Notes under the pieces: generated by a model | Database searches by the model: none | Seen by the model: only the letters and a program-made list of their open reading frames with translations | What the model was told of the DNA's origin: nothing | In this document: positions 1 to 64,000 of the stretch, one piece after another | Position numbering within the stretch: position 1 is the first letter of the stretch | Layout: every line of letters starts with the position of its first letter | Assembly (NCBI RefSeq): GCF_900114745.1 | Contig: NZ_FOUB01000009.1 | Span: 1-64,000 of the forward strand | Reading direction: 5' to 3' | Length of the DNA: 64,000 nt | Origin: Nitrosomonas communis | GTDB taxonomy: Bacteria > Pseudomonadota > Gammaproteobacteria > Burkholderiales > Nitrosomonadaceae | Program-made: the position numbers and the translations under genes

Positions 1-246
1 AGGTTGACATGCCTGCCCGGATGCCCTGATCAGTCTCTGATTGTCGCACCCATTTACGCAACGTCTCAGCAGTACAACCTATCTTGGATGCTATCCCAGT
101 GCCGCCCATTGCGACTCATACTCCCCTTGGTGTTCATACAGCAATCGGACAGCTCGTTCACGAACCTCCGGTGAATATCTTATTTGTTTTTTCATTACTC
201 TATCCTCTCAAGAAATAGAGTCTCCTGTAAACCCGGGGCGATTCAA
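1..246 (-). mobile_element. IS3-family element end with frameshifted OrfA (partial, runs off window)
   Basis: On the minus strand an ATG at 195 opens a frame beginning [19 protein letters not shown], typical of the helix-turn-helix OrfA of IS3-family transposases. After about 32 codons it hits a stop, but the next frame continues with [18 protein letters not shown], so an indel near position 100 has broken the gene. The terminal inverted repeat lies at about 220-246 and contains the CCCCGGGTTT core seen at ends of many IS3 elements. The rest of the element lies outside the window. Seen: frame, frameshift and end. Inferred: an inactive copy. Confidence 0.75.
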
Positions 247-367
247 GACACCAGAAGGTAAAGTTAGATCAAGCCAGAATGCTTATAAGCATGGATTAAA
301 CAAACTGCAGAAAAAAGTAAGGCAGCTATTGAAGCAATATAAGGGGATGATTGAGATAGTGGGTTAA
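241..367 (+). pseudogene. Fragment of a small protein with the TPEGK-RSSQNA-KHG motif
   Basis: Directly beside the IS3 end, the plus strand encodes about 41 codons containing TPEGKVRSSQNAYKHG before a stop. Many small bacterial accessory proteins of unknown function carry a GPKTPEGKARSSQNALKHG-like stretch. The N-terminal part is missing because the IS end abuts it, so this is probably a truncated gene. Two other degenerate versions lie near 5146-5229 and 8595-8670. Confidence 0.4.
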
Positions 368-568
368 ATTGTAAAAGTTTAGATTTAATTTGACGTATAA
401 AAAGTAGAATTGGATAAGCTCTGATAAATAGCACCATTTAGATGACCGCTTCCGGTTATAGCTTACCTGTTGGAGAATTTACTTGAATGGCAGTTAGGCT
501 AATGAAAGCCATTATGCAGATTTTAACTTTTAGATTAGTGGCGCAAATAAGTAATGTTTCCTGAGCAG

Positions 569-1525
569 CTAATTGTTTGAATTTTTGCTTGCTGTAGATT
601 TAAATTTTGGATCAAACTCACGTAAATAATCTTCTTGAATCATCCATAGCCTCTCTAATGAGAGTGGTTTGTTTATAATAGGGTCAATGATTTTATAGCT
701 CGCATTCTGATAATCTAAGATTGCATCTATAAATAAATAACTAGGGATAAATCTGCAGATATTATTACCGGCCGTTATTGCTATACCAGCGAGTCTTATT
801 TGATTTGCTTTGGGCATAACGTTGTAAACCACCCCACCACTCATACCATCGAGATTTTCATGCTGGAAATCTCCATCTGTTAACTGAAATGAGATATACC
901 CTATATCATCTGGTTTTATTAGGATTCCCGGTATCGTTTGTCTGTGTATAATTGTAGAGTGAGTATATTTCTCACTCACGAGAGGAAAATCAAAATGATT
1001 TTTTTCAAAAGGATAGCCTGATATTAAAAGAAATTGTCCCTCATAAAATTCTTTCTTGGATAAAACGCTATTAATATTTTTAATTTCTATATAATGATCT
1101 GGAAAATGGTATTTTTTCGGCTCAAAAAGCTCTACAAGACAAATGTCAGACAAAACGATATCGCAATCAACTATAGGCATAAGCTCGCCAATATTCCATA
1201 TTAGATGAGGAAACATAAAGTCATAAAGTGTTTCCCACTTTGGTTTGAACTTAACAGGAATCCAAAATGGAGATTCATTCTGAAACTCTCCATGTAGGTT
1301 ATTTTTCAACACGTGCTTTGCTGTCAATACAAAGAATTTATCTTTGTATTTGAGCAAAACACCACTTCCTGCCCCATACATCCTATCAACATGAAAATAT
1401 CCCCTCTGCTCCATGCTTTCCGCCAAGTAATTAAATAAAAATCTTCTGCAAGATTTAGCGACATTAGAAAATCTTGCCTTTTCGAGAATGTAATCCAGCT
1501 TTTTCTGTGAAATTTTTTTTCTCAT
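569..1525 (-). CDS. Trypsin-like serine peptidase domain protein
   Basis: The 318-residue protein has no signal peptide, so it is probably cytoplasmic. The chymotrypsin-fold signature is visible: GAGSGVLL at 51-58 followed by LTAKHV with the catalytic His at 71, an acidic stretch with the likely Asp at 127 (DICLVEL), and DGMSGG with the nucleophile Ser at 229. Similar trypsin-like domains often stand alone or beside NTPases in bacterial stress and defence loci, but no partner is adjacent here. The gene is AT-rich and isolated between mobile-element debris, which suggests acquisition. The peptidase fold is well supported; the substrate is unknown. Confidence 0.75.
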   Translation of the reverse strand: MRKKISQKKLDYILEKARFSNVAKSCRRFLFNYLAESMEQRGYFHVDRMYGAGSGVLLKYKDKFFVLTAKHVLKNNLHGEFQNESPFWIPVKFKPKWETLYDFMFPHLIWNIGELMPIVDCDIVLSDICLVELFEPKKYHFPDHYIEIKNINSVLSKKEFYEGQFLLISGYPFEKNHFDFPLVSEKYTHSTIIHRQTIPGILIKPDDIGYISFQLTDGDFQHENLDGMSGGVVYNVMPKANQIRLAGIAITAGNNICRFIPSYLFIDAILDYQNASYKIIDPIINKPLSLERLWMIQEDYLREFDPKFKSTASKNSNN

Positions 1526-1773
1526 GTGTATGCCTTTGTTATGATCACACGTAGGAAAATTCGTAAGTTTTGGAGGTTAAATAGTTCAAGCCGGTCAATC
1601 AGAACTAAACTTTAAAAGGGCAATGTGAATAGAATTAGACAATCAAGTCAGATTGCATAGGAACTAATTTTCAAAACTGTCAGATTCAGTTTAAGCTATT
1701 ACAGTTAAATTCTAAGATATAGACGTTAAATGATGTTGGTTGGCTTTTTTCTAAATTGGTACAGGTTGAGATT

Positions 1774-1790
1774 GCCCGCACTTAGCGGGC
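1774..1790 (-). terminator. Hairpin downstream of the lipoprotein gene
   Basis: GCCCGC and GCGGGC form a 6-bp G+C stem with a 5-base loop 27 bases beyond the stop of the lipoprotein gene. No clear T-run follows on the minus strand. Almost the same hairpin sequence occurs on the other side of the gene at 2281-2295. Confidence 0.45.
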
Positions 1791-1816
1791 TTGATCTGTA
1801 TATTGTCTTTTTAATC

Positions 1817-2251
1817 TTAATTTTTAGATTCTTCTTTCGTAGCAGTTGTTGTGCTGGTTCTTGATGCTACGGGCGTTTTATCGCACTGGGGATCAATAAC
1901 AAAGCTGGTCTGATCAAACTTGCGCCATGCACCTGTACCAGCGCCATCAATCGCAAGTATTGAGATGATGCCAAAATCGATAAACACACCAAGCAAAGTG
2001 GTGGCATCAAATGATTTTGAAGCTGGAATAGAAACTGGTGTACAGCCTTCCTTGCGTGCAGTAATCACGTATTCATCTTTTTTCTTAAATGTTGTGATGC
2101 CATTACCGCGTCCAATAAAGGCTTCATTCACATAGAGATCAACGTCTGGCTGATTGCTTCGGATTGCTACTTGCTGCGATGCACCATTGAACATGGAAGC
2201 ACAGCCTGATAACAACGTAATGACAGTTAACAACGATACAGCTTTTCTCAT
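1817..2251 (-). CDS. Small putative outer-surface lipoprotein, PEGA-like
   Basis: The start is set at the ATG at 2251 because AAAGGGGAG stands at the right distance upstream; a TTG five codons earlier lies inside that ribosome site. The 144-residue product starts MRKAVSLL and has a lipobox LLSGC, so it should be lipidated at Cys17. The mature part (CASMFNGASQQVAIRSNQ, then VDLYVN) resembles small lipoproteins with a PEGA-like fold, followed by a hydrophobic segment around 85-105 and a Thr/Ser/Lys-rich tail. A decayed copy of this locus lies at 5930-6260. Function unknown. Confidence 0.7.
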   Translation of the reverse strand: MRKAVSLLTVITLLSGCASMFNGASQQVAIRSNQPDVDLYVNEAFIGRGNGITTFKKKDEYVITARKEGCTPVSIPASKSFDATTLLGVFIDFGIISILAIDGAGTGAWRKFDQTSFVIDPQCDKTPVASRTSTTTATKEESKN

Positions 2252-2274
2252 TGACTCCCCTTTCAAAAGTTATT

Positions 2275-2297
2275 AAAAAACCCGCACTAAGCGGGTT
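2275..2297 (-). terminator. Intrinsic terminator or attenuator just upstream of the lipoprotein start
   Basis: On the minus strand AACCCGC, a 5-base loop and GCGGGTT are followed by six T residues, a textbook rho-independent terminator. It sits only about 24 bases before the ATG at 2251 and immediately before its Shine-Dalgarno. No gene is evident upstream, so it may act as a leader attenuator or be left over from a lost gene. Confidence 0.6.
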
Positions 2298-2339
2298 ATC
2301 AAGAGCTATATTTCTGCCCAAATGCGATGTCATTTGCAT

Positions 2340-2835
2340 CTTTTCACATCATATCAGGTAATGTCTCCAAAACACGACAATTTTATTAGAGCGATTATTT
2401 TATAAAGGGAGAGGATAGGCTAATTCACTTTTATTCTTCTGTACCGTTTCTGAGGTATGGGGCAATGTCAATCTCTACAGTTTTTACCTTTGACACCGCT
2501 TGTCTACTCAAATTTTTGCACAGTCAGTTCAGAAAAACAGGTTTTTGATATACCGGGACACAGCCGTTTACTTGAGATGTATTGCAGACTACATTAGCAA
2601 GAGCATTAGTTAATCAGCCTAAAATATGCAAACCATAGGGGGCACAAGAATCTTTGGAGCTTTTACCGTGGGTACCGCTCGTCTAACTTTTCTTAGCAAA
2701 ACGTCTCCAAAAAAAGTAAAAGAACTGAAGTACTTTTTTATGTGTCGAGAGTGAAGTAAAAGCTTGATCAAACCTAAAACTTTTCAAAACTGCGCCCGTG
2801 CTGCACCGATGGCGGCATGAATATCCTTTTTCTCT
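2340..2835. other. Non-coding stretch with diverged repeats
   Basis: No gene is seen. Parts resemble other intergenic stretches of the region: about 2490-2550 matches about 8915-8985 (both carry a TTTTGCACA... AGAAAAACA core), and the stretch after 2660 resembles the run-ups to the two histidine-rich genes near 6340 and 9050. This looks like diverged duplicated intergenic DNA. Confidence 0.4.
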
Positions 2836-3363
2836 TCAATCATGCGGAGGCAGGATAGCTTTCATGCACATAGAGTTGATCCAAAGCTCGCGATACCACT
2901 CCTTAGTGTTATAGAGATGCTCATCTTTTTCATCTTCTACCTGGTCATATGCATTTTTAAGCACTTTGGCCTCGGTACTTTCTGCTTTTTTTGCAAATTC
3001 CCCGATAAGTTGCCAATTCTGGTGGTCTTTGGTCTCCAGCATAACTACGCATTCACAGGCCACAAGCTCAGCAGCTCCCGGATCGCCTGTTTCAAGAGCC
3101 ATCTTCATCAAATTTATCAAGGTTTCAAGAAAATGACGAGCCACTTTTCGCGCAAGTGTTTCCTTATCAGAATCAAGACCCAGCTCCTGGAAAACATCGA
3201 GCAGGATTTGATGGTGTCTCTTTGTTTGTTCCAAGTACTCCTCCCACTCCCCCTTTAGGTCTTCTTCCACTACGCAACGAAGCGCCATTTGATAAACTCC
3301 GGTACCAACTTTTTCTGTTTCAAGAGCTTGGTACAAGAGTTCGTTTTTCTGGTCTTCTTTCAT
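2836..3363 (-). CDS. Ferritin-like four-helix-bundle protein
   Basis: The start is the ATG at 3363, preceded by a strong AAGGAGG. The 175-residue product is almost all helical, with glutamate and histidine spaced as in ferritin-like bundles: ETEKVGTGVY in helix 1, EQTKRHH in helix 2, and ECVVMLETKDH later. Such proteins usually bind a di-metal centre, though a specific reaction cannot be assigned. Upstream, the Shine-Dalgarno and first ~14 codons are duplicated in frame, so translation could also begin at 3426 and give an N-terminally extended form. It stands alone in AT-rich accessory DNA. Confidence 0.65.
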   Translation of the reverse strand: MKEDQKNELLYQALETEKVGTGVYQMALRCVVEEDLKGEWEEYLEQTKRHHQILLDVFQELGLDSDKETLARKVARHFLETLINLMKMALETGDPGAAELVACECVVMLETKDHQNWQLIGEFAKKAESTEAKVLKNAYDQVEDEKDEHLYNTKEWYRELWINSMCMKAILPPHD

Positions 3364-3443
3364 TGAAATTCCTCCTTGTAAATCCAGAGCTTGATACAAG
3401 AGTTCGTTTTTCTGGCCTTCTTTCATTAAAATACCTCTTTGTA
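3323..3443 (-). repeat. 63-bp tandem duplication of a translation-initiation region
   Basis: About 57 bases covering a Shine-Dalgarno, an ATG and the codons for MKE-QKNELLYQAL occur twice with a period of 63 bases (copies at about 3323-3379 and 3386-3442). Because 63 is divisible by three, the upstream start reads straight into the gene. The gene-proximal copy has the better ribosome site (AAGGAGG against AAGAGGT). Confidence 0.75.
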
Positions 3444-3462
3444 AAAATAGCCCCTCTGTCAA

Positions 3463-3929
3463 CTAAAGTGTTAGAAGCCCAACTGAGTTGTGGGCTGATT
3501 CGGTTAGGGTTTTCGTATGTTATGCTTGAAGCTTGTTTGGGTAAAGCTTCTAATACCCAATAAAAAAATTTGACGGTATTTTTGACGGTATCTTTAAAAA
3601 CCAAATAATAAATATCATTAAATTTCAGTGGTCTTAGCATACTTTTAGGTTGCGGCTCCGAGTAGCTATTTCAACAAACTCTCAAATTGTAAGGCAGGTT
3701 CAAGTTTGAAATTGCCAGCTTCCTGCAGTATTGATAGTTATTCCATTCACCCCATCAATGCTTGCAGAAACCGCGGTACGTAATGATCAATTAAAAGACA
3801 AGTCATGACCATGCACTGATTCTGCCTTTGGTAAATACCAAATGCAGGGCAATTAAATCATGGGCAAGAAGGCTAACTTATTTAGATTAATTAACCAGCT
3901 ATATCTGGATGTTGTCAGGTATTATTGTT
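3463..3929. repeat. Non-coding block, diverged copy of 7970-8420
   Basis: No gene is seen. Two stretches match the block near 8 kb: 3545-3680 (TAATACC-AATAA start, then a GGTTNCNGCTCCG core) and about 3770-3900 (shared AAGTCATGACCATGCAC and GGCTAACTTATTTAGATTAATTAAC). A weaker third relative of the first part lies at about 10060-10170. The IS630 relic begins just after it. Confidence 0.55.
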
Positions 3930-3974
3930 TCAGTAGAAATGGAAGGTCTTATAGCTAATCCCATATATAATGAT

Positions 3975-4790
3975 TCAAAATGCATAGGCGGCAAAGAGCT
4001 GCGCGATGGAGCAACCTTCCCTTTTTCTGATTGCTTTGGCCTGGGCCCATATTGGCTCAATGTCATTAAAGTCTGGAGAATAAGACAGCAAGTATTCAAG
4101 CGTATGCCCGGCATTGGTAAAGGCAGTTTGGATATCCTGCCGTTTGTGGAACGTCGCGTTGCCCATGACAATCACGCAAGCGGACAGGAGTTTGCGCAAA
4201 AGGTCCTGCGTTACCCACGCATGGAAGATATCGACGTTGATATGAGCTGTGAACAGGGCCACGGGCAGGAGCGCCTTTCCGATCAGAGCGCCAATGACAT
4301 TGGTTCGGCCTCTTGCATGCCAATTCTTTACACTATGGCAACGCTCACCCATAGGTGCATAGCCATGCGTACGTGGCATGTCGTGCGCAAAGCCACTTTC
4401 ATCAAGGTAAACGATGACGCGGCCTTCGCGCTTATAGCCTTCAATTTTTTCTTGGAAGATATGCCGATCTTCTTCGCTGGCCTTGGGGTGACGCAGGCTT
4501 TTTTATAAGTCACACCCAGACGCCTTAAAACGTGGCTGATCCGCCTTAAGTGCTGACGTCAAGCCGTTTGGCGCGCTCGTACTGATACGCGTTCGGATGA
4601 TCCTTGACATCCTGCGTCAACATTCCCACGTCAATCTTAGTTGAGGGCTTGTTGCGGGTTGTCTTGGGATCGGGAATTTTGATCCAACGCGTCACACTGG
4701 CTATACCTACGCAAAAACGCTTCGCCACTTGCGCAATGGCAAGGTCTCCTTCTCTCGAACGGATAATACCTTACGGCGAAATGATATCGC
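3975..4790 (-). pseudogene. Degenerate IS630-family transposase
   Basis: Read on the minus strand through several frames, the segment gives a nearly complete IS630-type DDE transposase: VAKRFCVGIASVTRWIK, then KTTRNKPSTKID, DVKDHPNAYQYERAKRL, IVYLDESGFAHDMPRTHGYA, GRTNVIGAL, DIFHAWVTQDLL and HTLEYLLSYSPDFNDIEPIWAQ. At least three frameshifts are visible, one at a six-A tract (4499-4504) where a seventh A would restore the frame. The second catalytic Asp (usual VMDNA) reads VMGNA. Clearly dead. Confidence 0.85.
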
Positions 4791-4889
4791 ATAGGTCATC
4801 CGTAAATTATAATCAATTTATATGTTATATACTAGACCAATAATGGCAAAGCCCGAGCGTTTATTGAATAACAGCTTTTATCAAAATTG

Positions 4890-5229
4890 ACTACAGAATT
4901 TGTCATAAAATTTTTATTTAGTCATATATATTGACCATACCAGCCAGTGGTATTTATCAAACAAGCCCATATTGCACATGCATACCAGCAAATAAACAAC
5001 AATCCAACTCATATGAACGCAGGAAAAACTATTAGTTCTTCAAAAGAACTATTAAGCGAGGCTAATCATGCGACACTGAACACGCAAGGATCGATTGAAG
5101 CAAGGGGAATTAATCCGAAATTGATAACCGTGGAAATGACCAATAGAAGCGAAGACACTGGAAGGTAACACCAGATCAAGCCAAAATGCACTACAACATG
5201 GCATGCATACCAGCCATATGAAGGGATGA
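4890..5229 (+). pseudogene. Degenerate copy of the RSSQNA-KHG accessory gene
   Basis: From 5152 one frame reads KTLEGNTRSSQNALQHGM then stops at 5227-5229; upstream the coding sense sits in another frame (4947 onward) and is interrupted. The 4925-4990 stretch (CATATATATTGAC, then a TATTTA-CAAAC-A-C-CATATTG core) resembles 8545-8605, which leads into a similar fragment. I read this as one of three decayed relatives of the same small gene. Confidence 0.4.
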
Positions 5230-5420
5230 AAAGTGGCAATACAAAAGCATAGAGAAACATTGAAAAAGCTACTGTGAAGCCTTGCAATTATTTCTAAGAA
5301 TCTTCCCATTGAATAATGCTATATTTCCTGACAGGAGGACTGTTATACTTTATCTTTTATGCAATTTTCATGATTTCTTTGATTATCGAAAGTCCTAATT
5401 AAAAAGGACTGACTGTTAGA

Positions 5421-5810
5421 ATGAAAAAAATAATTGCGTTATTTCTACTTTTTTCTCTAGCGGACACGTTATATGCAGCGGGACCGTATGATGGCATTTA
5501 TTCAGTAGTCGTTAGTGGCTTTACTTCAGGCTATGCCACAGTACATGAAGTAGATAATAAAATGGTTGTGATTATAGTTGACCCCGTGCCTAATACTCCA
5601 TGGGAGCCAATGGTTGGTACCCGGAGAGGTAACAGCGTTTCTCTAACAAATGTTCTTGGCGTAAGTTCTTCTGATATTCAGCTAAAAATAACTGTTAATT
5701 TCAATGACAATGGCCCGTCAACAGCAACTATAACTTCGTGCGTCAGTGGTGTTTCTCATGCATGTATATTTCCGACTGGTTCAAAATTTAACTTAGAAAA
5801 ATTATTTTAA
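5421..5810 (+). CDS. Small secreted protein of unknown function
   Basis: The 129-residue product begins MKKIIALFLLFSLADTLYAA, a clear Sec signal peptide with likely cleavage after LYA. The mature part is rich in Val, Ser, Thr and Gly with a beta-strand pattern and two cysteines near residues 108 and 115 (SCVSGVSHACIF) that could form a disulfide in the periplasm. No conserved domain is recognised. It stands alone, with a weak ribosome site (AAAGGA) about ten bases before the ATG. Confidence 0.65.
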   Translation: MKKIIALFLLFSLADTLYAAGPYDGIYSVVVSGFTSGYATVHEVDNKMVVIIVDPVPNTPWEPMVGTRRGNSVSLTNVLGVSSSDIQLKITVNFNDNGPSTATITSCVSGVSHACIFPTGSKFNLEKLF

Positions 5811-5830
5811 TAAAGTTATTAAATAGGTGA

Positions 5831-5860
5831 GATTGTTTTAGATTGTTTTAGATTGTTTTA
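5831..5860. repeat. Three perfect tandem copies of a 10-bp unit
   Basis: GATTGTTTTA occurs three times in a row, 21 bases after the stop of the small secreted protein gene. It looks like slippage or a small VNTR. Confidence 0.95.
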
Positions 5861-5929
5861 GCAATTTCAAAATGAGGGTACTTTGCCCCCGCTTCAGATT
5901 CTATAAATGCAAAATGCATATAGATTGAA

Positions 5930-6260
5930 AAAGCCCGCATTTAGCAGGCATAAGCTATATATTATCTTTTTAATCCTACCTTTTGGGTTCTTCTTTCGTA
6001 GATTCAAATTCAAAGTACAACTTTTTATGATCACTTGATATAACTTTCCGATACTCGGAACAATACCTCCTGCAGCGCTTTTTTATTAATTTCCCTTTCA
6101 AAAGTTATTAGAAAACTCGCACGAAACAGGTTATTGATATTATATTTTTGCCCAAAAGCAATCCGATATTTCATTTTCTCACTTCAAATCAAGTAATGCC
6201 TCCAAAACACGATAATTTTATTAAAAATGGTTACTTCATAAAGGGAATAAAATAAGCTAC
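5930..6260 (-). pseudogene. Decayed copy of the lipoprotein locus (most of the gene deleted)
   Basis: The stretch aligns to both flanks of the 1817-2251 lipoprotein locus but not to its middle. 5932-6002 matches the downstream hairpin and the last codons (shared TTCTTCTTTCGTAG). 6090-6260 matches the start-side flank (CCCTTTCAAAAGTTATTA, the degraded hairpin, and CCTCCAAAACACGA-AATTTTATTA). About 320 bases of coding sequence are missing. Confidence 0.65.
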
Positions 6261-6484
6261 TGCTTTTCTTCCTCGCTACCCTTTCTAGTAAATAGGGAGA
6301 TCTTATTATCTTTAGCTCTTAATTGAAGTATCGTGCCCTCTAACTTTTCTCATACTTACACAAATAAGCTATAAGCATTTGTAATTCTATTTTTTCAGAT
6401 TATTCAGCTGGTATTCATGATATTCACTATAAAGTTATTATCAACAGAAGTAATTCTAATAAATAACGATCATAGAGGTGCAAT

Positions 6485-6799
6485 ATGAAAACAAGAACTA
6501 ACATGAACACGCCAGTAAAATTTTTAACTGCAATGTTATTGAGCGTTGCTTTAGCGGCTCCCATGATGGCTGAGGCTAAAAAAGGCCATCATCATCGTCA
6601 TCATGCCCATCATCATCACCATTATCATGGCCATCAGCGCCATCATCACCGTCATAATCACCCTCATCATTACAACACACAGAATATTTATTACAACCAG
6701 CCATATTATCCGCCCGCACCCGTATATGGCTTAGCAGCAGGCAGGTATTTTTTAGGCGTTAATATGGGTAATGTCGGTTTTGTGTTGTCAGGCTATTAA
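6485..6799 (+). CDS. Histidine-rich secreted protein (paralogue 1)
   Basis: The 104-residue product has a signal peptide (MKTRTNMNTPVKFLTAMLLS, cleavage probably after MAEA). Residues ~34-65 are more than half histidine, mixed with Arg, Asn and Pro, and the conserved tail reads NTQNIYYNQPYYPPAPVYG then GRYFLGVN and VGFVLSGY. The start has GAGGTG seven bases upstream. A His-rich periplasmic protein would be expected to bind Ni, Zn, Cu or Co; the metal cannot be told from sequence. The paralogue at 9217 has nearly the same signal and tail but a diverged His tract. A broken relative of the micro-protein gene follows. Confidence 0.75.
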   Translation: MKTRTNMNTPVKFLTAMLLSVALAAPMMAEAKKGHHHRHHAHHHHHYHGHQRHHHRHNHPHHYNTQNIYYNQPYYPPAPVYGLAAGRYFLGVNMGNVGFVLSGY

Positions 6800-7042
6800 T
6801 TTGGATATTTCTCTAGGCTGGTGTATAAATCAAGATCACGACTATAGCGCGTCTTTACAAATAGCTTTTTAGGTTTTGATTGAAATGTTGGCTGGTATTA
6901 TGGATTTCTATTTTATATTGTGAAGCTTTATAAACTACAGTTTGCGTCCGGATACCAAGCGAGTGACATTAGTTTCATATGTCATTCATAAATAATGAAT
7001 ATGTTATAGCTATTAATAAGGTGGGGATAAGAGTATAGACTT

Positions 7043-7125
7043 ATGAAAGCTTTCTTAACAAACATATCGGGTACATTAACAATTTTGTCATTTGTATAAG
7101 CACCTCATTGAGTTGATAAGTGAAA
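7043..7125 (+). pseudogene. Broken copy of the acidic Cys/Trp micro-protein gene
   Basis: From the ATG at 7043 the frame gives MKAFLTNISGTLTILSFV then a TAA, matching the signal-peptide part of the intact gene at 9744. Beyond the stop, CCTCATTGAGTTGATAAGTG still aligns with the part encoding the mature peptide. The stop and substitutions make it a pseudogene. Confidence 0.55.
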
Positions 7126-7157
7126 TGATGGTGGTAATTGAAATAATTGCTGAGCAG

Positions 7158-7190
7158 CCCGCCAGATAATTCATAATCCGGCGGGTTTTT
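7158..7190 (+). terminator. Rho-independent terminator
   Basis: CCCGCC and GGCGGG form a six-base G+C stem followed by TTTTTATT on the plus strand. It would end transcription from the histidine-rich gene and could also serve the convergent 7197-7607 gene. Confidence 0.75.
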
Positions 7191-7196
7191 ATTAAA

Positions 7197-7607
7197 TTAA
7201 ACTATTATTACTACCACTTTCTGAAAAAGTGGATTAATAGTTACTGACAAAAAAGTATCCCGGTCTTTTTTCGTATCAAATTCATAAATATGTCCATAAT
7301 GATCAGGGGACACATCACATAATGAGCGATCAGGACAAGATAAAATTGCATAATGCCTTTTTACTTCTTCGGCTTTATGCTCATCCAATTTTTGCCATAA
7401 TTGAAATAATGAGCAGTTTATTTCATCGCAGAGGTCTCTGCCATTCGCTGTTAACCGACCTATCTCATCGTCGTTAGTGCGACGAACTAGATCGGACAAT
7501 ATCGCGGTGAACCGTTCTAACATAGCGATGTGGGTTTCAAGCTGCTTTGCTATACCTTCGGTTGAGATATTGACCGGCTCTGTTGTTGTACTCTTTTCCA
7601 TAGTCAT
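7197..7607 (-). CDS. Hypothetical cytoplasmic protein
   Basis: The 136-residue product has no signal peptide or membrane segment. Residues ~15-85 look helical (QLETHIAMLERFTAILSDLV, then DEINCSLFQLWQKLDEHKAEEVKRHY), followed by a Cys/His-containing stretch (CPDRSLCDVSPDHYGH) and a hydrophobic end (VVVIIV). AAGGAGA precedes the start at a good distance; a second in-frame ATG lies two codons in. It is convergent with the histidine-rich gene. I do not recognise the family. Confidence 0.5.
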   Translation of the reverse strand: MTMEKSTTTEPVNISTEGIAKQLETHIAMLERFTAILSDLVRRTNDDEIGRLTANGRDLCDEINCSLFQLWQKLDEHKAEEVKRHYAILSCPDRSLCDVSPDHYGHIYEFDTKKDRDTFLSVTINPLFQKVVVIIV

Positions 7608-7750
7608 TTTTACATCTCCTTTGTTACACCAAAGGATAATCTACAGTACCTAGCATCATCACTACTTGATTAACATCAAAGAACATGATGTTAAAAGTGA
7701 GAGATAGCTAAATAGATAAGTAGGGCGTTGCCTGTCTACGTGTACAGATT

Positions 7751-7853
7751 ATTCCATTTCTAAATCAAAAATCACGCGAAGGTGAGCCGCAGACAGTATA
7801 AATAATACGGCAAGATGAAGACAACAAAGTCAGTTTTGATTTAAAAATGGAAT
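7751..7853. mobile_element. MITE-like inverted-repeat element, copy 1 (103 bp)
   Basis: The ends ATTCCATTTCTAAATCAAAA and its inverted counterpart form about 20-bp terminal repeats; the interior has a shared core with GAGCCGCAGACAGTATAAATA and ACAAAGTCAG. Four other copies lie at 16692, 28639, 48440 and 60843. No transposase is encoded, so movement would need an enzyme supplied elsewhere. Confidence 0.85.
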
Positions 7854-7941
7854 TAAACCCATGAATCGAGGCGCTTCCCTTAAGTATGAATGATGGATCC
7901 TTAGTAGGATTGTGTATAAGTGTAGCTGCGAGGCTTTTCAT
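7765..7941 (-). pseudogene. Short reading frame truncated by MITE copy 1
   Basis: From the ATG at 7941 about 29 native codons (MKSLAATLIHNPTKDPSF, then ILKGSASIHGFN) run directly into the MITE, which supplies the tail and the stop. A GGAG stands before the start. The native part is too short to identify. The tail closely matches the one the same element adds to the gnd relic at 28653. Confidence 0.35.
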
Positions 7942-7969
7942 TTTGTATTCTCCAATCAATAATGATTAA

Positions 7970-8420
7970 AAAATACATATTTAATACCTAATAAGAAAAT
8001 TTAGTTTTATTTTTTGCGGCTTTTTAAAACCTATAAGGATACTTTTATGTATCAATAATATTAATGATACTTTGCGGTTACAGCTCCGTACCAAACAATC
8101 ATTTCAGTAAATTTTTAAATATACCAACTTCACATAACCACTTCGCTGAATTAACCAGATTTAATAAAGATTGACAGTTTTTATAGTATCACAACGTATC
8201 TGAATATACCGTTATGTTAGATCCCGTCAAATACTACAGATACCGTAGTACCGTAATGCTCAATCAAAAGATAAGTCATGACCATGCACCAATTCCGCCT
8301 TTGTTGCGCCTTTAGTAAATAACAAGATATAGGACAATTAAACCATGTGCAGCAAGGCTAACTTATTTAGATTAATTAACAAAGTTCATTTGGATGCGGC
8401 CGGGTAATATGATTTAAGCA
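7970..8420. repeat. Non-coding block, diverged copy of 3540-3900
   Basis: This stretch holds no gene. Its elements (TAATACCTAATAA near 7984, the GCGGTTACAGCTCCG core near 8075, AAGTCATGACCATGCAC near 8272 and GGCTAACTTATTTAGATTAATTAAC near 8356) occur in the same order in the 3.5-3.9 kb block. Confidence 0.55.
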
Positions 8421-8549
8421 TAAATCAAACTAAACGCCTTCCCAATAATGACAAGTGTCTAGGCTAATGACAAGCGTCTAGGCAATAACAAGTTCCATCA
8501 AAATAAGTTAAAGTATTGCCATAAAACCTTTTGTTTACCCATATATATA

Positions 8550-8753
8550 ATGACGTTGTCAATATACAGTATTTACCAAACGTACTTATATTGTACAGAC
8601 GCCAAAACTCAATCTAAGTGGAATGCGCTAAAACATGATATGTATACAAGCCACTTAAAAAATAACGACAGCAGTGCAAAGCAAAAAGATATGTTTAAGC
8701 ACTACTATGAATCTGAACCCATAAAATGCTTTTGGAATAATTTTATTAAATAA
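8550..8753 (+). pseudogene. Third relic of the RSSQNA-KHG gene
   Basis: The 67-codon frame contains DAKTQSKWNALKHDMYTSHL, aligning with the motif in the relics near 300 (TPEGKVRSSQNAYKHGL) and 5152 (TLEGNTRSSQNALQHGMHTSHM). The key Gly, Arg and Ser residues are lost, which argues for decay. The lead-in sequence also matches the 4.9-kb copy. A live small gene cannot be excluded. Confidence 0.35.
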
Positions 8754-8785
8754 TACTAAAGTTCCACTAATTATTACCGTTAAGA

Positions 8786-8811
8786 TAATTGTCGTTTAAC
8801 AACGACAATTA
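8786..8811. other. Near-perfect palindrome
   Basis: TAATTGTCGTT and AACGACAATTA flank a TAAC loop, an 11-bp perfect stem. It lies 33 bases past the end of the preceding frame. It could be a regulator site or part of a terminator; no T-run follows. Confidence 0.7.
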
Positions 8812-8834
8812 TAACTCTTTGATATGTAAAAAAT

Positions 8835-8878
8835 GAAATTCCCACGGGATACCCCCTTATTCGGTGGGAATTTCTTAT
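8835..8878. terminator. Strong hairpin, likely bidirectional terminator
   Basis: GAAATTCCCAC and GTGGGAATTTC form an 11-bp perfect stem with an 18-base loop and T-rich sequence on the plus side. Confidence 0.6.
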
Positions 8879-9216
8879 TCGTATTTACAAATAAGAAAGA
8901 TCATTTCGTTCTTTGAAACTTTCATACTAAGTACCACGCCTTGTCATAATTTTGCACAAGCAATCTAGAAAAACAATTTTGGTGACTAATCTATATATCA
9001 TGTCAGTGGGAGGGATGATCTAAGCCTCTATGACTCTTACTCAGAATAACGGGTGCCTAGCTTTCTTATACTTATGCAAACAAAGTAAGATATAAGTATT
9101 TTCAATTCTATGCTTTTATTCTCTTCAGGCTGTTCAGCTTGTATTCATGATCTCCAGGATAAAGTTAACACTAACAGAAAAAATTCTGATCAACAAAAAA
9201 TCCAAGGAGGTGTAGC

Positions 9217-9525
9217 ATGAGAACAAGAACAAAAACGAACACGCCAGTAAGATTTTTATCTGTAATGTTATTGAGTGCTGCTTTAGTAGCTCCCACGATA
9301 GTTGAAGCCAGACGAGGCCATCATCATCATAATCATCATACCCAACATCATCACCATAACCATAACCAACATCGTCATCACCATAAACATCATCATTACA
9401 ACACACAAAATATTTATTACCATCAACCTTATTACCCAACCGCACCTGTATATGGCGTAACACCAGGCAGGTATTTTCTGGGTGTTAATACGGGTAATGT
9501 TGGCTTTGTGTTGTCGGGCTATTAA
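9217..9525 (+). CDS. Histidine-rich secreted protein (paralogue 2)
   Basis: The 102-residue product parallels the 6485 gene: signal peptide MRTRTKTNTPVRFLSVMLLS with cleavage around IVEA, a His/Asn tract at ~33-66, and the conserved tail NTQNIYYHQPYYPTAPVYG then GRYFLGVN and VGFVLSGY. AAGGAGGTG gives a strong ribosome site. The promoter region (9050-9180) is also homologous to that at 6340-6470, so the whole unit was duplicated. The conserved Tyr/Pro tail in both copies suggests selection on more than the histidines. Probable role: periplasmic metal binding or storage (inference). Confidence 0.75.
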   Translation: MRTRTKTNTPVRFLSVMLLSAALVAPTIVEARRGHHHHNHHTQHHHHNHNQHRHHHKHHHYNTQNIYYHQPYYPTAPVYGVTPGRYFLGVNTGNVGFVLSGY

Positions 9526-9743
9526 GTCGGAATTTTCTTCAGGCTGGTGTGTACATGAAGAACGTGTGAATCGTTAGAGATACTTTACTAGGTTTTAAAA
9601 GCTAGTTTCAACTTTAATATTAGAAGCTTTGTAAAATAAAGGTTTTCGAGATAAGTAAGAGTGAGAAATTTTGTTTATCTGCAATTAGGTAAATAGCATG
9701 AATCTTATAATCATTAGCAAAAACAAACTGGAGCATAATATTT

Positions 9744-9866
9744 ATGAGAATTTTAACAAAAATCATCCTATTGACATTATCAAGTTTGTCATTTGCAAAA
9801 TTACCCCAATGGGTTGACGATTGGGAGGATTGCGATGAGTGGGATGATTGCTGCCCCAATTATTAA
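9744..9866 (+). CDS. Acidic Cys/Trp-containing secreted micro-protein (40 residues)
   Basis: This gene is below usual length cut-offs. ATG at 9744, with GGAG 12 bases upstream, encodes MRILTKIILLTLSSLSFA, a compact signal peptide, then a 22-residue mature peptide KLPQWVDDWEDC-DEW-DDCCPNY. That peptide holds eight acidic residues, three Trp and three Cys, which suggests a metal-binding or disulfide-linked periplasmic peptide. It lies about 220 bases after the second histidine-rich gene. A broken copy sits in the same place after the first, which supports it being a real gene. Function is inferred only from composition and context. Confidence 0.55.
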   Translation: MRILTKIILLTLSSLSFAKLPQWVDDWEDCDEWDDCCPNY

Positions 9867-10425
9867 AAAATAAGCTGAGTAATCTGACTTACAGGAGGCT
9901 TTTATCGCTTTTTGGAGAATTATATTTGTCCTCTTATAAAGATTACGCGTATAGATACAAGATAGTGTTTCATTTATAGAATAATCCTAAAAAATTTAAT
10001 CGGCGCTTATTTAACTTTTCTTTCCTTAATATCCTCGACAAAGCAATAAAGTACTTATTTACTTGTTGATACCTAGCAAGAAAAATTGATGATATATTTA
10101 AAATCCGAAAAATAAAAATCATTATGCTAGAATGTTTTTATAATATTTTTCGGTTATGGTTCCGATACCAGCCTAATATTCCAAGAAACCCAGAATCTCT
10201 CATAATTCCATAATATTGAAGGATTAGTTGGTTATTTTATATCCGTGATAATATATTAACTAATAATATCTGCCAGCAAACGGTTGGTGTATTTATTAGA
10301 ATTTGCTAACATCAAAATTCAGATATCAACAAATAATATTTAGCGTTTTTTATAATTTAAAACCCCAACGTCTACTAACTTGCGTCTGATATCAGAACGC
10401 TATTTTAATGAAAAGAGCATTTACC
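9867..10425. other. AT-rich non-coding stretch
   Basis: No gene seen. The part at about 10060-10170 (GATACCTAGCAAGAAAA, then TTCGGTTATGGTTCCGATACC) is a weak third relative of the blocks at 3.54 and 7.98 kb. Confidence 0.4.
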
Positions 10426-10830
10426 ATGAAAAAATTAGTTTTTGCCATTTTGGTTTCTATGATATTTGCAAATAACCTTTATGCAAAAAAAAGCAAGGGG
10501 AGTGTATCAAAAGGATCATTTAGTTCCAAGCAAAGTAGCTCTCAATCTGCTACCACACAGCAAAAGAACACTGCTACACCGACTCCTTCGACATCAACCC
10601 AAGCATCAACACCTAATGCAGCAACTCAAAATCCATCATCAGCAACCAGCTCAAGTGCGTCCACAGCTGCACCATCACCTAGCGCACCAGCTCAAAATCC
10701 ATCAATGCTTCAATCAGTCATGCCAGCTTTAGTTGGTGGTGCAGTAGGAAGTTATGTCGGCAGCAAATTAGCTGATGGCGAATCAGAAGAAAAAGAAGCA
10801 AAGAAAGAAGAAGAGCTTTTAAAGCCATAA
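10426..10830 (+). CDS. Ser/Thr/Ala-rich exported protein with glycine-zipper segment
   Basis: The ATG at 10426 is chosen because it begins a clean signal peptide (MKKLVFAILVSMIFANNLYA); an in-frame ATG six codons earlier has no ribosome site. The mature protein has a low-complexity Ser/Thr/Gln/Pro/Ala linker (about residues 20-95), a hydrophobic glycine-rich segment (ALVGGAVGSYVGSKLA) and a Glu/Lys-rich tail. Glycine-zipper segments of this kind insert in or lie against membranes. Function unknown. Confidence 0.6.
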   Translation: MKKLVFAILVSMIFANNLYAKKSKGSVSKGSFSSKQSSSQSATTQQKNTATPTPSTSTQASTPNAATQNPSSATSSSASTAAPSPSAPAQNPSMLQSVMPALVGGAVGSYVGSKLADGESEEKEAKKEEELLKP

Positions 10831-10861
10831 GCATATTATTCCATCACTTATTTAAATACGA

Positions 10862-10900
10862 AGAAACCACCAAGAGGATATGTTTTCTTGCGCGGTTTCT
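10862..10900 (+). terminator. Possible terminator hairpin
   Basis: AGAAACC and GGTTTCT pair across 25 bases, 31 bases after the preceding stop. The stem is short and no strong T-run follows. Confidence 0.3.
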
Positions 10901-11053
10901 ACTCTGAATTCATAAAACCCTAGCAATCGACATTTTTTTCAACTGTTACCCTACTCATGTATGTAAATAAAGTTGCTGAAGCAATGGATTTGCTTGCAAA
11001 AATATTGATCAAAAGTAAGCCAAGCGACATCCTCACGGATAGCATCAACCTGC

Positions 11054-12415
11054 TCAACGCTTGACATTTGATAAGTTTTCGGAAGCAAAAGCGGCCCCCA
11101 GTCGCTGGCTGAATTTACCACTTTCCAGTTCTGCGCTCAGCCAAGCATCTACCTTTGCGATCAACTTTGGATCACGTGCGAGTAAAAGCGCCTTATCGTT
11201 CTGGGCAAAGACCTCAGCGGTCGCCCGGCACAGCCTGGAATCGCGCTGTGTCTGCAAATCTACCTCCACATCGTCGGTCACCATCACATCTGCACGGCCG
11301 GTAGCGATTTCTTCAAATATTGTCCGATTATCGGTGTGCAGAATGGGCTGCACATTGTGTAAGTAATCTCGAACAAAGCGCTCATTTGTCCCACCGGGAT
11401 TTACGATCACACGTATACCCGCTTGATTGATCTCCTTCAGTGAATCAAATCGCGCCTCAGTTCCACACCGTACAATCGACGTCTTGCCGCCTCGATGATA
11501 CGGAATGGAGAATGCCCCGATTGCAGTTCGTGCATCGGTGATGCTAATCCCGCCAATCGCCAGATCGAAGCGGTTGTCCTGATAGTCAGCCATCAACGTA
11601 GGCCAGGTCGTTCGAACGAACTGAGGCTCGGCATCGAGGAAAGCCGCAAGCGAGATGACCGCAGCGATATCAGCACCGGTGAGCACCCCCCTCGACTCCA
11701 TTGTGAAAGGCGCATAGTCACCTGTCGTGCCAATTCGCAGTATCTTGCTCGCTGCAATTCGCTGCAGCGCTGGAACCGGTGTCAACCGCAGCCGCGAGAG
11801 CACATCGAACAGCGCGCTGATATCCCGCCCAACCACACCTCGCCCTGCAATACTGTTCGCTGATCCCGCATAATAGCTATGGAAATCCTTGCGCTGAAAC
11901 TCGGGTATCGCAAGATAAATGGCCTGCATCAGTCGGACGCCGAGCTCATCCAATTGCGGACGCAGTTCGGTGCTCAGATCGCGTGGAGCCGTTGGCGCAA
12001 TATTCGCAACACGCCATTGATCGATGAACCGCTGTTGCATTTCGCGCGCAAGACGCATCTGCAACACAAACAGCTCACGCGCCGGTTCAGCAGAAATGCC
12101 AAGTGTCTGTGCCTGCGCTACAGCAGCCTCGAGTAAGAAGTGTTCCCGACTAACATCAAGAACTGGAATGTGGTGCAGATATTTCCATGCGGCGACTGGT
12201 TGCATCAACTCAAGACGCTCGTCGATCAGACTAAAAACCTGCCGAACTTGCGCTTCATGATCGACAAAGCCGACCTGGGCGGTTGCTGCACCCGCAAATG
12301 CAAGTAAGATACCTAGGATGCAGTAGATTTTTCGAACTGTACGACACCAAATCAATGTAGCGCCTATAACTGATAGCTGTTTTCTAGACGCTAATTCCAT
12401 TATTAGAGTAGTCAC
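11054..12415 (-). CDS. Periplasmic chorismate mutase - cyclohexadienyl dehydratase fusion (AroQ-PheC type)
   Basis: After an export signal ending FAGAATAQ (about residue 47), residues ~50-190 match the secreted AroQ-gamma chorismate mutase family: IDERLELMQPVAAWKY, then a helical region with LQMRLAREMQQRFIDQWR. Residues ~215-445 are a type-3 solute-binding fold like PheC cyclohexadienyl dehydratase (LRIGTTGDYAPFTM, IGGISITDART, NPGGTNERFV). The fused enzyme would turn chorismate via prephenate into phenylpyruvate in the periplasm. Such AroQ-PheC fusions are known. The start is uncertain: the N-terminus before the hydrophobic stretch is unusually long, and a TTG nearer the signal could be used. 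An MTA/SAH-nucleosidase-like gene lies 38 bases upstream. Confidence 0.8.
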   Translation of the reverse strand: MTTLIMELASRKQLSVIGATLIWCRTVRKIYCILGILLAFAGAATAQVGFVDHEAQVRQVFSLIDERLELMQPVAAWKYLHHIPVLDVSREHFLLEAAVAQAQTLGISAEPARELFVLQMRLAREMQQRFIDQWRVANIAPTAPRDLSTELRPQLDELGVRLMQAIYLAIPEFQRKDFHSYYAGSANSIAGRGVVGRDISALFDVLSRLRLTPVPALQRIAASKILRIGTTGDYAPFTMESRGVLTGADIAAVISLAAFLDAEPQFVRTTWPTLMADYQDNRFDLAIGGISITDARTAIGAFSIPYHRGGKTSIVRCGTEARFDSLKEINQAGIRVIVNPGGTNERFVRDYLHNVQPILHTDNRTIFEEIATGRADVMVTDDVEVDLQTQRDSRLCRATAEVFAQNDKALLLARDPKLIAKVDAWLSAELESGKFSQRLGAAFASENLSNVKR

Positions 12416-12453
12416 CAGCCTGAAACGAATGACGATTCATAAAAAATATTCCT

Positions 12454-13233
12454 TTAACTGTTTGAATCGATATCTTGTAACAGTGTTGCCCGAGTAAATC
12501 CTTGCCAGTCACGCGCCAAGGCATCGATAATCGCCAAGGTCTTCTCAGTCAGGCTGATGACAGCTGTAGTAAAGTTTTTTTGAAACTCGCTCGGTGAGTC
12601 GGGGTGAGTGTCAATTAAATCGGTAACTGACTTGATGGCAAATATCGGCGTACCGGTGATATATCCCACCCAGGCGACAGCAGTAGCTTCCATTTCCTTC
12701 AGAACTGCGCCATGAGAGGCGATCGCCGCCAGATCCTCGTTAACAAAATCAAGCGAGTTGCCACTGGAAATATTGCCGAGCGAAAGAGTAAGCTCACGTG
12801 CCAAATGGCTAACATCCAGCGATGGATAAGCGCCTTTACCAAACTTGTCCCAACCGGGAAGCGGAATGCGATGGTCATGAAAATAAAAGGCTGAGTCGCT
12901 TAAGTAAACCTTCCCTATGGCGGCGCCATGTTTGGCAAAGCTGCCAGCAGTACCGGCACTCACCAAAATATCAGGCTGAAATTCCGTCACAGTCGCGAAA
13001 GCAGCGACCGCTGCCGGCTCAGTACCGATGCTATCAACCTGATAGCGGCGATCCTTTCCCGGGATAGTGATAGTCAGTTCCAGAGAGGCGGTCGGGCAAT
13101 CCTGATAAATTCCGTGATAGAACTTTAGCGGCAGACGTTCATAAAAGGGACGTGGTACCAATCTCTTCAATTCCAGAGCATCAATCAAGCCTTGAGCCTC
13201 GGATTCCATCGCCATAATCAGGGAAAGCTTCGG
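12454..13233 (-). CDS. Nucleoside phosphorylase-fold protein, MTA/SAH nucleosidase-like
   Basis: The start is placed at the ATG before MPKLSLIMAMESEA because family similarity begins there; in-frame ATGs at 13248 and 13290 are alternatives. The ~259-residue protein keeps the nucleosidase landmarks: the N-terminal Glu in AMESEA, the nucleobase region with EMEATAVAWV, and Asp in KSVTDLID. It would cleave 5'-methylthioadenosine or S-adenosylhomocysteine; the overall look is closer to plant MTN than to E. coli Pfs. It lies upstream of the AroQ-PheC fusion on the same strand. Confidence 0.7.
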   Translation of the reverse strand, partial: PKLSLIMAMESEAQGLIDALELKRLVPRPFYERLPLKFYHGIYQDCPTASLELTITIPGKDRRYQVDSIGTEPAAVAAFATVTEFQPDILVSAGTAGSFAKHGAAIGKVYLSDSAFYFHDHRIPLPGWDKFGKGAYPSLDVSHLARELTLSLGNISSGNSLDFVNEDLAAIASHGAVLKEMEATAVAWVGYITGTPIFAIKSVTDLIDTHPDSPSEFQKNFTTAVISLTEKTLAIIDALARDWQGFTRATLLQDIDSNS

Positions 13234-13425
13234 CATACATGAAATCATTGGCTGGAATCCGATTGCATCGGATCTGGAATAAGTGCGCAATCGAGATTGG
13301 GCATCTCAATGAGATATAAAAAGTAAGCCATTTTCAATCAGGTGCACTATACGTAAAGCCAGTCGCATAGTCAAACTTACGGTTGAATGATCAAAAAGCT
13401 CTGTTTCGGCTCAAAACAAGAAAAA

Positions 13426-13697
13426 GTGTCAATCATTGTACCTTGCAAAATGAACAAATTAATTAACTGACTAACAGTACTGCAATGAACATTAAAACAA
13501 GCTGCAATTTCAAACATTGTGTAATGTTTTGTTTTGTCTATTGCATTCATCGCCTCTCCTCTATCAATAATGCCGGCAACAATTTCGTCCATTGGTTTCT
13601 TGGGCGATTTCTTCGATTACTTGGTAATATGAATACACCTAGGGCTACGTATCATGAATGCATTCATTCACTTCATGCGTTATGCAATGACTGACAT
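13426..13697 (-). mobile_element. Deleted Y1/RAYT-type element, copy A (272 bp)
   Basis: The ends GTGTCAATCATTG (13426-13438) and CAATGACTGACAT (13685-13697) are inverted repeats. Inside, the minus strand encodes a C-terminal transposase fragment (SKKSPKKPMDEIVAGI, then a helix-turn-helix with HCSTVSQ) interrupted by a stop. It is about 270 bases of the same sequence as copy B at 14820. Confidence 0.7.
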
Positions 13698-13716
13698 TGT
13701 GGTTTTGAATTGGCAT

Positions 13717-14145
13717 TCATACTATTTCCCAGTCTTCCACATCGCCAGCAACACTATAAAACAAGGGATGAAGTTCAATCTCTATAATGTTCTTGAATTT
13801 TTCGTGTAAATTTGGGTCTCTGTTTTTTAATTTATGCAGTAAATGCTTGAACTCGTATTGGATTTGCCCGCTCGTAACAGGAATTTTATCTTTAAAGACC
13901 AAGTCGATGATCTTAGTTTTGTTGAAATGATAATTTCTTCGATCAGCCTCTTCGGCGACTGTTTTTAAATAGCAAGCAATTGCCGCAGATGGATTATCCG
14001 TAATTTTAAACCGCATCAACTGCGGGTGATTTTTATAGCCTTTGCTCTTTCCAAGCAAAACATTTTGAGCCAGCAAACCTTCTCTCCAAAGCGCTACCAG
14101 GCCTTTTGTATCCAGATATTTGGGATGGATTGACCAAAGCCGCAT
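13717..14145 (-). CDS. Pyrimidine dimer DNA glycosylase / endonuclease V-like protein
   Basis: The 142-residue protein opens MRLWSIHPKYLDTKGLVALW then REGLLAQ and KGYKNHPQL, characteristic of the Pyr_excise family related to T4 endonuclease V. Family members cut the glycosyl bond at UV dimers and nick the abasic site; the bacterial branch is mostly uncharacterised. The gene begins 12 bases after the lipocalin gene, so the two are probably co-transcribed. The pair is enclosed by two near-identical transposon relics, which suggests it moved or duplicated as a cassette. Confidence 0.75.
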   Translation of the reverse strand: MRLWSIHPKYLDTKGLVALWREGLLAQNVLLGKSKGYKNHPQLMRFKITDNPSAAIACYLKTVAEEADRRNYHFNKTKIIDLVFKDKIPVTSGQIQYEFKHLLHKLKNRDPNLHEKFKNIIEIELHPLFYSVAGDVEDWEIV

Positions 14146-14157
14146 ACAAAGACGCCC

Positions 14158-14679
14158 TTACTTTGCTAAATCTTGCTCAGTAAATATGAATCCATTGGCA
14201 TCAAAGCCGAGTTCTTTTGATTTTTTGACAAATCGTTCTTTCACGTCTTCACTGACTGTTGGCGTTCTTGATAGAAGCCACAGATAAGACGTGTTATAGC
14301 CTGATACAAAGGCGTATTGATAATTTTCCTTATCCAGATCAAATATAATGTAAGATCCATAAAACGGACCAAAGAATGAAACTTTCAGATGCCCCTCATC
14401 ACGGCTTTCAACAAAATAGGCTTTTCCTTCCGCTACTTTCCACTTGTTTTCTTCAGCTAAAAATCCGCGGTTGATAACGTTGATTCCGTCGTCACTGCGT
14501 AATTCATATTCAGCTGTTACGTTACTCAACCCCCGTTCAAAAGAATGATCCAGCCGGGCAATTTCATACCACTTGCCAAGATATCTGCTTACATTAAAAT
14601 TTTTAACAGGAACAACACCTTCCGGCATGCCTGTGCAGCTGATTAACAAGAAAAAGAAAAGAACTAATAATATGCGCAT
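14158..14679 (-). CDS. blc: Outer-membrane lipocalin lipoprotein (Blc-like)
   Basis: The ATG at 14679 gives a lipoprotein signal MRILLVLFFFLLISC with the lipidated Cys at residue 15. The mature part has the lipocalin signature NVSRYLGKWYEIARLD, the middle strand SFFGPFYGSYIIFDLD and the conserved SGYNTSYLWLLSRTP. Blc binds lysophospholipids or fatty acids at the inner face of the outer membrane. An upstream in-frame ATG (14718) would spoil the signal peptide. First gene of a two-gene unit with the DNA glycosylase. Confidence 0.85.
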   Translation of the reverse strand: MRILLVLFFFLLISCTGMPEGVVPVKNFNVSRYLGKWYEIARLDHSFERGLSNVTAEYELRSDDGINVINRGFLAEENKWKVAEGKAYFVESRDEGHLKVSFFGPFYGSYIIFDLDKENYQYAFVSGYNTSYLWLLSRTPTVSEDVKERFVKKSKELGFDANGFIFTEQDLAK

Positions 14680-14819
14680 GCGTTTAACTTCATTAGAATT
14701 GATAATCGTAATATCCAACGATTAGAAGTATATGCCCCGTAATACTGAATGGCCATTGCAGGTCATCAGTCAGGAAAAAATATTTTGTGGATCGGCTTTC
14801 TTTAGGATGATATAAAAAG

Positions 14820-15088
14820 GTGTCAGTTATTGTTTCTTGCAAAATAAACGAATTGACCGACTAACAGTACTGTAATGAACATTAAAATACGCGGCAATTT
14901 CAAACATTATGTAATGTCCCGTTTTGTCTATCGCATTCATTGCCTCTCCTCTATCAGTAATGCCGGCGACAATTTCGTCCATTGGTTTCTTGGGCGATTT
15001 CTTCGACCACTCGGTAATATGAAGACACCTATGGCTACGTATCATAAATGCACTTCATTCACTTCTTGCACTATACAATGACTGACAC
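14820..15088 (-). mobile_element. Deleted Y1/RAYT-type element, copy B (269 bp)
   Basis: The termini GTGTCAGTTATTG and CAATGACTGACAC are 13-bp inverted repeats with one mismatch. The interior encodes an open C-terminal fragment (ITEWSKKSPKKPMDEIVAGI, GEAMNAIDKTGHY, NVHYSTVSR). It is a direct repeat of copy A and lies in the same orientation on the other side of the lipocalin/glycosylase pair. Confidence 0.7.
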
Positions 15089-15111
15089 TGAGTACAATGA
15101 CTGACACTGAG
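15074..15111. repeat. 19-bp perfect tandem duplication at the element end
   Basis: TACAATGACTGACACTGAG occurs twice in tandem, so the terminal repeat of copy B is doubled. Confidence 0.95.
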
Positions 15112-15253
15112 GCATCCTGAAGTATCCATAAGCATTGCGTTACAAATACTATAGGTTGAAATGTTTAAAAATCCTTTAATAGATCAAGGCGAATGATCTC
15201 GTTCATGGGCAGGATATCCGTGACGAGTCAGGCTTAAATTGTTCTTGATACCA

Positions 15254-15281
15254 ATAAATATTATAATTAGGTATAAATATT
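15254..15281 (+). promoter_or_regulatory. Possible operator/promoter of parDE
   Basis: ATAAATATT occurs twice, 19 bases apart, ending 19 bases before the antitoxin start. Antitoxins of this class bind repeated sites at their own promoter; the assignment is inference. Confidence 0.3.
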
Positions 15282-15300
15282 TGAATCGATGAAGTTGATT

Positions 15301-15543
15301 ATGCCCATTCAAAAAAATACCAGCGTCACACTGGGCGAGCATTTTGAGAAGTTCCTAGCGCACCAGATAGAAACCGGGCGTTATGGCTCGGTGAGTGAAG
15401 CGATACGCGCCGGGCTTCGTTTGCTTGAAGAGCGTGAGGCGAAGCTGGAAGCGCTGCGCCGTGCTCTGACCGAAGGCGAACAAAGCGGCTCGTCTGATTA
15501 TTCCTTGCAAAATGTTCTGGATGAGCTGGAAAGTGAAGATTAG
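15301..15543 (+). CDS. parD: ParD-family antitoxin
   Basis: The start at 15301 (MPIQKNTSVTLGEHFEKFL) fits the ribbon-helix-helix N-terminus of ParD; an in-frame ATG four codons earlier is an alternative. Residues ~10-45 contain GRYGSVSEAIRAGLRLLEERE, the typical helix pair, followed by a charged toxin-binding tail. It is directly joined to the ParE-type toxin gene and should repress the shared promoter. Confidence 0.85.
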   Translation: MPIQKNTSVTLGEHFEKFLAHQIETGRYGSVSEAIRAGLRLLEEREAKLEALRRALTEGEQSGSSDYSLQNVLDELESED

Positions 15544-15837
15544 ATGGGATCGTTCATGCTCACGCAGAAAGCTATGGACGATCTGCTTGCCATTGGCCGT
15601 TACACGCGCAGGCAATGGGGGAAAGCGCAGCAAATCCGCTATCTGACGCAGCTTGACAGTGCATTCCACGATCTGGCAGACAAGCCCGATCTTGGCCGCG
15701 CGTGCGATCACATCCGGGAAGGATATTTCAAATACGGTGTCGGCAAGCACGTGATTTTTTACCGTCGCACAGGGAAAGGCCGGATCGAAATTGTCCGCAT
15801 CCTGCATGGATGTATGGATATCGAACAGCATTTATGA
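15544..15837 (+). CDS. parE: ParE-family toxin
   Basis: The 97-residue protein reads like RelE/ParE toxins: LTQKAMDDLLAIGRYTRRQWG at the start, a central DLGRACDHIREGYFKYGVGKH and a C-terminal IVRILHGCMDIEQH. The ATG follows the antitoxin stop with no gap, so translation is coupled. ParE toxins act on DNA gyrase, whereas RelE relatives cut mRNA; the C-terminal ILHG-MD pattern favours ParE. Confidence 0.85.
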   Translation: MGSFMLTQKAMDDLLAIGRYTRRQWGKAQQIRYLTQLDSAFHDLADKPDLGRACDHIREGYFKYGVGKHVIFYRRTGKGRIEIVRILHGCMDIEQHL

Positions 15838-15969
15838 TGTTGTTTTTCATTAATGGGTCTGATTCCAGACCTGCAACCGCCAATTAAACAAGATGGAGTT
15901 ATGTCCTGCTTTTTTCCACAAAACTGAAAGAATCATATAAATTTAATGGTATAACCCGGAGGGCTAACA

Positions 15970-16314
15970 ATGACGATTACATTCAAAGGCATTGAGCTTG
16001 ATGAAGACGGAAAATTCATTCACCTTACCATTACCGGCAAGTTGGAAAAGGAAGACTATGACATGTTTGTACCGGAAATTGACCAGAAGATTAAGCTATA
16101 TGGCAAGGTCAATATGCTTGTGGAGTTGGTCGATTTTCACGGCTGGACGTCAGGAGCCGCCTGGGAAGATACAAAGTTTGGTGTACGGCATTTCAATGAT
16201 ATCGAGCGTTTGGCTATTGTTGGCGATAAAGCCTGGGAAAAAGGCATGGCCTATTTCTGCAAAGTCTTTACTTTAGCCAAAGTTCGCTACTTTGATTTCA
16301 CAGACGATAATTGA
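15970..16314 (+). CDS. SpoIIAA-like (STAS-fold) protein
   Basis: The 114-residue protein matches the SpoIIAA-like family: a first strand with HLTITGKLEKEDYDMFVPEID, then VNMLVELVDFHGWTSGAAWED, and the end RLAIVGDKAWEKGMAYFCKVF followed by VRYFD. GGAGG lies at the right distance before the ATG. These stand-alone STAS-fold proteins are common in proteobacteria and may bind lipids or act in signalling; the role is not established. Confidence 0.8.
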   Translation: MTITFKGIELDEDGKFIHLTITGKLEKEDYDMFVPEIDQKIKLYGKVNMLVELVDFHGWTSGAAWEDTKFGVRHFNDIERLAIVGDKAWEKGMAYFCKVFTLAKVRYFDFTDDN

Positions 16315-16435
16315 GAGCTGCGGGCGCAATTGTCGTTCTTCTCCATATATTCCGACCGAAGGTGCAGTTTTTTTATCACCTGTACACACACAACCTTATC
16401 AAAAGCGCGATTGGCGCGGCTTCTAATATCAGGAA

Positions 16436-16621
16436 GTTAAAATCAAACTGATTACACAATTTGAACTGGCAGCAAAAAGCGAAACCGAGCTTTATGCATT
16501 ATTGCGAGAAGCTTTTAATGAACTTATCAAAAGTGAACCCGCTAATCATTAGTGCAAAAATACTTTGGCTTCGCTAAAAAAGATTGAAAGAGAAATTGGT
16601 TCGAGAGCACAATGCTCTTGA
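16436..16621 (+). pseudogene. Remnant of a small coding sequence with lost start and a stop
   Basis: AGGAAG stands before a frame reading KIKLITQFELAAKSETELYA then LLREAFNELIKSE, a TAG at 16550, then NTLASLKKIEREIGSRA in the same frame. The codon at the expected start position is ATC. The product looks like a soluble helical protein I cannot name. A lost start and one nonsense codon suggest a recent pseudogene. Confidence 0.4.
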
Positions 16622-16691
16622 TCCGCTTTCGGCCAAAACCAGCGAATCAATTTCTTTCATTAAATCTCCGATAATCATGCTAAATAATATA

Positions 16692-16794
16692 ATTCCATTT
16701 CCAAATCAAAAATAATATGAAAGGGAGCCGCAGACAGTAGAAATAATACGGTAAGGTGAAGCCGACAAAGTCAGTTTTGATTTAGAAATGGAAT
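16692..16794. mobile_element. MITE-like element, copy 2 (103 bp)
   Basis: It has the same 20-bp inverted ends (ATTCCATTTCCAAATCAAAA at the left) and core (GGGAGCCGCAGACAGTA, GACAAAGTCAG) as the other four copies. It lies between the remnant at 16436 and the GNAT gene. Confidence 0.85.
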
Positions 16795-16896
16795 AAGGCA
16801 GTCTATACTGTCATGATCTTCAGATCTGTATATCGTTTTATTTAGGATGATATGTAGTTAGCAAGCCGAGTGGCGATATTTTTCCAGGGTATAAAA

Positions 16897-17748
16897 ATGC
16901 GAAATAAAAACTATACAATTAAAACAATGGATAGAGAGGAAATTGATATTGCTATTGAATGGGCAGCAAAGGAAGGTTGGAACCCAGGGCTTCATGATGC
17001 GGACTGTTATTACACAGCAGACCCAACTGGTTTTCTCATTGGCTTACTAGACGAGGAACCCATCGCCACAATCTCTGCAATCAAATATGGTGAATCTTTT
17101 GGATTTCTCGGGCTCTACATTGTTAAATCAGAATATCGTGGCAAAGGGTATGGTATTCAAATCTGGAATGCTGGCCTTAAATATCTTGAAGGGCGGAATA
17201 TTGGCCTTGATGGAGTTGTGGCCCAGCAAGACAATTACAAAAAGTCTGGATTCAAACTAGCCTATAGCAATATTCGATATGAAGGACACGGTGGTGGCAA
17301 TCCCACTGAAAATGCTGAAATTGTGAAACTGTCCACATTACCTTTTGAAACCATTGATTCATACGATCAACCATTTTTTCCTGCAAACAGATCTCATTTT
17401 ATAAAATGCTGGACAAGCCAACCTGACAGCCATGCCTTGGGCATCATGCAGAGCGGAAAACTAGCAGGGTATGGTGTGATTCGTGCTTGCCACACCGGTT
17501 ACAAGATTGGTCCTCTTTTTGCGGACAATCTAGCATTAGCTGAATCTCTTTTTTTGGCTTTAAAATCCACGGCGAAACCGTCGGAACCAGTTTATCTTGA
17601 TACGCCAAAAGTCAATCAGGCCGCTTTATCATTGGCAGAGCGCCATAATATGAAAGTTTCGTTTGAAACGGCAAGGATGTATACGGGTGAAATACCTAAA
17701 ATTCCGCTAAATCGACTTTTTAGTGTGACGTCCTTTGAAATCGGGTAG
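16897..17748 (+). CDS. GNAT-family N-acetyltransferase with C-terminal acetyltransferase-like domain
   Basis: The ATG at 16897 is preferred, since AGGG precedes it and the motif region follows normally; a GTG at 16870 is possible. The ~283-residue protein has a full GNAT core: EWAAKEGWNPGLHDADCYY, FLGLYIVKSEYRGKGYG (acetyl-CoA binding, V-x-x-x-x-RGKG) and the SGFKLAYSNIRYEG end. A second, degenerate half (GKLAGYGVIRACHTGYKIGPLFA) follows, as in two-domain GNAT proteins of the YitH type. The substrate is unknown. Confidence 0.8.
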   Translation: MRNKNYTIKTMDREEIDIAIEWAAKEGWNPGLHDADCYYTADPTGFLIGLLDEEPIATISAIKYGESFGFLGLYIVKSEYRGKGYGIQIWNAGLKYLEGRNIGLDGVVAQQDNYKKSGFKLAYSNIRYEGHGGGNPTENAEIVKLSTLPFETIDSYDQPFFPANRSHFIKCWTSQPDSHALGIMQSGKLAGYGVIRACHTGYKIGPLFADNLALAESLFLALKSTAKPSEPVYLDTPKVNQAALSLAERHNMKVSFETARMYTGEIPKIPLNRLFSVTSFEIG

Positions 17749-17891
17749 CCTAGGATTGTTCCCTTATGCTCTAGTCATGGCTGACTATACCATGTGGATC
17801 GACCACCGCTATGGCGAATCAGCAGGCCTTTCTCCACCATTGAACCGGGCTGTGAAGCAGGAGGAAAAAAGAAAGCGGGAATGTCAAATGA

Positions 17892-18060
17892 AAGGTCTGA
17901 CCCCGATGACGTGCGAATAACTCTTTTGCATCTTCTCCTCTCGCTTCGCCTTTTAAGTTTCTAGGTTTCAATTGAGGCGAAAGGTATCCTGACACATAGG
18001 GATGTTGCTCGAGAGTTCGAGTTGCAGTTGCAGCGGGATGAAAGCCAGGGGTCAGATCTT
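17892..18060. repeat. 13-bp inverted repeats bounding a 169-bp non-coding segment
   Basis: AAGGTCTGACCCC (17892-17904) and GGGGTCAGATCTT (18048-18060) are inverted with one mismatch. The sequence resembles the GGGGTCAGACCTT motif often found beside Y1/REP-associated transposases. No gene is seen within. It sits directly before hicA. Confidence 0.55.
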
Positions 18061-18161
18061 GAAGTGAGAGTGTGTAAGTATCCCTAACTTGATAATGCAG
18101 TGGAGAAGCTAACCCGGCCCCCTGATTTTCATTGTTATGCGAAGAATACAAGGACAAGCTT

Positions 18162-18359
18162 ATGCCACCAAAAATTAGGGATTTAATCACAGAGCTGGAG
18201 AAGGTGGGATTCGTGAATCGTGGTGGAAAAGGAAGCCATCGAAATTTTGTTCACCCGAGAGCACAGAAACCCATAACGATTTCCGGTAAACTTGGGGATG
18301 ACGCAAAACATTATCAGGTCCGAGCAGTGCGCTTGACCCTAGAGGAGTTGAAGAAATGA
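18162..18359 (+). CDS. hicA: HicA-type mRNA interferase toxin
   Basis: Start at ATG 18162 (MPPKIRDLITELEKVGF). The ~65-residue protein has the double-stranded-RNA-binding-like HicA fold with the catalytic His in GKGSHRNFVHP and the PITISGKLGDD strand. HicA cleaves mRNA when freed from HicB. Its stop overlaps the hicB start (ATGA). Confidence 0.85.
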   Translation: MPPKIRDLITELEKVGFVNRGGKGSHRNFVHPRAQKPITISGKLGDDAKHYQVRAVRLTLEELKK

Positions 18360-18595
18360 AAGACAGCGCGAAATACGCAAAGATTGTCGAATGGTCGGAA
18401 GAAGATCAGTGCTATGTAGGGAGCGCGCCCGGGCTGATTCTCGGCGGTTGCCACGGTGATGATGAGAAACAAGTCTTTGAGGAACTGTGCCAAATCGTCG
18501 AAGAAGCTATAGAACTTTATCGCAAGGATAACAAACCCTTGCCACCAGCCACTTCCGGTCACGACCTTGCCAACAGCTTACAAAACATCGCATAA
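18356..18595 (+). CDS. hicB: HicB-family antitoxin
   Basis: The 79-residue protein has the partial RNase-H-like HicB fold: KYAKIVEWSEEDQCYVGSAP, then GLILGGCHGDDEKQVFEEL and a helix with EEAIELYRKDNKPLPPAT. It overlaps hicA by four bases, so the two are coupled. No C-terminal DNA-binding domain is present, so autorepression may need another factor. Confidence 0.85.
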   Translation: MKDSAKYAKIVEWSEEDQCYVGSAPGLILGGCHGDDEKQVFEELCQIVEEAIELYRKDNKPLPPATSGHDLANSLQNIA

Positions 18596-18652
18596 CCAAC
18601 CCATCCAGCCGACGCCAAAAAGCGACGCGGATGATGGGCGGCGCTGGGCCTC

Positions 18653-19200
18653 ATGAAGCAAAACGCCGACCCTGTTGACAAGTTCTACTCGGAGCCTAAA
18701 GCGTACATCGTCATGTTCCGCGGGCTTGTGTCTGCCTTAGGCGCCATCATTATCGGCGCCACTATCTTCGGTCAAATAAGAGCAGGCCGCTTCCCCGCGT
18801 ATTGGGACTTGCGATTTCTCTTCTATTTCCATTCGGTTGCTATTTCATTCTTGTCATCCTCACGCATATGGGATGCTCGCTTTTCCCTGTTCGGCTCGAC
18901 TCTGAAGGCATCAAAACATCCAACTCAATCGGCATACCAGCATTCGTGGCTTGGAGTGACATAAGGTCAGCGTCGATGCGCGATATTCAATGACTTCCTT
19001 ATATCTTTCTTGACGTTGAGGGTCGAATGTCGACCGTAACCATTCCCATCTGGCTACGCGATCCGCAAGGATTTGTAGCGGCGGTTCGTCGATACGCCGA
19101 GCCAACAAATCCATTAGCCCAACTTGCTACTTCAAGTGAGGCCCAACCCGGCAGTCAACAGGCGCTGCGCAATGAAGCCGCGCAGCGTCTGTTACTTTGA
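18653..19200 (+). pseudogene. Broken gene for a small membrane protein
   Basis: The frame from 18653 gives MKQNADPVDKFYSEPKAYIV and a membrane segment (LVSALGAIIIGATIF). At about 18795-18805 the sense shifts to the next frame (GLAISLLFPFGCYFILVIL, then RLDSEGIKTSNSIGIPAFV). That frame meets a TGA at 18991 but continues in frame with LPYIFLDVEGRMSTVTIPIW, then LRDPQGFVAAVRRYAEP, to 19200. One frameshift and one nonsense codon leave a dead two-helix protein with a PH-like end. It lies just downstream of hicAB. Confidence 0.6.
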
Positions 19201-19978
19201 ATATTATTATCTCTGTTAAAAATGAATTTTGCACTATTTCACCGTCTGCTTCGAGTGGAAAGCTGTCATTTAAATTAACAACCTCAAACATCATTCAAAT
19301 AAAAATATAAGTCATACCATCGAGACGTTCCTTTATTTTTTTCATTAACCGGTAAAATTATTCGGAATGATTATGTTCCGCGGTGTGACAAAGTTCGTGC
19401 AGCAAAACGTTATATACGCTCCCTGGATGCTTTCACCAAATGCGAATTGAGCGGTAATTGTCCTTTGGGCGAGCAGCTACCCATTGGATTTGCAGGATAA
19501 TAGTCTTATCGGTAGTTTTTCTTTTACCCATAGTGTTTGTGAAAGCACTTGATCCAGTCTGCGGTCGAACACTCCTCTCGCTTTGACTTCCAGTACGCCA
19601 CACAGCAGTTTTACTTCCGGCGCAGATCGCGGTGCTTCATGCACGTTCAACACATGTCTACGCCCCGGGTAGAAATGACATTTGCCACTTATATATACGG
19701 TGAGGCAGAATATTTTCACGCGGGCTTTCAAAATAGCGCATTTGGCGAGAGGCGGTCTTTCAGTGCCGCTTCCGGATCTTCTATATCTGACTCGATCGCT
19801 TTATTTTGTTTTAAACTGACTAGCTACTAGGCGCCATTAAGATTAGCCACAAAATTACAGGGTTGAGCAATTTAACGCTTTCTTTCTAGATAGTAGCTGG
19901 ATTGGAATGGTTTCTTTGATGAAACCTGATTGTCTTTCGGTACTAACAAATAGATGTAATAATTTTTTTTCTAAAGAT
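19201..19978. other. No recognisable gene
   Basis: Short frames exist on both strands (for example minus 19477-19731) but none has a ribosome site, domain or signal I can support. It is probably decayed coding DNA. Confidence 0.4.
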
Positions 19979-20055
19979 TGGCGCGCCCGGCAGGATTCGA
20001 ACCCACGACCACTTGGTTCGAAGCCAAGTACTCTATCCAACTGAGCTACGGGCGC
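19979..20055 (-). tRNA. tRNA-Arg (anticodon UCG)
   Basis: The minus strand folds as a full cloverleaf: acceptor GCGCCCG with CGGGCGC, D-arm AGCTCAGTTGGATAGAGT, anticodon stem CTTGG with CCAAG enclosing the CTTCGAA loop (anticodon TCG), T-arm GTGGGTTCGAATCC, discriminator G and an encoded CCA. It reads CGA. Confidence 0.95.
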
Positions 20056-20231
20056 TAGCTTTTCCTCAATATTATGGGAGTATTATAGCAAGCATCTTGT
20101 TCGGCAGAAAATTAAAATTTTTCTGAGATTGAGCAACCAAATTGCACTCACCTTCAGAATAACAAGCTACTGATGTATTTGAATTGCCTTGCAATAATAT
20201 GTGGCGAAATTTCCCTGCTTAAAGCGCAAAA

Positions 20232-20795
20232 TTACTGCTTCAGCATGAGCGTCCAGACGTAAAGTGCCTTGAGCAAGCTCCGGATATGCTCGCGCGTTGC
20301 TTCATCAATCAATCTGCCATTCTGATCAAAAACAGTCTGCGCGTTGCTAATCATCACTTCGGGTCGGTTAAGCAATCGCACATCCAGGAATACTACACTT
20401 TGACGCAAATGATATTGAGCCCGCGCCGTGCCGAAACGGCCAGGGCTAGCGCCCATTACCGCAGCAGGCTTACCAGAAAAAGGCTGTTCGGGTGGACGCG
20501 AGACCCAGTCAATCACATTCTTGAGCACACCGGACATGGAGTAGTTATATTCTGGTGTCACAAAAAGCAGTGCATCAGCAGTTCGAATTTGCTCACGCAA
20601 GTGCTCCACTGGTGTGGGGAATCCCTTAGCGTAGACATCTTCGTTATACAGCGGGATTTCCGTGATATCCGCTATGGCAATATGCATCTCTGCAGGCGCA
20701 AGATGAACCGCCTCTCGCAGGGCTGCAGTATTATAAGAACCTTGCCGCAAACTGCCAGAAATACCCAGCACATTTATTTCATTTGATTTCACCAT
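20232..20795 (-). CDS. NAD(P)H-dependent FMN reductase (quinone/chromate reductase type)
   Basis: The 187-residue flavodoxin-like protein has the FMN phosphate-binding loop GISGSLRQGSYN near residues 12-23 and the isoalloxazine loop TPEYNYSMSGVLKNVIDW near 80-97, as in YieF/ChrR and related two-electron quinone reductases. It would reduce quinones, azo dyes or chromate with NAD(P)H. It heads a run of same-strand genes (two isochorismatase-like proteins, pirin, exporter, amidohydrolase) that resembles a xenobiotic or quinone detoxification set. Confidence 0.85.
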   Translation of the reverse strand: MVKSNEINVLGISGSLRQGSYNTAALREAVHLAPAEMHIAIADITEIPLYNEDVYAKGFPTPVEHLREQIRTADALLFVTPEYNYSMSGVLKNVIDWVSRPPEQPFSGKPAAVMGASPGRFGTARAQYHLRQSVVFLDVRLLNRPEVMISNAQTVFDQNGRLIDEATREHIRSLLKALYVWTLMLKQ

Positions 20796-20912
20796 GATTT
20801 TCCTTCGTTATCCCGACTGAATTTCCGAGAAAATAACTTTTGTGGCTGATCCTGCGCTCAGCCACGGTTTGAAGCTGTGCTTAGTTCACTCACCTATTCG
20901 CTTACTACTTGC

Positions 20913-21539
20913 TTACCTACTCGCTTTGATTGCGGTATAAGCAGTGAAAAGATTACGGTAATCGGGAATATGATTGGAAAACAGAGTGCCAAGACCCTCC
21001 ACATCATTTCGCCAGTCACGATGCAGTTCACAGGCCACCGCAAACCAGCTCATCAACTGCGCACCCGCTTCTGCCATGCGGCTCCACGCCGCTTCGCGCG
21101 TCACTTCATTAAAAGTGCCTGATGCATCCGTCACCACAAATACCTCAAATCCCTCTTCCAAAGCAGAAAGCACAGGAAATGCCACGCAAACCTCGGTAAC
21201 GACACCAGCGATAATCAACTGTTTTCTACCCGTTTGTTTGATTGCTTCAACAAAATCTTCGTTATCCCATGCATTAATTTGTCCTGGGCGGGCAATGTAG
21301 GGCGCATCCGGAAAGGTTTGTTTTAATTCCGGCACCAGCGGGCCATTCGGGCCATCCTCAAAACTGGTGGTCAAAATAGTCGGTAATTTAAAATACTTGG
21401 CTAAATCAGCTAAAGCCAATACGTTATTCTTGAATCTATCTGGTTCGAAATCACGTACTAATGACAGCAATCCGGCCTGATGATCGACCAGTGCGACGAG
21501 CGCATTATTTTTATCCAGGCGATAATAAGTATTACTCAT
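20913..21539 (-). CDS. Isochorismatase-fold hydrolase, YcaC-like
   Basis: The 208-residue protein has the cysteine-hydrolase triad pattern: Asp19 in ALVDHQAG, and Cys118 in GVVTEVCVAF with the preceding cis-peptide valine. The stretch FEDGPNGPLVPEL and the PGQINAWDNEDF segment are typical of YcaC. The substrate of this family is unknown. A second relative with about the same length lies 53 bases upstream on the same strand, so the two probably arose by duplication. Confidence 0.85.
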   Translation of the reverse strand: MSNTYYRLDKNNALVALVDHQAGLLSLVRDFEPDRFKNNVLALADLAKYFKLPTILTTSFEDGPNGPLVPELKQTFPDAPYIARPGQINAWDNEDFVEAIKQTGRKQLIIAGVVTEVCVAFPVLSALEEGFEVFVVTDASGTFNEVTREAAWSRMAEAGAQLMSWFAVACELHRDWRNDVEGLGTLFSNHIPDYRNLFTAYTAIKASR

Positions 21540-21592
21540 TGTATTTCTCCTTATAATGTGTAAAAGAAGACAGCGTCAACGCTTAGAATCCA

Positions 21593-22252
21593 TCAATTCG
21601 CCCTCCTGGCGACTTGCTGCGCTTTCTGGTAGCTCTGGATCAATAGCTGATAATGGAGCATCGCGCCTGAATAAACTTGAGCCCATTCCATGGCATTTGG
21701 TCGACTCCATGATTTTTGTAATTCTGCCAGCGCTGCCATGGTATCGATCGGCACCACGCCTGCCTGAGCCAAACGAGCGATCGTTACATCTGTTGCTATT
21801 TGAGACACGCTACCCGAAGCATCGATCACCGCGAAAACTCTATACCCTTCATGAACCGCGCTGATACAGGGAAATGTCAGGCAAACACTCGTAAGAGTGC
21901 CCGCTATGATCAGTGTTTTGCGTTTGGTTGCTTTTACAGCAGCAACAAAATCAGGGTTGTCCCACACATTAACTTCTCCGCGGCGAGCGATGTATTGGGC
22001 ATGTGCTGCAAACTGATGAACTTCTGGAATAAGCCGTCCATTTGGACCTTGCGGAACCGATGCTGAGGTAATGACGGGAATTTTCTCCGCAGCTGCTGCC
22101 TTGGCCAGAGCAGTTACATTGGCTCGTAGCTCAAGAAGCGGAATATCTTTGACAATCTGAAACAGACCGCTTTGATGGTCAAGCAGTAACATTGCTGCAT
22201 CGCTTGAATCAATCGTGGGTACCCTTCCATCGAAGTTTAATGGTGTATCCAT
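21593..22252 (-). CDS. Isochorismatase-fold hydrolase, second YcaC-like paralogue
   Basis: The start is the ATG at 22252 ([10 protein letters not shown]), since GGAGG lies seven bases before it; an ATG two codons earlier is too close to that site. Asp25 (LLLDHQSG) and Cys124 ([10 protein letters not shown]) give the expected catalytic pair, and [14 protein letters not shown] plus [13 protein letters not shown] match the neighbour at 20913. The C-terminal ~40 residues differ from it. Likely a cytoplasmic amide or ester hydrolase. Confidence 0.82.
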
Positions 22253-22291
22253 AGCCATACCTCCTTTCAACTAAATATCTCAGGCGGATAA

Positions 22292-22317
22292 CCCTCTCAG
22301 CTAACTGACTGAGAGGG
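22292..22317 (-). terminator. Hairpin after the pirin gene
   Basis: CCCTCTCAG and CTGAGAGGG form a 9-bp perfect stem with an 8-base loop, five bases after the pirin stop. It could end or attenuate transcription into the two isochorismatase genes. No clear T-run follows. Confidence 0.6.
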
Positions 22318-22321
22318 AAAA

Positions 22322-23188
22322 CTAATGGGGCAATTGCCCGAAATGTCCGCTATTAAAATCTGCAATCGCCTGATCGATTTCAGCCTGGCTATTCATGACG
22401 AAAGGACCTTGCCCAACAACCGGTTCATCAATCGGTTCGCCACTAAGCAGAAGCGCCACCACATTCTCCTGGGCATAAATCGATAGCATTTCACCACTGC
22501 GATCGAGCGATACCATTTGCGCTGCTTTTACTTGCGCTTCACCATTGACCAATACTGCCCCATGCAAAACGATGAGCGCTGCATTCCAGCCTTCGGGTAA
22601 CGATAACTCGGCTGACTTTCCATGGTGCAAGCGCAAATCCCAAACATTCATCGGTGTAAACGTGCGCGCAGGTCCTGCATGACCTTGGTAGTTTCCGGCA
22701 ATCACGCGCACAATACCTGCTTCCTCAGGGAGCATCACCACTGGAATGTCTGTTTTGAGGAGCGTCTGGTAGTGCGGTGCAGTCATTTTGTCCTTGGCAG
22801 GCAGATTGACCCAGAGCTGCACCATCTCCAGCCTGCCACCCGCATGTGTAAATGACTCGGAATGAAATTCTTCGTGCAGAATGCCCGAGCCCGCAGTCAT
22901 CCATTGCACATCACCAGGGCCAATCACCCCACCTTGGCCGGTTGAATCCCGATGCGCCACTTCACCATGGTAAACAATAGTGACCGTTTCAAAACCACGG
23001 TGCGGATGTTGCCCTACCCCACGCGGCCGCTCGGCAGGCGCAAGATCGATTGGACCTGCATAATCCAGCAGCAAAAACGGACTCAATAATTTTCCATGGT
23101 TACGATAAGAAAAAAGCGATCGTACGGGAAAACCGTCACCTACCCAATGGAGAGGAGGCGCATCGTAAATACCTAAAATTGTTTTCAT
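22322..23188 (-). CDS. Pirin-family protein (bicupin)
   Basis: The third of three consecutive ATGs (23188) is best spaced from AAGGAG. The ~288-residue bicupin has the metal-binding set HPHRGFET (two His near 61-63) and GILHEEFHSE (His and Glu near 105-107), as in pirin and the quercetinase YhhW. It could act as an iron-dependent dioxygenase on flavonols or catechols, or as a redox-sensitive regulator. The location beside hydrolases and a quinone reductase favours a catabolic or detoxifying role (inference). Confidence 0.87.
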   Translation of the reverse strand: MKTILGIYDAPPLHWVGDGFPVRSLFSYRNHGKLLSPFLLLDYAGPIDLAPAERPRGVGQHPHRGFETVTIVYHGEVAHRDSTGQGGVIGPGDVQWMTAGSGILHEEFHSESFTHAGGRLEMVQLWVNLPAKDKMTAPHYQTLLKTDIPVVMLPEEAGIVRVIAGNYQGHAGPARTFTPMNVWDLRLHHGKSAELSLPEGWNAALIVLHGAVLVNGEAQVKAAQMVSLDRSGEMLSIYAQENVVALLLSGEPIDEPVVGQGPFVMNSQAEIDQAIADFNSGHFGQLPH

Positions 23189-23337
23189 CATCATCTCCTT
23201 ACATGATTTATCTGATAATTGGATAAGACCCAGTGTACATCATCTGAATAGCCCGCATTATCAGCTATCATCGTTCTAATTAGAGAGCAATAAGCCATCA
23301 ATGCCTGAGCCCCATCAGATAACTCGCTTTCCTTTCA

Positions 23338-24966
23338 TCAATCATGATGGGTTGTAGGAATTGCTTGCAAATGATTGCCTGCAGACGGCGTAACAGCATG
23401 CGTCACGCGCGGTGGCGTTGCGCCACGGTGCAAGGCAATAATTTTATCTTGCAGGATTTTGTCGGCGGCAGAGACACGGGCATGTTGGCGCAGATGCACA
23501 AGCCAGGATTCAACCGTGAATATCTCAATAAATCGTCCATGATCCTCGACATCCTCAAAAAATCCCCACTGAATAGCACCGTCGCGGCGGCGAATGATTC
23601 CCAACTCCTGCATCAACAAGTAAAACGCATCGCGATCCGCATCGTCGATACGGTATTCCAGCGTCACCAGAACAGGACCATGATCATGTGAAACGAACGC
23701 GCTCACAGCGGGCTCGCCCCAATGACTAGACGGTGTGTAGTCATGATGCTCGCCCAGATTAAGTTTAAATCGCACTGTGACAGGAATCAGAAAAAGCGCC
23801 AGTAATCCTGACGCCGTTAAGGCCAGCGGCAAGCCGATAATCCCTGCCACTTGCCCCCATCCGAGCGATCCAGCTGTCATCGCACCAAAAAACACCATCT
23901 GAAAAATAGCCAGGCCGCGCGCACGCACCCAATCCGGTAATGCCATCTGTGCCGAAACGTTCAACGATGCTACCGCGATAATCCATGACATGCCGCCTAT
24001 CAATCCGGCGGCGATACCAATGCCTGTGCGTTCACCATGGGCAAACGTCAGCGAACACAGCGCTGTTCCTGCCGTTGCCAGCATTAGGATCTTATCCGCA
24101 CTTACATGTTTTTTCACCACTGGCAGCAGGAATGCGCCTGCCACCGCACCGACCCCCAGCGCAGTCAGTAAAATGCCATAAAGGCTGGGATCGCCCTGTA
24201 ATATCTCCTTTGCCACCAAGGGTAACAATGCCCAGTAGGCAGAGGCGCAAATGAAAAAGGCCAGAGCACGGAGCAGGGTATGACGCAGTGGCGTGCTATG
24301 CAGCGCAAAGCGAACACCTGCGCGCATGGCACCGACCAAGCGCTCTCGCGGCAGCGTATCCGCTTGCGTTGCGGTGGCATGCCACCATACCAACGCTGCC
24401 ACTACGGCAAGATAGGAAACGGCATCAAGCAATACCGTCGCTACTGCCCCCGCCGCTGCCAGAATAAAACCACCCAATGCAGGACCGATAGCTCGGGCGA
24501 TATTGATGCTCACCCCATTCAAGGTGATGGCGGAGCCTAGCGTATCCCGTGGCACAAGACGCGGGATGATCGCCTGCCAAGCGGGCGTAGCGAAAGCTGC
24601 TCCCACACCGGTTATGAAAGTGAATAGCAGCAAAATCCAGGCATTGACACCGTCTTTCCATAGCAGGCCGGCAAACAGAAACAGTGCCACCGCCAGCAGA
24701 ATCTGTGGCCATAGCAATAGCTTGCGGCGATCAAAGAGATCGCCCAGCGCCCCTGCAGGGAGCGCAAACAGGAAGATCGGCAAGGCTGTCGCCGCCTGTA
24801 CCATTGATACCATCAAAGGTGATGGCGACAGTTCTGTCATTACCCAGCCGGAAGTGACATTGAACATCCAAGTGCCGATATTCGAGATCAGTGTCGCTGT
24901 CCACAACACCGTGAAAACGCGATGTTTGAATGGAGAAAATGTCGATCCAACCATTCCGCCTGACAT
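23338..24966 (-). CDS. MFS exporter of the EntS type with C-terminal monooxygenase-like domain
   Basis: The start at 24966 falls just past the stop of the amidohydrolase; an in-frame ATG at 25002 would overlap it. The ~542-residue protein has 10-12 membrane helices (GTWMFNVTSGWVMTEL, then LPAGALGDLFDRRKLLL, the MFS loop 2-3 motif), followed from about residue 420 by a soluble domain (VLVTLEYRIDDADRDAFYLL). Exporters with this fused small domain belong to the enterobactin-exporter-like branch. The C-terminus is His/Thr-rich. Translation is probably coupled to the amidohydrolase. Confidence 0.82.
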   Translation of the reverse strand: MSGGMVGSTFSPFKHRVFTVLWTATLISNIGTWMFNVTSGWVMTELSPSPLMVSMVQAATALPIFLFALPAGALGDLFDRRKLLLWPQILLAVALFLFAGLLWKDGVNAWILLLFTFITGVGAAFATPAWQAIIPRLVPRDTLGSAITLNGVSINIARAIGPALGGFILAAAGAVATVLLDAVSYLAVVAALVWWHATATQADTLPRERLVGAMRAGVRFALHSTPLRHTLLRALAFFICASAYWALLPLVAKEILQGDPSLYGILLTALGVGAVAGAFLLPVVKKHVSADKILMLATAGTALCSLTFAHGERTGIGIAAGLIGGMSWIIAVASLNVSAQMALPDWVRARGLAIFQMVFFGAMTAGSLGWGQVAGIIGLPLALTASGLLALFLIPVTVRFKLNLGEHHDYTPSSHWGEPAVSAFVSHDHGPVLVTLEYRIDDADRDAFYLLMQELGIIRRRDGAIQWGFFEDVEDHGRFIEIFTVESWLVHLRQHARVSAADKILQDKIIALHRGATPPRVTHAVTPSAGNHLQAIPTTHHD

Positions 24967-24968
24967 GA

Positions 24969-26975
24969 TCAATAGGCAAAGCAGCCGCAGCCGATAGTCC
25001 ACGGATGGTTAAAGCCGGGTCTCTTCTGCTCTTGTTGCCCGCTAAGGCCCAACCAGTAGGAAAGCTTGCCATCATGTTCATGCACGTGATCATGACGGCA
25101 TCCTAACGCCATGGAGGCGCTGGCAACGCCAGGTACAGACTTGGCATTAACCTGCTGATAGCCACCAAAATGACGCACTGGCGACCAGTCGGGACTGACC
25201 GGTGGTAAAGGCATGTCATGCGACTTGAATTCCGCATCGGCATAGACGATTTTACCGCCCACCACGGTCATGACAGCAGCGATGTCCTTGATGGCTTCCT
25301 CCGGTACCGTCATAAAGTCATGTGACAGCACTGCAAGATCAGCGTATCTGCCAGGCATCAGAGCGCCCTTAACCTTTTCCTCATTAGATTTATAGGCGCT
25401 ACCCAGTGTCCAAAGGCGCAGGGCTTCTTCGCGCTCCAGCCGGTTGGCATCGCCATAAAGTGGCAAGCCGCCGACCGTCTTGCCGGTCACCAACCAGTAG
25501 AGCGATACCCAGGGATTATAGCTGGCCACGCGCGTCGCATCGGTGCCGCCACCCACCGGGATGCCCATATCGAGCATCTTGCGGATTGGCGGGCTGTGCT
25601 CTGCGGCAAGCTTGCCGTAACGATCAACAAAATACTCACCTTGAAAAGCCATGCGGTGCTGCACGGCAACACCGCCATTCAAGCGCTGAATGCGTTCCAG
25701 ATTTTTTTCACTAACGGTTTCGGCATGATCGAAGAACCAGCGTACATCGCCAAATGGGATATCGTAGTTGATCGTTTCGAAAACATCCAGAGCGCGGCCG
25801 ATGGTTTCGTCATAGGTCGCATGCAGACGGAACGGCCAGCGATTTTCCACCAGGAAACGCACGACCTCGCCCAGTTCTTTTTCCATATTGGCTGCCATAT
25901 CGGGGCGCGGTTGCAGGAAATCTTCAAAATCAGCGGCTGAAAACACCAGCATTTCACCCGCGCCATTATGACGCAGATACTCATCGCCGCTGTAAGGCTT
26001 GACCATGCCTACCCATTTTTTGAAGTCCGCCAGTTCGCCGCCCTTATTCTGGGTGAACAAATTATAGGCAATGCGTACCGTCATCTGCCTGTTTTCGTGC
26101 AGTTTTTCAATGACTTGGTAATCCTCCGGGTAGTTCTGATAGCCACCACCTGCATCAATACAGCTCGTCACACCCAGGCGGTTCAGCTCACGCATGAAAT
26201 GGCGTGTTGAATTGATCTGGTCGCTCATCGGCAGCTTAGGTCCTTTAGCCAATGTCGCATACAGAATCAGTGCGTTCGGCTCGGCGATCAACATGCCAGT
26301 CGGATTGCCTTTCGCGTCGCGCTCGATCCGGCCACCAGTAAAGTCAGGCGTATCCTTTGTAATCCCTACTGCCCGCAGCGCCGCTCTGTTGAGTAGCGCA
26401 CGATCATACAGATGCAGGATGAAAACGGGTGTTTCTGGTGCAACCGCATTAATTTCTGCCAGGGTCGGCATACGGCGCTCTTTAAACTGGAATTCGCTCC
26501 ACCCGCCGACTACGCGCACCCATTGCGGCGCAGGCGTGCGATCAGCCTGGATTTTCAGCATGGCCATGGCATCCGCCAGACTGCGTACCCCATCCCAGCG
26601 CAACTCCATATTGTAATTCAGCCCGCCGCGGATCAGGTGCAGGTGGGAATCATTGAGACCGGGAATAACGCGCTTGCTGCCCAAGTTGATCATTTTCGTA
26701 TCAGGCTTCGCCAGCGCACGGATCTCCTTATCCGAGCCAATAGCTGATACAAATCCACCTGCCAGTGCAATGGCCGCCACCTCGGGATTACGCTCATCCA
26801 GTGTGGTAATTTTTCCGTTGTAGAAAATCACATCAGGCTCATTATTTACCATAGCATGAACCATCTTTGGAAACAGATTGAGATAGCGCCCTGCTAACAA
26901 TCCTGTACCCAGCAGCACGCTGCGCTGTATAAAAGTCCGGCGTTTCAGGTTCTCGATAAAAGAATTTCTTTTCAT
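24969..26975 (-). CDS. Tat-exported amidohydrolase (YtcJ-like)
   Basis: The 668-residue protein has a twin-arginine signal (KRRTFIQRSVLLGTGLLAG) and then an amidohydrolase barrel: entry VIPGLNDSHLHL with the metal-binding HxH, a later HAT segment, and GGTDATR with the catalytic Asp. The order and the AVMTVVGGKIVY end fit YtcJ-like metal-dependent hydrolases, which act on amides or cyclic ureas; the substrate is unknown. The C-terminal tail contains HDHVHEH, an extra potential metal-binding stretch. It lies first in an apparent two-gene unit with the exporter. Confidence 0.82.
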   Translation of the reverse strand: MKRNSFIENLKRRTFIQRSVLLGTGLLAGRYLNLFPKMVHAMVNNEPDVIFYNGKITTLDERNPEVAAIALAGGFVSAIGSDKEIRALAKPDTKMINLGSKRVIPGLNDSHLHLIRGGLNYNMELRWDGVRSLADAMAMLKIQADRTPAPQWVRVVGGWSEFQFKERRMPTLAEINAVAPETPVFILHLYDRALLNRAALRAVGITKDTPDFTGGRIERDAKGNPTGMLIAEPNALILYATLAKGPKLPMSDQINSTRHFMRELNRLGVTSCIDAGGGYQNYPEDYQVIEKLHENRQMTVRIAYNLFTQNKGGELADFKKWVGMVKPYSGDEYLRHNGAGEMLVFSAADFEDFLQPRPDMAANMEKELGEVVRFLVENRWPFRLHATYDETIGRALDVFETINYDIPFGDVRWFFDHAETVSEKNLERIQRLNGGVAVQHRMAFQGEYFVDRYGKLAAEHSPPIRKMLDMGIPVGGGTDATRVASYNPWVSLYWLVTGKTVGGLPLYGDANRLEREEALRLWTLGSAYKSNEEKVKGALMPGRYADLAVLSHDFMTVPEEAIKDIAAVMTVVGGKIVYADAEFKSHDMPLPPVSPDWSPVRHFGGYQQVNAKSVPGVASASMALGCRHDHVHEHDGKLSYWLGLSGQQEQKRPGFNHPWTIGCGCFAY

Positions 26976-27071
26976 AAGCTCTTCCTCCTAAAACCAAGAG
27001 ACAGATGCAGATAAATGATATCAGCGATAATCTGGACGCCAAGACAATTGAATCAGACTATCCCCGAAGAT

Positions 27072-28562
27072 TTACAGCTCGTTGCGCCAGGTCTGATCGT
27101 CGTTATCAAACAGGCGGTTGGCTTCTGTCGGACCCCAGCTTCCGGACGGATAGATTGGAATAAATTCACGCTCGACCAGCCAATGTTTTAAAATGGGATC
27201 GACAATCCGCCACGCCCATTCCACCTCGTCAAAGCGGATAAATAGCGAACGATCACCCTCGATGACGTCGAGTAATAGTGTTTCATAAGCATCAAGTGCC
27301 TGCTCGTCAGTTTTGAGGAAACTCGCGTTCATCTGCATCACGCGCGTGTCCATGTCAAGACCTGGTTGCTTGACGTGAATTTCTAAGCGCATCGATTGTT
27401 CGGGCTGGATCGACAGCAATACCCAGTTCGGCGCGATGAATTCCAGCGGGGTCTCGCGGAAAAGCTGTTGCGGGGGATGCTTGAAGCGGATTGCGATCAG
27501 TGATGCCTGCTTCGCCAGTCTTTTGCCTGTACGCAGATAGAACGGAACGCCACGCCAACGCCAGTTGTCGATGTAAAACTTTGCGGCAACAAAAGTCTCA
27601 GTGAGGGAGTTGATCTCGACATTCTCCTCCTGCTGGTAACCTACCACTGTCTGTCCGTCGATGTTACCAAGCGCATATTGCGCGCGCACTGCGTGCGCAT
27701 GAATCGCGCGCTTGGCAATCGGTCGGATCGAGCGCAATACCTTGACCTTTTCGTCGCGCAGCGCATCTGCCTCAAGCGCGACCGGAGGCTCCATCGCTAC
27801 CACAGTCATCAGTTGCATGAGATGATTCTGCAGCATGTCGCGCAAGGCACCGGCACGATCATAGTAGTCGGCGCGCTTTTCGATCCCAATCGACTCAGCT
27901 ACCGTGATCTGCACATGATCGATGAAGTTACGATTCCAGAGTGGTTCAATCAGTGTGTTGGCAAAGCGAAACACAAGCAGGTTCTGCACTGTTTCTTTGC
28001 CGAGAAAATGGTCGATGCGATAGACCTGCTCCTCATCTAAATACTGATGCAATAAACGATTCAGCACCTGCGCTGATTCAAGATCTTCGCCGAAGGGTTT
28101 CTCGATCACCACTCGGTTCATACCGCGCGGCTGGTTGAGTCCAACTGCTTGGAGATTCTTGATTACCACAGCGAAATCAGCGGGTTTGATTGCGAGGTAA
28201 AATACTGTACGCGAACAAGCCGGTTCCGGTGGCAAGTTGGCTACTAGCGCGCGATATGATTCCACATCGTTGAGATCACCTCGATGGTAGCGAAAGCGGG
28301 CGAGGAAGCGCTCGAACACCGGACCTTCCAGCTTGGCTTTGACTTTGTTAGCCAATATGCTGCTCAGGTATTCGCGCCAGCTGTCAAGTGTCCAGTCGCG
28401 ACGGGAAAAAGCAACGATAGTAAGCCTTTCCCCCAGCCGTGAGGCTACTTCCAGATGAAACAGTGCAGGCAAAAGCTTGTTTGATGCGAGATCACCTGTT
28501 GCACCGAAAATCACGAATGAACACGGCAAATTCTCTAATTGAGGCATCTTCGAGCTATTCAT
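27072..28562 (-). CDS. zwf: Glucose-6-phosphate 1-dehydrogenase
   Basis: The ATG at 28562 (MNSSKMPQLE) has AAGGAG seven bases before it; further in-frame ATGs lie upstream. The ~496-residue enzyme shows the dinucleotide fold VIFGATGDLASNKLLPALF, the substrate signature YRIDHFLGKETVQN and EKPFGEDLESA. It oxidises glucose 6-phosphate to 6-phosphogluconolactone and makes NADPH in the cytoplasm. The gene upstream on the same strand is a broken 6-phosphogluconate dehydrogenase, so the local pathway module is interrupted. Confidence 0.95.
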   Translation of the reverse strand: MNSSKMPQLENLPCSFVIFGATGDLASNKLLPALFHLEVASRLGERLTIVAFSRRDWTLDSWREYLSSILANKVKAKLEGPVFERFLARFRYHRGDLNDVESYRALVANLPPEPACSRTVFYLAIKPADFAVVIKNLQAVGLNQPRGMNRVVIEKPFGEDLESAQVLNRLLHQYLDEEQVYRIDHFLGKETVQNLLVFRFANTLIEPLWNRNFIDHVQITVAESIGIEKRADYYDRAGALRDMLQNHLMQLMTVVAMEPPVALEADALRDEKVKVLRSIRPIAKRAIHAHAVRAQYALGNIDGQTVVGYQQEENVEINSLTETFVAAKFYIDNWRWRGVPFYLRTGKRLAKQASLIAIRFKHPPQQLFRETPLEFIAPNWVLLSIQPEQSMRLEIHVKQPGLDMDTRVMQMNASFLKTDEQALDAYETLLLDVIEGDRSLFIRFDEVEWAWRIVDPILKHWLVEREFIPIYPSGSWGPTEANRLFDNDDQTWRNEL

Positions 28563-28638
28563 CTCCATTCTCCTTGATCGCATGACCGCCGAAGCCATGC
28601 CGCATTTTAGCAAGCAGTTTTATAGTATAGTCGTTCTT

Positions 28639-28741
28639 ATTCCATTCCCAAATCAAAAATGACGCGAAGGCGAGTCGCAGATAGTATGAATAATACGGCA
28701 AGGTGAAGTCGACAAAGTCAATTTTGATTTAGAAATGGAAT
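28639..28741. mobile_element. MITE-like element, copy 3 (103 bp)
   Basis: It has the family ends ATTCCATTCCCAAATCAAAA and TTTTGATTTAGAAATGGAAT and the shared core. It lies in the gnd relic and only ~76 bases upstream of zwf, where it could affect zwf expression. Confidence 0.85.
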
Positions 28742-28934
28742 GACCTTCCGTGGCGAAACGGATCGTGCCAGTGAGAGCGCTTGTATGAATGGCTGTAGGC
28801 GTCCGGTTTCCTTGACTAGCGGCCTCGGCCACGTCAAATGTGCGGTTCATTACCACTATTTTCATGCCTTTCCGGGCAAAACGGTGCGCCATATTATCGC
28901 CCATCTGCCCTAAACTCATGATGCCGAATTTCAT
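28653..28934 (-). pseudogene. gnd: Truncated 6-phosphogluconate dehydrogenase gene ending in a MITE
   Basis: The first codons read MKFGIMSLGQMGDNMAHRF then ARKGMKIVVMNRTFDVAEAA, the N-terminal NADP-binding fold of decarboxylating 6-phosphogluconate dehydrogenase. After ~64 codons the frame enters MITE copy 3, which supplies a 29-residue tail and the stop. About 80% of the gene is missing. The usual gnd-zwf pairing supports the identity. The oxidative pentose phosphate route would need another gnd elsewhere. Confidence 0.7.
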
Positions 28935-29102
28935 GCCTCTCTCCTGTGATGTAGTTCGATCATCAGGCCACAGACTTATCGGGTTAAGTTAGTATCTTTA
29001 TGCCCAAAACCTGAGGATCTCCCATTATTGCAAGAAAAAGTTTACTAATGAATCCATCTTATGTCCAAGCACTACAGAAACTTACAGCAGCTATTCTCTA
29101 AC

Positions 29103-30920
29103 TTAATCTGCTTCACGCTCTAAATTGCAACAATGCGGCGCTGTTTGTTCTTGTTCTATCTTGCTCATGATAGCACCCGTCACCGGATTAGGACGAAAAG
29201 TCGTGCAGCCTTTCAGACCAAGATCATAGGCTTGTTGATAGAGATTACGAAACGCTACGAAATCATAATCTGTCGGCACATTGATCGTTTTGGAAATGGC
29301 CTGGTCAATATATGGCTGAATAGCTGCCTGCATTTGCAGGTGATCAGTGGGTGAAAGCTGGTAAGCATTGATAAATGCCGGAGGTAAAGATTTACTTACA
29401 TCGCTTCTGCGCCAAAAAGCCACTGCATAATCGACTACCTGATATTCCGAGTAATTTCCATCCAACCCCAATACGCGTCGCGTGTACTCACTATCAAAAA
29501 CTGGCTCCAGACCACTTGAAATATTATTGGCAAGAAGACTGATAGTGCCGGTCGGCGCAATAGCTGTCAGATGGCTGTTACGTATGCCATATCGCGCAAT
29601 GCCCTGGCGAACAGCTTCGGGTAAGGAGCGTACAAAAGTACCGGCAAGATATTTTTCCTGATCGAAGGAGGGAAACGATCCTTTTTCCCGAGCTATATCG
29701 ATAGAAGCCTGGTAGGCCGTATGACAAATTGTCTGCATAATTGATTGCGCAATCTGCAGGGACGCTTTGCTGCCATAAGGTATATTCAGCATCATTAGTA
29801 CATCAGCCAGACCAGTGATCCCTAACCCGATACGTCGCGAAGAATGCACCTGCATAGCCTGACTAGGTAGCGGGAAATTCGAGACGTCTATGACATTATC
29901 CAGCAAGCGCACTGCAATTCTTGCAGCTGCGCTAATACTTTTCATATCCAGATGCGCTTGCTCCGAAAAGGGAGCGCACATGAATTGCGTAAGATTAATA
30001 GAACCAAGATTGCAAGCACCATAGGGAGGCAACGGGACCTCACCGCAAGGATTGGTCGAATGAATCCTCTCACAATAATAAAGATTATTAAGTTGATTGA
30101 TACGATCAATAAACAATACCCCTGGTTCAGCATAATCAAAGGTAGCACGCATGATCTTTTCCCATAGCTCACATGCACGAATACGCTTGTATACCTTGCA
30201 CGGCACAGGTTGCCCGTAACCTGCCCAATCTTGCATCAGCACTTCACCCTCCATTACATGCTCACCGATCGGAAAGACCAGCAACCAGTCTTCATCCTTG
30301 CTTACCGCGCTCATAAAATCATCACTGACCAATACTGAAACATTAAAGCGCCGTAACTGAGTTCGATCCTGCTTGGCAGCTATGAATTCCTCGATATCAG
30401 GATGGTCACAGCGTAATGTCCCCATCATGGCGCCGCGCCGAGCTCCGGTTGAAAGAATGGTTGCGCACATACTGTCCCAGATATGCATGAAAGAAACGGG
30501 GCCAGATGCAACTGAACCAACGCCATACGCCTGCGTACCACGTGGGCGTAGTGTGGAAAAATCATAACCGACGCCGCCACCTTGCTGCATCGTCAACGCG
30601 CCTTCTTTAAGCGCATTGAAGATTCCCTCCATTGCATCGGGAATGGTACCCATAACAAAACAGTTAAAGAGTGTGACCTTGTGTTCAGTCCCTACACCCG
30701 CCTGGATACGGCCTCCTGGCAAGAATTTAAAATTTTGTAGAATGTCGTAAAAACGCGCTTGCCAATGCTCCTGATTACTTTCTCCCGCAGCCAAAGTAGA
30801 GGCAATGCGCCTCCAGCTATCACTAATCGTGGCATCATAAGCTACACCACCTTTACGATAGCGGTATTTAGCTTCCCAGACATGCCGGGCAATGGGTGTG
30901 GTGAAATAGAGATCGTTCAT
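29103..30920 (-). CDS. nrdJ: Adenosylcobalamin-dependent (class II) ribonucleotide reductase
   Basis: The 605-residue protein has the reductase active-site set: Cys87 in TLFNCFV, STNPCGEVPLPPYGACN with Asn290, Cys292 and Glu294, and GGGVGYDFSTLRPRG near 114-128. LTAIAPTGTISLLANNISSG near the C-terminal half is typical of NrdJ. A Cys pair close to the end (HCCNL) would renew the active site. Class II enzymes make deoxynucleotides with B12 and need no oxygen. The length is short for NrdJ. No B12 riboswitch or clear NrdR box is seen in the ~200 bases upstream. Confidence 0.88.
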   Translation of the reverse strand: MNDLYFTTPIARHVWEAKYRYRKGGVAYDATISDSWRRIASTLAAGESNQEHWQARFYDILQNFKFLPGGRIQAGVGTEHKVTLFNCFVMGTIPDAMEGIFNALKEGALTMQQGGGVGYDFSTLRPRGTQAYGVGSVASGPVSFMHIWDSMCATILSTGARRGAMMGTLRCDHPDIEEFIAAKQDRTQLRRFNVSVLVSDDFMSAVSKDEDWLLVFPIGEHVMEGEVLMQDWAGYGQPVPCKVYKRIRACELWEKIMRATFDYAEPGVLFIDRINQLNNLYYCERIHSTNPCGEVPLPPYGACNLGSINLTQFMCAPFSEQAHLDMKSISAAARIAVRLLDNVIDVSNFPLPSQAMQVHSSRRIGLGITGLADVLMMLNIPYGSKASLQIAQSIMQTICHTAYQASIDIAREKGSFPSFDQEKYLAGTFVRSLPEAVRQGIARYGIRNSHLTAIAPTGTISLLANNISSGLEPVFDSEYTRRVLGLDGNYSEYQVVDYAVAFWRRSDVSKSLPPAFINAYQLSPTDHLQMQAAIQPYIDQAISKTINVPTDYDFVAFRNLYQQAYDLGLKGCTTFRPNPVTGAIMSKIEQEQTAPHCCNLEREAD

Positions 30921-31126
30921 GGTTTTGGGTTAACATCAATTTGATTTATCAAATAGGTAAAGAGATGAACCGTGCGATCAAAAGCAGTGCGTAGCGCATA
31001 AAATCATTCGGTTAGCATCGACAAGCATTCCCACGCACAAAAATGCCCTATCTAACCTCAACCATAAGTTTGACAACGCTACTGAAGTTTTGTTGAAGTT
31101 TATAATCCTAAAAACCGTTTTTAGGA

Positions 31127-32242
31127 TTATTTATAAATTTGATGGCGCCGCTGCCAAAAAGGTGCATCAGGCCAACGTTGTTCCTGTTGATAATATTCAC
31201 GCCTGGTTGCTAGATAAGTATCAAACTCTCGATTCATCAACGCATGATATTTGGCACTGCCGCTTTCGTCATCGCGTAGATAGTGATCAGCGATAGCGTA
31301 GGAAGCAAACAATGACGATCTCAGTGCTTTGATAATTCCTTGGGAGGATAAAGGGTCAAAACTGGAAATCGCATCCCCTACCGCCAGCATGTTAGGTGGA
31401 TAAGCACAAGCGAAATAACGTGAGGATGCTGGCCAAATCAGGGGTGGCGACAAGGGACAGCCAGTGGCAACCAGCGGCCTGATATACTGGGTTTCAGCTA
31501 AATATTGCAGCCAGGTCGATAATTGTGCTACCTGTAATTGACGCGCTATATCGATATCTGTCATCAACATGGCTACTCTGCGGTTACCGGGAATCGCAGC
31601 GGTATACCACCAGCCATTTCGAAATGCTTCGATCACGGCAGCATCGGTACTAAACGCTTCCGACGGCGCACGCTGTTCAAAAAAAATCGAGCAAGCCACT
31701 AACCGATCAAACTTGATCGGCACCCGTTTCAGCAATCGCGAACATATTGCATCACGCCCGCTGGCATCTACCACATAACGCGCAGAAAATCTGCCAGCTG
31801 TACCACAATCGATGAGCCAACCATTTTCGTCTTTCTTGAGCGAGCACACTCGTGCCGATAGAATTTCTGTGCCACAGTGCACGGCTTCAGTGATCAGCAT
31901 GCGGTCAAAGCATTGGCGGTCTAGTCGCCATCCGGTATGGTAGACATGTAGAAAAAATTCATTGCTGATTAATTCGGGGCCACCCCATGCGCTCAAGGTG
32001 CGAAAAGAGGGACTATGACCGGTCTGCTCGAAAGATGAACTTACGCCTAAATGATCAAGGAACGGTTTGATAGTGGGAGGGACCGACTCACCGATGCGGA
32101 AAGGGATGTTTTTTCCCGCATCGGCGAGGCAGACGCGTAAGCTGGGGATAACCTGGCTAAGAGAAATCGCTACGGCTGCCCCGGCGGGACCAGCACCGAC
32201 GATAAAGACATCGTAAGCAGCGCTACTCGCTTTTGACGGCAT
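31127..32242 (-). CDS. LodB-type FAD-dependent oxidoreductase (CTQ maturation partner)
   Basis: The ATG at 32242 (MPSKASSAAYDVFIVGAGPA) is chosen: it directly precedes the Rossmann GAGPAG, and the upstream part of the open frame overlaps the continuing frame of the small gene at 32223-32639. The ~371-residue flavoprotein has the FAD loop at ~12-20, VVDASGRDAICSRLL in the middle and LAVGDAISSFDPLSSQGI near residue 285, as in tryptophan-halogenase-like and LodB/GoxB proteins. LodB proteins help form the quinone cofactor of their LodA partner, which lies two genes upstream. Confidence 0.82.
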   Translation of the reverse strand: MPSKASSAAYDVFIVGAGPAGAAVAISLSQVIPSLRVCLADAGKNIPFRIGESVPPTIKPFLDHLGVSSSFEQTGHSPSFRTLSAWGGPELISNEFFLHVYHTGWRLDRQCFDRMLITEAVHCGTEILSARVCSLKKDENGWLIDCGTAGRFSARYVVDASGRDAICSRLLKRVPIKFDRLVACSIFFEQRAPSEAFSTDAAVIEAFRNGWWYTAAIPGNRRVAMLMTDIDIARQLQVAQLSTWLQYLAETQYIRPLVATGCPLSPPLIWPASSRYFACAYPPNMLAVGDAISSFDPLSSQGIIKALRSSLFASYAIADHYLRDDESGSAKYHALMNREFDTYLATRREYYQQEQRWPDAPFWQRRHQIYK

Positions 32243-32639
32243 AGAACGAGGCCACGACTCCTGCAGGGGCCACGGTACCCGGTTCGCTACCGGAATGAGG
32301 AATGGTACGGATGACCGAGCCAATAATTGCTGGTCGCTGCTGAACACCATTGGGCCAATGAGAGACCAGATAGCCTTCGTAATCGTAAATTCATTGCTCA
32401 CCACTGACAATGCCTACCCCTTGCAAACGCACACGCATAGGAGTACCGTATTCTCGCGAACCTTTTAGTGCCAAAGACCAGCCGGGGCCGCCGATAACGC
32501 CACTCAGGATTTGCATCGGATCTTCATTGATTTCGATGGCACCACGGCCGAATTCGAGGTTATTAAAGTCCTGATTTACATCTGGGTTATTCAACAAACT
32601 GCGATAAGTCCATTTACCAACAAATGGATTGTCATTCAT
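32223..32639 (-). pseudogene. Small gene of the CTQ-oxidase cluster interrupted by one in-frame TGA
   Basis: From the ATG at 32639 (AGGAGT upstream) 82 codons run to a TGA at 32391-32393. In the same frame the sense continues as IYDYEGYLVSHWPNGVQQRP and IRTIPHSGSEPGTVAPAGVV to a TAG at 32223, giving 138 codons in all and overlapping the LodB start by 20 bases. The protein begins NPFVGKWTYRSLLNN and resembles a small lipocalin-like fold. A single change from a sense codon such as TGG would explain the stop; readthrough is the alternative. Role unknown. Confidence 0.6.
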
Positions 32640-32654
32640 GGAGATACTCCTTCT

Positions 32655-34964
32655 TTAAGGTTCCTTGCTGGGATTAATGATCGAACTTATTTGCGGATTG
32701 GGTGCGACCAGGTGCTCGCTGCCCCACCGCTCAATGCTGTAATAGCGATTATCCGGCCCCGTGGAAGGCGTGGTGTCGCTATCGGTTAAATAAGGATTGC
32801 GGATGATGAAACCCAATTTCCACCATTCGCTGACCATCTTCAGATCGCCAGCGTGCGTCTGCTGGATGCCACGGCTCCAAGTAGTCCAGGTAGTCACTGG
32901 CTCACCATTGCTGAATCCGATTAATTCATTGGACTGCAGCGGTCTATGGGCTGGCCACCAGAGCGTATTCCATACCTTTTCTTCACGTTTGAGTCGCTGA
33001 TCGTTTTCGCTGCCGGGGTAAAGATTGTTCCAATCGGCATAGGTAATGTTGTTGGGATTGGTTGTGCACTCGTTGAAATCCGCTTGCCAGGGTACTGCCA
33101 TGTATTTGGTCAAATCGCCCGGCTGCAGACCCACAGCGAAATCGTTGTCTTGGCTTAGTGGATTCTCTATGTTGAAATTCAATTCTTCGATGACGCTGGT
33201 CGGCTGTCGGTTTTGGTTAGCCTGTGCTGCAGACTGCAAAAAATCGGACCAACTTCGATCCACCTTGATCCGGTAAGGCTCCCAATAAATGGATGGATTG
33301 CGGATGATCCAGTTCAGTTCGGCACCAGGACAAAACGCACCGCCCAAGGCATTGCTGAGCACGCCACGATCTAATTCACGACCGGTTTTAGGTGGCGTAG
33401 TAGGATAAGGAAAAAACACCGGATAGGTTTTCGGGTCGATCCAGCCCTCCTCCATTTCGTTGATAAAATTGCCTTCTGCCCATTGCTTCAATATGAAGAG
33501 CTGATAATCAGTGAGGCGTAAAAACTTGGTCACCACCTCGTTCGTCAACGGATTATCGCCGCACAACAGTGGCATCAGCGGTAGATTGTGCACCCGGCTG
33601 CCGACTTTGTCTTCCAGTTTGAACTCATTGTCTTCTCCGCTACGACGCAACAAATCAAACAAAAACCGCCGCATTGTACCATAAGGATCGTCTTCCTTAT
33701 CCTCAGGCTTATGTTGAGTTGCTATGTAGGCTTCACCTAAACAAGCATCGCGACAAATCGCCGTAGAATCATCGATAATAACCTTTTTTGCCATTTGCTT
33801 CCGCGTGTAACCGGGCGTTTGTCCTATCTTATAGGGATCAAAGGTACCACGCTGCTCCTGATCATGGGGAAAATTGGATTGTGCCAGGATGTCGCTAAGA
33901 TACAGGAACTCGTTCGGCCTGAACAGAATCGGCCAGATATCACGGTAAAACCAGGGTTTATAGTCTTTATTCCAGGTAAGTCGGCTGGCTTGCCATTGAC
34001 TCAATGCAGTCTGGTCATGGATCGAAATGGTTTCTGGACAATCGAAACTACCTAGCTGGCCATAGAGACTAGTGTCGTAAGCGAATTCGCGCAGATATAA
34101 ATCGTACAGCACATCATCCATGGTAATCATATCGAGAATCTGGGGAACAAAGCGTGGATAACCTACCACCACCCACGCTGGGTATTCCACATCGATATAA
34201 CGTATGGCGCCGACCTGGTCGGAATACATTACCAGCCTGGCCATCACTGGACCGTCAGAAACATCATCGTACCAGCCATCGTTGTTGGCGTAATGGGAAA
34301 TATGGGGCTCACCTGGCCCAGACTGTTCACTGCCGGAATGGCCCAATCCACCCAGCACTAATAGCCGACCGCTATCATCAGTAAGAATTTCACCCAAGGT
34401 ATCAATGTCATGGGGTTGCAGACCTTGCGGTGGGAAAGTGGTGGCATAAACGCCATTGCCGGAACGGTCGAAACTGGCACGACGCAAATTGGTACTGTTC
34501 ACACTACGCGGACCGGGATCGATGATCAAACGGTCGCGATTTTGCACGGATGCATTGCGGCGCGGATAATCGGCGGCATAGCCATGCTCGCCAGAACGTT
34601 CATTAAATTCGTACCAGGATGCTTTTTTATTAGCCAGATAAACCCGCCATTGGATATCAATGAGCTTGCCGCGGTTGCCGCCGCCCTCGACCGGATCACC
34701 CAACTTAAGTGGACGCCCCGCCGGCGTGTCATCGTCGTAAACAAATACCTGAAAACGGGCCGCTTGACGTTTCACCCGACCATTTTTATCCTTAAAATTT
34801 TTAACTAATACTGGGCCAGTAAGATCATCGGACAGAATCGGGTTGCCGGCCGAATCACAAGCTTGCGGCAGTCCAGCAGGTATTTCAGGTGCGATATAAA
34901 ATTCGGTTTCGCTATTGCCCAAGCGAGCGATACCCATCCCCGGATGGATTTTGTAAATTGACAC
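32655..34964 (-). CDS. LodA-family quinoprotein amino-acid oxidase (CTQ cofactor)
   Basis: The start is a GTG at 34964 with AGGAGA upstream. The 769-residue protein has the family N-terminus MSIYKIHPGMGIARLGNS, and both residues that form cysteine tryptophylquinone in LodA are in place: Cys545 in NALGGAFCPGAE and Trp626 in YMAVPWQADFNEC. Known members oxidise the epsilon-amino group of lysine (LodA) or glycine (GoxA), releasing ammonia and hydrogen peroxide; LodA is antimicrobial. No signal peptide is seen. It lies 17 bases after the tyrosinase gene and 15 bases before the small gene, so all are likely one operon. The substrate is unknown. Confidence 0.88.
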   Translation of the reverse strand: MSIYKIHPGMGIARLGNSETEFYIAPEIPAGLPQACDSAGNPILSDDLTGPVLVKNFKDKNGRVKRQAARFQVFVYDDDTPAGRPLKLGDPVEGGGNRGKLIDIQWRVYLANKKASWYEFNERSGEHGYAADYPRRNASVQNRDRLIIDPGPRSVNSTNLRRASFDRSGNGVYATTFPPQGLQPHDIDTLGEILTDDSGRLLVLGGLGHSGSEQSGPGEPHISHYANNDGWYDDVSDGPVMARLVMYSDQVGAIRYIDVEYPAWVVVGYPRFVPQILDMITMDDVLYDLYLREFAYDTSLYGQLGSFDCPETISIHDQTALSQWQASRLTWNKDYKPWFYRDIWPILFRPNEFLYLSDILAQSNFPHDQEQRGTFDPYKIGQTPGYTRKQMAKKVIIDDSTAICRDACLGEAYIATQHKPEDKEDDPYGTMRRFLFDLLRRSGEDNEFKLEDKVGSRVHNLPLMPLLCGDNPLTNEVVTKFLRLTDYQLFILKQWAEGNFINEMEEGWIDPKTYPVFFPYPTTPPKTGRELDRGVLSNALGGAFCPGAELNWIIRNPSIYWEPYRIKVDRSWSDFLQSAAQANQNRQPTSVIEELNFNIENPLSQDNDFAVGLQPGDLTKYMAVPWQADFNECTTNPNNITYADWNNLYPGSENDQRLKREEKVWNTLWWPAHRPLQSNELIGFSNGEPVTTWTTWSRGIQQTHAGDLKMVSEWWKLGFIIRNPYLTDSDTTPSTGPDNRYYSIERWGSEHLVAPNPQISSIINPSKEP

Positions 34965-34981
34965 TAGATTATCTCCTGTAA

Positions 34982-37081
34982 TCAGTCGAGAAAGTTCAGC
35001 GAAACACCTTCCAGCTTGAGAAGGTCAATATCCTCCTCATAGTCGGCACCGATCACGACTAGTGTGATTTGCAATTGATCACAACCTGTTGCCAGCAGCT
35101 TCCTGGCGCAGTCGGTAACGTCTATGCGGTGGTTGCGCGGCGTGTTGTGGTTGCGCGTTCTGTGATCGTAGTCACGTGTCCTCGGCGCGGGCGTGGCGCA
35201 GTGACCGGGGCCGCCGTAGCAGGCGCCGTGGCCAAAGATGGAAATGTATCCAGCAAAATGCGGATTATTCTGCAATGGTGTTTTTGCGTCAGCACCTGCC
35301 TGGTTGATGAAAGCGCGGATGAAACAGGAACGCGACAACTGGGGTACCCAGTGCAAACGAATCTCCGCTTTGCGAAAACCTTGGATAAGCTCACTGACTG
35401 GTATCGGCTTAGAAATGATGCGGCCCACCGGCCCATCCAGTCCTACTGGAATAAAATGGGAGCTGCGCACATATTCATAACCAAAACGGGCCGCATCCAA
35501 GGTATCACGCACGGTGTAGTTCCACGGTGACAAAATGGCGTCCAGTTCCACTGGGGTGGCACTGGGATTGAGTCGCTGCCATTCCCACCACAGTCGATCC
35601 ACGTTGACGTGGATCGGCCAGAATACTGGATCGTAGGAAGCGGTCAAATTGCTGAACATATCGCCGAATTGCGGCTGGCTGTACATGTCGGAACGAGAAT
35701 GGAAGCGGCGTCCCCCAGCCCGCACCATGGCGTTGCGCCGCTCACCCAGAGTATTAGGCGCAGTGTGACAAGCAGCCATACAGGCATCCTGATAGGTAGT
35801 GTTGTCGCCATAATAGGGATTCATTCCACCCGTCCAAATATGCATGGTGTTGTGCGGATTTTGATCGAGAAACCCAAAGGACGCGTCGTAAATGCTGCCC
35901 CCGCCAAAATCGCGGAAATTGTTGAGACTGAGAATCTGCCGTATATCTTCCGCTGATGGATAGTGATAATGAATCGCTTCGTTGATGGTTTTGCCGCCGT
36001 ATTCGGCTGGAAAACGCAGCGGATACCAGAACGGATTAGACGCCAGCAAAGCATCGATCATGCGCTGGCGATTGGCATCGTCCGGCTGAGGTGTGACATG
36101 CTGGTAGCCGATATCATTGTAAACGTAGCGAAAAAATAAACTTTGTGAAGTAAAACGCTGCCTTTGTCTGGCCAATTCCAGGAACGCATTTTCCTGCTCT
36201 GCGGAAGGTCTAGGGTTGAGTTCGCCAACCAGTTTCTGTGCCTGTTCCATGGTCAAAAATGCCTGGAAGAACTTCGGAATAATCCAGCCTTTCTGAGCAC
36301 ATTCCGGCCGATATTGCGGCATCACCCAATCCCAATAAGGCAACATGATGTCTGGGTCGAAATCCTGCAAATCCTGCTCGAACTCGTACAGATAAGCCCG
36401 GTGCCAAGCGAGAAATCGCTCCCAGCCGTGCTGGCAGTGGTTTTGGTGAATTAATGCCTGATTGTTATAACTGCGTGCATCTTCTGGCCAATGGTTGAGA
36501 CTGTAGAGATGGCGAAACGCATCGCCTAGCCGCTTGAGCTCGGTTTCGCTCATACAGTCGAGGTTACTTCGTTGGCGTAACTCACCAGGCCGACTGGGGA
36601 TACGTGTCCCTTTGACTGCCAGATCCAGTTCTGCAATTTCCTGCACTGATACCCTCGTCATTTGAGCCTCGCTTTGCTGTACCCCTAGCTCTATAGTCTG
36701 GACGTGATCATCGTCCGGGCAACCGTCATCTATCCAATCGCTGATATACTCAATATCCTCGACTGACACCGCTTTTCCACCCCAGGGCAAACGGGGAAAT
36801 TGGGTGCCATCGAATGGGGATTCACCTTTTAGTCCACGTATCAATGCAGAGGCAGCGCCTCGACTGTAGCCTGCTTGATCAGCCACATGACCGCAACAGG
36901 TCTTTGCAGCTTCCGGCGCGATCAGGCGAATGCCGTAAAGGCTCGCCTCTTTCAGTTGTTGAACGCCATAATCCCAGAATTGTCCTATTCCGCCATAATC
37001 TGCATGACTGCCCTGAGCTGCTTCATTCAGAATTTCCCTAATTCGTTGGTAACGTGTAATTCTGGATTGTTGTATCGACAT
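34982..37081 (-). CDS. Tyrosinase-domain copper protein with N-terminal extension
   Basis: The 699-residue protein holds a type-3 copper centre. CuA: His212/215, His218 and His227 in LIHQNHCQHGWERFLAWHRA. CuB: His410, His414 (NPHNTMHIWTG) and His491 (DPVFWPIHVNVDRLWWEW). Cys216-Gln-His218 matches the Cys-x-His thioether of fungal tyrosinases. Residues 1-150 form an extra domain (CCGH at 62-65, then LPWGGKAVSVEDIEYISDWI, DDGCP) that resembles degenerate cytochrome-c-like domains. The C-terminal ~130 residues hold a Cys/His-rich loop. It would oxidise phenols to quinones. First gene of the LodA-LodB operon. Confidence 0.88.
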   Translation of the reverse strand: MSIQQSRITRYQRIREILNEAAQGSHADYGGIGQFWDYGVQQLKEASLYGIRLIAPEAAKTCCGHVADQAGYSRGAASALIRGLKGESPFDGTQFPRLPWGGKAVSVEDIEYISDWIDDGCPDDDHVQTIELGVQQSEAQMTRVSVQEIAELDLAVKGTRIPSRPGELRQRSNLDCMSETELKRLGDAFRHLYSLNHWPEDARSYNNQALIHQNHCQHGWERFLAWHRAYLYEFEQDLQDFDPDIMLPYWDWVMPQYRPECAQKGWIIPKFFQAFLTMEQAQKLVGELNPRPSAEQENAFLELARQRQRFTSQSLFFRYVYNDIGYQHVTPQPDDANRQRMIDALLASNPFWYPLRFPAEYGGKTINEAIHYHYPSAEDIRQILSLNNFRDFGGGSIYDASFGFLDQNPHNTMHIWTGGMNPYYGDNTTYQDACMAACHTAPNTLGERRNAMVRAGGRRFHSRSDMYSQPQFGDMFSNLTASYDPVFWPIHVNVDRLWWEWQRLNPSATPVELDAILSPWNYTVRDTLDAARFGYEYVRSSHFIPVGLDGPVGRIISKPIPVSELIQGFRKAEIRLHWVPQLSRSCFIRAFINQAGADAKTPLQNNPHFAGYISIFGHGACYGGPGHCATPAPRTRDYDHRTRNHNTPRNHRIDVTDCARKLLATGCDQLQITLVVIGADYEEDIDLLKLEGVSLNFLD

Positions 37082-37237
37082 AGAAAACCTATTTGATAAT
37101 AAAGGATTAGCGCTCTATTGGGTAATGATTCATTTTTCACATTTCATCCGATCAATATCGGCAGCGTTACTTACGATCAGTCTGAGGTAAGTATTCACAA
37201 TGCATAGCAACGTTGAATTAAAATTGCTCTAATAGAA

Positions 37238-38938
37238 TCAATGAGCATGTGCACGGGGAGTGTTCACAACTTCTTCAACCTCCATCATGCCAAGGTCTTC
37301 ATGGTCCAGAATGTGACAATGCATAACAAATTTACCAATGTAGTCACGATACTGGGTATAGATGTTGGTAACAGTCGGTCCCTGGACCAATAGGGTGTCT
37401 TTCCATACCAATTGATCATCGCCGTCCGGTCCTTTACGTACCCATTGGAATGGATTGACGTGGATATGGAATACATGTGGCGGTGGTGAGGAAGGTGGTT
37501 GACCGATACCATTCGGTACACCGCTAGGATCGCCCACTGTGGTCAGCGCCCACATATCAGTGGCGTTCAACGGTAATTGGCGCACATGATCAGGATTGAA
37601 GGCACGGTAGTTGACTTGGAAGTAATTTTTCTCACCCTTCATATCTTGACCGAGCTTGAAGACAACCTCCTGCACACCCAAAGCAGTTTTTCTCAAATCA
37701 ATGTTGCCAAATGGTGCCAGCGGAGCCATTTCTTCGTTGGTCGGTAAAGCCATGTCCTCGATCTCATCCGTAACCCTAAGAATGGCCAGCAGGTTCTCCG
37801 ACTCCTCTACTTGCCGCAAGGATTTTCTTGATGAAGTAGGCTGATCGATGATGCGATAATCGCCGGCTTTCATGCTTGCTTTAATCAAGATATCGCTACG
37901 GTAGCCCGGCTGGAGATCGATCGGTGTTCCTGCCTTCCAGGTATCGACGCGCCCCAAGTAATTACTGTCCAAGGCAATTTCGTGCAGATCATGCCCTTCT
38001 ACTACGAAAGCAATCGACTCACGAAAGGCGGTATCAATCAAACGCCAGCGCTGTACTTCACCACGTTTCATGGTGATGACGGGAACGATCTGGCCGTTGA
38101 TAGTGATACGACGGTGCGAGCATGGCCAAGTGTCTTTATTACTCGCTGAATGACATTCCTTGGGGTTAGGATTGGATGGTCCGGGAAAAAGGCTGGTTAT
38201 GTTGTTGAGCTTCCCTTTCTGATCATAAAGAATAGTTTGCAGTACAAATATTTTCTCATTGGCATTGGCGGCAAGCAGCGTCTTCGGTGTTGTCTTTGGG
38301 TCATCTTCTATGACAATAGCACCCGCCATGCCGCTACCTACCTGAATAGAGGTGGAGCCGTGAGCATGCGCATGATACCAGTAAGAACCAATCGGATGGT
38401 TGGCTGGCAGTTTCACCTCATACGGGAATTGGCTTTGCGGAGCGATATCCAGCAAAACATTATCACTATTGCCTGTGGGAGAGACATGCAAGCCGTGGTA
38501 GTGCATGTTAGTTGTGTTGAATGAAGCAGGTATCGTGGCGAGATAGGCATTTTTATTCTCTTGTTCAAACTGCGCCTGAACTTCATTTGCTGTTTCTTTG
38601 GGCAGCTGATTGTTGAGCAGCAGATTGATCACATCCCCTTGACGAACGCGCAAAGTGGGGCCGACCAATTGGCCATTGTAAGTACGCAGCGTAACCGGAC
38701 AACCAGCGATGGAAATGATAGCAGGATCGGTATACTGAACAGTGAAGCTGGTGTCCAGCACGCCATCTTTGGAACGTATCTCAGGTGGATTCTGGAAGGG
38801 GGCGTAGCCGTATTTTTGAATATCAATATTTTGGTAAGCACATGCTGGATTAACGGAATTATATCCAGCCATAACCGTGTTTGCGCAGAGCGACAAACCA
38901 AACGCAATTATCCCAAGCGGGATGAAGGCGCGTTGCAT
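37238..38938 (-). CDS. Secreted multicopper oxidase (laccase-like)
   Basis: The 566-residue protein has a signal peptide (cleaved near TVMAGYN). All copper sites are present: His146 and His148 in NMHYHGLH, His189 and His191 in YWYHAHAHG, HVFHIHVNPF near residue 480-490, and HCHILDHEDLGMM near the end with the type-1 Cys541, His546 and Met551. It oxidises phenols, metal ions or other one-electron donors with O2 in the periplasm. GGAGAG precedes the ATG. It lies 156 bases upstream of the tyrosinase gene on the same strand, so it may share its promoter. Confidence 0.92.
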   Translation of the reverse strand: MQRAFIPLGIIAFGLSLCANTVMAGYNSVNPACAYQNIDIQKYGYAPFQNPPEIRSKDGVLDTSFTVQYTDPAIISIAGCPVTLRTYNGQLVGPTLRVRQGDVINLLLNNQLPKETANEVQAQFEQENKNAYLATIPASFNTTNMHYHGLHVSPTGNSDNVLLDIAPQSQFPYEVKLPANHPIGSYWYHAHAHGSTSIQVGSGMAGAIVIEDDPKTTPKTLLAANANEKIFVLQTILYDQKGKLNNITSLFPGPSNPNPKECHSASNKDTWPCSHRRITINGQIVPVITMKRGEVQRWRLIDTAFRESIAFVVEGHDLHEIALDSNYLGRVDTWKAGTPIDLQPGYRSDILIKASMKAGDYRIIDQPTSSRKSLRQVEESENLLAILRVTDEIEDMALPTNEEMAPLAPFGNIDLRKTALGVQEVVFKLGQDMKGEKNYFQVNYRAFNPDHVRQLPLNATDMWALTTVGDPSGVPNGIGQPPSSPPPHVFHIHVNPFQWVRKGPDGDDQLVWKDTLLVQGPTVTNIYTQYRDYIGKFVMHCHILDHEDLGMMEVEEVVNTPRAHAH

Positions 38939-39311
38939 AGAACTCTCTCCTATTGTTAATGGAATTATTATTTGTGGAGCTTTGCTCGATATCTATGGTG
39001 TAGCTGCAGTCAAGTATCTGTGGCTAACTACCAAGAATTGCCATGATTCGGTAAAAAGTTGGATGTTTACCCCCGTCAGAAGATAAATAATCGCCCCTGA
39101 AAGATAATTTTTAAATCTGCAATTATCAGCCAATTATCCAGTTAACATATCAGACGAATAGTACAGTTTTGTTGCTTCTTTTCTTGGATATAGCAGAGTC
39201 AGAAAAGGATGATAATGAAGCGCCTTGCAAGAGACGACCACTAGCTTATTGATCACGTGAGTTTGACATAAGGATCACACCACTGCTGGAAGAGACTGAG
39301 AGAGCGGAATA
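38939..39311. other. Non-coding stretch upstream of the oxidase cluster
   Basis: No gene is seen. It should hold the promoter of the multicopper oxidase, but I cannot single out -35/-10 boxes with confidence. The right part borders the IS982 relic. Confidence 0.3.
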
Positions 39312-39725
39312 TTAAGTGAGGGTTTCTTCTCGCAAAACATGCAAGCCACCAAGCCCGGCTATCAGGTTAACAAAGAAGTTAAAGGGGCTGCGATGGTGGG
39401 AATGCTCGATTTGCGAGATATTTTTCAATTGCTCATTGACCGTCTCAATGATCGAGCGTTTGCGCAACAAGAGTTTGTGAAATAACGGCAACAGCTTGCT
39501 TTTCATGTTCTTGCGCTGTTTGGTGACGAGTTGTACACCCTGCTCCCAGAGTTGCTCAAAGAGTGGCTGCGAGATGTAACCCCGGCCGCTAAAGCGTTTC
39601 CCAAATAAGGAGCATGCCAGCTCCGGTACCGGATCACGGTTATCAACATTGCCCGCTGTTATTTTCATTCCCAGCAATTCTCCTTGATCATTGATGAGTA
39701 AATATCCCCGGAAAAACTGTTTTAT
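39312..39725 (-). pseudogene. IS982-family transposase, C-terminal fragment
   Basis: The frame reads FFRGYLLINDQGELLGMKIT then AGNVDNRDPVPEL, TKQRKNMKSKLLPL, LLRKRSIIETVNEQLKNIS and QIEHSHHRSPFNFFVNL, the second half of an IS982 transposase with its last catalytic Glu. The N-terminal half is missing; the fragment starts at about 39725, directly against the RAYT relic. Confidence 0.8.
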
Positions 39726-39729
39726 ACCG

Positions 39730-40030
39730 ATCCATGAAATATATGACCCATTCGGTGACGCGTTTTGTTCAGAAATCTGGCATAACGCCCGTTTAATCCT
39801 CGCATTATTTGCGATAGATTTGCTTTGGGCGTCTCTAGCAAGAGATGATAGTGATTATCCATCAGGTAGCAGGCATAACATATTGCTTCATAGCGTGTTA
39901 ACAGCTCTGCTAATAAATCAAGAAACTGCTATCTATCCTCATCTTCAGCAAAAATAGCTTCTCCACCGTTTCGTCTTGACATAACCTGGTATAAACCATT
40001 CGGAAATTCCAGTCTGATCGAGCGTGCCAT
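39730..40030 (-). pseudogene. Y1/RAYT transposase, N-terminal fragment with internal stop
   Basis: ATG at 40030 opens MARSIRLEFPNGLYQVMSRR, then after a stop at 39929-39931 the frame continues FLDLLAELLTRYEAICYACY and LMDNHYHLLLETPKANLSQI with the HYH metal site of Y1 transposases, to GHIFHGS. It is cut at the IS982 relic. The upstream flank (40031-40103) ends in CAATGACTGATAC, the same terminal repeat as the 13.4 and 14.8 kb elements, so this is the front half of the same transposon family. Confidence 0.75.
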
Positions 40031-40389
40031 AAAACCATTCTCCTTCATATTCATTAATGGCTACGCATCATGAATACACCATGTATTATGCAATGACTGA
40101 TACCTTTTTATATGTTTATACTTATGCTGCTGTACTACCGTTGATAGAGAATTCGATATACTTATCCTGCCTCAGGTTAATAGCAATTGCATGCAAATAT
40201 TTCTGGATAAAGTAGCATGGCGTTATCCAAATGACAGAACTATCATGATATTCGATAGTGCAGAATGACATCACAGCCACAACCTTAAGCATCCACATAA
40301 TCTGCGTTTGTTCATGCTGTCGCCCTGCGAATCTATGAAATAACGCTGCATACCACTCTAATGAATCACTTTATAGGCTGAAATGAAGC

Positions 40390-41730
40390 CTAACGGCTCA
40401 TCATTTCCGCATCGAGCTGTTTTGCTAAATCCTGCAAGGCGGGAGAAATCGTAACCGGGTAGGCAGTAGCCGTTTCCAAGGCGCTCATGGCTTTCGGCAG
40501 GCGGGTGTAGCCTGCCAATGTCAGCTGACGTATGTCGTGTAAGGGTCTTTTCGGATGAATGCGTTGTCCTGCCAACATGACGGGCTCAAGTAGCTGCTGC
40601 CCATCATAAGGATCATTTTCTACTAGCGCCACAATATCATGGCTCAACTCACCATCGGGTGTGTAATAACGGTAAACTTGCTTTCTTCCGGGCCAGGTCG
40701 CTTTGCCTTCTGAGCGCTTACGGCGTGGCTTGCCAGCATATTCCTGCAATTTATAGGCACAGTCAAATGCAGGTGCATCCATGGAAACATCTAGTGCAGT
40801 ACCAATGCCAAAACCATCTATCGGCGCCTTCGCTGACAGCAGGGTTTGTAGTTTGTATTCATCCAGGTTGCCACTGGCAAATATGGTTGTATTATTTAAA
40901 CCTCCTTGATCAAGTATGTGGCGCACATTATGAGCATGGGCTGCTAAATCACCACTATCTAAGCGAACGCCATTGATATTGATATGATCTGCAGCAAGTT
41001 TCGGTGCTAATGTGACCACTTTTCTGGCTGCGGCTTCGGTGTCGTAGGTATCAATCAGCAAAACAACGTTATCCGGATTGGAGTAGGCAAAGCGCTCAAA
41101 AGCCGTCGACTCATCTACATGCGCTTGAATGTAGGAATGCGCCATGGTTCCAAATAAAGGAATATCGTACAATGCGCCTGCCAGAACAGTCGCTGTACCA
41201 GAAAACCCTGCCAGATAACTTGCCCGCGCTGCCAGTAAAGCTGCTTCGGCACCGTGCGCGCGACGCATACCAAAATCCACCAATAACTTATCCGGTGCGA
41301 TCAATACCGAGCGGGCAGCTTTGGAGGCGATCAGCGTTTCGAAATGAAGGAGATTGATGATACGTGACTCGATCAGTTGAGCTTGCGGTAAAGGAGCGGT
41401 TATTCGCAGGAAAGGCTCATGGGGAAAAAATAAAGTACCTTCAGGCATAGCATGCACATCACCGCTAAAACGAAACTGCTTCAAATAATCAATAAACGAA
41501 GGGTGAAAGCGTGGAGCGAGCCAGTCGAGTTCTTCGAGTGAAAATTCTAAGTTTTCGAGAAAATCCAGCAGCTCTTCTAATCCGGCTGCCACCATGAAAT
41601 TTCGACCAGGCGGTAGCTTACGGATAAACAACTCAAAGACAGCTGTTTCTTGCATGTCTTGCTCAAGATAACTTTGCAGCATCGTAAACTGATAAAGATC
41701 AGAGAGCAGCGGGCTGGAAAGTGGATTCAT
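40390..41730 (-). CDS. pncB: Nicotinate phosphoribosyltransferase
   Basis: The 446-residue protein opens LLSDLYQFTMLQSYLEQDMQ and has ELFIRKLPPGRNFMVAAGLE, FGMRRAHG and NGVRLDSGDLAAHA, the substrate-binding landmarks of nicotinate phosphoribosyltransferase. It makes nicotinate mononucleotide from nicotinate and PRPP with ATP in NAD salvage. Its start overlaps the end of the nicotinamidase-like gene by four bases (ATGA), so translation is coupled. It is last in a five-gene operon. Confidence 0.92.
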   Translation of the reverse strand: MNPLSSPLLSDLYQFTMLQSYLEQDMQETAVFELFIRKLPPGRNFMVAAGLEELLDFLENLEFSLEELDWLAPRFHPSFIDYLKQFRFSGDVHAMPEGTLFFPHEPFLRITAPLPQAQLIESRIINLLHFETLIASKAARSVLIAPDKLLVDFGMRRAHGAEAALLAARASYLAGFSGTATVLAGALYDIPLFGTMAHSYIQAHVDESTAFERFAYSNPDNVVLLIDTYDTEAAARKVVTLAPKLAADHININGVRLDSGDLAAHAHNVRHILDQGGLNNTTIFASGNLDEYKLQTLLSAKAPIDGFGIGTALDVSMDAPAFDCAYKLQEYAGKPRRKRSEGKATWPGRKQVYRYYTPDGELSHDIVALVENDPYDGQQLLEPVMLAGQRIHPKRPLHDIRQLTLAGYTRLPKAMSALETATAYPVTISPALQDLAKQLDAEMMSR

Positions 41731-42311
41731 ACAGTAAGATCCTCAAACCGGATAAGCATTGCACCCAGATGTTTCATTTCCTCCAGCGCATGCAAACCGT
41801 CATCAGGCTTCACATTGATTGGACGGACCGCATCCTTGAGAACAAAAGTGGTGTAATGCAATAGCAGCGCATCCTTGACAGTATTGAACACACAGTATTC
41901 AGTGGCAACCCCCCCGAAAAACAACCGACGAATACTTGATGCTTGCAGTAACGCATGGAACTGGGTATCAGTAAAACTGGAGTAAGTATCTTTCTCTCGT
42001 GTCGTAGCGGTGGAAATAACTTGAGTATTAATAGGAAATTCGATATCTGGATGAAACGCTGCCCCTGCTGTGGTTGCTATGCAGTGTGGGGGCCACGGAC
42101 CGCCCTGCTGTTGAAATGAACAGTGACCAGATGGATGCCAGTCGCGGGTTGCAAAAATGGGAAGTCCATGATCATGAAAAAGCATCAAATAGCGATTGAT
42201 GACGGGAATAATCGTATCACCCATCTGCACAGGCAAGCTGCCACCCGGCAGAAAATCATTCTGCATATGAATGATTATGAGCGCATCTCCGCTACCTAGT
42301 CTCACTTCCAT
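41727..42311 (-). CDS. pncA: Nicotinamidase-family protein with altered catalytic residue
   Basis: The 194-residue protein follows PncA closely: QNDFLPGGSLPV, the metal-binding DWHPSGH (Asp57, His59, His63), Lys107 in EKDTYSSF and the nucleophile Cys140 in GVATEYCVFNT. However, the catalytic Asp of the usual VDxQNDF is His15 here (IIIHMQNDF; codon CAT where GAT is expected). The enzyme would turn nicotinamide into nicotinate for PncB, next in the operon. The Asp loss may abolish or change activity, so the name is by family and context. Confidence 0.82.
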   Translation of the reverse strand: MEVRLGSGDALIIIHMQNDFLPGGSLPVQMGDTIIPVINRYLMLFHDHGLPIFATRDWHPSGHCSFQQQGGPWPPHCIATTAGAAFHPDIEFPINTQVISTATTREKDTYSSFTDTQFHALLQASSIRRLFFGGVATEYCVFNTVKDALLLHYTTFVLKDAVRPINVKPDDGLHALEEMKHLGAMLIRFEDLTV

Positions 42312-42312
42312 G

Positions 42313-42753
42313 TTAGCTACCTCGAATCAGTAAAACGGGTATAGATGCTGTACGCACTATGCCCTCAGCAACACTGCCCAATAGCAGGCGATTGAAACCA
42401 GTTCGACCATGCGTGCCGATGACAATCAAATCAGCTTGCCAACGCTCGGCTTCTGCCACAATAACATTCGCAATGCGCTGGCCTTTCGCCTCGAGCAATT
42501 TTGTTTCAGTTGTCAATCCTGCTTGCTGCACCAACGCTTGTGCCTCAATCAGTATTTTTTCACTACTTCCTCTGATGGTTTCTTGCAGTTCGGCATAATT
42601 GATATAACTTTCATCCACCCAATAAAGAATATCCTCAAATACATGTACGAGTTCCAATTGGGCATGATACTGCTGCGCAAACTTGATGGCTTCCTGCAGT
42701 GCACAATTTGATGTAATACTACCGTCAACCGGAACCAGGATTTTTTGATACAT
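42313..42753 (-). CDS. Universal stress protein (UspA family)
   Basis: The 146-residue protein has the UspA fold: MYQKILVPVDGSITSNCALQ at the start and the ATP-binding loop VIGTHGRTGFNRLLLGSVAE near 112-131, then RTASIPVLLIR. The G-x-x-G-x9-G-S motif suggests nucleotide binding. It sits between rtcB and the nicotinamidase-like gene, one base from the latter and 18 from rtcB, so it belongs to the same operon. Confidence 0.9.
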   Translation of the reverse strand: MYQKILVPVDGSITSNCALQEAIKFAQQYHAQLELVHVFEDILYWVDESYINYAELQETIRGSSEKILIEAQALVQQAGLTTETKLLEAKGQRIANVIVAEAERWQADLIVIGTHGRTGFNRLLLGSVAEGIVRTASIPVLLIRGS

Positions 42754-42771
42754 GATATCTCCCGTGGAAAA

Positions 42772-44199
42772 TCATCCTTTTACACATGCCAAGGGTCTAA
42801 GAAAGGCAACTCTACGCGCAAGCCCGGCTTGCTCTGTCGCCTCAGCGACTAAGTCAACATCCTTATAGGCACCCGGTGCTTCCTCAGCTACCCCACGCAT
42901 AGAGCGGGAACGGATTAAGATACCCTGCTGAGCAAGCTCGCCGATGAGCTGTTTCCCGTGCCAGCGGGCTAACGCCTGGTGGCGACTCAATGCCCGACCT
43001 GCTCCATGACTGGCTGAGGCGAAAGCGGGATTATCGCTACTACCTGCAAGAACGTAAGAGCCAGTACCCATACTCCCCCCTATGATCACCGGCTGACCTA
43101 CCGCACGATAGCGCTCAGGCAATGTGTCATGCCCTGGACCAAATGCACGTGTAGCACCTTTACGATGCACATGCAGTACTCGAGATTTACCGCCAATTTT
43201 ATGCTTTTCTATTTTGCAAGTATTATGCGAAACATCAAACAGCGTCTCTAGTTCACTATTTGGAAAAACTTCCATAAATGTTTCATGGGTCAGATGAGTC
43301 AAAATTTGCCGGTTAGCCAGGGCGCAATTGATGCCCGCATTCATTGCACCAATATATTGCTGTCCTTCCGGAGATTTGATCGGGGCACAGGCCAGTTCAC
43401 GGTCGGGTAAATGAATGCCACAGCGCCCAGCAGCCTTGGCCATTGAGACAAGATACTCTGTGCCAATTTGATGTCCCAAGCCACGTGAACCGCAGTGTAT
43501 CGAAATAATGATCTGATTTTCCTGCAACCCAAAAGCTTGGGCGGCTGTAGTGTCAAAAATACGATCTACTACTTGGACTTCTAGATAGTGATTGCCAGAG
43601 CCAAGGGTGCCCATTTCGCCGCGTTGCCGTTTCTTGGCTAATTCGGAAACGTTAGCGGGTACCGCGCCTGCCATACAGCCTCGCTCTTCGATAAATTCTA
43701 AATCTGCTTCCCTGCCATAACCCTGTTGCACTGCCCAGCGTGCACCACCAAGCAGGACCTGATCAAGCTGTTTCGTATCCAGCTTTAAGAGACCTTCCTC
43801 ACCTACCCCAGCCGGAATGGTGTGGAATAATCTATCAGCAAGGGTCGACAGATGCGGCCTTACATCCTGGATATTCAATTTACTACGCAAACACCGGATG
43901 CCACATGAAATATCGAAGCCTACGCCTCCTGCAGAAATGACGCCACCTTGTTCAGCATCGAATGCTGCAACCCCACCAATCGGAAAGCCATAACCCCAAT
44001 GTGCATCTGGCATGGTCATCGCAGCGCTCACCAAGCCAGGAAGCGATGCGACATTAGCGATCTGCTCAAGTACCTTATCGTCCATGCTTTCCAGCAAAGG
44101 CTTACTCCCGTACAGTAACACTTCCTTCCGGCTCTCCCCTGGCTTGAGCGGGAGTGTCCAAAGATAAGGCTGAATCTGATGTAATTGCTGTAAATCCAT
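42772..44199 (-). CDS. rtcB: RNA-splicing ligase RtcB
   Basis: The 475-residue protein has RtcB's manganese- and GTP-binding set: MPDAHWGYGFPIGGVAAFDA, GVGFDISCGIRCLR (metal-binding Cys), GSGNHYLEVQ, IHCGSRGLGHQ and the guanylylation region HRKGATRAFGPGH. It joins 2',3'-cyclic-phosphate or 3'-phosphate RNA ends to 5'-OH ends through a GMP-His intermediate. AAGGAGG precedes the start. It lies 17 bases downstream of the archease gene; no RtcR regulator or sigma-54 site is evident. Confidence 0.93.
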   Translation of the reverse strand: MDLQQLHQIQPYLWTLPLKPGESRKEVLLYGSKPLLESMDDKVLEQIANVASLPGLVSAAMTMPDAHWGYGFPIGGVAAFDAEQGGVISAGGVGFDISCGIRCLRSKLNIQDVRPHLSTLADRLFHTIPAGVGEEGLLKLDTKQLDQVLLGGARWAVQQGYGREADLEFIEERGCMAGAVPANVSELAKKRQRGEMGTLGSGNHYLEVQVVDRIFDTTAAQAFGLQENQIIISIHCGSRGLGHQIGTEYLVSMAKAAGRCGIHLPDRELACAPIKSPEGQQYIGAMNAGINCALANRQILTHLTHETFMEVFPNSELETLFDVSHNTCKIEKHKIGGKSRVLHVHRKGATRAFGPGHDTLPERYRAVGQPVIIGGSMGTGSYVLAGSSDNPAFASASHGAGRALSRHQALARWHGKQLIGELAQQGILIRSRSMRGVAEEAPGAYKDVDLVAEATEQAGLARRVAFLRPLACVKG

Positions 44200-44216
44200 C
44201 TTATACCTCCTTCATC

Positions 44217-44624
44217 TTATACATCCACCACACAACGCGCTTCCCATATTTCGCCGATTTGCTTAACTGAAAGCATCGTCAAAGTCGCACCTTTAACCTC
44301 GACACCGTGTTCTAAATCCGCATGCCATTTTTCACCTAGCGCTTCAGCCTGCCATAGATTGCCCTGCCGGTGAATGCGAAAATGGCAAAAAACCATGCCT
44401 AACTCACGTGCTTTTCCCAGCAGCAAATTTAACCAAGTCACCAGTGCGAATTCGAGATTTTCTTCTTCAAACTCAAAAGCTACAGAAATATCAGGCTGGA
44501 CCGTTTCAAGATTGGTCACAATAGCAAATACTACCTCAGCAGCTGACTCAAACGCGCGCTCGATCGTTGATCCACGTCCAATAATGCCAATATCGGCATC
44601 ATGTTCAAAATAGTGTGAAATCAT
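44217..44624 (-). CDS. Archease, activator of RtcB
   Basis: The ATG at 44624 (MISHYFEHDADIG) is taken because archease similarity starts there; an in-frame ATG at 44657 has no better site. The ~135-residue protein shows HDADIGIIGRGSTIERAFES near the N-terminus, EEENLEFALVTWLNLLL in the middle and KWHADLEHGVEVKGATLTML with the calcium/metal-binding Asp and His. Archease speeds RtcB guanylylation. It is the first gene of the archease-rtcB-usp-pncA-pncB operon. Confidence 0.88.
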   Translation of the reverse strand: MISHYFEHDADIGIIGRGSTIERAFESAAEVVFAIVTNLETVQPDISVAFEFEEENLEFALVTWLNLLLGKARELGMVFCHFRIHRQGNLWQAEALGEKWHADLEHGVEVKGATLTMLSVKQIGEIWEARCVVDV

Positions 44625-44738
44625 TTTTGTGTTTTTGGACAAGACGCGTTTATTCATCTAAAAATGCATCCTGAAGAATATACGTCATAAATTAAAAATA
44701 GCGTCTTACAAGAAATATCTTAATATTGGCTATGTAAC

Positions 44739-44861
44739 CGAATTGTGTGGAAGAATATAACCAAAATTACTTAGCTGATGAAATACAATATTTTGAAGTA
44801 CGTCAAGCCGCATCGATAGATTATTAAAAGTAAATAAGAATAAAAAATCCCACACAATTCG
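44739..44861. repeat. 12-bp perfect inverted repeat bounding a 123-bp intergenic segment
   Basis: CGAATTGTGTGG (44739-44750) and CCACACAATTCG (44850-44861) are exact inverted copies in the gap between the divergent archease and DAHP-synthase genes. No gene lies within. It could be a small mobile element or a pair of regulator sites. Confidence 0.6.
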
Positions 44862-44995
44862 ATGATAGAGCTTTAACATTAGATTGACTAGCTAGACGTA
44901 TAGTTGCATAGGCAATGACAATCCATTCCGATTTCAGTTAGAATCAGTGTCGAATCATTGTTATTTCATCTTGTAGAACTATATCAGGCATTTTT

Positions 44996-46117
44996 ATGAT
45001 TCTTATTCTGAAACCAGGCACTCTTCCCGAGAGCCATGAATATAAGCAATTATTTGCACACCTCGCTAATCTTGCAGGTATCACCGTTCGCGTACACACG
45101 GAAGTCGGCATTGAGCAAACGTTAACTGAAGTTTATTTGATCGGTAATACCAAAGCACTATCAGTTGAAGATATGCAAAGTTTGTCGTGTGTTGAGCGGG
45201 TAGTACGTATCTCAGAGGAATATCGTGTTCTCGGTCGACATGAAAATGATGATCGCCCGACTTATTTCGACTACAACGGTGTGCGTTTTGGCCAAGATAC
45301 ATTAAACATCTTTGCTGGGTTATGCGCTGTCGATACGCTAGAGCATGTGGAGTTAATGCTAAAAGCATTGCGTGATCATGGTCAGGTTTGTACACGCATG
45401 GGTGCCTATAAACCTCGCACGAGCCCTTATTCATTCCAAGGACATGGTAAAGCCTGTTTGCCTTATGTATTCGATCTTGCTGGTAAGTATGAGATCAAAG
45501 TGATTGCTATGGAAGTAACTCACGAATCACATGTGGAAGAGATTCGGGAAGCGCTTTACCAAACTGGCACTTCAACCGGTGTGATGCTGCAGATTGGCAC
45601 TCGTAATACCCAGAATTTTGAGTTATTGAAGATCGTTGGCCGCCAGCAGGATTTCCCAGTACTCATTAAGCGTGGTTTTGGGATTACATTGGATGAATCT
45701 CTTAATGCAGCAGAATATCTGGCCTCTGAAGGAAATCGGAAAGTAATTTTTGGCTTGCGTGGAATGAAAACCAATATGGGTGATCCTCATCGCAATTTTG
45801 TGGATTTTTCACATGTGCCTGTGGTCAAACGCCTGACACGTATGCCGGTTTGTATTGATCCGTCACACTCGGTAGGTACTCGATCAGGCTCACCGGATGG
45901 CATCCTTGATATTATGCATGCGACTACCCAAGGAATTATCGCAGGTGCCAATATGGTGCTGGTTGATTTTCATCCGGTACCCAGTAAGGCGCTGGTTGAT
46001 GGCCCGCAAGCATTATTACTTAAAGAATTACCCCTCTTTTTAGAAGATGTTCGTATCGCTCGCGAGGCCTATGAAAAGCGAGCAGAGCTAGCCAAGCGGT
46101 ATCAGGAAGCCGGATAG
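44996..46117 (+). CDS. 3-deoxy-7-phosphoheptulonate synthase, type I-beta
   Basis: The 373-residue enzyme has an N-terminal ~90-residue ferredoxin-like regulatory domain and then the DAHP-synthase barrel: GAYKPRTSPYSFQGHG (PEP/phosphate loop), a central LIKRGFGITLDE lysine and MPVCIDPSHSVGTRSG near residue 290, where the His is a metal ligand. It condenses PEP and erythrose 4-phosphate, the first step to aromatic amino acids, in the cytoplasm. The N-terminal domain usually gives feedback control by Tyr, Phe or chorismate. It stands alone. Confidence 0.92.
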   Translation: MILILKPGTLPESHEYKQLFAHLANLAGITVRVHTEVGIEQTLTEVYLIGNTKALSVEDMQSLSCVERVVRISEEYRVLGRHENDDRPTYFDYNGVRFGQDTLNIFAGLCAVDTLEHVELMLKALRDHGQVCTRMGAYKPRTSPYSFQGHGKACLPYVFDLAGKYEIKVIAMEVTHESHVEEIREALYQTGTSTGVMLQIGTRNTQNFELLKIVGRQQDFPVLIKRGFGITLDESLNAAEYLASEGNRKVIFGLRGMKTNMGDPHRNFVDFSHVPVVKRLTRMPVCIDPSHSVGTRSGSPDGILDIMHATTQGIIAGANMVLVDFHPVPSKALVDGPQALLLKELPLFLEDVRIAREAYEKRAELAKRYQEAG

Positions 46118-46318
46118 GTTGCGCGTATCAATAACTCATTTGAGCCATCATTATTAAGCTTGCTTGTATTATTACTGAAGCGCGTACGCAATGATTGCAG
46201 AATTATTTTACATAAATATCTTATAATCTCCCCCTAAAGTATGTTAGGCCGAATTATTATGGATAGACAAATGTATATTATCGGTGATGCCAGATATCGT
46301 CTTCATGGAGAATAACCA

Positions 46319-47302
46319 ATGATCAAAGTTTTGCTTGCAAACCCAAGAGGTTTTTGTGCGGGTGTCGATCGTGCCATCGAAATTGTTGAGCGTGCATTAG
46401 CCATGCATGGCGCCCCTATTTATGTGCGACATGAAGTCGTACACAATCGTTTTGTAGTGGAGGATCTGGAAAAAAAGGGGGCTGTATTTGTTGAGAACCT
46501 GGAAGAGGTTCCACAAGAAAGTATTCTGATTTTCAGCGCCCATGGTGTTTCGCATGCAGTGCGACGAGAAGCAGCAGCACGCAAACTCAAGATATTCGAT
46601 GCAACCTGTCCACTCGTAACGAAAGTGCATGTCGAAGTAGCAAAAATGCGCAAAGAAGGGAAAGAGATTATCATGATTGGCCATCAGGGCCATCCTGAAG
46701 TTGAAGGCACGATGGGTCAAGTAGAAGGACATGATAGTGGAATGTATTTGGTAGAAACAGAAGAAGATGTTGCGAATTTACAAGTTAAGAATGAGCATAA
46801 TCTGACTTATGTCACCCAAACGACCTTATCTGTCGATGATGCTGCACGCGTAATCGATGCATTAAAACGGCGTTTTCCCAAAATCATAGGTCCAAAAAAG
46901 GACGATATCTGTTACGCCACGCAAAACCGTCAGGATGCAGTCAAAAAAATGGTTAAACACTGCGATTTGGTCATAGTGGTGGGTTCTCCCAATAGCTCAA
47001 ATTCCAATCGCTTATGTGAAGTAGCACGTAATGCCAACGTTGAAGCTTATATGATTGACCGTGCTGAGCAATTACAGGAAGGATGGTTAATTGGAAAAAG
47101 CTGCATTGGGATCACTGCCGGTGCCTCAGCGCCAGAAATATTAGTACAGCAGGTTTTAGACAGACTTAAGCAGATTGGCTCTGCACAAACCGGGCACGAT
47201 GTCGTCATTGAGGAATTAAGTGGAGTTGTTGAGTCTGTAGTATTTCCCCTTCCTAAAGCAGAAGCGATTTCCATGGATAAATATGTGCGCGAAGCAAACT
47301 AA
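46319..47302 (+). CDS. ispH: 4-hydroxy-3-methylbut-2-enyl diphosphate reductase
   Basis: The 327-residue enzyme has the three cluster-binding Cys ([11 protein letters not shown] near 13, FDATCPLV near 97 and one near residue 198 in DICYATQNR), plus [12 protein letters not shown], as in IspH/LytB. It is the last step of the MEP isoprenoid pathway and needs an Fe-S cluster. GGAG precedes the ATG. The end overlaps the convergent thiO gene by four bases. Confidence 0.95.
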
Positions 47303-48411
47303 TCGACTCCCCATCCTTTCTGATAAGGACTTGTATCAAAGGGTTGTGCTCTGCCCATAATTTCATTTAATAAAATTTTGGCGCTACCTGGCGCCATAGT
47401 TACCCCATAGCGAAACTGCCCGCTATTGATAAATAAATTATTCAATAATGGATGACGTCCGATTGCGGGAATATTATGCGGCGAACCTGGTCTGAGACCC
47501 GCCCAATGCTTTATCAGGGGTCTCTCCTGTAACTGGGGCAACAATTTTTGTGCACGTCCAGATAAATGCTCAAGTGCGGCCAGTGTCGTTTGCTTGTTAA
47601 AGCCAACATCTTCTAGGGTGCTACCGACTAGTAAATATCCATCGCGCCGAGGAATCAAATACACATCTCCCTGAAGCAAAATCGGCCCGAGTGGTGGTGC
47701 TTCAAACTTGTATAACAACATTTGTCCACGAATCGGCTTTATGTCGAGGCTGAGCGCATGCTTCCCTAATACTTGTTTGCTCCATGCACCTGCAGTGATG
47801 ACAAAGTGAGCAGCACAATATTTGCCACAAGATGTCGTAAGCGAGTGAATCCGATGATGCTGCGTTATGGTTTCTTGTACTTCACAATGCTCAATAATAC
47901 GTCCGCCTAGTTGTACTACTTGGTGATATAACGCTCTTAATAAGCGAGGATTACGCACTTGTGCAATATGGGGCAGAAACAGTGAATGCTCCATTTTTAA
48001 ATGAAGATAATCGATTTGTTCGTTCAATGGAACAGATTGGGTAAGCGCATCTGGTTCCGCATTTACCCGATATGACATCCCCCATCTTTGTGCAGCCTCA
48101 ATATGATAAGGTGGCAGTACAAGCATCCCGCTTACCATATATTCAGCATCAATACCTGTTGACGCGTACAGCTCTGCTACCCATGCTGGAAACATGGCCG
48201 CACTATATTCCGTTAGCCGTGTCACGCTATCCGGATAGTCCCACGGACAGAGCGCCGACAAAATACCGCCCCCTGCCCAAGAAGATTCTTGCCCGACCTT
48301 AGCTCGTTCCAAAATGGTGACAGTTGCACCTTCTTTCAGCAACTGAACTGCAGTAGCAAGCCCCATCACGCCAGCACCAACAACAATAAAATCTTGAGTC
48401 ACTTCATTCAT
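47299..48411 (-). CDS. thiO: Glycine oxidase ThiO
   Basis: The 370-residue flavoprotein begins [20 protein letters not shown] (FAD-binding GxGxxG at ~12-17) and has [20 protein letters not shown], the ThiO substrate-loop stretch, and [11 protein letters not shown]. It oxidises glycine to iminoglycine and peroxide for the thiazole of thiamine. No other thi genes are adjacent. The end overlaps ispH by four bases in convergent orientation. Confidence 0.87.
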
Positions 48412-48439
48412 ATCTCAATCGCGGTATCGCGTGTAATTA

Positions 48440-48541
48440 ATTCCCTTTTCAAATCAAACATGACGCAAGAGCGAGCCGCAGACAGTATAAATAATATGGC
48501 AAGGAGAGCCGACAAAGCCGGGTTTGATTTAGAAATGGAAT
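48440..48541. mobile_element. MITE-like element, copy 4 (102 bp)
   Basis: Ends ATTCCCTTTTCAAATCAAA and GATTTAGAAATGGAAT with the core GAGCCGCAGACAGTATAAAT and GACAAAGCC. This copy has diverged more at its left end. It lies upstream of thiO, about 29 bases before its start codon. Confidence 0.8.
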
Positions 48542-48772
48542 AAGTTACTTGGAAAGAATGCGAAAAGAACTACTACCATTCCCATAGCTACAAGGAATTA
48601 CTCGCTCCCTGCTTATCTATTTGATACCTATCATTACTGCCTTTGTATGCATCGCTCTCAAATCAACCACTAGGGTTACTACACGCTTAATGACCGCTAA
48701 TTGCAGGCTAAAGTTGATTAAAAACTATCCGTTACTTTAACAGAGTTGAAAATTTAAGATAAAGAATTGTGT

Positions 48773-49291
48773 ATGCGTGTTAATAGCGGTTTTACAATGT
48801 TAGAGCTTATGATTGCGCTGAGCATTGGCGCTATTCTGGCTACCATCGCAGTACCTAGCTATCAATCGATGATGGTGCAATCACGTCTCTCTACACAGAC
48901 GAATGAGTTTCTCACGGCACTTCATTTCAGTCGTTCTGAAGCAGTGAAGCGGGGCGCGTGGGTAACCATGTGTAAAAGTAGTAGTGGCACAACCTGTACA
49001 ACCGGTAGTGGCTGGCAAGATGGCTGGATAGTATACAGCGATAGCGGAACAGCGGGGACAATCGATGGCAGCGATCAAATTTTAAGAGTTTTTCCTGCAT
49101 TGAAAGGCAGCACAATGGATGGTGGCACAAAATTTGCCAACTGGATTGCTTACTTACCTAATGGAAGTAGTCGAGGTGCGGGTGGCTTAGTAGGCACCGG
49201 CACTTTCACACTGTGCAACAGCACAAAAGGACGCAAGATTACTATAAACGGTACAGGTCGACCATATACTGAGACGATGTCATCATGTTAA
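48773..49291 (+). CDS. fimT: Minor type IV pilin, FimT/GspH-like
   Basis: The ~172-residue prepilin has the class III signal: SGFTMLELMIALSIGAILATI with cleavage before Phe and Glu at +5. The rest is beta-rich with SRSEAVKRGAWVTMCKSS, as in FimT/GspH. The start at 48773 (MRVNSGF) has only a weak ribosome site; a GTG two codons earlier is an alternative. It opens the minor-pilin operon fimT-pilV-pilW-pilX-pilY1-pilE. Confidence 0.88.
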   Translation: MRVNSGFTMLELMIALSIGAILATIAVPSYQSMMVQSRLSTQTNEFLTALHFSRSEAVKRGAWVTMCKSSSGTTCTTGSGWQDGWIVYSDSGTAGTIDGSDQILRVFPALKGSTMDGGTKFANWIAYLPNGSSRGAGGLVGTGTFTLCNSTKGRKITINGTGRPYTETMSSC

Positions 49292-49725
49292 TCCTCAAAA
49301 GAAATTCTCAATTGCCACATCAAAAGGGTGTCACCATGATTGAAGTGTTAGTGGCAATCATTGTGCTATCCATGGGTTTGCTTGGCTTAGCAGGTCTGCA
49401 GTCTGCCGGGCTTACTTATAACCAGAGTGCAAGTTTTCGCTCTACTGCTACGATGATGACTTACAGTATTCTCGACAGCATGCGTGCTAATCGAACTGGA
49501 GCAATTAACGGCAGTTATAACATCGCCATAGGGACTTCCATCCCTTCCGGTATCACCATTCCAGAGCAGGATCTTAACAATTGGTTAAATGAATTGGCTT
49601 TGCGCTTACCTGCTGGCACAGGCGCCGTTAACGTTGCCGATAACGTCGTTACCGTCATCATTCAGTGGGATGACAGCCGTGGTACTTTAGCTGCTCAGCA
49701 ATTTATTTTGACTACCCAGCTATAG
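49285..49725 (+). CDS. pilV: Type IV pilus minor pilin PilV
   Basis: The 146-residue prepilin has the cleavage site KGVTMIEVLVAIIVLSMGLL followed by GLAGLQSAGL, as in PilV. Its ATG lies within the end of fimT (7-base overlap), so translation is coupled. Minor pilins prime pilus assembly in the inner membrane with PilW, PilX and PilY1. Confidence 0.9.
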   Translation: MLILKRNSQLPHQKGVTMIEVLVAIIVLSMGLLGLAGLQSAGLTYNQSASFRSTATMMTYSILDSMRANRTGAINGSYNIAIGTSIPSGITIPEQDLNNWLNELALRLPAGTGAVNVADNVVTVIIQWDDSRGTLAAQQFILTTQL

Positions 49726-49726
49726 C

Positions 49727-50749
49727 ATGAAGAGAATAGCTATAACACAGCATGGTTTCACATTAATTGAGATAATGGTTGCCATGACTATTGGGCTCTT
49801 GCTGATGGGTGGCGTTATCACCATTCTAATTTCCAGTCACCAAACCTATCGGGTCAACGATGCTCTGGCCAGAATACAGGAAAATGCTCGCTATGCCTTC
49901 CACATACTTTCAAAAGATATCCGTATGGCTGGCTATTCGGGTTGTGCAGGGAATGATGTGTCGACAGTGAATACCCTGAATAACTCCGTAGATTTCTTAT
50001 GGCGAATCGGTCAAGCTTTGGAGGGGTTCGAGGCGACCAGCGCAACGGGATGGACACCAGCTCTGCCTCCTTCAGGGGCTATTCCCAGTCCGCTAGGAGG
50101 ACGAGATATTATCGTAGTGCGCGGAGTCGAGGGCAATGGTACCAAGGTCATCCAACACCCCGGCGGCACTCCTCCTGGCTCTGCCGACCTTAAAGTAACA
50201 GCGGGAAGCGGTGTTGAAGAAGGCGATATTGTGTTAGTCACAGATTGCCTGGCAGCCGCCATTTTTCAAATCACCCATATCAGCACTTCGTCCAATCAGG
50301 ACAATATTGTTCATAACATGGGCAATATCGGCACACCGGGAAATTCTACTAAGGAATTAGGTAAGGAATTTACTGGTGGCGATCTCATCAAGATCTCTAC
50401 CCGCTCCTATTTTATTCGCACGGCTGATAATACATGGCCGGCACTTTATCGCAAGGTTGGAGCAAGTGACGCCGAAGAGCTGGTAAGAGGTGTGGAAAAC
50501 ATGCAGATTGAATACGGCGAAGATCTCGATGAAAACTGGACAGCGGATAGCTATCGCACTGCCGATGCGGTGGCCAATTGGGAAAAAATCGTCAGCGTAC
50601 GTATTAGTTTATTGATGCAGTCGATAGAAGATAATATCACCAGCCAACCCCAACTCTACACTTTTAACGGCACGACAATTACCCCCACAGATCGGCGGCT
50701 ACGCCAGGCTTTTTCCAGCGTAGTAACATTGCGCAACCGGGTATCTTAA
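49727..50749 (+). CDS. pilW: Type IV pilus minor pilin PilW
   Basis: The 340-residue prepilin has [20 protein letters not shown] after a short leader, then a long pseudopilin body (NARYAFHILSKDIRMAGYSG, typical of PilW/GspJ) and DIIVVRGVEG. The ATG starts one base after pilV ends. Its length is normal for PilW. Confidence 0.9.
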   Translation: MKRIAITQHGFTLIEIMVAMTIGLLLMGGVITILISSHQTYRVNDALARIQENARYAFHILSKDIRMAGYSGCAGNDVSTVNTLNNSVDFLWRIGQALEGFEATSATGWTPALPPSGAIPSPLGGRDIIVVRGVEGNGTKVIQHPGGTPPGSADLKVTAGSGVEEGDIVLVTDCLAAAIFQITHISTSSNQDNIVHNMGNIGTPGNSTKELGKEFTGGDLIKISTRSYFIRTADNTWPALYRKVGASDAEELVRGVENMQIEYGEDLDENWTADSYRTADAVANWEKIVSVRISLLMQSIEDNITSQPQLYTFNGTTITPTDRRLRQAFSSVVTLRNRVS

Positions 50750-50774
50750 TAAGTTCCAGTAAAGACTATGAGAC

Positions 50775-51290
50775 ATGATTTATCAGGAAGCTAAGTTTGG
50801 ATCAAGACAACAAGGGGTCGTTCTCGCTACCGGATTAATCTTTCTAGTCATGATGACGCTGCTAGGGGTAACAGCCATGCAAACAACCCTACTAGAAGAA
50901 AAAATGGCAGGTAATCTGCGCGACGAGATGCTGGCTTTCCAAGCGGCTGAAGCAGCCCTCAGAGAGGGAGAAACATTTCTGCAGCAGATTACTTTACCCG
51001 AATTTGATGGTTCAAATGGACTTTTTCACTACGCGTCGTTTCCCGCCCCTGATCCTATTACCTGGTCAGGTTGGTCTACCTCTGGCAGAACAATGACTGC
51101 AACAATGTCAGGTGTAGCAAGCCAACCACGTTATATTATCGAACAGCTCATTACTGTCCCTGCAGAAAAAGGAGGCAGTGTGCAACAATCAGCCACAACG
51201 ATAACATCCAACATGTATAGGGTCATTGCTAGAGGAGTAGGTGGCACTGAGTCAGCAGTGATTATATTACAGAGTGATTACCGAAGATGA
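50775..51290 (+). CDS. pilX: Type IV pilus assembly protein PilX
   Basis: The 171-residue protein has a leader ending QQG, then VVLATGLIFLVMMTLLGVTA with MQTTLLEEKMAGNLRDEMLA, as in PilX N-terminal domains. It lacks the usual Glu+5, as is common for PilX. It is 25 bases after pilW, and its stop overlaps the leader region of pilY1. Confidence 0.88.
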   Translation: MIYQEAKFGSRQQGVVLATGLIFLVMMTLLGVTAMQTTLLEEKMAGNLRDEMLAFQAAEAALREGETFLQQITLPEFDGSNGLFHYASFPAPDPITWSGWSTSGRTMTATMSGVASQPRYIIEQLITVPAEKGGSVQQSATTITSNMYRVIARGVGGTESAVIILQSDYRR

Positions 51291-51302
51291 ATGGAGGTAA
51301 AA

Positions 51303-54300
51303 TTGAAAAAACCCGGTATCTCCAGGATATGGATAACCGCTGTTCTCATCACTAGCATCCCCACTCACACGCAAGCAACGCTTGCACTATCAGATGTTCC
51401 TCTATATCTGACTACGGCCGTTGATCCTAATGTGATGTTTACGCTGGATGACTCAGGTTCCATGCAGTTTGAAATCTTGCCGGAGGACTGGATTTTTCAC
51501 GAGGTTTACTACATGTTTCCTCGGACGAACAATGTTTATGGTGGGGGCGACTACGAGAACCGGGTCGTCGATTTCGATCCGAATAATTCTTACACCGCAG
51601 CTTTACGTTCCAGCTACGTTAACAAAATTTATTACAACCCTACTGTAAGATACCAGCCCTGGAGCAATGCGGATGGCTCTCTGATGAGCAATGCTTCACC
51701 CACCTGTGCGCTCCATAATCCCATGAATACAAGTGCTGGCTGCCGCAATCTTACTGTCGATACCACCCAAACAGCTTTCTGGTTAAATAGCGATGATAGT
51801 TTATCGAATGCTGAATCAAGAACATTCTACCCTGCTGTTTATTTTACTTACAACGGCGGCGAGATTCTGTCTATGAACAGTTATACCAGAATTGAGATCA
51901 AACCAATTACCTCTTCTTATACTGGCGGAGCAGATCGGACAGATTGTGCTGCAGTCCCTGTTTGCACTTATAATGAAGAAATTCAGAATTTTGCGAACTG
52001 GTACACCTATTATCGGTCACGTATCTTGTTATCACGTGCCGGCATAGGTAGGGCGTTTGCTGCTCCAGGAAGTAGCGTACGAGTCGGGTTTGGCGCAATC
52101 AACCAAGGAAATAACACTATCGATGGCGTTTCAACAGCCACCATCATCAATGGGGTGAGGCAATTTAGCGGGACAAATAGAACAGCTTTTTTTGATAAAC
52201 TTTATAATCATACTATCCCGGCAGCAGGTACACCACTTCGCATTGCAATTGACAACGTAGGTCGCTATTTTATGCGTACCGATGATCAAGGCCCTTGGGG
52301 ACAAACGCCGGGCTCAACTGGGGGTACTCAATATGCATGTCGACAAAATTATCATATACTGGTAACAGATGGTTATTGGAGTGATTCTTACTCTGGAGTA
52401 GGGAATTCAGATAATACAGCTGGAAATACCATTAGCAACCACCTACCTTATGCCATTCCTGCAGCTTATAAATATACGCCCACACTTCCTTATTCTGACA
52501 ACTACAGCAGCACGCTTGCCGATGTAGCGATGCAATATTGGAAGAATGATTTGCGCACGGATCTTGACAACAAAGTACCCACTAACCTGGAAGATCCTGC
52601 CTTTTGGCAACATATGGTGAATTTCACAGTGGGTCTAGGTGTGCAGGGCACGCTATCCTCATTACCGACTGGATCAGAATCATGGCCAGATCCAACATCC
52701 AGTAATGCTGCAAAAATTGATGATCTATGGCATGCCGCCGTGAACAGCAGAGGCAAATTCTTTAGTGTACAAGACTCGACCACTATTGCCAGCAATTTGA
52801 GCAACCTCTTCAGTACTATTACCTCAAGGGTGAGCTCCTCAGCGTCAGTGACCACGAATACCAGCCGTATGAGTAACGGCACTCATATTTACCAGGCAAA
52901 GTTTAATAGCAATGACTGGAGTGGGCAGTTGTTTGCATATCAATTGAGCTCAGATGGATCGTTAGGTGCGATGCTATGGGAAGCCTCCTCCGTATTACCA
53001 TCGCATGACAGTCGCGCCATCTTTACCCATAACGGAACGAGCGGACTTGCGTTTACTTCCGAAAATTTTTCACTTTTATCGGACGCACAAAAAACTGCCC
53101 TGAGCACTAATTTTGGAGGTATTAACGATGGGCTGGGTACAAGCCGAATTTCCTGGCTGCGAGGGGACAAAACGACTGAATTGGCGCAAGGCGGAAAATT
53201 CCGTAATCGCAACAATGGATTACTAGGTGATATTGTCAATTCAGATCTTTTATTCGTCCATGCGCTAGATTTTGGCTATGATGCATTGCCTAGCGGGACA
53301 GCAGGACAAAACTCTTATTCTAGCTACGCTCAATCCAATACAAGCAGAACCCCGGTTATTTATACCGGAGCAAACGATGGTATGCTTCATGCTCTTAATG
53401 CTGAAACGGGTATTGAACTATTCGGCTATATACCTGGTGCAGCTTATCCAAAACTAAGCTGGCTGACTTCACCTGATTATACGCATCGTTATTTTGTAGA
53501 TGGTAATGCTTATGCCGGTGATGCCTATATTGGTGCTACTCCCAGTTGGAGAACCATTTTGCTGGGTTCGTTGGGCAATGGTGGAAAAGGTATTTTTGCA
53601 CTCGATATCACCGACCCAACCCACTTTTCTGCCTCGAGTGTTCTATGGGAATTTTTTGACGCTGATTTGGGTTTTGTTTCAGGTCAGGCAAAAATTGCGC
53701 TATTGAATAACAGTGTCTGGGCTGCCATTGTCAGCAATGGGTACAACAGCACCAATGATCGTGCCTATCTTTACATCATTGATCTGCAAACGGGTACGCT
53801 GATAAAAAAAATCGCAACCAATAGCAGTACCAGCAATGGCCTTTCCAGTCCAGCCTTGGTGGATACGAATGGCGACAAAATCATCGATATCGTTTATGCA
53901 GGAGATCTGCAAGGCAATATCTGGAAATTTGACCTATCAAACAGCAATATAAATCAATGGGATGTTGCTTATAAAACAGGCAATACAATGGTTCCCCTCT
54001 TTACAGCCAGGAATGCCAGCAATCAGGTACAGCCCATCACTTCTCCCCTGGAAATCGGACTTCATCCCAGTGGTGGATATCTCGTTTATTTTGGCACGGG
54101 GCAGTATATTGCATCAGGAGATAATGCTAACACCAACATACAATCTCTCTATGGTATCTGGGATAATGGCAGCCGAATGTCAGTGACAGATCGAAGCACG
54201 CTCCAACAGCAAACTATCCTGACTGAAACAGTGCTGCCTCCTTTTGAACGCACGGTATCAAACAATTCAGTAAACTGGTCGATTAAACAAGGATGGTATC

Positions 54301-54692
54301 TCGATCTTCTGCAACCGCCAGGCGGGAATCCCCAAGGGGAACGCTCTGTCATCATACCCCAGCTCAGTTTTGGACGGATTGTCTTTACTACACTTGTTCC
54401 TTCCACTGATCCCTGCGTTTCTGGAGGCCAGAATTGGTTAATGCTGTTAAACTCGGAAACAGGGGGAATGCTGACAACCTTCCAATTTGATACTGATAAT
54501 AATGGCATACTCAATAACGAAGATCGGCTAATCGCAGCTATTGGCTCCAACGGAGTACGCAGCGAATCAGTCACCATCAGCGCAGGTAATCTCACCCACC
54601 TGATTGCCGGCTCAACCTCTGGTTTAATTGAAACCAATACGATTAAAGGTAGCTCACATAATCCGCGCCGCTCCTGGAGACAGTTACAATAA
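51303..54692 (+). CDS. pilY1: Type IV pilus tip adhesin/assembly protein PilY1
   Basis: A TTG at 51303 is the likely start, since GGAGG (51293-51297) is five bases upstream; an ATG at 51291 overlaps that site. The ~1129-residue protein has a signal peptide ending THTQA, an N-terminal von Willebrand A-like part with DPNVMFTLDDSGSM (metal-binding DxSxS), and a C-terminal beta-propeller (TGANDGMLHALNAETG, GSLGNGGKGIFALDI). Near its end, DTDNNGILNNED is an EF-hand-like calcium loop, as in PilY1/PilC. It acts at the cell surface to control pilus extension and adhesion. Confidence 0.9.
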   Translation: MKKPGISRIWITAVLITSIPTHTQATLALSDVPLYLTTAVDPNVMFTLDDSGSMQFEILPEDWIFHEVYYMFPRTNNVYGGGDYENRVVDFDPNNSYTAALRSSYVNKIYYNPTVRYQPWSNADGSLMSNASPTCALHNPMNTSAGCRNLTVDTTQTAFWLNSDDSLSNAESRTFYPAVYFTYNGGEILSMNSYTRIEIKPITSSYTGGADRTDCAAVPVCTYNEEIQNFANWYTYYRSRILLSRAGIGRAFAAPGSSVRVGFGAINQGNNTIDGVSTATIINGVRQFSGTNRTAFFDKLYNHTIPAAGTPLRIAIDNVGRYFMRTDDQGPWGQTPGSTGGTQYACRQNYHILVTDGYWSDSYSGVGNSDNTAGNTISNHLPYAIPAAYKYTPTLPYSDNYSSTLADVAMQYWKNDLRTDLDNKVPTNLEDPAFWQHMVNFTVGLGVQGTLSSLPTGSESWPDPTSSNAAKIDDLWHAAVNSRGKFFSVQDSTTIASNLSNLFSTITSRVSSSASVTTNTSRMSNGTHIYQAKFNSNDWSGQLFAYQLSSDGSLGAMLWEASSVLPSHDSRAIFTHNGTSGLAFTSENFSLLSDAQKTALSTNFGGINDGLGTSRISWLRGDKTTELAQGGKFRNRNNGLLGDIVNSDLLFVHALDFGYDALPSGTAGQNSYSSYAQSNTSRTPVIYTGANDGMLHALNAETGIELFGYIPGAAYPKLSWLTSPDYTHRYFVDGNAYAGDAYIGATPSWRTILLGSLGNGGKGIFALDITDPTHFSASSVLWEFFDADLGFVSGQAKIALLNNSVWAAIVSNGYNSTNDRAYLYIIDLQTGTLIKKIATNSSTSNGLSSPALVDTNGDKIIDIVYAGDLQGNIWKFDLSNSNINQWDVAYKTGNTMVPLFTARNASNQVQPITSPLEIGLHPSGGYLVYFGTGQYIASGDNANTNIQSLYGIWDNGSRMSVTDRSTLQQQTILTETVLPPFERTVSNNSVNWSIKQGWYLDLLQPPGGNPQGERSVIIPQLSFGRIVFTTLVPSTDPCVSGGQNWLMLLNSETGGMLTTFQFDTDNNGILNNEDRLIAAIGSNGVRSESVTISAGNLTHLIAGSTSGLIETNTIKGSSHNPRRSWRQLQ

Positions 54693-54780
54693 CAATAGAA
54701 AAATTTAAATAATTAAAAAAGCACTCCTGTTTATTCTTAGAATCTAATATTATTATTCAACATCTGATTAGGATACAGGA

Positions 54781-55242
54781 ATGGGGCAAATAACTGACAC
54801 GATCCAGCTGAGAAAAAGATTATTAGGTTTTACCCTGATCGAAATAATGATCGCTATAGCAGTGATTGGCATTCTGGCAGCAATTGCACTGCCTTCCTAT
54901 CAAGAGCATGTGCGTCGTACCAATCGTGCAGAAGCCAAAGGTATTCTGCTGGAGATAGCGCAATTACTGGAACGTAATTTTACTGAAGCGAATCGGTATG
55001 ACTTGAAAAGCGACGCAACCAATTTTACTTTACCCGTTACCCAGTCTCCCAAGACTGGTACAGCAAAATATACCATTCGGTTTTCGCCGGGCACCTTGAC
55101 ACGAAATAGCTACACACTGGAAGCTGTTCCAACAGGTTCAATGGCCAATGATGCATGTGCTACGCTGACATTAACGCATACAGGCATCAAAGGAGTCAGC
55201 GGCAATCCATCATTAACCGCATCAGATTGTTGGCAACGCTAA
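54781..55242 (+). CDS. pilE: Type IV pilin, PilE-like
   Basis: The 153-residue prepilin has an unusually long leader ([15 protein letters not shown]) before [20 protein letters not shown], Glu at +5, and a disulfide-bounded C-terminal loop ([10 protein letters not shown]... SDC). AGGA precedes the ATG. It is last in the minor-pilin cluster, where the corresponding gene is usually the minor pilin PilE. Confidence 0.88.
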
Positions 55243-55270
55243 TTGTGCTTAGCCTCCTCTCTAAAAAGAC

Positions 55271-56797
55271 TCAAACAAAGTCCTCCTTTGAGGAGGAAGT
55301 ACCTTGAATACAGAAATTAATTTTAAGCGCTGCCCAAGCATCAATTTCAGCATTTAGTAAAGTCTCAGTTAATGGATTGTGCTCTAACCATGCTTGCGAA
55401 ATAAGCAGCTTACAGCTTCCATTGCCTGCTTGTATTCTCATTGGCGGTAACTCAATATTTGTGCGGCTGCGGTAAAAAATGGTCGCTAAGCGCAGCGCTA
55501 TGGATTGAGCCAGGCTAATAAAATTAGTCAGAAATTCACTGACTTTGGTCAAAGAACCCTGATGAGCGAGCACAAGCTGACTGAGCTGCATCTGCTCCAT
55601 TTTGGAGAAACCTGGAATATCTGCATTCCCAAGTATATAGGCGGAATGTTTATGATAGCCAGAATGGGCCACCGAAATGCCGACCTCATGCAGGCGTGCC
55701 GCCCAGGATAATAAATGCAAGGCATCTTCTACTGTTTCCTCATCAGGAAAATTAGCCAGGAGTTGCTTTCCCAGTGCTAAGGACAGCGATTCTATGCGTG
55801 CTGCCTGGACAAGGTCAATACGGTAACGTTGCATAAACTGCCGCACCGATACTTCTCGCATATCTTCATTATGAACGCGGCCAAGCATATCGTAGAGCAC
55901 GCCTTGACGCAGTGCGCCTGTCGCAAGAAGCATACGGGAAATGCCCAGTTCCTTGAATGCAGCAAACATGATTGCAAAGCCACCTGCAATCACAGGTGCA
56001 CGATCGGGATGTAAACCGGCGATGACAATTTTCCTGATGTCACCCACTTTTAGAAGGTATTCACGAAATGCTTCCAAACCTGCCAGTGTAATTCCTTCCT
56101 TTTTACCACCATCACTAAAGTTATTCAATTTAAGAATACGGTCTAATGCACGCGCTGTTCCAGAAGATCCATACACCTCTTGCCATTGATCAGCTGAAAA
56201 TTCTGTTGTAATACTCTGTATCTCAGTTTGCGCCGCAAGCTCAGCCCTTTTCATGGCACCCTTGCTGATCTTCCCATCCGGGAAAAAGCGCAAACTATGG
56301 CTGACACAACCCATATAAAGGCTTTCCAGTTTATTCGGTTCCAGGCGAGTGCCAATAATAAATTCGGTGGAGCCACCACCGATATCGATGATCAGCCGAT
56401 GATTATCGGAAGCTGGCAGGCTGTGTGCGACTCCCAGATAAATAAGGCGCGCTTCTTCATGGCCGGCAATGATTTCGATTGGAACTCCCAATACAGCCTC
56501 TGCTCTTACCAAAAACTCTGCAGCATTTTTGGCAACACGAAGTGAGTTTGTACCTACCACACGCACAGCATGGGTCGGGAACCCTCTTAGACGCTCACTA
56601 AAGCGTTTTAAACAATCCAGGGCACGCGCCTGGCATGCTTCGTCCAGTTTTCTGTCACGTGTTAGTCCGGCAGCCAGCCGAACCATTTCTTTTAAGCTAT
56701 CTAATGGATAAAGCTGTTTGCCCACCACACGCGCCACTTGAAGGTGGAAACTATTGGAACCAAGATCAACTGCAGCAAGTGTTGGATATTCGCGCAT
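55271..56797 (-). CDS. ppx: Exopolyphosphatase Ppx/GppA
   Basis: The 508-residue enzyme opens YPTLAAVDLGSNSFHLQVAR (ASKHA phosphate loop) and has LIIDIGGGSTEFIIG with the second ATPase loop, then a C-terminal HD-like helical half (LSWAARLHEVGISVAHSGYH). It removes phosphate from polyphosphate ends or hydrolyses pppGpp. It follows phoU, as in many phosphate-control operons. Confidence 0.92.
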   Translation of the reverse strand: MREYPTLAAVDLGSNSFHLQVARVVGKQLYPLDSLKEMVRLAAGLTRDRKLDEACQARALDCLKRFSERLRGFPTHAVRVVGTNSLRVAKNAAEFLVRAEAVLGVPIEIIAGHEEARLIYLGVAHSLPASDNHRLIIDIGGGSTEFIIGTRLEPNKLESLYMGCVSHSLRFFPDGKISKGAMKRAELAAQTEIQSITTEFSADQWQEVYGSSGTARALDRILKLNNFSDGGKKEGITLAGLEAFREYLLKVGDIRKIVIAGLHPDRAPVIAGGFAIMFAAFKELGISRMLLATGALRQGVLYDMLGRVHNEDMREVSVRQFMQRYRIDLVQAARIESLSLALGKQLLANFPDEETVEDALHLLSWAARLHEVGISVAHSGYHKHSAYILGNADIPGFSKMEQMQLSQLVLAHQGSLTKVSEFLTNFISLAQSIALRLATIFYRSRTNIELPPMRIQAGNGSCKLLISQAWLEHNPLTETLLNAEIDAWAALKINFCIQGTSSSKEDFV

Positions 56798-56842
56798 AAC
56801 CCTCTGCCTAAATGTTAGGCATAGCTAAATTACACAGATGAT

Positions 56843-57550
56843 TTATCCTCTTACTTCGCGTTCAATTTCCTCAACAGTGACATGACGAACATCCTTGCCT
56901 TTGACCATATAAACCACATATTCAGACATGTTTTTTGCGTGATCACCGATACGTTCGATTGCTTTTGCCACAAAAAGAATTTCCAGTGAAATAGAAATTT
57001 TACGAGGATCTTCCATCATAAACGTTATGAGCTGCCGGAGAATAGCTCGAAATTCTTCATCAACCAGCTCGTCCTGGCGCACTATATGTGCAGCAGCATT
57101 CAGATCCAAGCGGGCAAAAGCATCTAGCGCTTGGTGCAACATGCTTGAAGCAATTTGAGCGACGTGTTTAATTTCCACAAAACGTGGCGCATGTAAACGA
57201 TCAGCTGTATAAATGAGTCGCGCCATGCGAGCAATTTTTGCAGCCTCATCACCGATTCGTTCCAAGTCAGTGATGGTCTTGATTACAGTCATGATCATAC
57301 GTAAATCACTCGCTGTGGGTTGTCTACGTGCAATAATCTGACTACATATCTCATCAATGGATACTTCCATGGCATTGACACGATGGTCATTGTCAATTAC
57401 CTGGTCAATGATGGTTTCATTACCTTCTATTAAGGCATCTATTGCCCGTTCAATTTGTTCTTCAACAAATCCCCCCATTTGTAACACACGGGTGCGCACT
57501 TCTTCAAGATCCGCATCAAATCTTTTTGAAATGTGTTCTTTAATAGCCAT
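56843..57550 (-). CDS. phoU: Phosphate transport regulator PhoU
   Basis: The 235-residue protein is a double three-helix bundle with the family motifs DLERIGDEAAKIARMA and AIERIGDHAKNMSEYV, whose Glu and Asp bind metal clusters. It restrains PhoR and Pst uptake. It is placed between rpiA and ppx on the same strand, 46 bases from ppx. No pst genes are in the window. Confidence 0.93.
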   Translation of the reverse strand: MAIKEHISKRFDADLEEVRTRVLQMGGFVEEQIERAIDALIEGNETIIDQVIDNDHRVNAMEVSIDEICSQIIARRQPTASDLRMIMTVIKTITDLERIGDEAAKIARMARLIYTADRLHAPRFVEIKHVAQIASSMLHQALDAFARLDLNAAAHIVRQDELVDEEFRAILRQLITFMMEDPRKISISLEILFVAKAIERIGDHAKNMSEYVVYMVKGKDVRHVTVEEIEREVRG

Positions 57551-57624
57551 ATCGTACCCTCAGCCAAGTCAGATGAAACTATTATTCATGTAATCAATGA
57601 GATTTTTATTATAGGTCTAAACTA

Positions 57625-58284
57625 TCAAACAGTGATTGTTTCAACACCAGTATCTGTGCCTAGCAATAAAACATCGGCACCTTTTCTGGCGAACAATCCG
57701 TTAGTAACGACTCCCGTTATTTGGTTAAGCGTCGTTTCCAACTCAACCGGGTTCAGGATTTGTAGACCATGTATATCCAAAATAACGTTACCATTATCTG
57801 TAGTAACTCCCTGACGCAGCGCTGGATGACCACCCAGCAAGGTAATTTCACGAGCCACGTAACTTCGCGCCATTGGAATAACTTCTACTGGAAGTGGAAA
57901 TGTACCCAAAATATTGACTAATTTACTCTGATCGGTGATGCATATAAATTTTCTGGCTACAGCTGCAACAATTTTTTCTCTGGTCAAAGCGCCGCCGCCA
58001 CCTTTGATCATATGCAAATGCTTGGTAATCTCGTCTGCACCATCTACATAAACAGGCAAATCTGTAATCGTGTTAAGATCTAATACGTCTATTCCATGCT
58101 TGTGCAAACGTTGTGCAGTTGCCTCGGAGCTGGCAACTGCACCTTCAATTTTATGTTTGATTTTAGCAAGCTCATCAATAAAATAATTTGCAGTAGAACC
58201 GGTTCCAACCCCAATTACAGACCCAATCGGGATATATTGAATGGCGGCCTGTGCAGCCGCACGCTTTTGCTCATCTTGTGTCAT
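57625..58284 (-). CDS. rpiA: Ribose-5-phosphate isomerase A
   Basis: The 219-residue enzyme has the RpiA signatures [36 protein letters not shown] and [15 protein letters not shown], with the catalytic Glu in that last stretch. It interconverts ribose 5-phosphate and ribulose 5-phosphate. First gene of rpiA-phoU-ppx. Confidence 0.95.
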
Positions 58285-58549
58285 GGTGCTCCTATGTCGA
58301 TATCAAGTAATAGTTAACCATCAGAATAGTATTAACTGAATATTTAGACAATAACTACGTTGTTTCCTGAGTAACACTTAACAGTTCTGGCTATGACTTC
58401 CATTTCTCAATAGAAAATCCACGATTTCAACCTAGAACCTAGAAATTCCTTGCCTTATCGATTTCAGTAAAATTAGTATGTAATTCCCTCGCAAGAGTAT
58501 CATAACTTTAAGGCAAAATAATGGTTATGAATACTCATTTTATTTTTAT

Positions 58550-60328
58550 ATGAATGTAATCAAGTTGCTTCCGGATGTGCTCATCAATCAGATCGCCGCA
58601 GGAGAAGTAATCGAGCGGCCCGCCTCAGCATTAAAAGAAATACTGGAAAACAGTATAGATGCTGGTGCAACAGAAATTACTGTCCAAATTATGCAAGGCG
58701 GCCTTAACCTGATCCGCGTCACCGATAATGGAAAAGGAATTTCCGGAATTGACATGCCTCTTGCGTTAGCACGCCATGCCACAAGTAAAATCAGCGCCCA
58801 GGAAGATTTACACAAAATAGCTAGCCTAGGTTTTCGTGGCGAAGCACTCGCAAGTATCGGAGCTGTCTCTCGATTATTGTTAACGAGTTATCAATCAGGC
58901 GACAAACATGCCTGGCATATCCAGGCTGAAGGAGGACAAGTTACCTGTCCGGAACCAACAGCGCGTGGCGTTGGCACTACTCTGGAAGTGCGTGATCTTT
59001 TTTTTAATTTGCCAGCACGTCGTAAGTTTCTGAAAACTGAAACCACTGAATTTGCACATTGTGAAGAAGTATTCCGGCGTATCGCTCTTTCCCATGCCCA
59101 TATTGCATTCAATTTACAACACAATAATAAGACACGAAATCACTTATATGCGGTAGATACCCTTCAGCGTATTACAGCTGTTCTAGGAAAAGAATTTAGC
59201 CAAAGTGCCGTGCTGGTTTCCGAGCAGGCAAATGATATCAGCTTGCAAGGCATGGTTGCATTGCCAACTTATTCGCGTTCAGCTCGCGACTTGCAATATT
59301 TTTTTGTCAACGGCCGCTACGTGAGAGACAAGCTGATCTCTCATGCTTTACGTGAAGCCTATCGCGATGTACTCCATCTGGATCGGCATCCCGCTTTTGT
59401 GCTTTATCTTCAAATCAATCCTCAAAACGTAGACGTTAATGTGCATCCAACCAAAGCAGAAGTGCGTTTCCGTGATGCGCGCGCTATACATCAATTTGTT
59501 TTCCACAGTATCAACAAAGTATTGGCCTCACCTCACCGTCAAGCGGATTCTCAAATACCCTCTGCTATCGTTACCCAAGTAACCGAAAACCCCGAACGTC
59601 TTCCAGTAAGCTATTCACGACAAATAAATTTACCCCTTACAAGCGTTGCACAACCCTTAGCTTTTTATCCAACCTTATACGGTGACAAACCGGATTTGCT
59701 GAAAATGGATCTTGGTAATCCACCTATTCAGCCCACGCAGCCAGTTCCACCGCTAGGCTTTGCATTAGGACAACTGCTCGGAGTTTATATCCTGGCACAA
59801 AATGAGCACGGTCTGATCATTGTAGATATGCATGCTGCTCACGAGCGCGTGGTTTATGAAAAACTCAAATCAGCGCTTGATCAACATTCATTATCCATGC
59901 AACCACTGTTAATTCCAGTTACCTTTCAGGCTGATCAATTAGATGTCGCCACAGTAGAAGACAATTATGCTGTTTTAAATGAGATAGGTTTTGAAATAGC
60001 TATTCTTTCTCCCACCTCGTTAATTATACGAGCAGTACCAGCAGTGCTGAAAGATGCCGACATAGTCAAGCTCACACGTGATGTGTTAGCTGAAATTCGT
60101 GAGTTTGGAGGCAGTCAGATATTAACCAGTAGACGTAATCAACTCTTAGCGACCATGGCTTGCCATGGCTCTGTCCGTGCCAATCGACAATTAACAATCC
60201 CCGAAATGAATGCACTGCTGCGCGAAATGGAAACAACCGAACGCTCCGATCAATGCAATCATGGCAGACCAACTTGGTTCGCAATTAGTCTGGCAGAGCT
60301 TGATAAGATGTTCATGCGAGGAAATTAG
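58550..60328 (+). CDS. mutL: DNA mismatch repair protein MutL
   Basis: The 592-residue protein has the GHKL ATPase N-terminus: IAAGEVIERPASALKEILEN, SIDAGATEI, VTDNGKGI and SLGFRGEALASI; then YFFVNGRYVRDK and VDVNVHPTKAEVRF. The C-terminal dimerisation domain ends QCNHGRPTWF. No DQHA endonuclease motif is seen (DMHAAHERVVYE is present in its place), so endonuclease activity is uncertain. It couples MutS recognition to strand repair. Confidence 0.95.
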   Translation: MNVIKLLPDVLINQIAAGEVIERPASALKEILENSIDAGATEITVQIMQGGLNLIRVTDNGKGISGIDMPLALARHATSKISAQEDLHKIASLGFRGEALASIGAVSRLLLTSYQSGDKHAWHIQAEGGQVTCPEPTARGVGTTLEVRDLFFNLPARRKFLKTETTEFAHCEEVFRRIALSHAHIAFNLQHNNKTRNHLYAVDTLQRITAVLGKEFSQSAVLVSEQANDISLQGMVALPTYSRSARDLQYFFVNGRYVRDKLISHALREAYRDVLHLDRHPAFVLYLQINPQNVDVNVHPTKAEVRFRDARAIHQFVFHSINKVLASPHRQADSQIPSAIVTQVTENPERLPVSYSRQINLPLTSVAQPLAFYPTLYGDKPDLLKMDLGNPPIQPTQPVPPLGFALGQLLGVYILAQNEHGLIIVDMHAAHERVVYEKLKSALDQHSLSMQPLLIPVTFQADQLDVATVEDNYAVLNEIGFEIAILSPTSLIIRAVPAVLKDADIVKLTRDVLAEIREFGGSQILTSRRNQLLATMACHGSVRANRQLTIPEMNALLREMETTERSDQCNHGRPTWFAISLAELDKMFMRGN

Positions 60329-60355
60329 CTTCAATAGTCAAGAAAGACTGCAACT

Positions 60356-60402
60356 GTGTTCTATAGCTTCAGTCTTGCATAAAACCTGAAACTATAGAAC
60401 AC
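60356..60402. terminator. Bidirectional terminator hairpin between mutL and the small lipoprotein gene
   Basis: GTGTTCTATAG (60356-60366) pairs exactly with CTATAGAACAC (60392-60402), and inner TTCAG/CTGAA extend the stem. It lies between convergent genes, so it can serve both. Confidence 0.8.
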
Positions 60403-60412
60403 TCATGAATCT

Positions 60413-60601
60413 TTAGTAATTTGATTTCTCTTCTGTGGATCTGGCTTTACCTCCACCTTCCTGAGCATCTGCTGGTATTTGATGGAAAGGCTGAATAGTT
60501 TTCCCATAGGTCGAAGGATCAGGTGTCTCTGGTGCTGATGGCTTGCCACAACCAACTAACATCAATACTGTTATTATTGCAGCTATGAATTGAACTCTCA
60601 T
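60413..60601 (-). CDS. Small putative lipoprotein
   Basis: The ATG at 60601 (MRVQFIAAIITVLMLVGC) has AAAGGA upstream. The lipobox LVGC gives a lipidated Cys18 and a 45-residue hydrophilic mature part (KPSAPETPDPSTYGKTIQPF). Possibly a lipoprotein of the LptM (YifL) kind, but the characteristic tail is not evident. Function unknown. Confidence 0.7.
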   Translation of the reverse strand: MRVQFIAAIITVLMLVGCGKPSAPETPDPSTYGKTIQPFHQIPADAQEGGGKARSTEEKSNY

Positions 60602-60842
60602 GTAAAATTCCTTTAACGTAAGCAAATAATTAAAATTGTTTTTTTAAACTACGATTAAGATAGTACCCCTTATAATTATGCGTAACATTGATCTTAATCA
60701 AACATTAAAAACAAAAGACTCTTGCATACCTTTCCCGTTAGCTAAATAAACGGCTAAAGCAATGAGATGTCAATGACGGTTAGAGTAGAAGATGCAATCG
60801 AAATAGGCAAAGATACCTGACCAATGAGCAGCAATTGGTCAT

Positions 60843-60946
60843 ATTCCATTTCTAAATCAAAAATGACGCGAAGGCGAGCCTCAGACAATATAAGTAATAT
60901 GGCAAGATGAAACTGACAAAATCAGTTTTTGATTTAGAAATGGAAT
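60843..60946. mobile_element. MITE-like element, copy 5 (104 bp)
   Basis: The ends ATTCCATTTCTAAATCAAAA and TTTTGATTTAGAAATGGAAT are perfect 20-bp inverted repeats; the core matches the other copies with a few changes (GAGCCTCAGACAATATAAGT). Confidence 0.88.
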
Positions 60947-60951
60947 TAATA

Positions 60952-61092
60952 TTAGAAGCAGCTATTTTTTACCCACTCATCAAGTGTTTTCTGAGTTAAG
61001 GTTTTATCCGATTTTTGCTTAGCTTTGGCAATGCAATACGGATTGCACGCCTCTCTTCCTTCGCTTAAGCCATTAAATATTGCCAATGTCAA
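60952..61092 (-). CDS. Possible 46-residue Cys-containing protein or gene fragment
   Basis: A frame from a TTG at 61092 reads TLAIFNGLSEGREACNPYCI, then AKAKQKSDKTLTQKTLDEWV and KNSCF, with four cysteines. A stop codon closes the frame three codons upstream, and no strong ribosome site is seen, so this may be the end of a decayed secreted protein gene. MITE copy 5 lies just past its end. Confidence 0.3.
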   Translation of the reverse strand: MTLAIFNGLSEGREACNPYCIAKAKQKSDKTLTQKTLDEWVKNSCF

Positions 61093-61192
61093 TGGCTTTC
61101 AGTCGAACTGACCACGATAAATTTTACATAACTGACGAGTAATGTGTCCAAGGCATAAATTGCCTCCATTCAAACTAGAATCAGCTTCAGGT

Positions 61193-63565
61193 TCAAACAA
61201 GTTTAAATTCTGGCACAGTGGAATAGTTCGGCTGACATAATGCTGCCTGAACCGCGTCATCAACTGTTTCCAAATAAATATACTGCATAGCTGATTTTGC
61301 TGTTTCTGGCACATCACGCAAATCTTTCTGATTACGTACCGGCAGGAGTACTGTTTGCAAACCTGCTCTTTGTGCAGCAAGCACCTTCTCCTTGATACCC
61401 CCAACGGGCAACACCAATCCACGCAAGCTAATTTCACCTGTCATCGCAACTTCATGATGTACCGGTCGATTGGTAAACAATGAAGCAAGCGCAATAAACA
61501 TTGCTACTCCCGCACTCGGCCCATCCTTTGGAATAGCTCCTGCCGGGACATGTAAGTGCACATCAATCCCTTCAAACATTGATACAGGAATATTCAGTTC
61601 ATTAGCGCGTGCTTTTACCAGCGTTAGTGCTGCTTGGGCACTTTCCTTCATGACATCTCCAAGCTGCCCTGTCAGAATTAGCCGCCCGCTCCCACTCACC
61701 CGCGTAGCTTCAATAAACAGGATATCCCCCCCTACTGGTGTCCATGCCAAGCCAGTAGCTACGCCTGGTAAACTGGTGCGTGCAGCAGTTTCATGTTCAT
61801 ATTTAGCCGGCCCGAGTATGGTATCCAGATCAGATGCATCAACCCGCACTTGAAGTTGCGCATCTTCTGCAATGCGCAAAGCAGTATAACGCATGATTCG
61901 GCCAATCTCACGCTCGAGCTGGCGTACTCCTGCTTCGCGCGTATAGTTGGCAATGAGGCTATCCAGCGCTGCAACTGTCAGCTCACATTGATCTGCGTGC
62001 AAACCATTGGCTTCTTGCTGGCGATGTAACAAATAGCGTAACGCGATTTGAAGCTTTTCCTCCCGTGTGTAACCGGGCAGATCAATAATCTCCATGCGGT
62101 CACGTACCGGTGGAGAAACCTGATCGATAACATTGGCAGTAGCAATAAAAATCACGCGACTTAAATCAAATGGAACGCCAAGATAATTGTCCCGGAAAGT
62201 TGAGTTTTGCTCTGGATCCAGGATTTCAAGCAGTGCTGCCGCTGGATCTCCGTGTATGCTCACTGTCATCTTATCGATTTCATCGAGCATCATTACACAA
62301 TTGCGTGTACCTGCCTTACGTATGCCCTGCACGATATTACCTGGCATTGCTCCCACATAAGTACGCCGATGACCACGCATTTCTGCTTCATCATGAATAC
62401 CTCCGAGCGACACTCGAACGAACGATCGCTGCAAAGCACGGGCAATACTTTGACCGAGCGAAGTTTTTCCCACCCCAGGCGGGCCCACAAAGCAAAGAAT
62501 GGGTGCTCGACCGTGCGGTTTTAATTTTTGAACTGCCAGAAACTCGATTATACGTTGCTTGACACGATCCAACCCAAAATGATCAGCTTCTAAAATTTCA
62601 CGAGCAACATTGAGATCAATCGGGGCTCCTTCCGGTAATCGCCAAGGTAACTCAGTCATCCATTCCAGATAAGTATGAAGCATTGAGTATTCGCTTGAGG
62701 CAGTTGGCATACGCTGCAACCGATTGAGCTCTTTGCGAGTCTGCACTTCGATCTCAGGAGGCATACCCGCTTTTGTGATAGCTTCATCGAGTTGGGCAAT
62801 TTCCTGGCCATGATCTCCATCTTCACCCAATTCTTTCTGAATCGCTTTTAATTGCTCCCGCAATAAAAACTTGCGTTCGCGATCTTCCATTTGCTCCTTG
62901 GTGCGCTCGCTAATTTCTCTCGATAACCTTAATACCTCAATCCGGTGTGACAAAAGTTTAAGCACTTTTTGTAATCGCTCTTCGATATCAATCGTTTCGA
63001 GCAGCATTTGCTTTTCACTGATTTCTGTATCAAGCAAGCTGGCTATAATGTCGGCAAGTTGTGCAGGCGCACGAGTCGTCTGCAGAGCATGCCCAAGCTC
63101 TGCAGGGATTCCTGGTAAAAACGACAAAATTTCAGTTGCGCGCTCGCGCAGTTGCACAGCGAGTGCTTCAGTTTGAGTAGATGGTTGAGAAATTTCTTCG
63201 ATACGGCTAATTCGAGCAGCTAGAAAAGGATAGTCCTCAATTAATTCCTCGATCTGGAAACGTTCTATTCCCTGACACACAATATGCTGCGTACCATCTG
63301 CCGCAGAAATATGTCGTACAATCTTAGCAATAGTACCAACCAGACATAGATCATTTAATCCAGGATTATCCACTGAAGCATCTCGTTGTAATACGATACC
63401 GATCGGAGAATTTGTCTGCATTGCAAACTCGATTGTGGCGATTGACTTATCGCGCCCGACAGCAATTGGCATGAGAACATGTGGAAATAACACCACGTTG
63501 CGCATGGGGATCAGCGCAATAACATTATCAGGTAATTCGAGTTTTAATTCGGCTGACTGCTCCAT
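61193..63565 (-). CDS. lon: ATP-dependent Lon protease
   Basis: The start at 63565 ([14 protein letters not shown]) follows GGAG at a good distance; an ATG five codons earlier has no site. The ~790-residue protein has the Lon N-domain ([20 protein letters not shown]), the ATPase ([27 protein letters not shown]) and a C-terminal protease with Ser in KDGPSAG and Lys in [10 protein letters not shown]. It degrades damaged and regulatory proteins in the cytoplasm. It stands apart from clpX, unlike in many proteobacteria. Confidence 0.95.
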
Positions 63566-63844
63566 GATCGGTTTCTCCATGAATGAGTGGTTCTAATCTG
63601 GATTAACAAACATCCGATTGCACCATTCTTTCCGCATCTTAATAAAATGTACTGAATGCCCTTTATGTTATCAATTACACCTAGAATATATTGACAACCA
63701 TTGAGCCAGCCAAATTCCCGTAATGAGTAAAAATTACCGTTTAATGGTCACATTTTCATTTTGATTTGAAAATGAAATTACAAGGAGGAAGATAATAAGG
63801 AGCAGAATTCATAGCCATCTGTGCACATTTTTCGCAAAAGCAAC

Positions 63845-64000
63845 CTATTCAGTCTCAAACTTAGCAATCAACGCTTGTCCTCCGGGATAGTCTGAAAACG
63901 ATTCATCTGCTAATAAATAAAGATAGGTAAGCCTGCAAAGGAAACTATATTCGACAGTAACAACGCCCATAATAAAAGTAAGCAGCAAAAAAACCAACAT
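63845..64000 (-). CDS. Possible membrane protein, partial or small, at the window edge
   Basis: A frame runs from the window end (a possible ATG at 63998-64000) to a TAG at 63845: MLVFLLLTFIMGVVTVEYSF then a soluble tail with ESFSDYPGGQALIAKFETE. It has one hydrophobic segment. It may be the end of a longer gene that continues beyond the window. Confidence 0.3.
   Translation of the reverse strand: MLVFLLLTFIMGVVTVEYSFLCRLTYLYLLADESFSDYPGGQALIAKFETE

Follow-up and report, generated by a model that had tools for sequence, protein, structure and literature searches.

Which function should be assigned to a small gene that lies between lodA and lodB in an operon that also encodes two copper oxidases? 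The question arises in Nitrosomonas communis, in a 64,000 bp stretch at the start of contig NZ_FOUB01000009.1 (here called the window). Five minus-strand genes, for a multicopper oxidase (MCO), a tyrosinase, a LodA-like protein, a small ORF and a LodB-like protein, had been listed in a preliminary description and were confirmed by ORF coordinates and Pfam searches (Table 1). The ORF coordinates also reproduce the intergenic gaps of 17 and 15 bases given there. The overlap claimed between the small gene and lodB rests on a mechanically assigned TTG at 32410; the more likely start is an ATG at 32242, giving lodB an overlap of 20 bases with the full-length small gene. An ATG that overlaps the small gene by 20 bases, as at the lodB of the window, was found in 12 of 42 loci examined (in the remainder, the script picked another start or none), and the annotated lodB start in Rhizobium ruizarguesonis plasmid p4 overlaps the small gene in the same way. 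A scan for promoters and terminators returned 20 promoter-like sites (15.6 expected) and 15 terminator-like sites (8.8 expected), and was set aside.

Table 1. Features of the oxidase operon in the window
Feature	Position	Strand	Basis
Multicopper oxidase (MCO), signal-peptide-like N-terminus (by eye)	37238..38938	minus	Pfam Cu-oxidase_3, Cu-oxidase_2, Cu-oxidase
Tyrosinase, 699 aa, N-terminal helical part and C-terminal beta part	34982..37081	minus	PF00264, E 1.8e-34
LodA-family protein, predicted CTQ oxidase, GTG start	32655..34964	minus	Pfam LodA_N and LodA_C
Small barrel gene, 138 codons and stop, interrupted by TGA	32223..32639 (open part 32391..32639)	minus	Frame comparison, barrel model
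In-frame TGA, codon 83 of small gene, at invariant-Trp position	32391..32393	minus	Comparison with relatives
LodB-type flavoprotein, 371 aa, ATG start	31127..32242	minus	NCBIfam; start by comparison
Stretch missing in two syntenic relatives: tyrosinase-lodA-small-lodB cassette and edges	30955..37261		Flank joins

The preliminary description knew of no account of all these genes as a single unit, but Campillo-Brocal et al. (2015, PMC4417212) set out a group ID lodA operon that comprises a tyrosinase, an MCO, lodA, a gene for 138–142 aa and lodB. The small protein is presented in that text without a known domain or an assigned activity, and one group ID member is reported to be without the small gene. 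This was the one account of the operon returned by our literature search, which took in a minority of subscription papers. By gene content, the operon in the window belongs with these published group ID operons, although its small gene attains 138 codons only on reading through the TGA. The group ID operon of Bradyrhizobium japonicum USDA6 (figure 1B of PMC4417212) likewise has a gene of approximately 138 codons between lodA and lodB, a tyrosinase, an MCO and the CTQ residues, whereas in the window the small gene is interrupted and the MCO is of a type common to Nitrosomonas and one Methylobacter. The Bradyrhizobium MCO type differs in a tree that took in Bradyrhizobium operons of the same layout.

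The CTQ residues of LodA had been given in the preliminary description as Cys545 and Trp626. These residues are conserved but are other positions, as alignment to solved LodA (3weu, 2ymw) revealed: the CTQ residues there, Cys516 and Trp581 (PMC4417212), correspond to Cys633 and Trp670 in the window. Together with Asp629, both are invariant in 23/23 aligned homologues. The LodA_N and LodA_C domains, the presence of both CTQ residues and a LodB-type flavoprotein nearby place the protein in the LodA/GoxA CTQ family, at scores below the NCBIfam equivalog cut-offs for LodA (318 of 600 bits) and GoxA (178 of 750 bits). For the flavoprotein, the best NCBIfam matches are the LodB (E 3.1e-83) and GoxB maturases, again under the cut-offs, and its solved relative is the peptidyl tryptophan dihydroxylase 7ctq. 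LodB is less conserved than LodA, with 58–64% identity to the five nearest relatives of the window and 67% to locus L049 where LodA has 82–84% and 79%, respectively. Relaxed selection on LodB was considered and rejected, as its dN/dS is about 0.10–0.14 where computable (many dS values are saturated and give no estimate); thus, there is no sign of LodB decay.

The tyrosinase has a PF00264 domain and the six copper-ligand histidines of a type-3 copper protein (H212, H218, H227, H410, H414 and H491), invariant in all 24 aligned homologues, and its structure model is nearest to latent polyphenol oxidases (Foldseek). In the MCO, three Cu-oxidase Pfam domains are accompanied by the four motifs that we take to hold the copper ligands, and H146, H148, H189, H191, H193, H488, H491, H493, H540, C541, H542, H546 and M551 are invariant (13/13). 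Judged from these residues, the copper sites of both enzymes are complete.

The small protein matches no family in Pfam, NCBIfam or structure searches, and its structure model is a confident eight-strand barrel. The 82 aa protein of the preliminary description proved to be a misreading, namely the front of a 138-codon gene in which TGA occupies codon 83, where relatives have Trp. Conservation extends in the same frame beyond the TGA, and 64 of 65 loci have a small gene free of internal stops. A weak small-gene relative in genome G383 (locus L035) also has a TGA, by eye before the same EYDY motif, in a copy that looks frame-shifted too.

As the three final strands of the eight-strand barrel are lost through the stop, the module is probably impaired in the source genome, unless the TGA base is a sequencing error. 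It is likely either that the cassette is a relic in decay or that the stop is a sequencing error in an intact operon; in both cases the 82 aa ORF would have no role of its own. Comparison with L063 revealed 37 silent and 14 changing codon differences before the TGA and 29 silent and 5 changing differences after it, as expected if the stop is recent or erroneous. In a second congener (G510), the middle of the small gene is lost and the other four genes are open. The cassette is also missing from two close, syntenic relatives, in which the flanks are joined by approximately 0.17 kb (G051) and 0.28 kb (G011); among the repeats listed, nothing at the cassette edges marks an insertion. Against decay, the remaining four genes of the window are open and LodB is under constraint.

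The proposal of a joint oxidative module had been made to depend on a conserved gene order. When this was checked, the order was found to be kept across phyla, and it therefore reflects more than chance. LodA is present in 40 of 65 small-gene loci, with a tyrosinase upstream in all 37 that could be assessed and LodB in 39 of the 40. Of 101 relatives, the 9 that have LodA of the window kind are also those with the tyrosinase and the small gene, and one MCO type lies beside the cassette in every case. These figures support the joint module. The small gene was also found in rhizobia, methanotrophs, Burkholderia, Acidobacteriota, Planctomycetes and others. Of the 25 loci without LodA, 11 have another tyrosinase adjoining the small gene (checked by Pfam in L045, L061 and L080), and this is the arrangement in Burkholderia and Andreprevotia. 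In eleven loci, ten from Rhizobium (for example, Rhizobium etli p42d) and L051, the small gene adjoins an MCO, and a tyrosinase was not found.

A relationship of the barrel emerged from fusions. In a congener, the small protein precedes a PvdP-type tyrosinase within one fused protein (E 3.7e-68 for the fusion against PvdP). A second fusion, in a Mesorhizobium, likewise has the barrel ahead of a PvdP-type tyrosinase, and its gene neighbours encode an FAD monooxygenase and an oxidase of the LodA/GoxA family. Neither fusion matches a Pfam family. The profile of the small family spans the full extent of each fused barrel (E 4.1e-36 and 2.2e-23). Against 30 PvdP-like proteins, the pair of fusions aligns over positions 2–484, which is almost full length and takes in the barrel (hhalign probability 100). 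As the free small proteins gave no significant direct match to PvdP's own barrels, the connection runs through the two fusions; PvdP chains were absent among the 50 matches listed for fold searches with the barrel model. From the match to barrels fused to PvdP-type tyrosinase domains, we conclude on sequence evidence that the small protein corresponds to the beta-barrel domain of PvdP-type tyrosinases, encoded on its own; this is new relative to the published operon.

PvdP, the pyoverdine tyrosinase of pseudomonads (6eys, 6eyv, 6rrp–6rrr), has a beta-barrel domain beside its type-3 copper domain, and an inhibitor sits between the two according to a review (PMC9569983). In the operon, however, the barrel is a separate protein. 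The operon tyrosinase is of the PF00264 type without a PvdP-type domain and, as the fusions match no Pfam family, is therefore not PvdP-type. PvdP was not found together with LodA, GoxA or tryptophylquinone in our literature search, most subscription papers lying outside it.

Other candidate relatives of the barrel were rejected. A domain of quinohemoprotein amine dehydrogenase resembles the model in fold (Z 13.2, rmsd 2.4, 101 residues), but designed barrels score as high and profile comparison gave no support. The avidins have a similar eight-strand shape, yet 0 of 36 small-family members match the Pfam avidin profile at E up to 1 and profile comparison was not significant. The Streptomyces tyrosinase caddie MelC1 is likewise small and rich in beta structure, with its gene next to that of a tyrosinase (PMC9454253), but this gene is upstream of the tyrosinase, and the caddie did not appear among the sequence and fold matches listed for the small protein.

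We propose, with a probability of roughly 0.5, that the barrel and the tyrosinase are two parts of a split phenol oxidase resembling PvdP, encoded next to a CTQ amine oxidase. The free barrel would dock on the separately encoded tyrosinase and provide in trans what the PvdP barrel provides in cis, which may be substrate positioning, stability or copper loading. LodB would complete the CTQ of LodA, LodA would deaminate an amine or amino acid to an aldehyde, ammonia and peroxide, and the putatively exported MCO would continue the oxidation of phenols. The joint outcome would be an oxidised phenolic amine or peptide, or a quinone pigment. Two observations speak for a shared chemistry that couples the oxidation of phenols with that of amines: in the genus Nitrosomonas, one MCO type adjoins two distant versions of the cassette, and a barrel–tyrosinase fusion lies beside a further LodA. 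In favour of the split enzyme we counted the small-family profile match to the fused barrels, the PvdP kinship of the fusions, the inhibitor site between barrel and tyrosinase domain in PvdP, the Mesorhizobium neighbours, the loci with a tyrosinase and no LodA, the conserved active sites and the constancy of the MCO. Counted against it were the operon tyrosinase's own C-terminal beta part, like that of latent polyphenol oxidases, its PF00264 rather than PvdP type, the lack of a direct PvdP-barrel match, the eleven MCO loci without a tyrosinase, the damaged small gene of G510 and the group ID member without a small gene.

The eleven MCO loci fit a different role, in which the partner of the barrel is the MCO or LodA. 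The barrel would then be a subunit, ligand carrier or maturation aid, and the link to tyrosinase just one use among others. The small gene does lie between lodA and lodB, overlapping both in many loci, and the modelled fold is like that of ligand-binding barrels and the amine dehydrogenase domain, itself part of another CTQ enzyme. This role is nevertheless doubtful, as kinship to those barrels has no profile support, the two fusions seen each join the barrel to a tyrosinase and not to an MCO or LodA, and in Burkholderia and Andreprevotia the tyrosinase and small gene adjoin without LodA.

Somewhat less probable again is a secreted set of oxidases that directs peroxide and quinones against competitors, with the small protein as a minor accessory. 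PMC4417212 and PMC2855505 describe LodA as antimicrobial via peroxide, and in Marinomonas LodA, a tyrosinase and a laccase as under common growth-phase control and the regulator PpoS. Marinomonas mediterranea likewise pairs a CTQ oxidase with a flavoprotein partner, but there the genes lie apart and its LodA is in group IA, while the window LodA is far under the LodA and GoxA cut-offs (318 bits against 600 for LodA). For the only group ID species that it cites, PMC4417212 reports that no lysine oxidase activity was found, and the recurrent gene order is tighter than loose co-regulation requires.

It is improbable that the split barrel–tyrosinase acts on residues within proteins or peptides and has LodA itself as its target, such that it would carry out the first hydroxylation of the CTQ Trp, LodB would complete the cofactor and the operon would be a self-contained assembly line for a quinone cofactor. 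PvdP oxidises a tyrosine within a peptide (PMC6206403), and the first Trp hydroxylation in LodA is thought to be autocatalytic and copper-dependent (PMC7876137). That barrel and tyrosinase are also found without LodA was counted against this reading. The suggestion that LodA chemistry scavenges amine nitrogen for ammonia oxidation is very unlikely and found no support: LodA-type oxidation releases ammonia (PMC4417212) and an AMO gene is present in the source genome, but just 9 of 101 relatives carry the cassette, which also occurs in many groups outside the ammonia oxidisers, the small gene is widespread elsewhere, and the tyrosinase, MCO and barrel are left unexplained.

The tie between the small protein and the PvdP barrel gives this protein a role that can be tested, and joins the fields of CTQ enzymes and pyoverdine-type tyrosinases. 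In the source genome, the broken barrel gene offers a natural test of the need for the barrel part.

The five minus-strand genes of the window lie where the preliminary description had placed them, with spacings of 17 and 15 bases between tyrosinase and lodA and between lodA and the small gene. Pfam assigned multicopper oxidase (MCO), Tyrosinase, LodA_N plus LodA_C, and an FAD protein. The top matches of the FAD protein were LodB and GoxB maturases, with scores below the cut-offs, and its best solved relative is a peptidyl tryptophan dihydroxylase. Alignments of homologues showed that the active-site residues of LodA, tyrosinase and MCO are complete. An ammonia/methane monooxygenase gene is also present in this genome, as are two more weak tyrosinase matches on contigs C114 and C184, where the open frames have 492 and 498 residues. 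The N-terminal part of the window tyrosinase contains the conserved motifs SCCG, FPRLPWGG and WIDDGCP, presumably reminiscent of a degenerate cytochrome-like domain.

Features in the window, in relatives and at other loci
Source	Position	Strand	Feature
Window	37238..38938	-	MCO gene
Window	34982..37081	-	tyrosinase gene
Window	32655..34964	-	lodA-like gene
Window	32223..32639	-	small gene
Window	32391..32393	-	TGA in small gene
Window	31127..32242	-	lodB-like gene
Window	39312..39677	-	transposase piece (DDE_Tnp_1_3 in Pfam), between MCO and gene at 40390
Window	28653..28934	-	short ORF, dehydrogenase start-like
G011, L114	5052..5960		302-aa ORF corresponding to the short ORF
L098	9917..10423		small gene
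L101	6995..7387 and 9246..9713		MCO-small gene pair with annotated avidin/streptavidin family gene nearby
L162	1899..7000		row of five genes from MCO to cytochrome P460 family gene
L115	1992..3761		CxxCH protein
L116	10854..12623		CxxCH protein
L072	8201..9991		CxxCH protein
L099	7935..9947		CxxCH protein

The CTQ cofactor had been assigned to Cys545 and Trp626 of the window LodA, which has to be revised. The CTQ residues of LodA, C516 and W581 according to PMC4417212, align with Cys633 and Trp670 when the solved LodA is used, and neither varies among the 23 aligned sequences. Cys545 and Trp626 are also invariant, yet they lie opposite other LodA residues. The start of LodB is most likely the ATG at 32242, which gives a 20-base overlap with the full-length small gene; an ATG is found at the corresponding position in 12 of the 42 loci examined, and is annotated at the same place in Rhizobium ruizarguesonis plasmid p4.

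When one genome per species was scanned with an alignment of seven small proteins, 65 small-gene loci were found. The small protein of the preliminary description corresponds to an 82-aa ORF that makes up only the first part of a gene of 138 codons; beyond the TGA, conserved sequence resumes in the same frame. The TGA replaces a Trp that is invariant in an alignment of 36 of the 65 loci, and an internal stop is absent from 64 of them, the exception being L070, with a stop near the C-terminus. The TGA appears to be a young stop or an error, because the codon differences from the small gene of L063 are 37 silent and 14 changing before it and 29 silent and 5 changing after it. The small family was matched in 16 of 85 genomes of the genus, and the gene is damaged in two of these, the window's genome and G510, in which the middle is lost and the other four genes are open.

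LodA lies directly upstream of the small gene in 40 of the 65 loci, with a tyrosinase upstream in 37 (the remaining three contigs begin too close) and LodB in 39 (not found in L078). The proposed tyrosinase-lodA-small gene-lodB order, here the cassette, is thus conserved in other genomes. An MCO is inside the stretch in 26 of the 40; of the 14 without one, six have approximately 10 kb on both sides. Among the 25 loci without LodA, counting L051 with only a LodA remnant, 11 have another tyrosinase adjoining the small gene (verified by Pfam in L045, L061 and L080) and 11 (ten Rhizobium loci and L051) have an MCO and no tyrosinase found. In the other three, an MCO is on the opposite strand in L072, a tyrosinase-like match is approximately 7 kb away in L098, and L099, with only 290 bases downstream, has neither.

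Several other features were seen at these loci. The small protein of L098 (Gemmataceae) has an N-terminal extension that by eye resembles a Tat signal, which hints that it may be exported. In L101 (Rhizobium etli p42d), the MCO-small gene pair has a gene annotated as avidin/streptavidin family approximately 2 kb away. In L162 (Mesorhizobium sp. AR10), MCO and small gene are followed by a tyrosinase, a hypothetical gene and a gene of the cytochrome P460 family. Genes of the DJ-1/PfpI family were repeatedly encountered close to the small gene or the LodA operon (L041, L044, L045, L046, L047, L048, L053, L056, L058, L076, L098, L104 and L163), in 13 of 82 sources with one query and in 14 with another; none was found within the window. 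A protein of approximately 590-670 aa with a CxxCH motif adjoins the MCO in two relatives that lack the cassette and, at two distant loci, the small gene; Pfam and NCBIfam gave no family of note for it.

AlphaFold2 confidently predicted the small protein as an eight-strand barrel (pLDDT 92.4), from which the TGA would remove the last three strands. The top Foldseek rows were streptavidins, none of them with an E value as low as 0.001, and the matches listed by VIA included designed barrels, a quinohemoprotein amine dehydrogenase domain and avidins (Z about 11-14). Avidin and the quinohemoprotein amine dehydrogenase domain were rejected as barrel relatives for want of sequence support. In the congener G498, the small-family match lies within a 484-residue open frame, and the 481-aa protein is a fusion of the barrel to a second domain that matches the pyoverdine tyrosinase PvdP of pseudomonads (E 3.7e-68). 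This fusion was matched in 35 of 198 Pseudomonadaceae genomes, mostly via the tyrosinase part and in one from residue 5 on. A second barrel-tyrosinase fusion, in Mesorhizobium onobrychidis plasmid pOM4, has as neighbours an oxidase of the LodA/GoxA family and an FAD monooxygenase on the other strand; the oxidase is distant from the window LodA (approximately 31% identity, in two segments). The profile of the small family spans each of the fused barrels (E 4.1e-36 and 2.2e-23), and hhalign aligned the two fusions to 30 PvdP-like proteins from position 2 to position 484, including the barrel (probability 100). Compared directly, free small proteins and PvdP barrels were too distant to match. According to a review (PMC9569983), PvdP begins with a beta-barrel and ends with a tyrosinase domain, and an inhibitor binds between the two. 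A tie of the small protein to this barrel type was not found in print by a search that covered few subscription papers.

The small gene, LodA of the window kind and the long tyrosinase are present in the same nine of 101 relatives. Six more LodA matches are of other types, and weaker matches to other tyrosinases were found in the window's genome and G018. The MCO is present in 14, alone in five, and by coordinates the tyrosinase adjoins it in all nine cassette genomes. G051 and G011, which have the MCO and no cassette, share the window's neighbours (glucose-6-phosphate dehydrogenase, ribonucleotide reductase, MCO and the gene at 40390), and their sequences matching the window flanks at 30954 and 37262 are only approximately 0.17 and 0.28 kb apart. 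The cassette may have been gained in the window lineage or lost in theirs. The distance from the MCO to the gene at 40390 is 1.45 kb in the window and 0.2-0.4 kb in these two syntenic relatives, and the dehydrogenase-like ORF looks truncated in the window.

In trees with midpoint roots and long branches flagged by the program, the group nearest to the window LodA consisted of five further sequences, four of which carry the label Nitrosomonas (95/91); Methylobacter L049 joined next (100/100), and the whole fell within methanotrophs (100/99). A second Nitrosomonas group is distant, beside Aliikangiella. As a single clade (100/100) of the MCO tree unites L049 with the two Nitrosomonas groups, we conclude that two distant cassette versions are accompanied by the same MCO type. 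The MCO types of Bradyrhizobium and Mesorhizobium are different.

The complete active-site residues, the conserved order and the barrel-tyrosinase fusion are established, and beyond them we infer a mechanism: LodB would complete CTQ, LodA would oxidise an amine, phenols would be oxidised by the MCO and tyrosinase, and the free barrel may do in trans for a PF00264-type tyrosinase what the barrel of PvdP does in cis. Counting against this mechanism, the operon tyrosinase is not PvdP-type and, like latent polyphenol oxidases, has a C-terminal beta part of its own. The MCO-barrel pairs in Rhizobium leave room for the MCO as the partner instead.

The preliminary description knew of no earlier account of the operon as one unit with the small gene. 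However, PMC4417212 already describes group ID of the lodA operons, which has tyrosinase and MCO genes and, between lodA and lodB, a gene of 138-142 aa (10 genomes); it assigns the small protein neither a domain nor a function, and reports that lysine oxidase activity was not found in Saccharophagus degradans, a group ID member without the small gene. The window operon is a further case of this known operon type, with its accessory gene broken.
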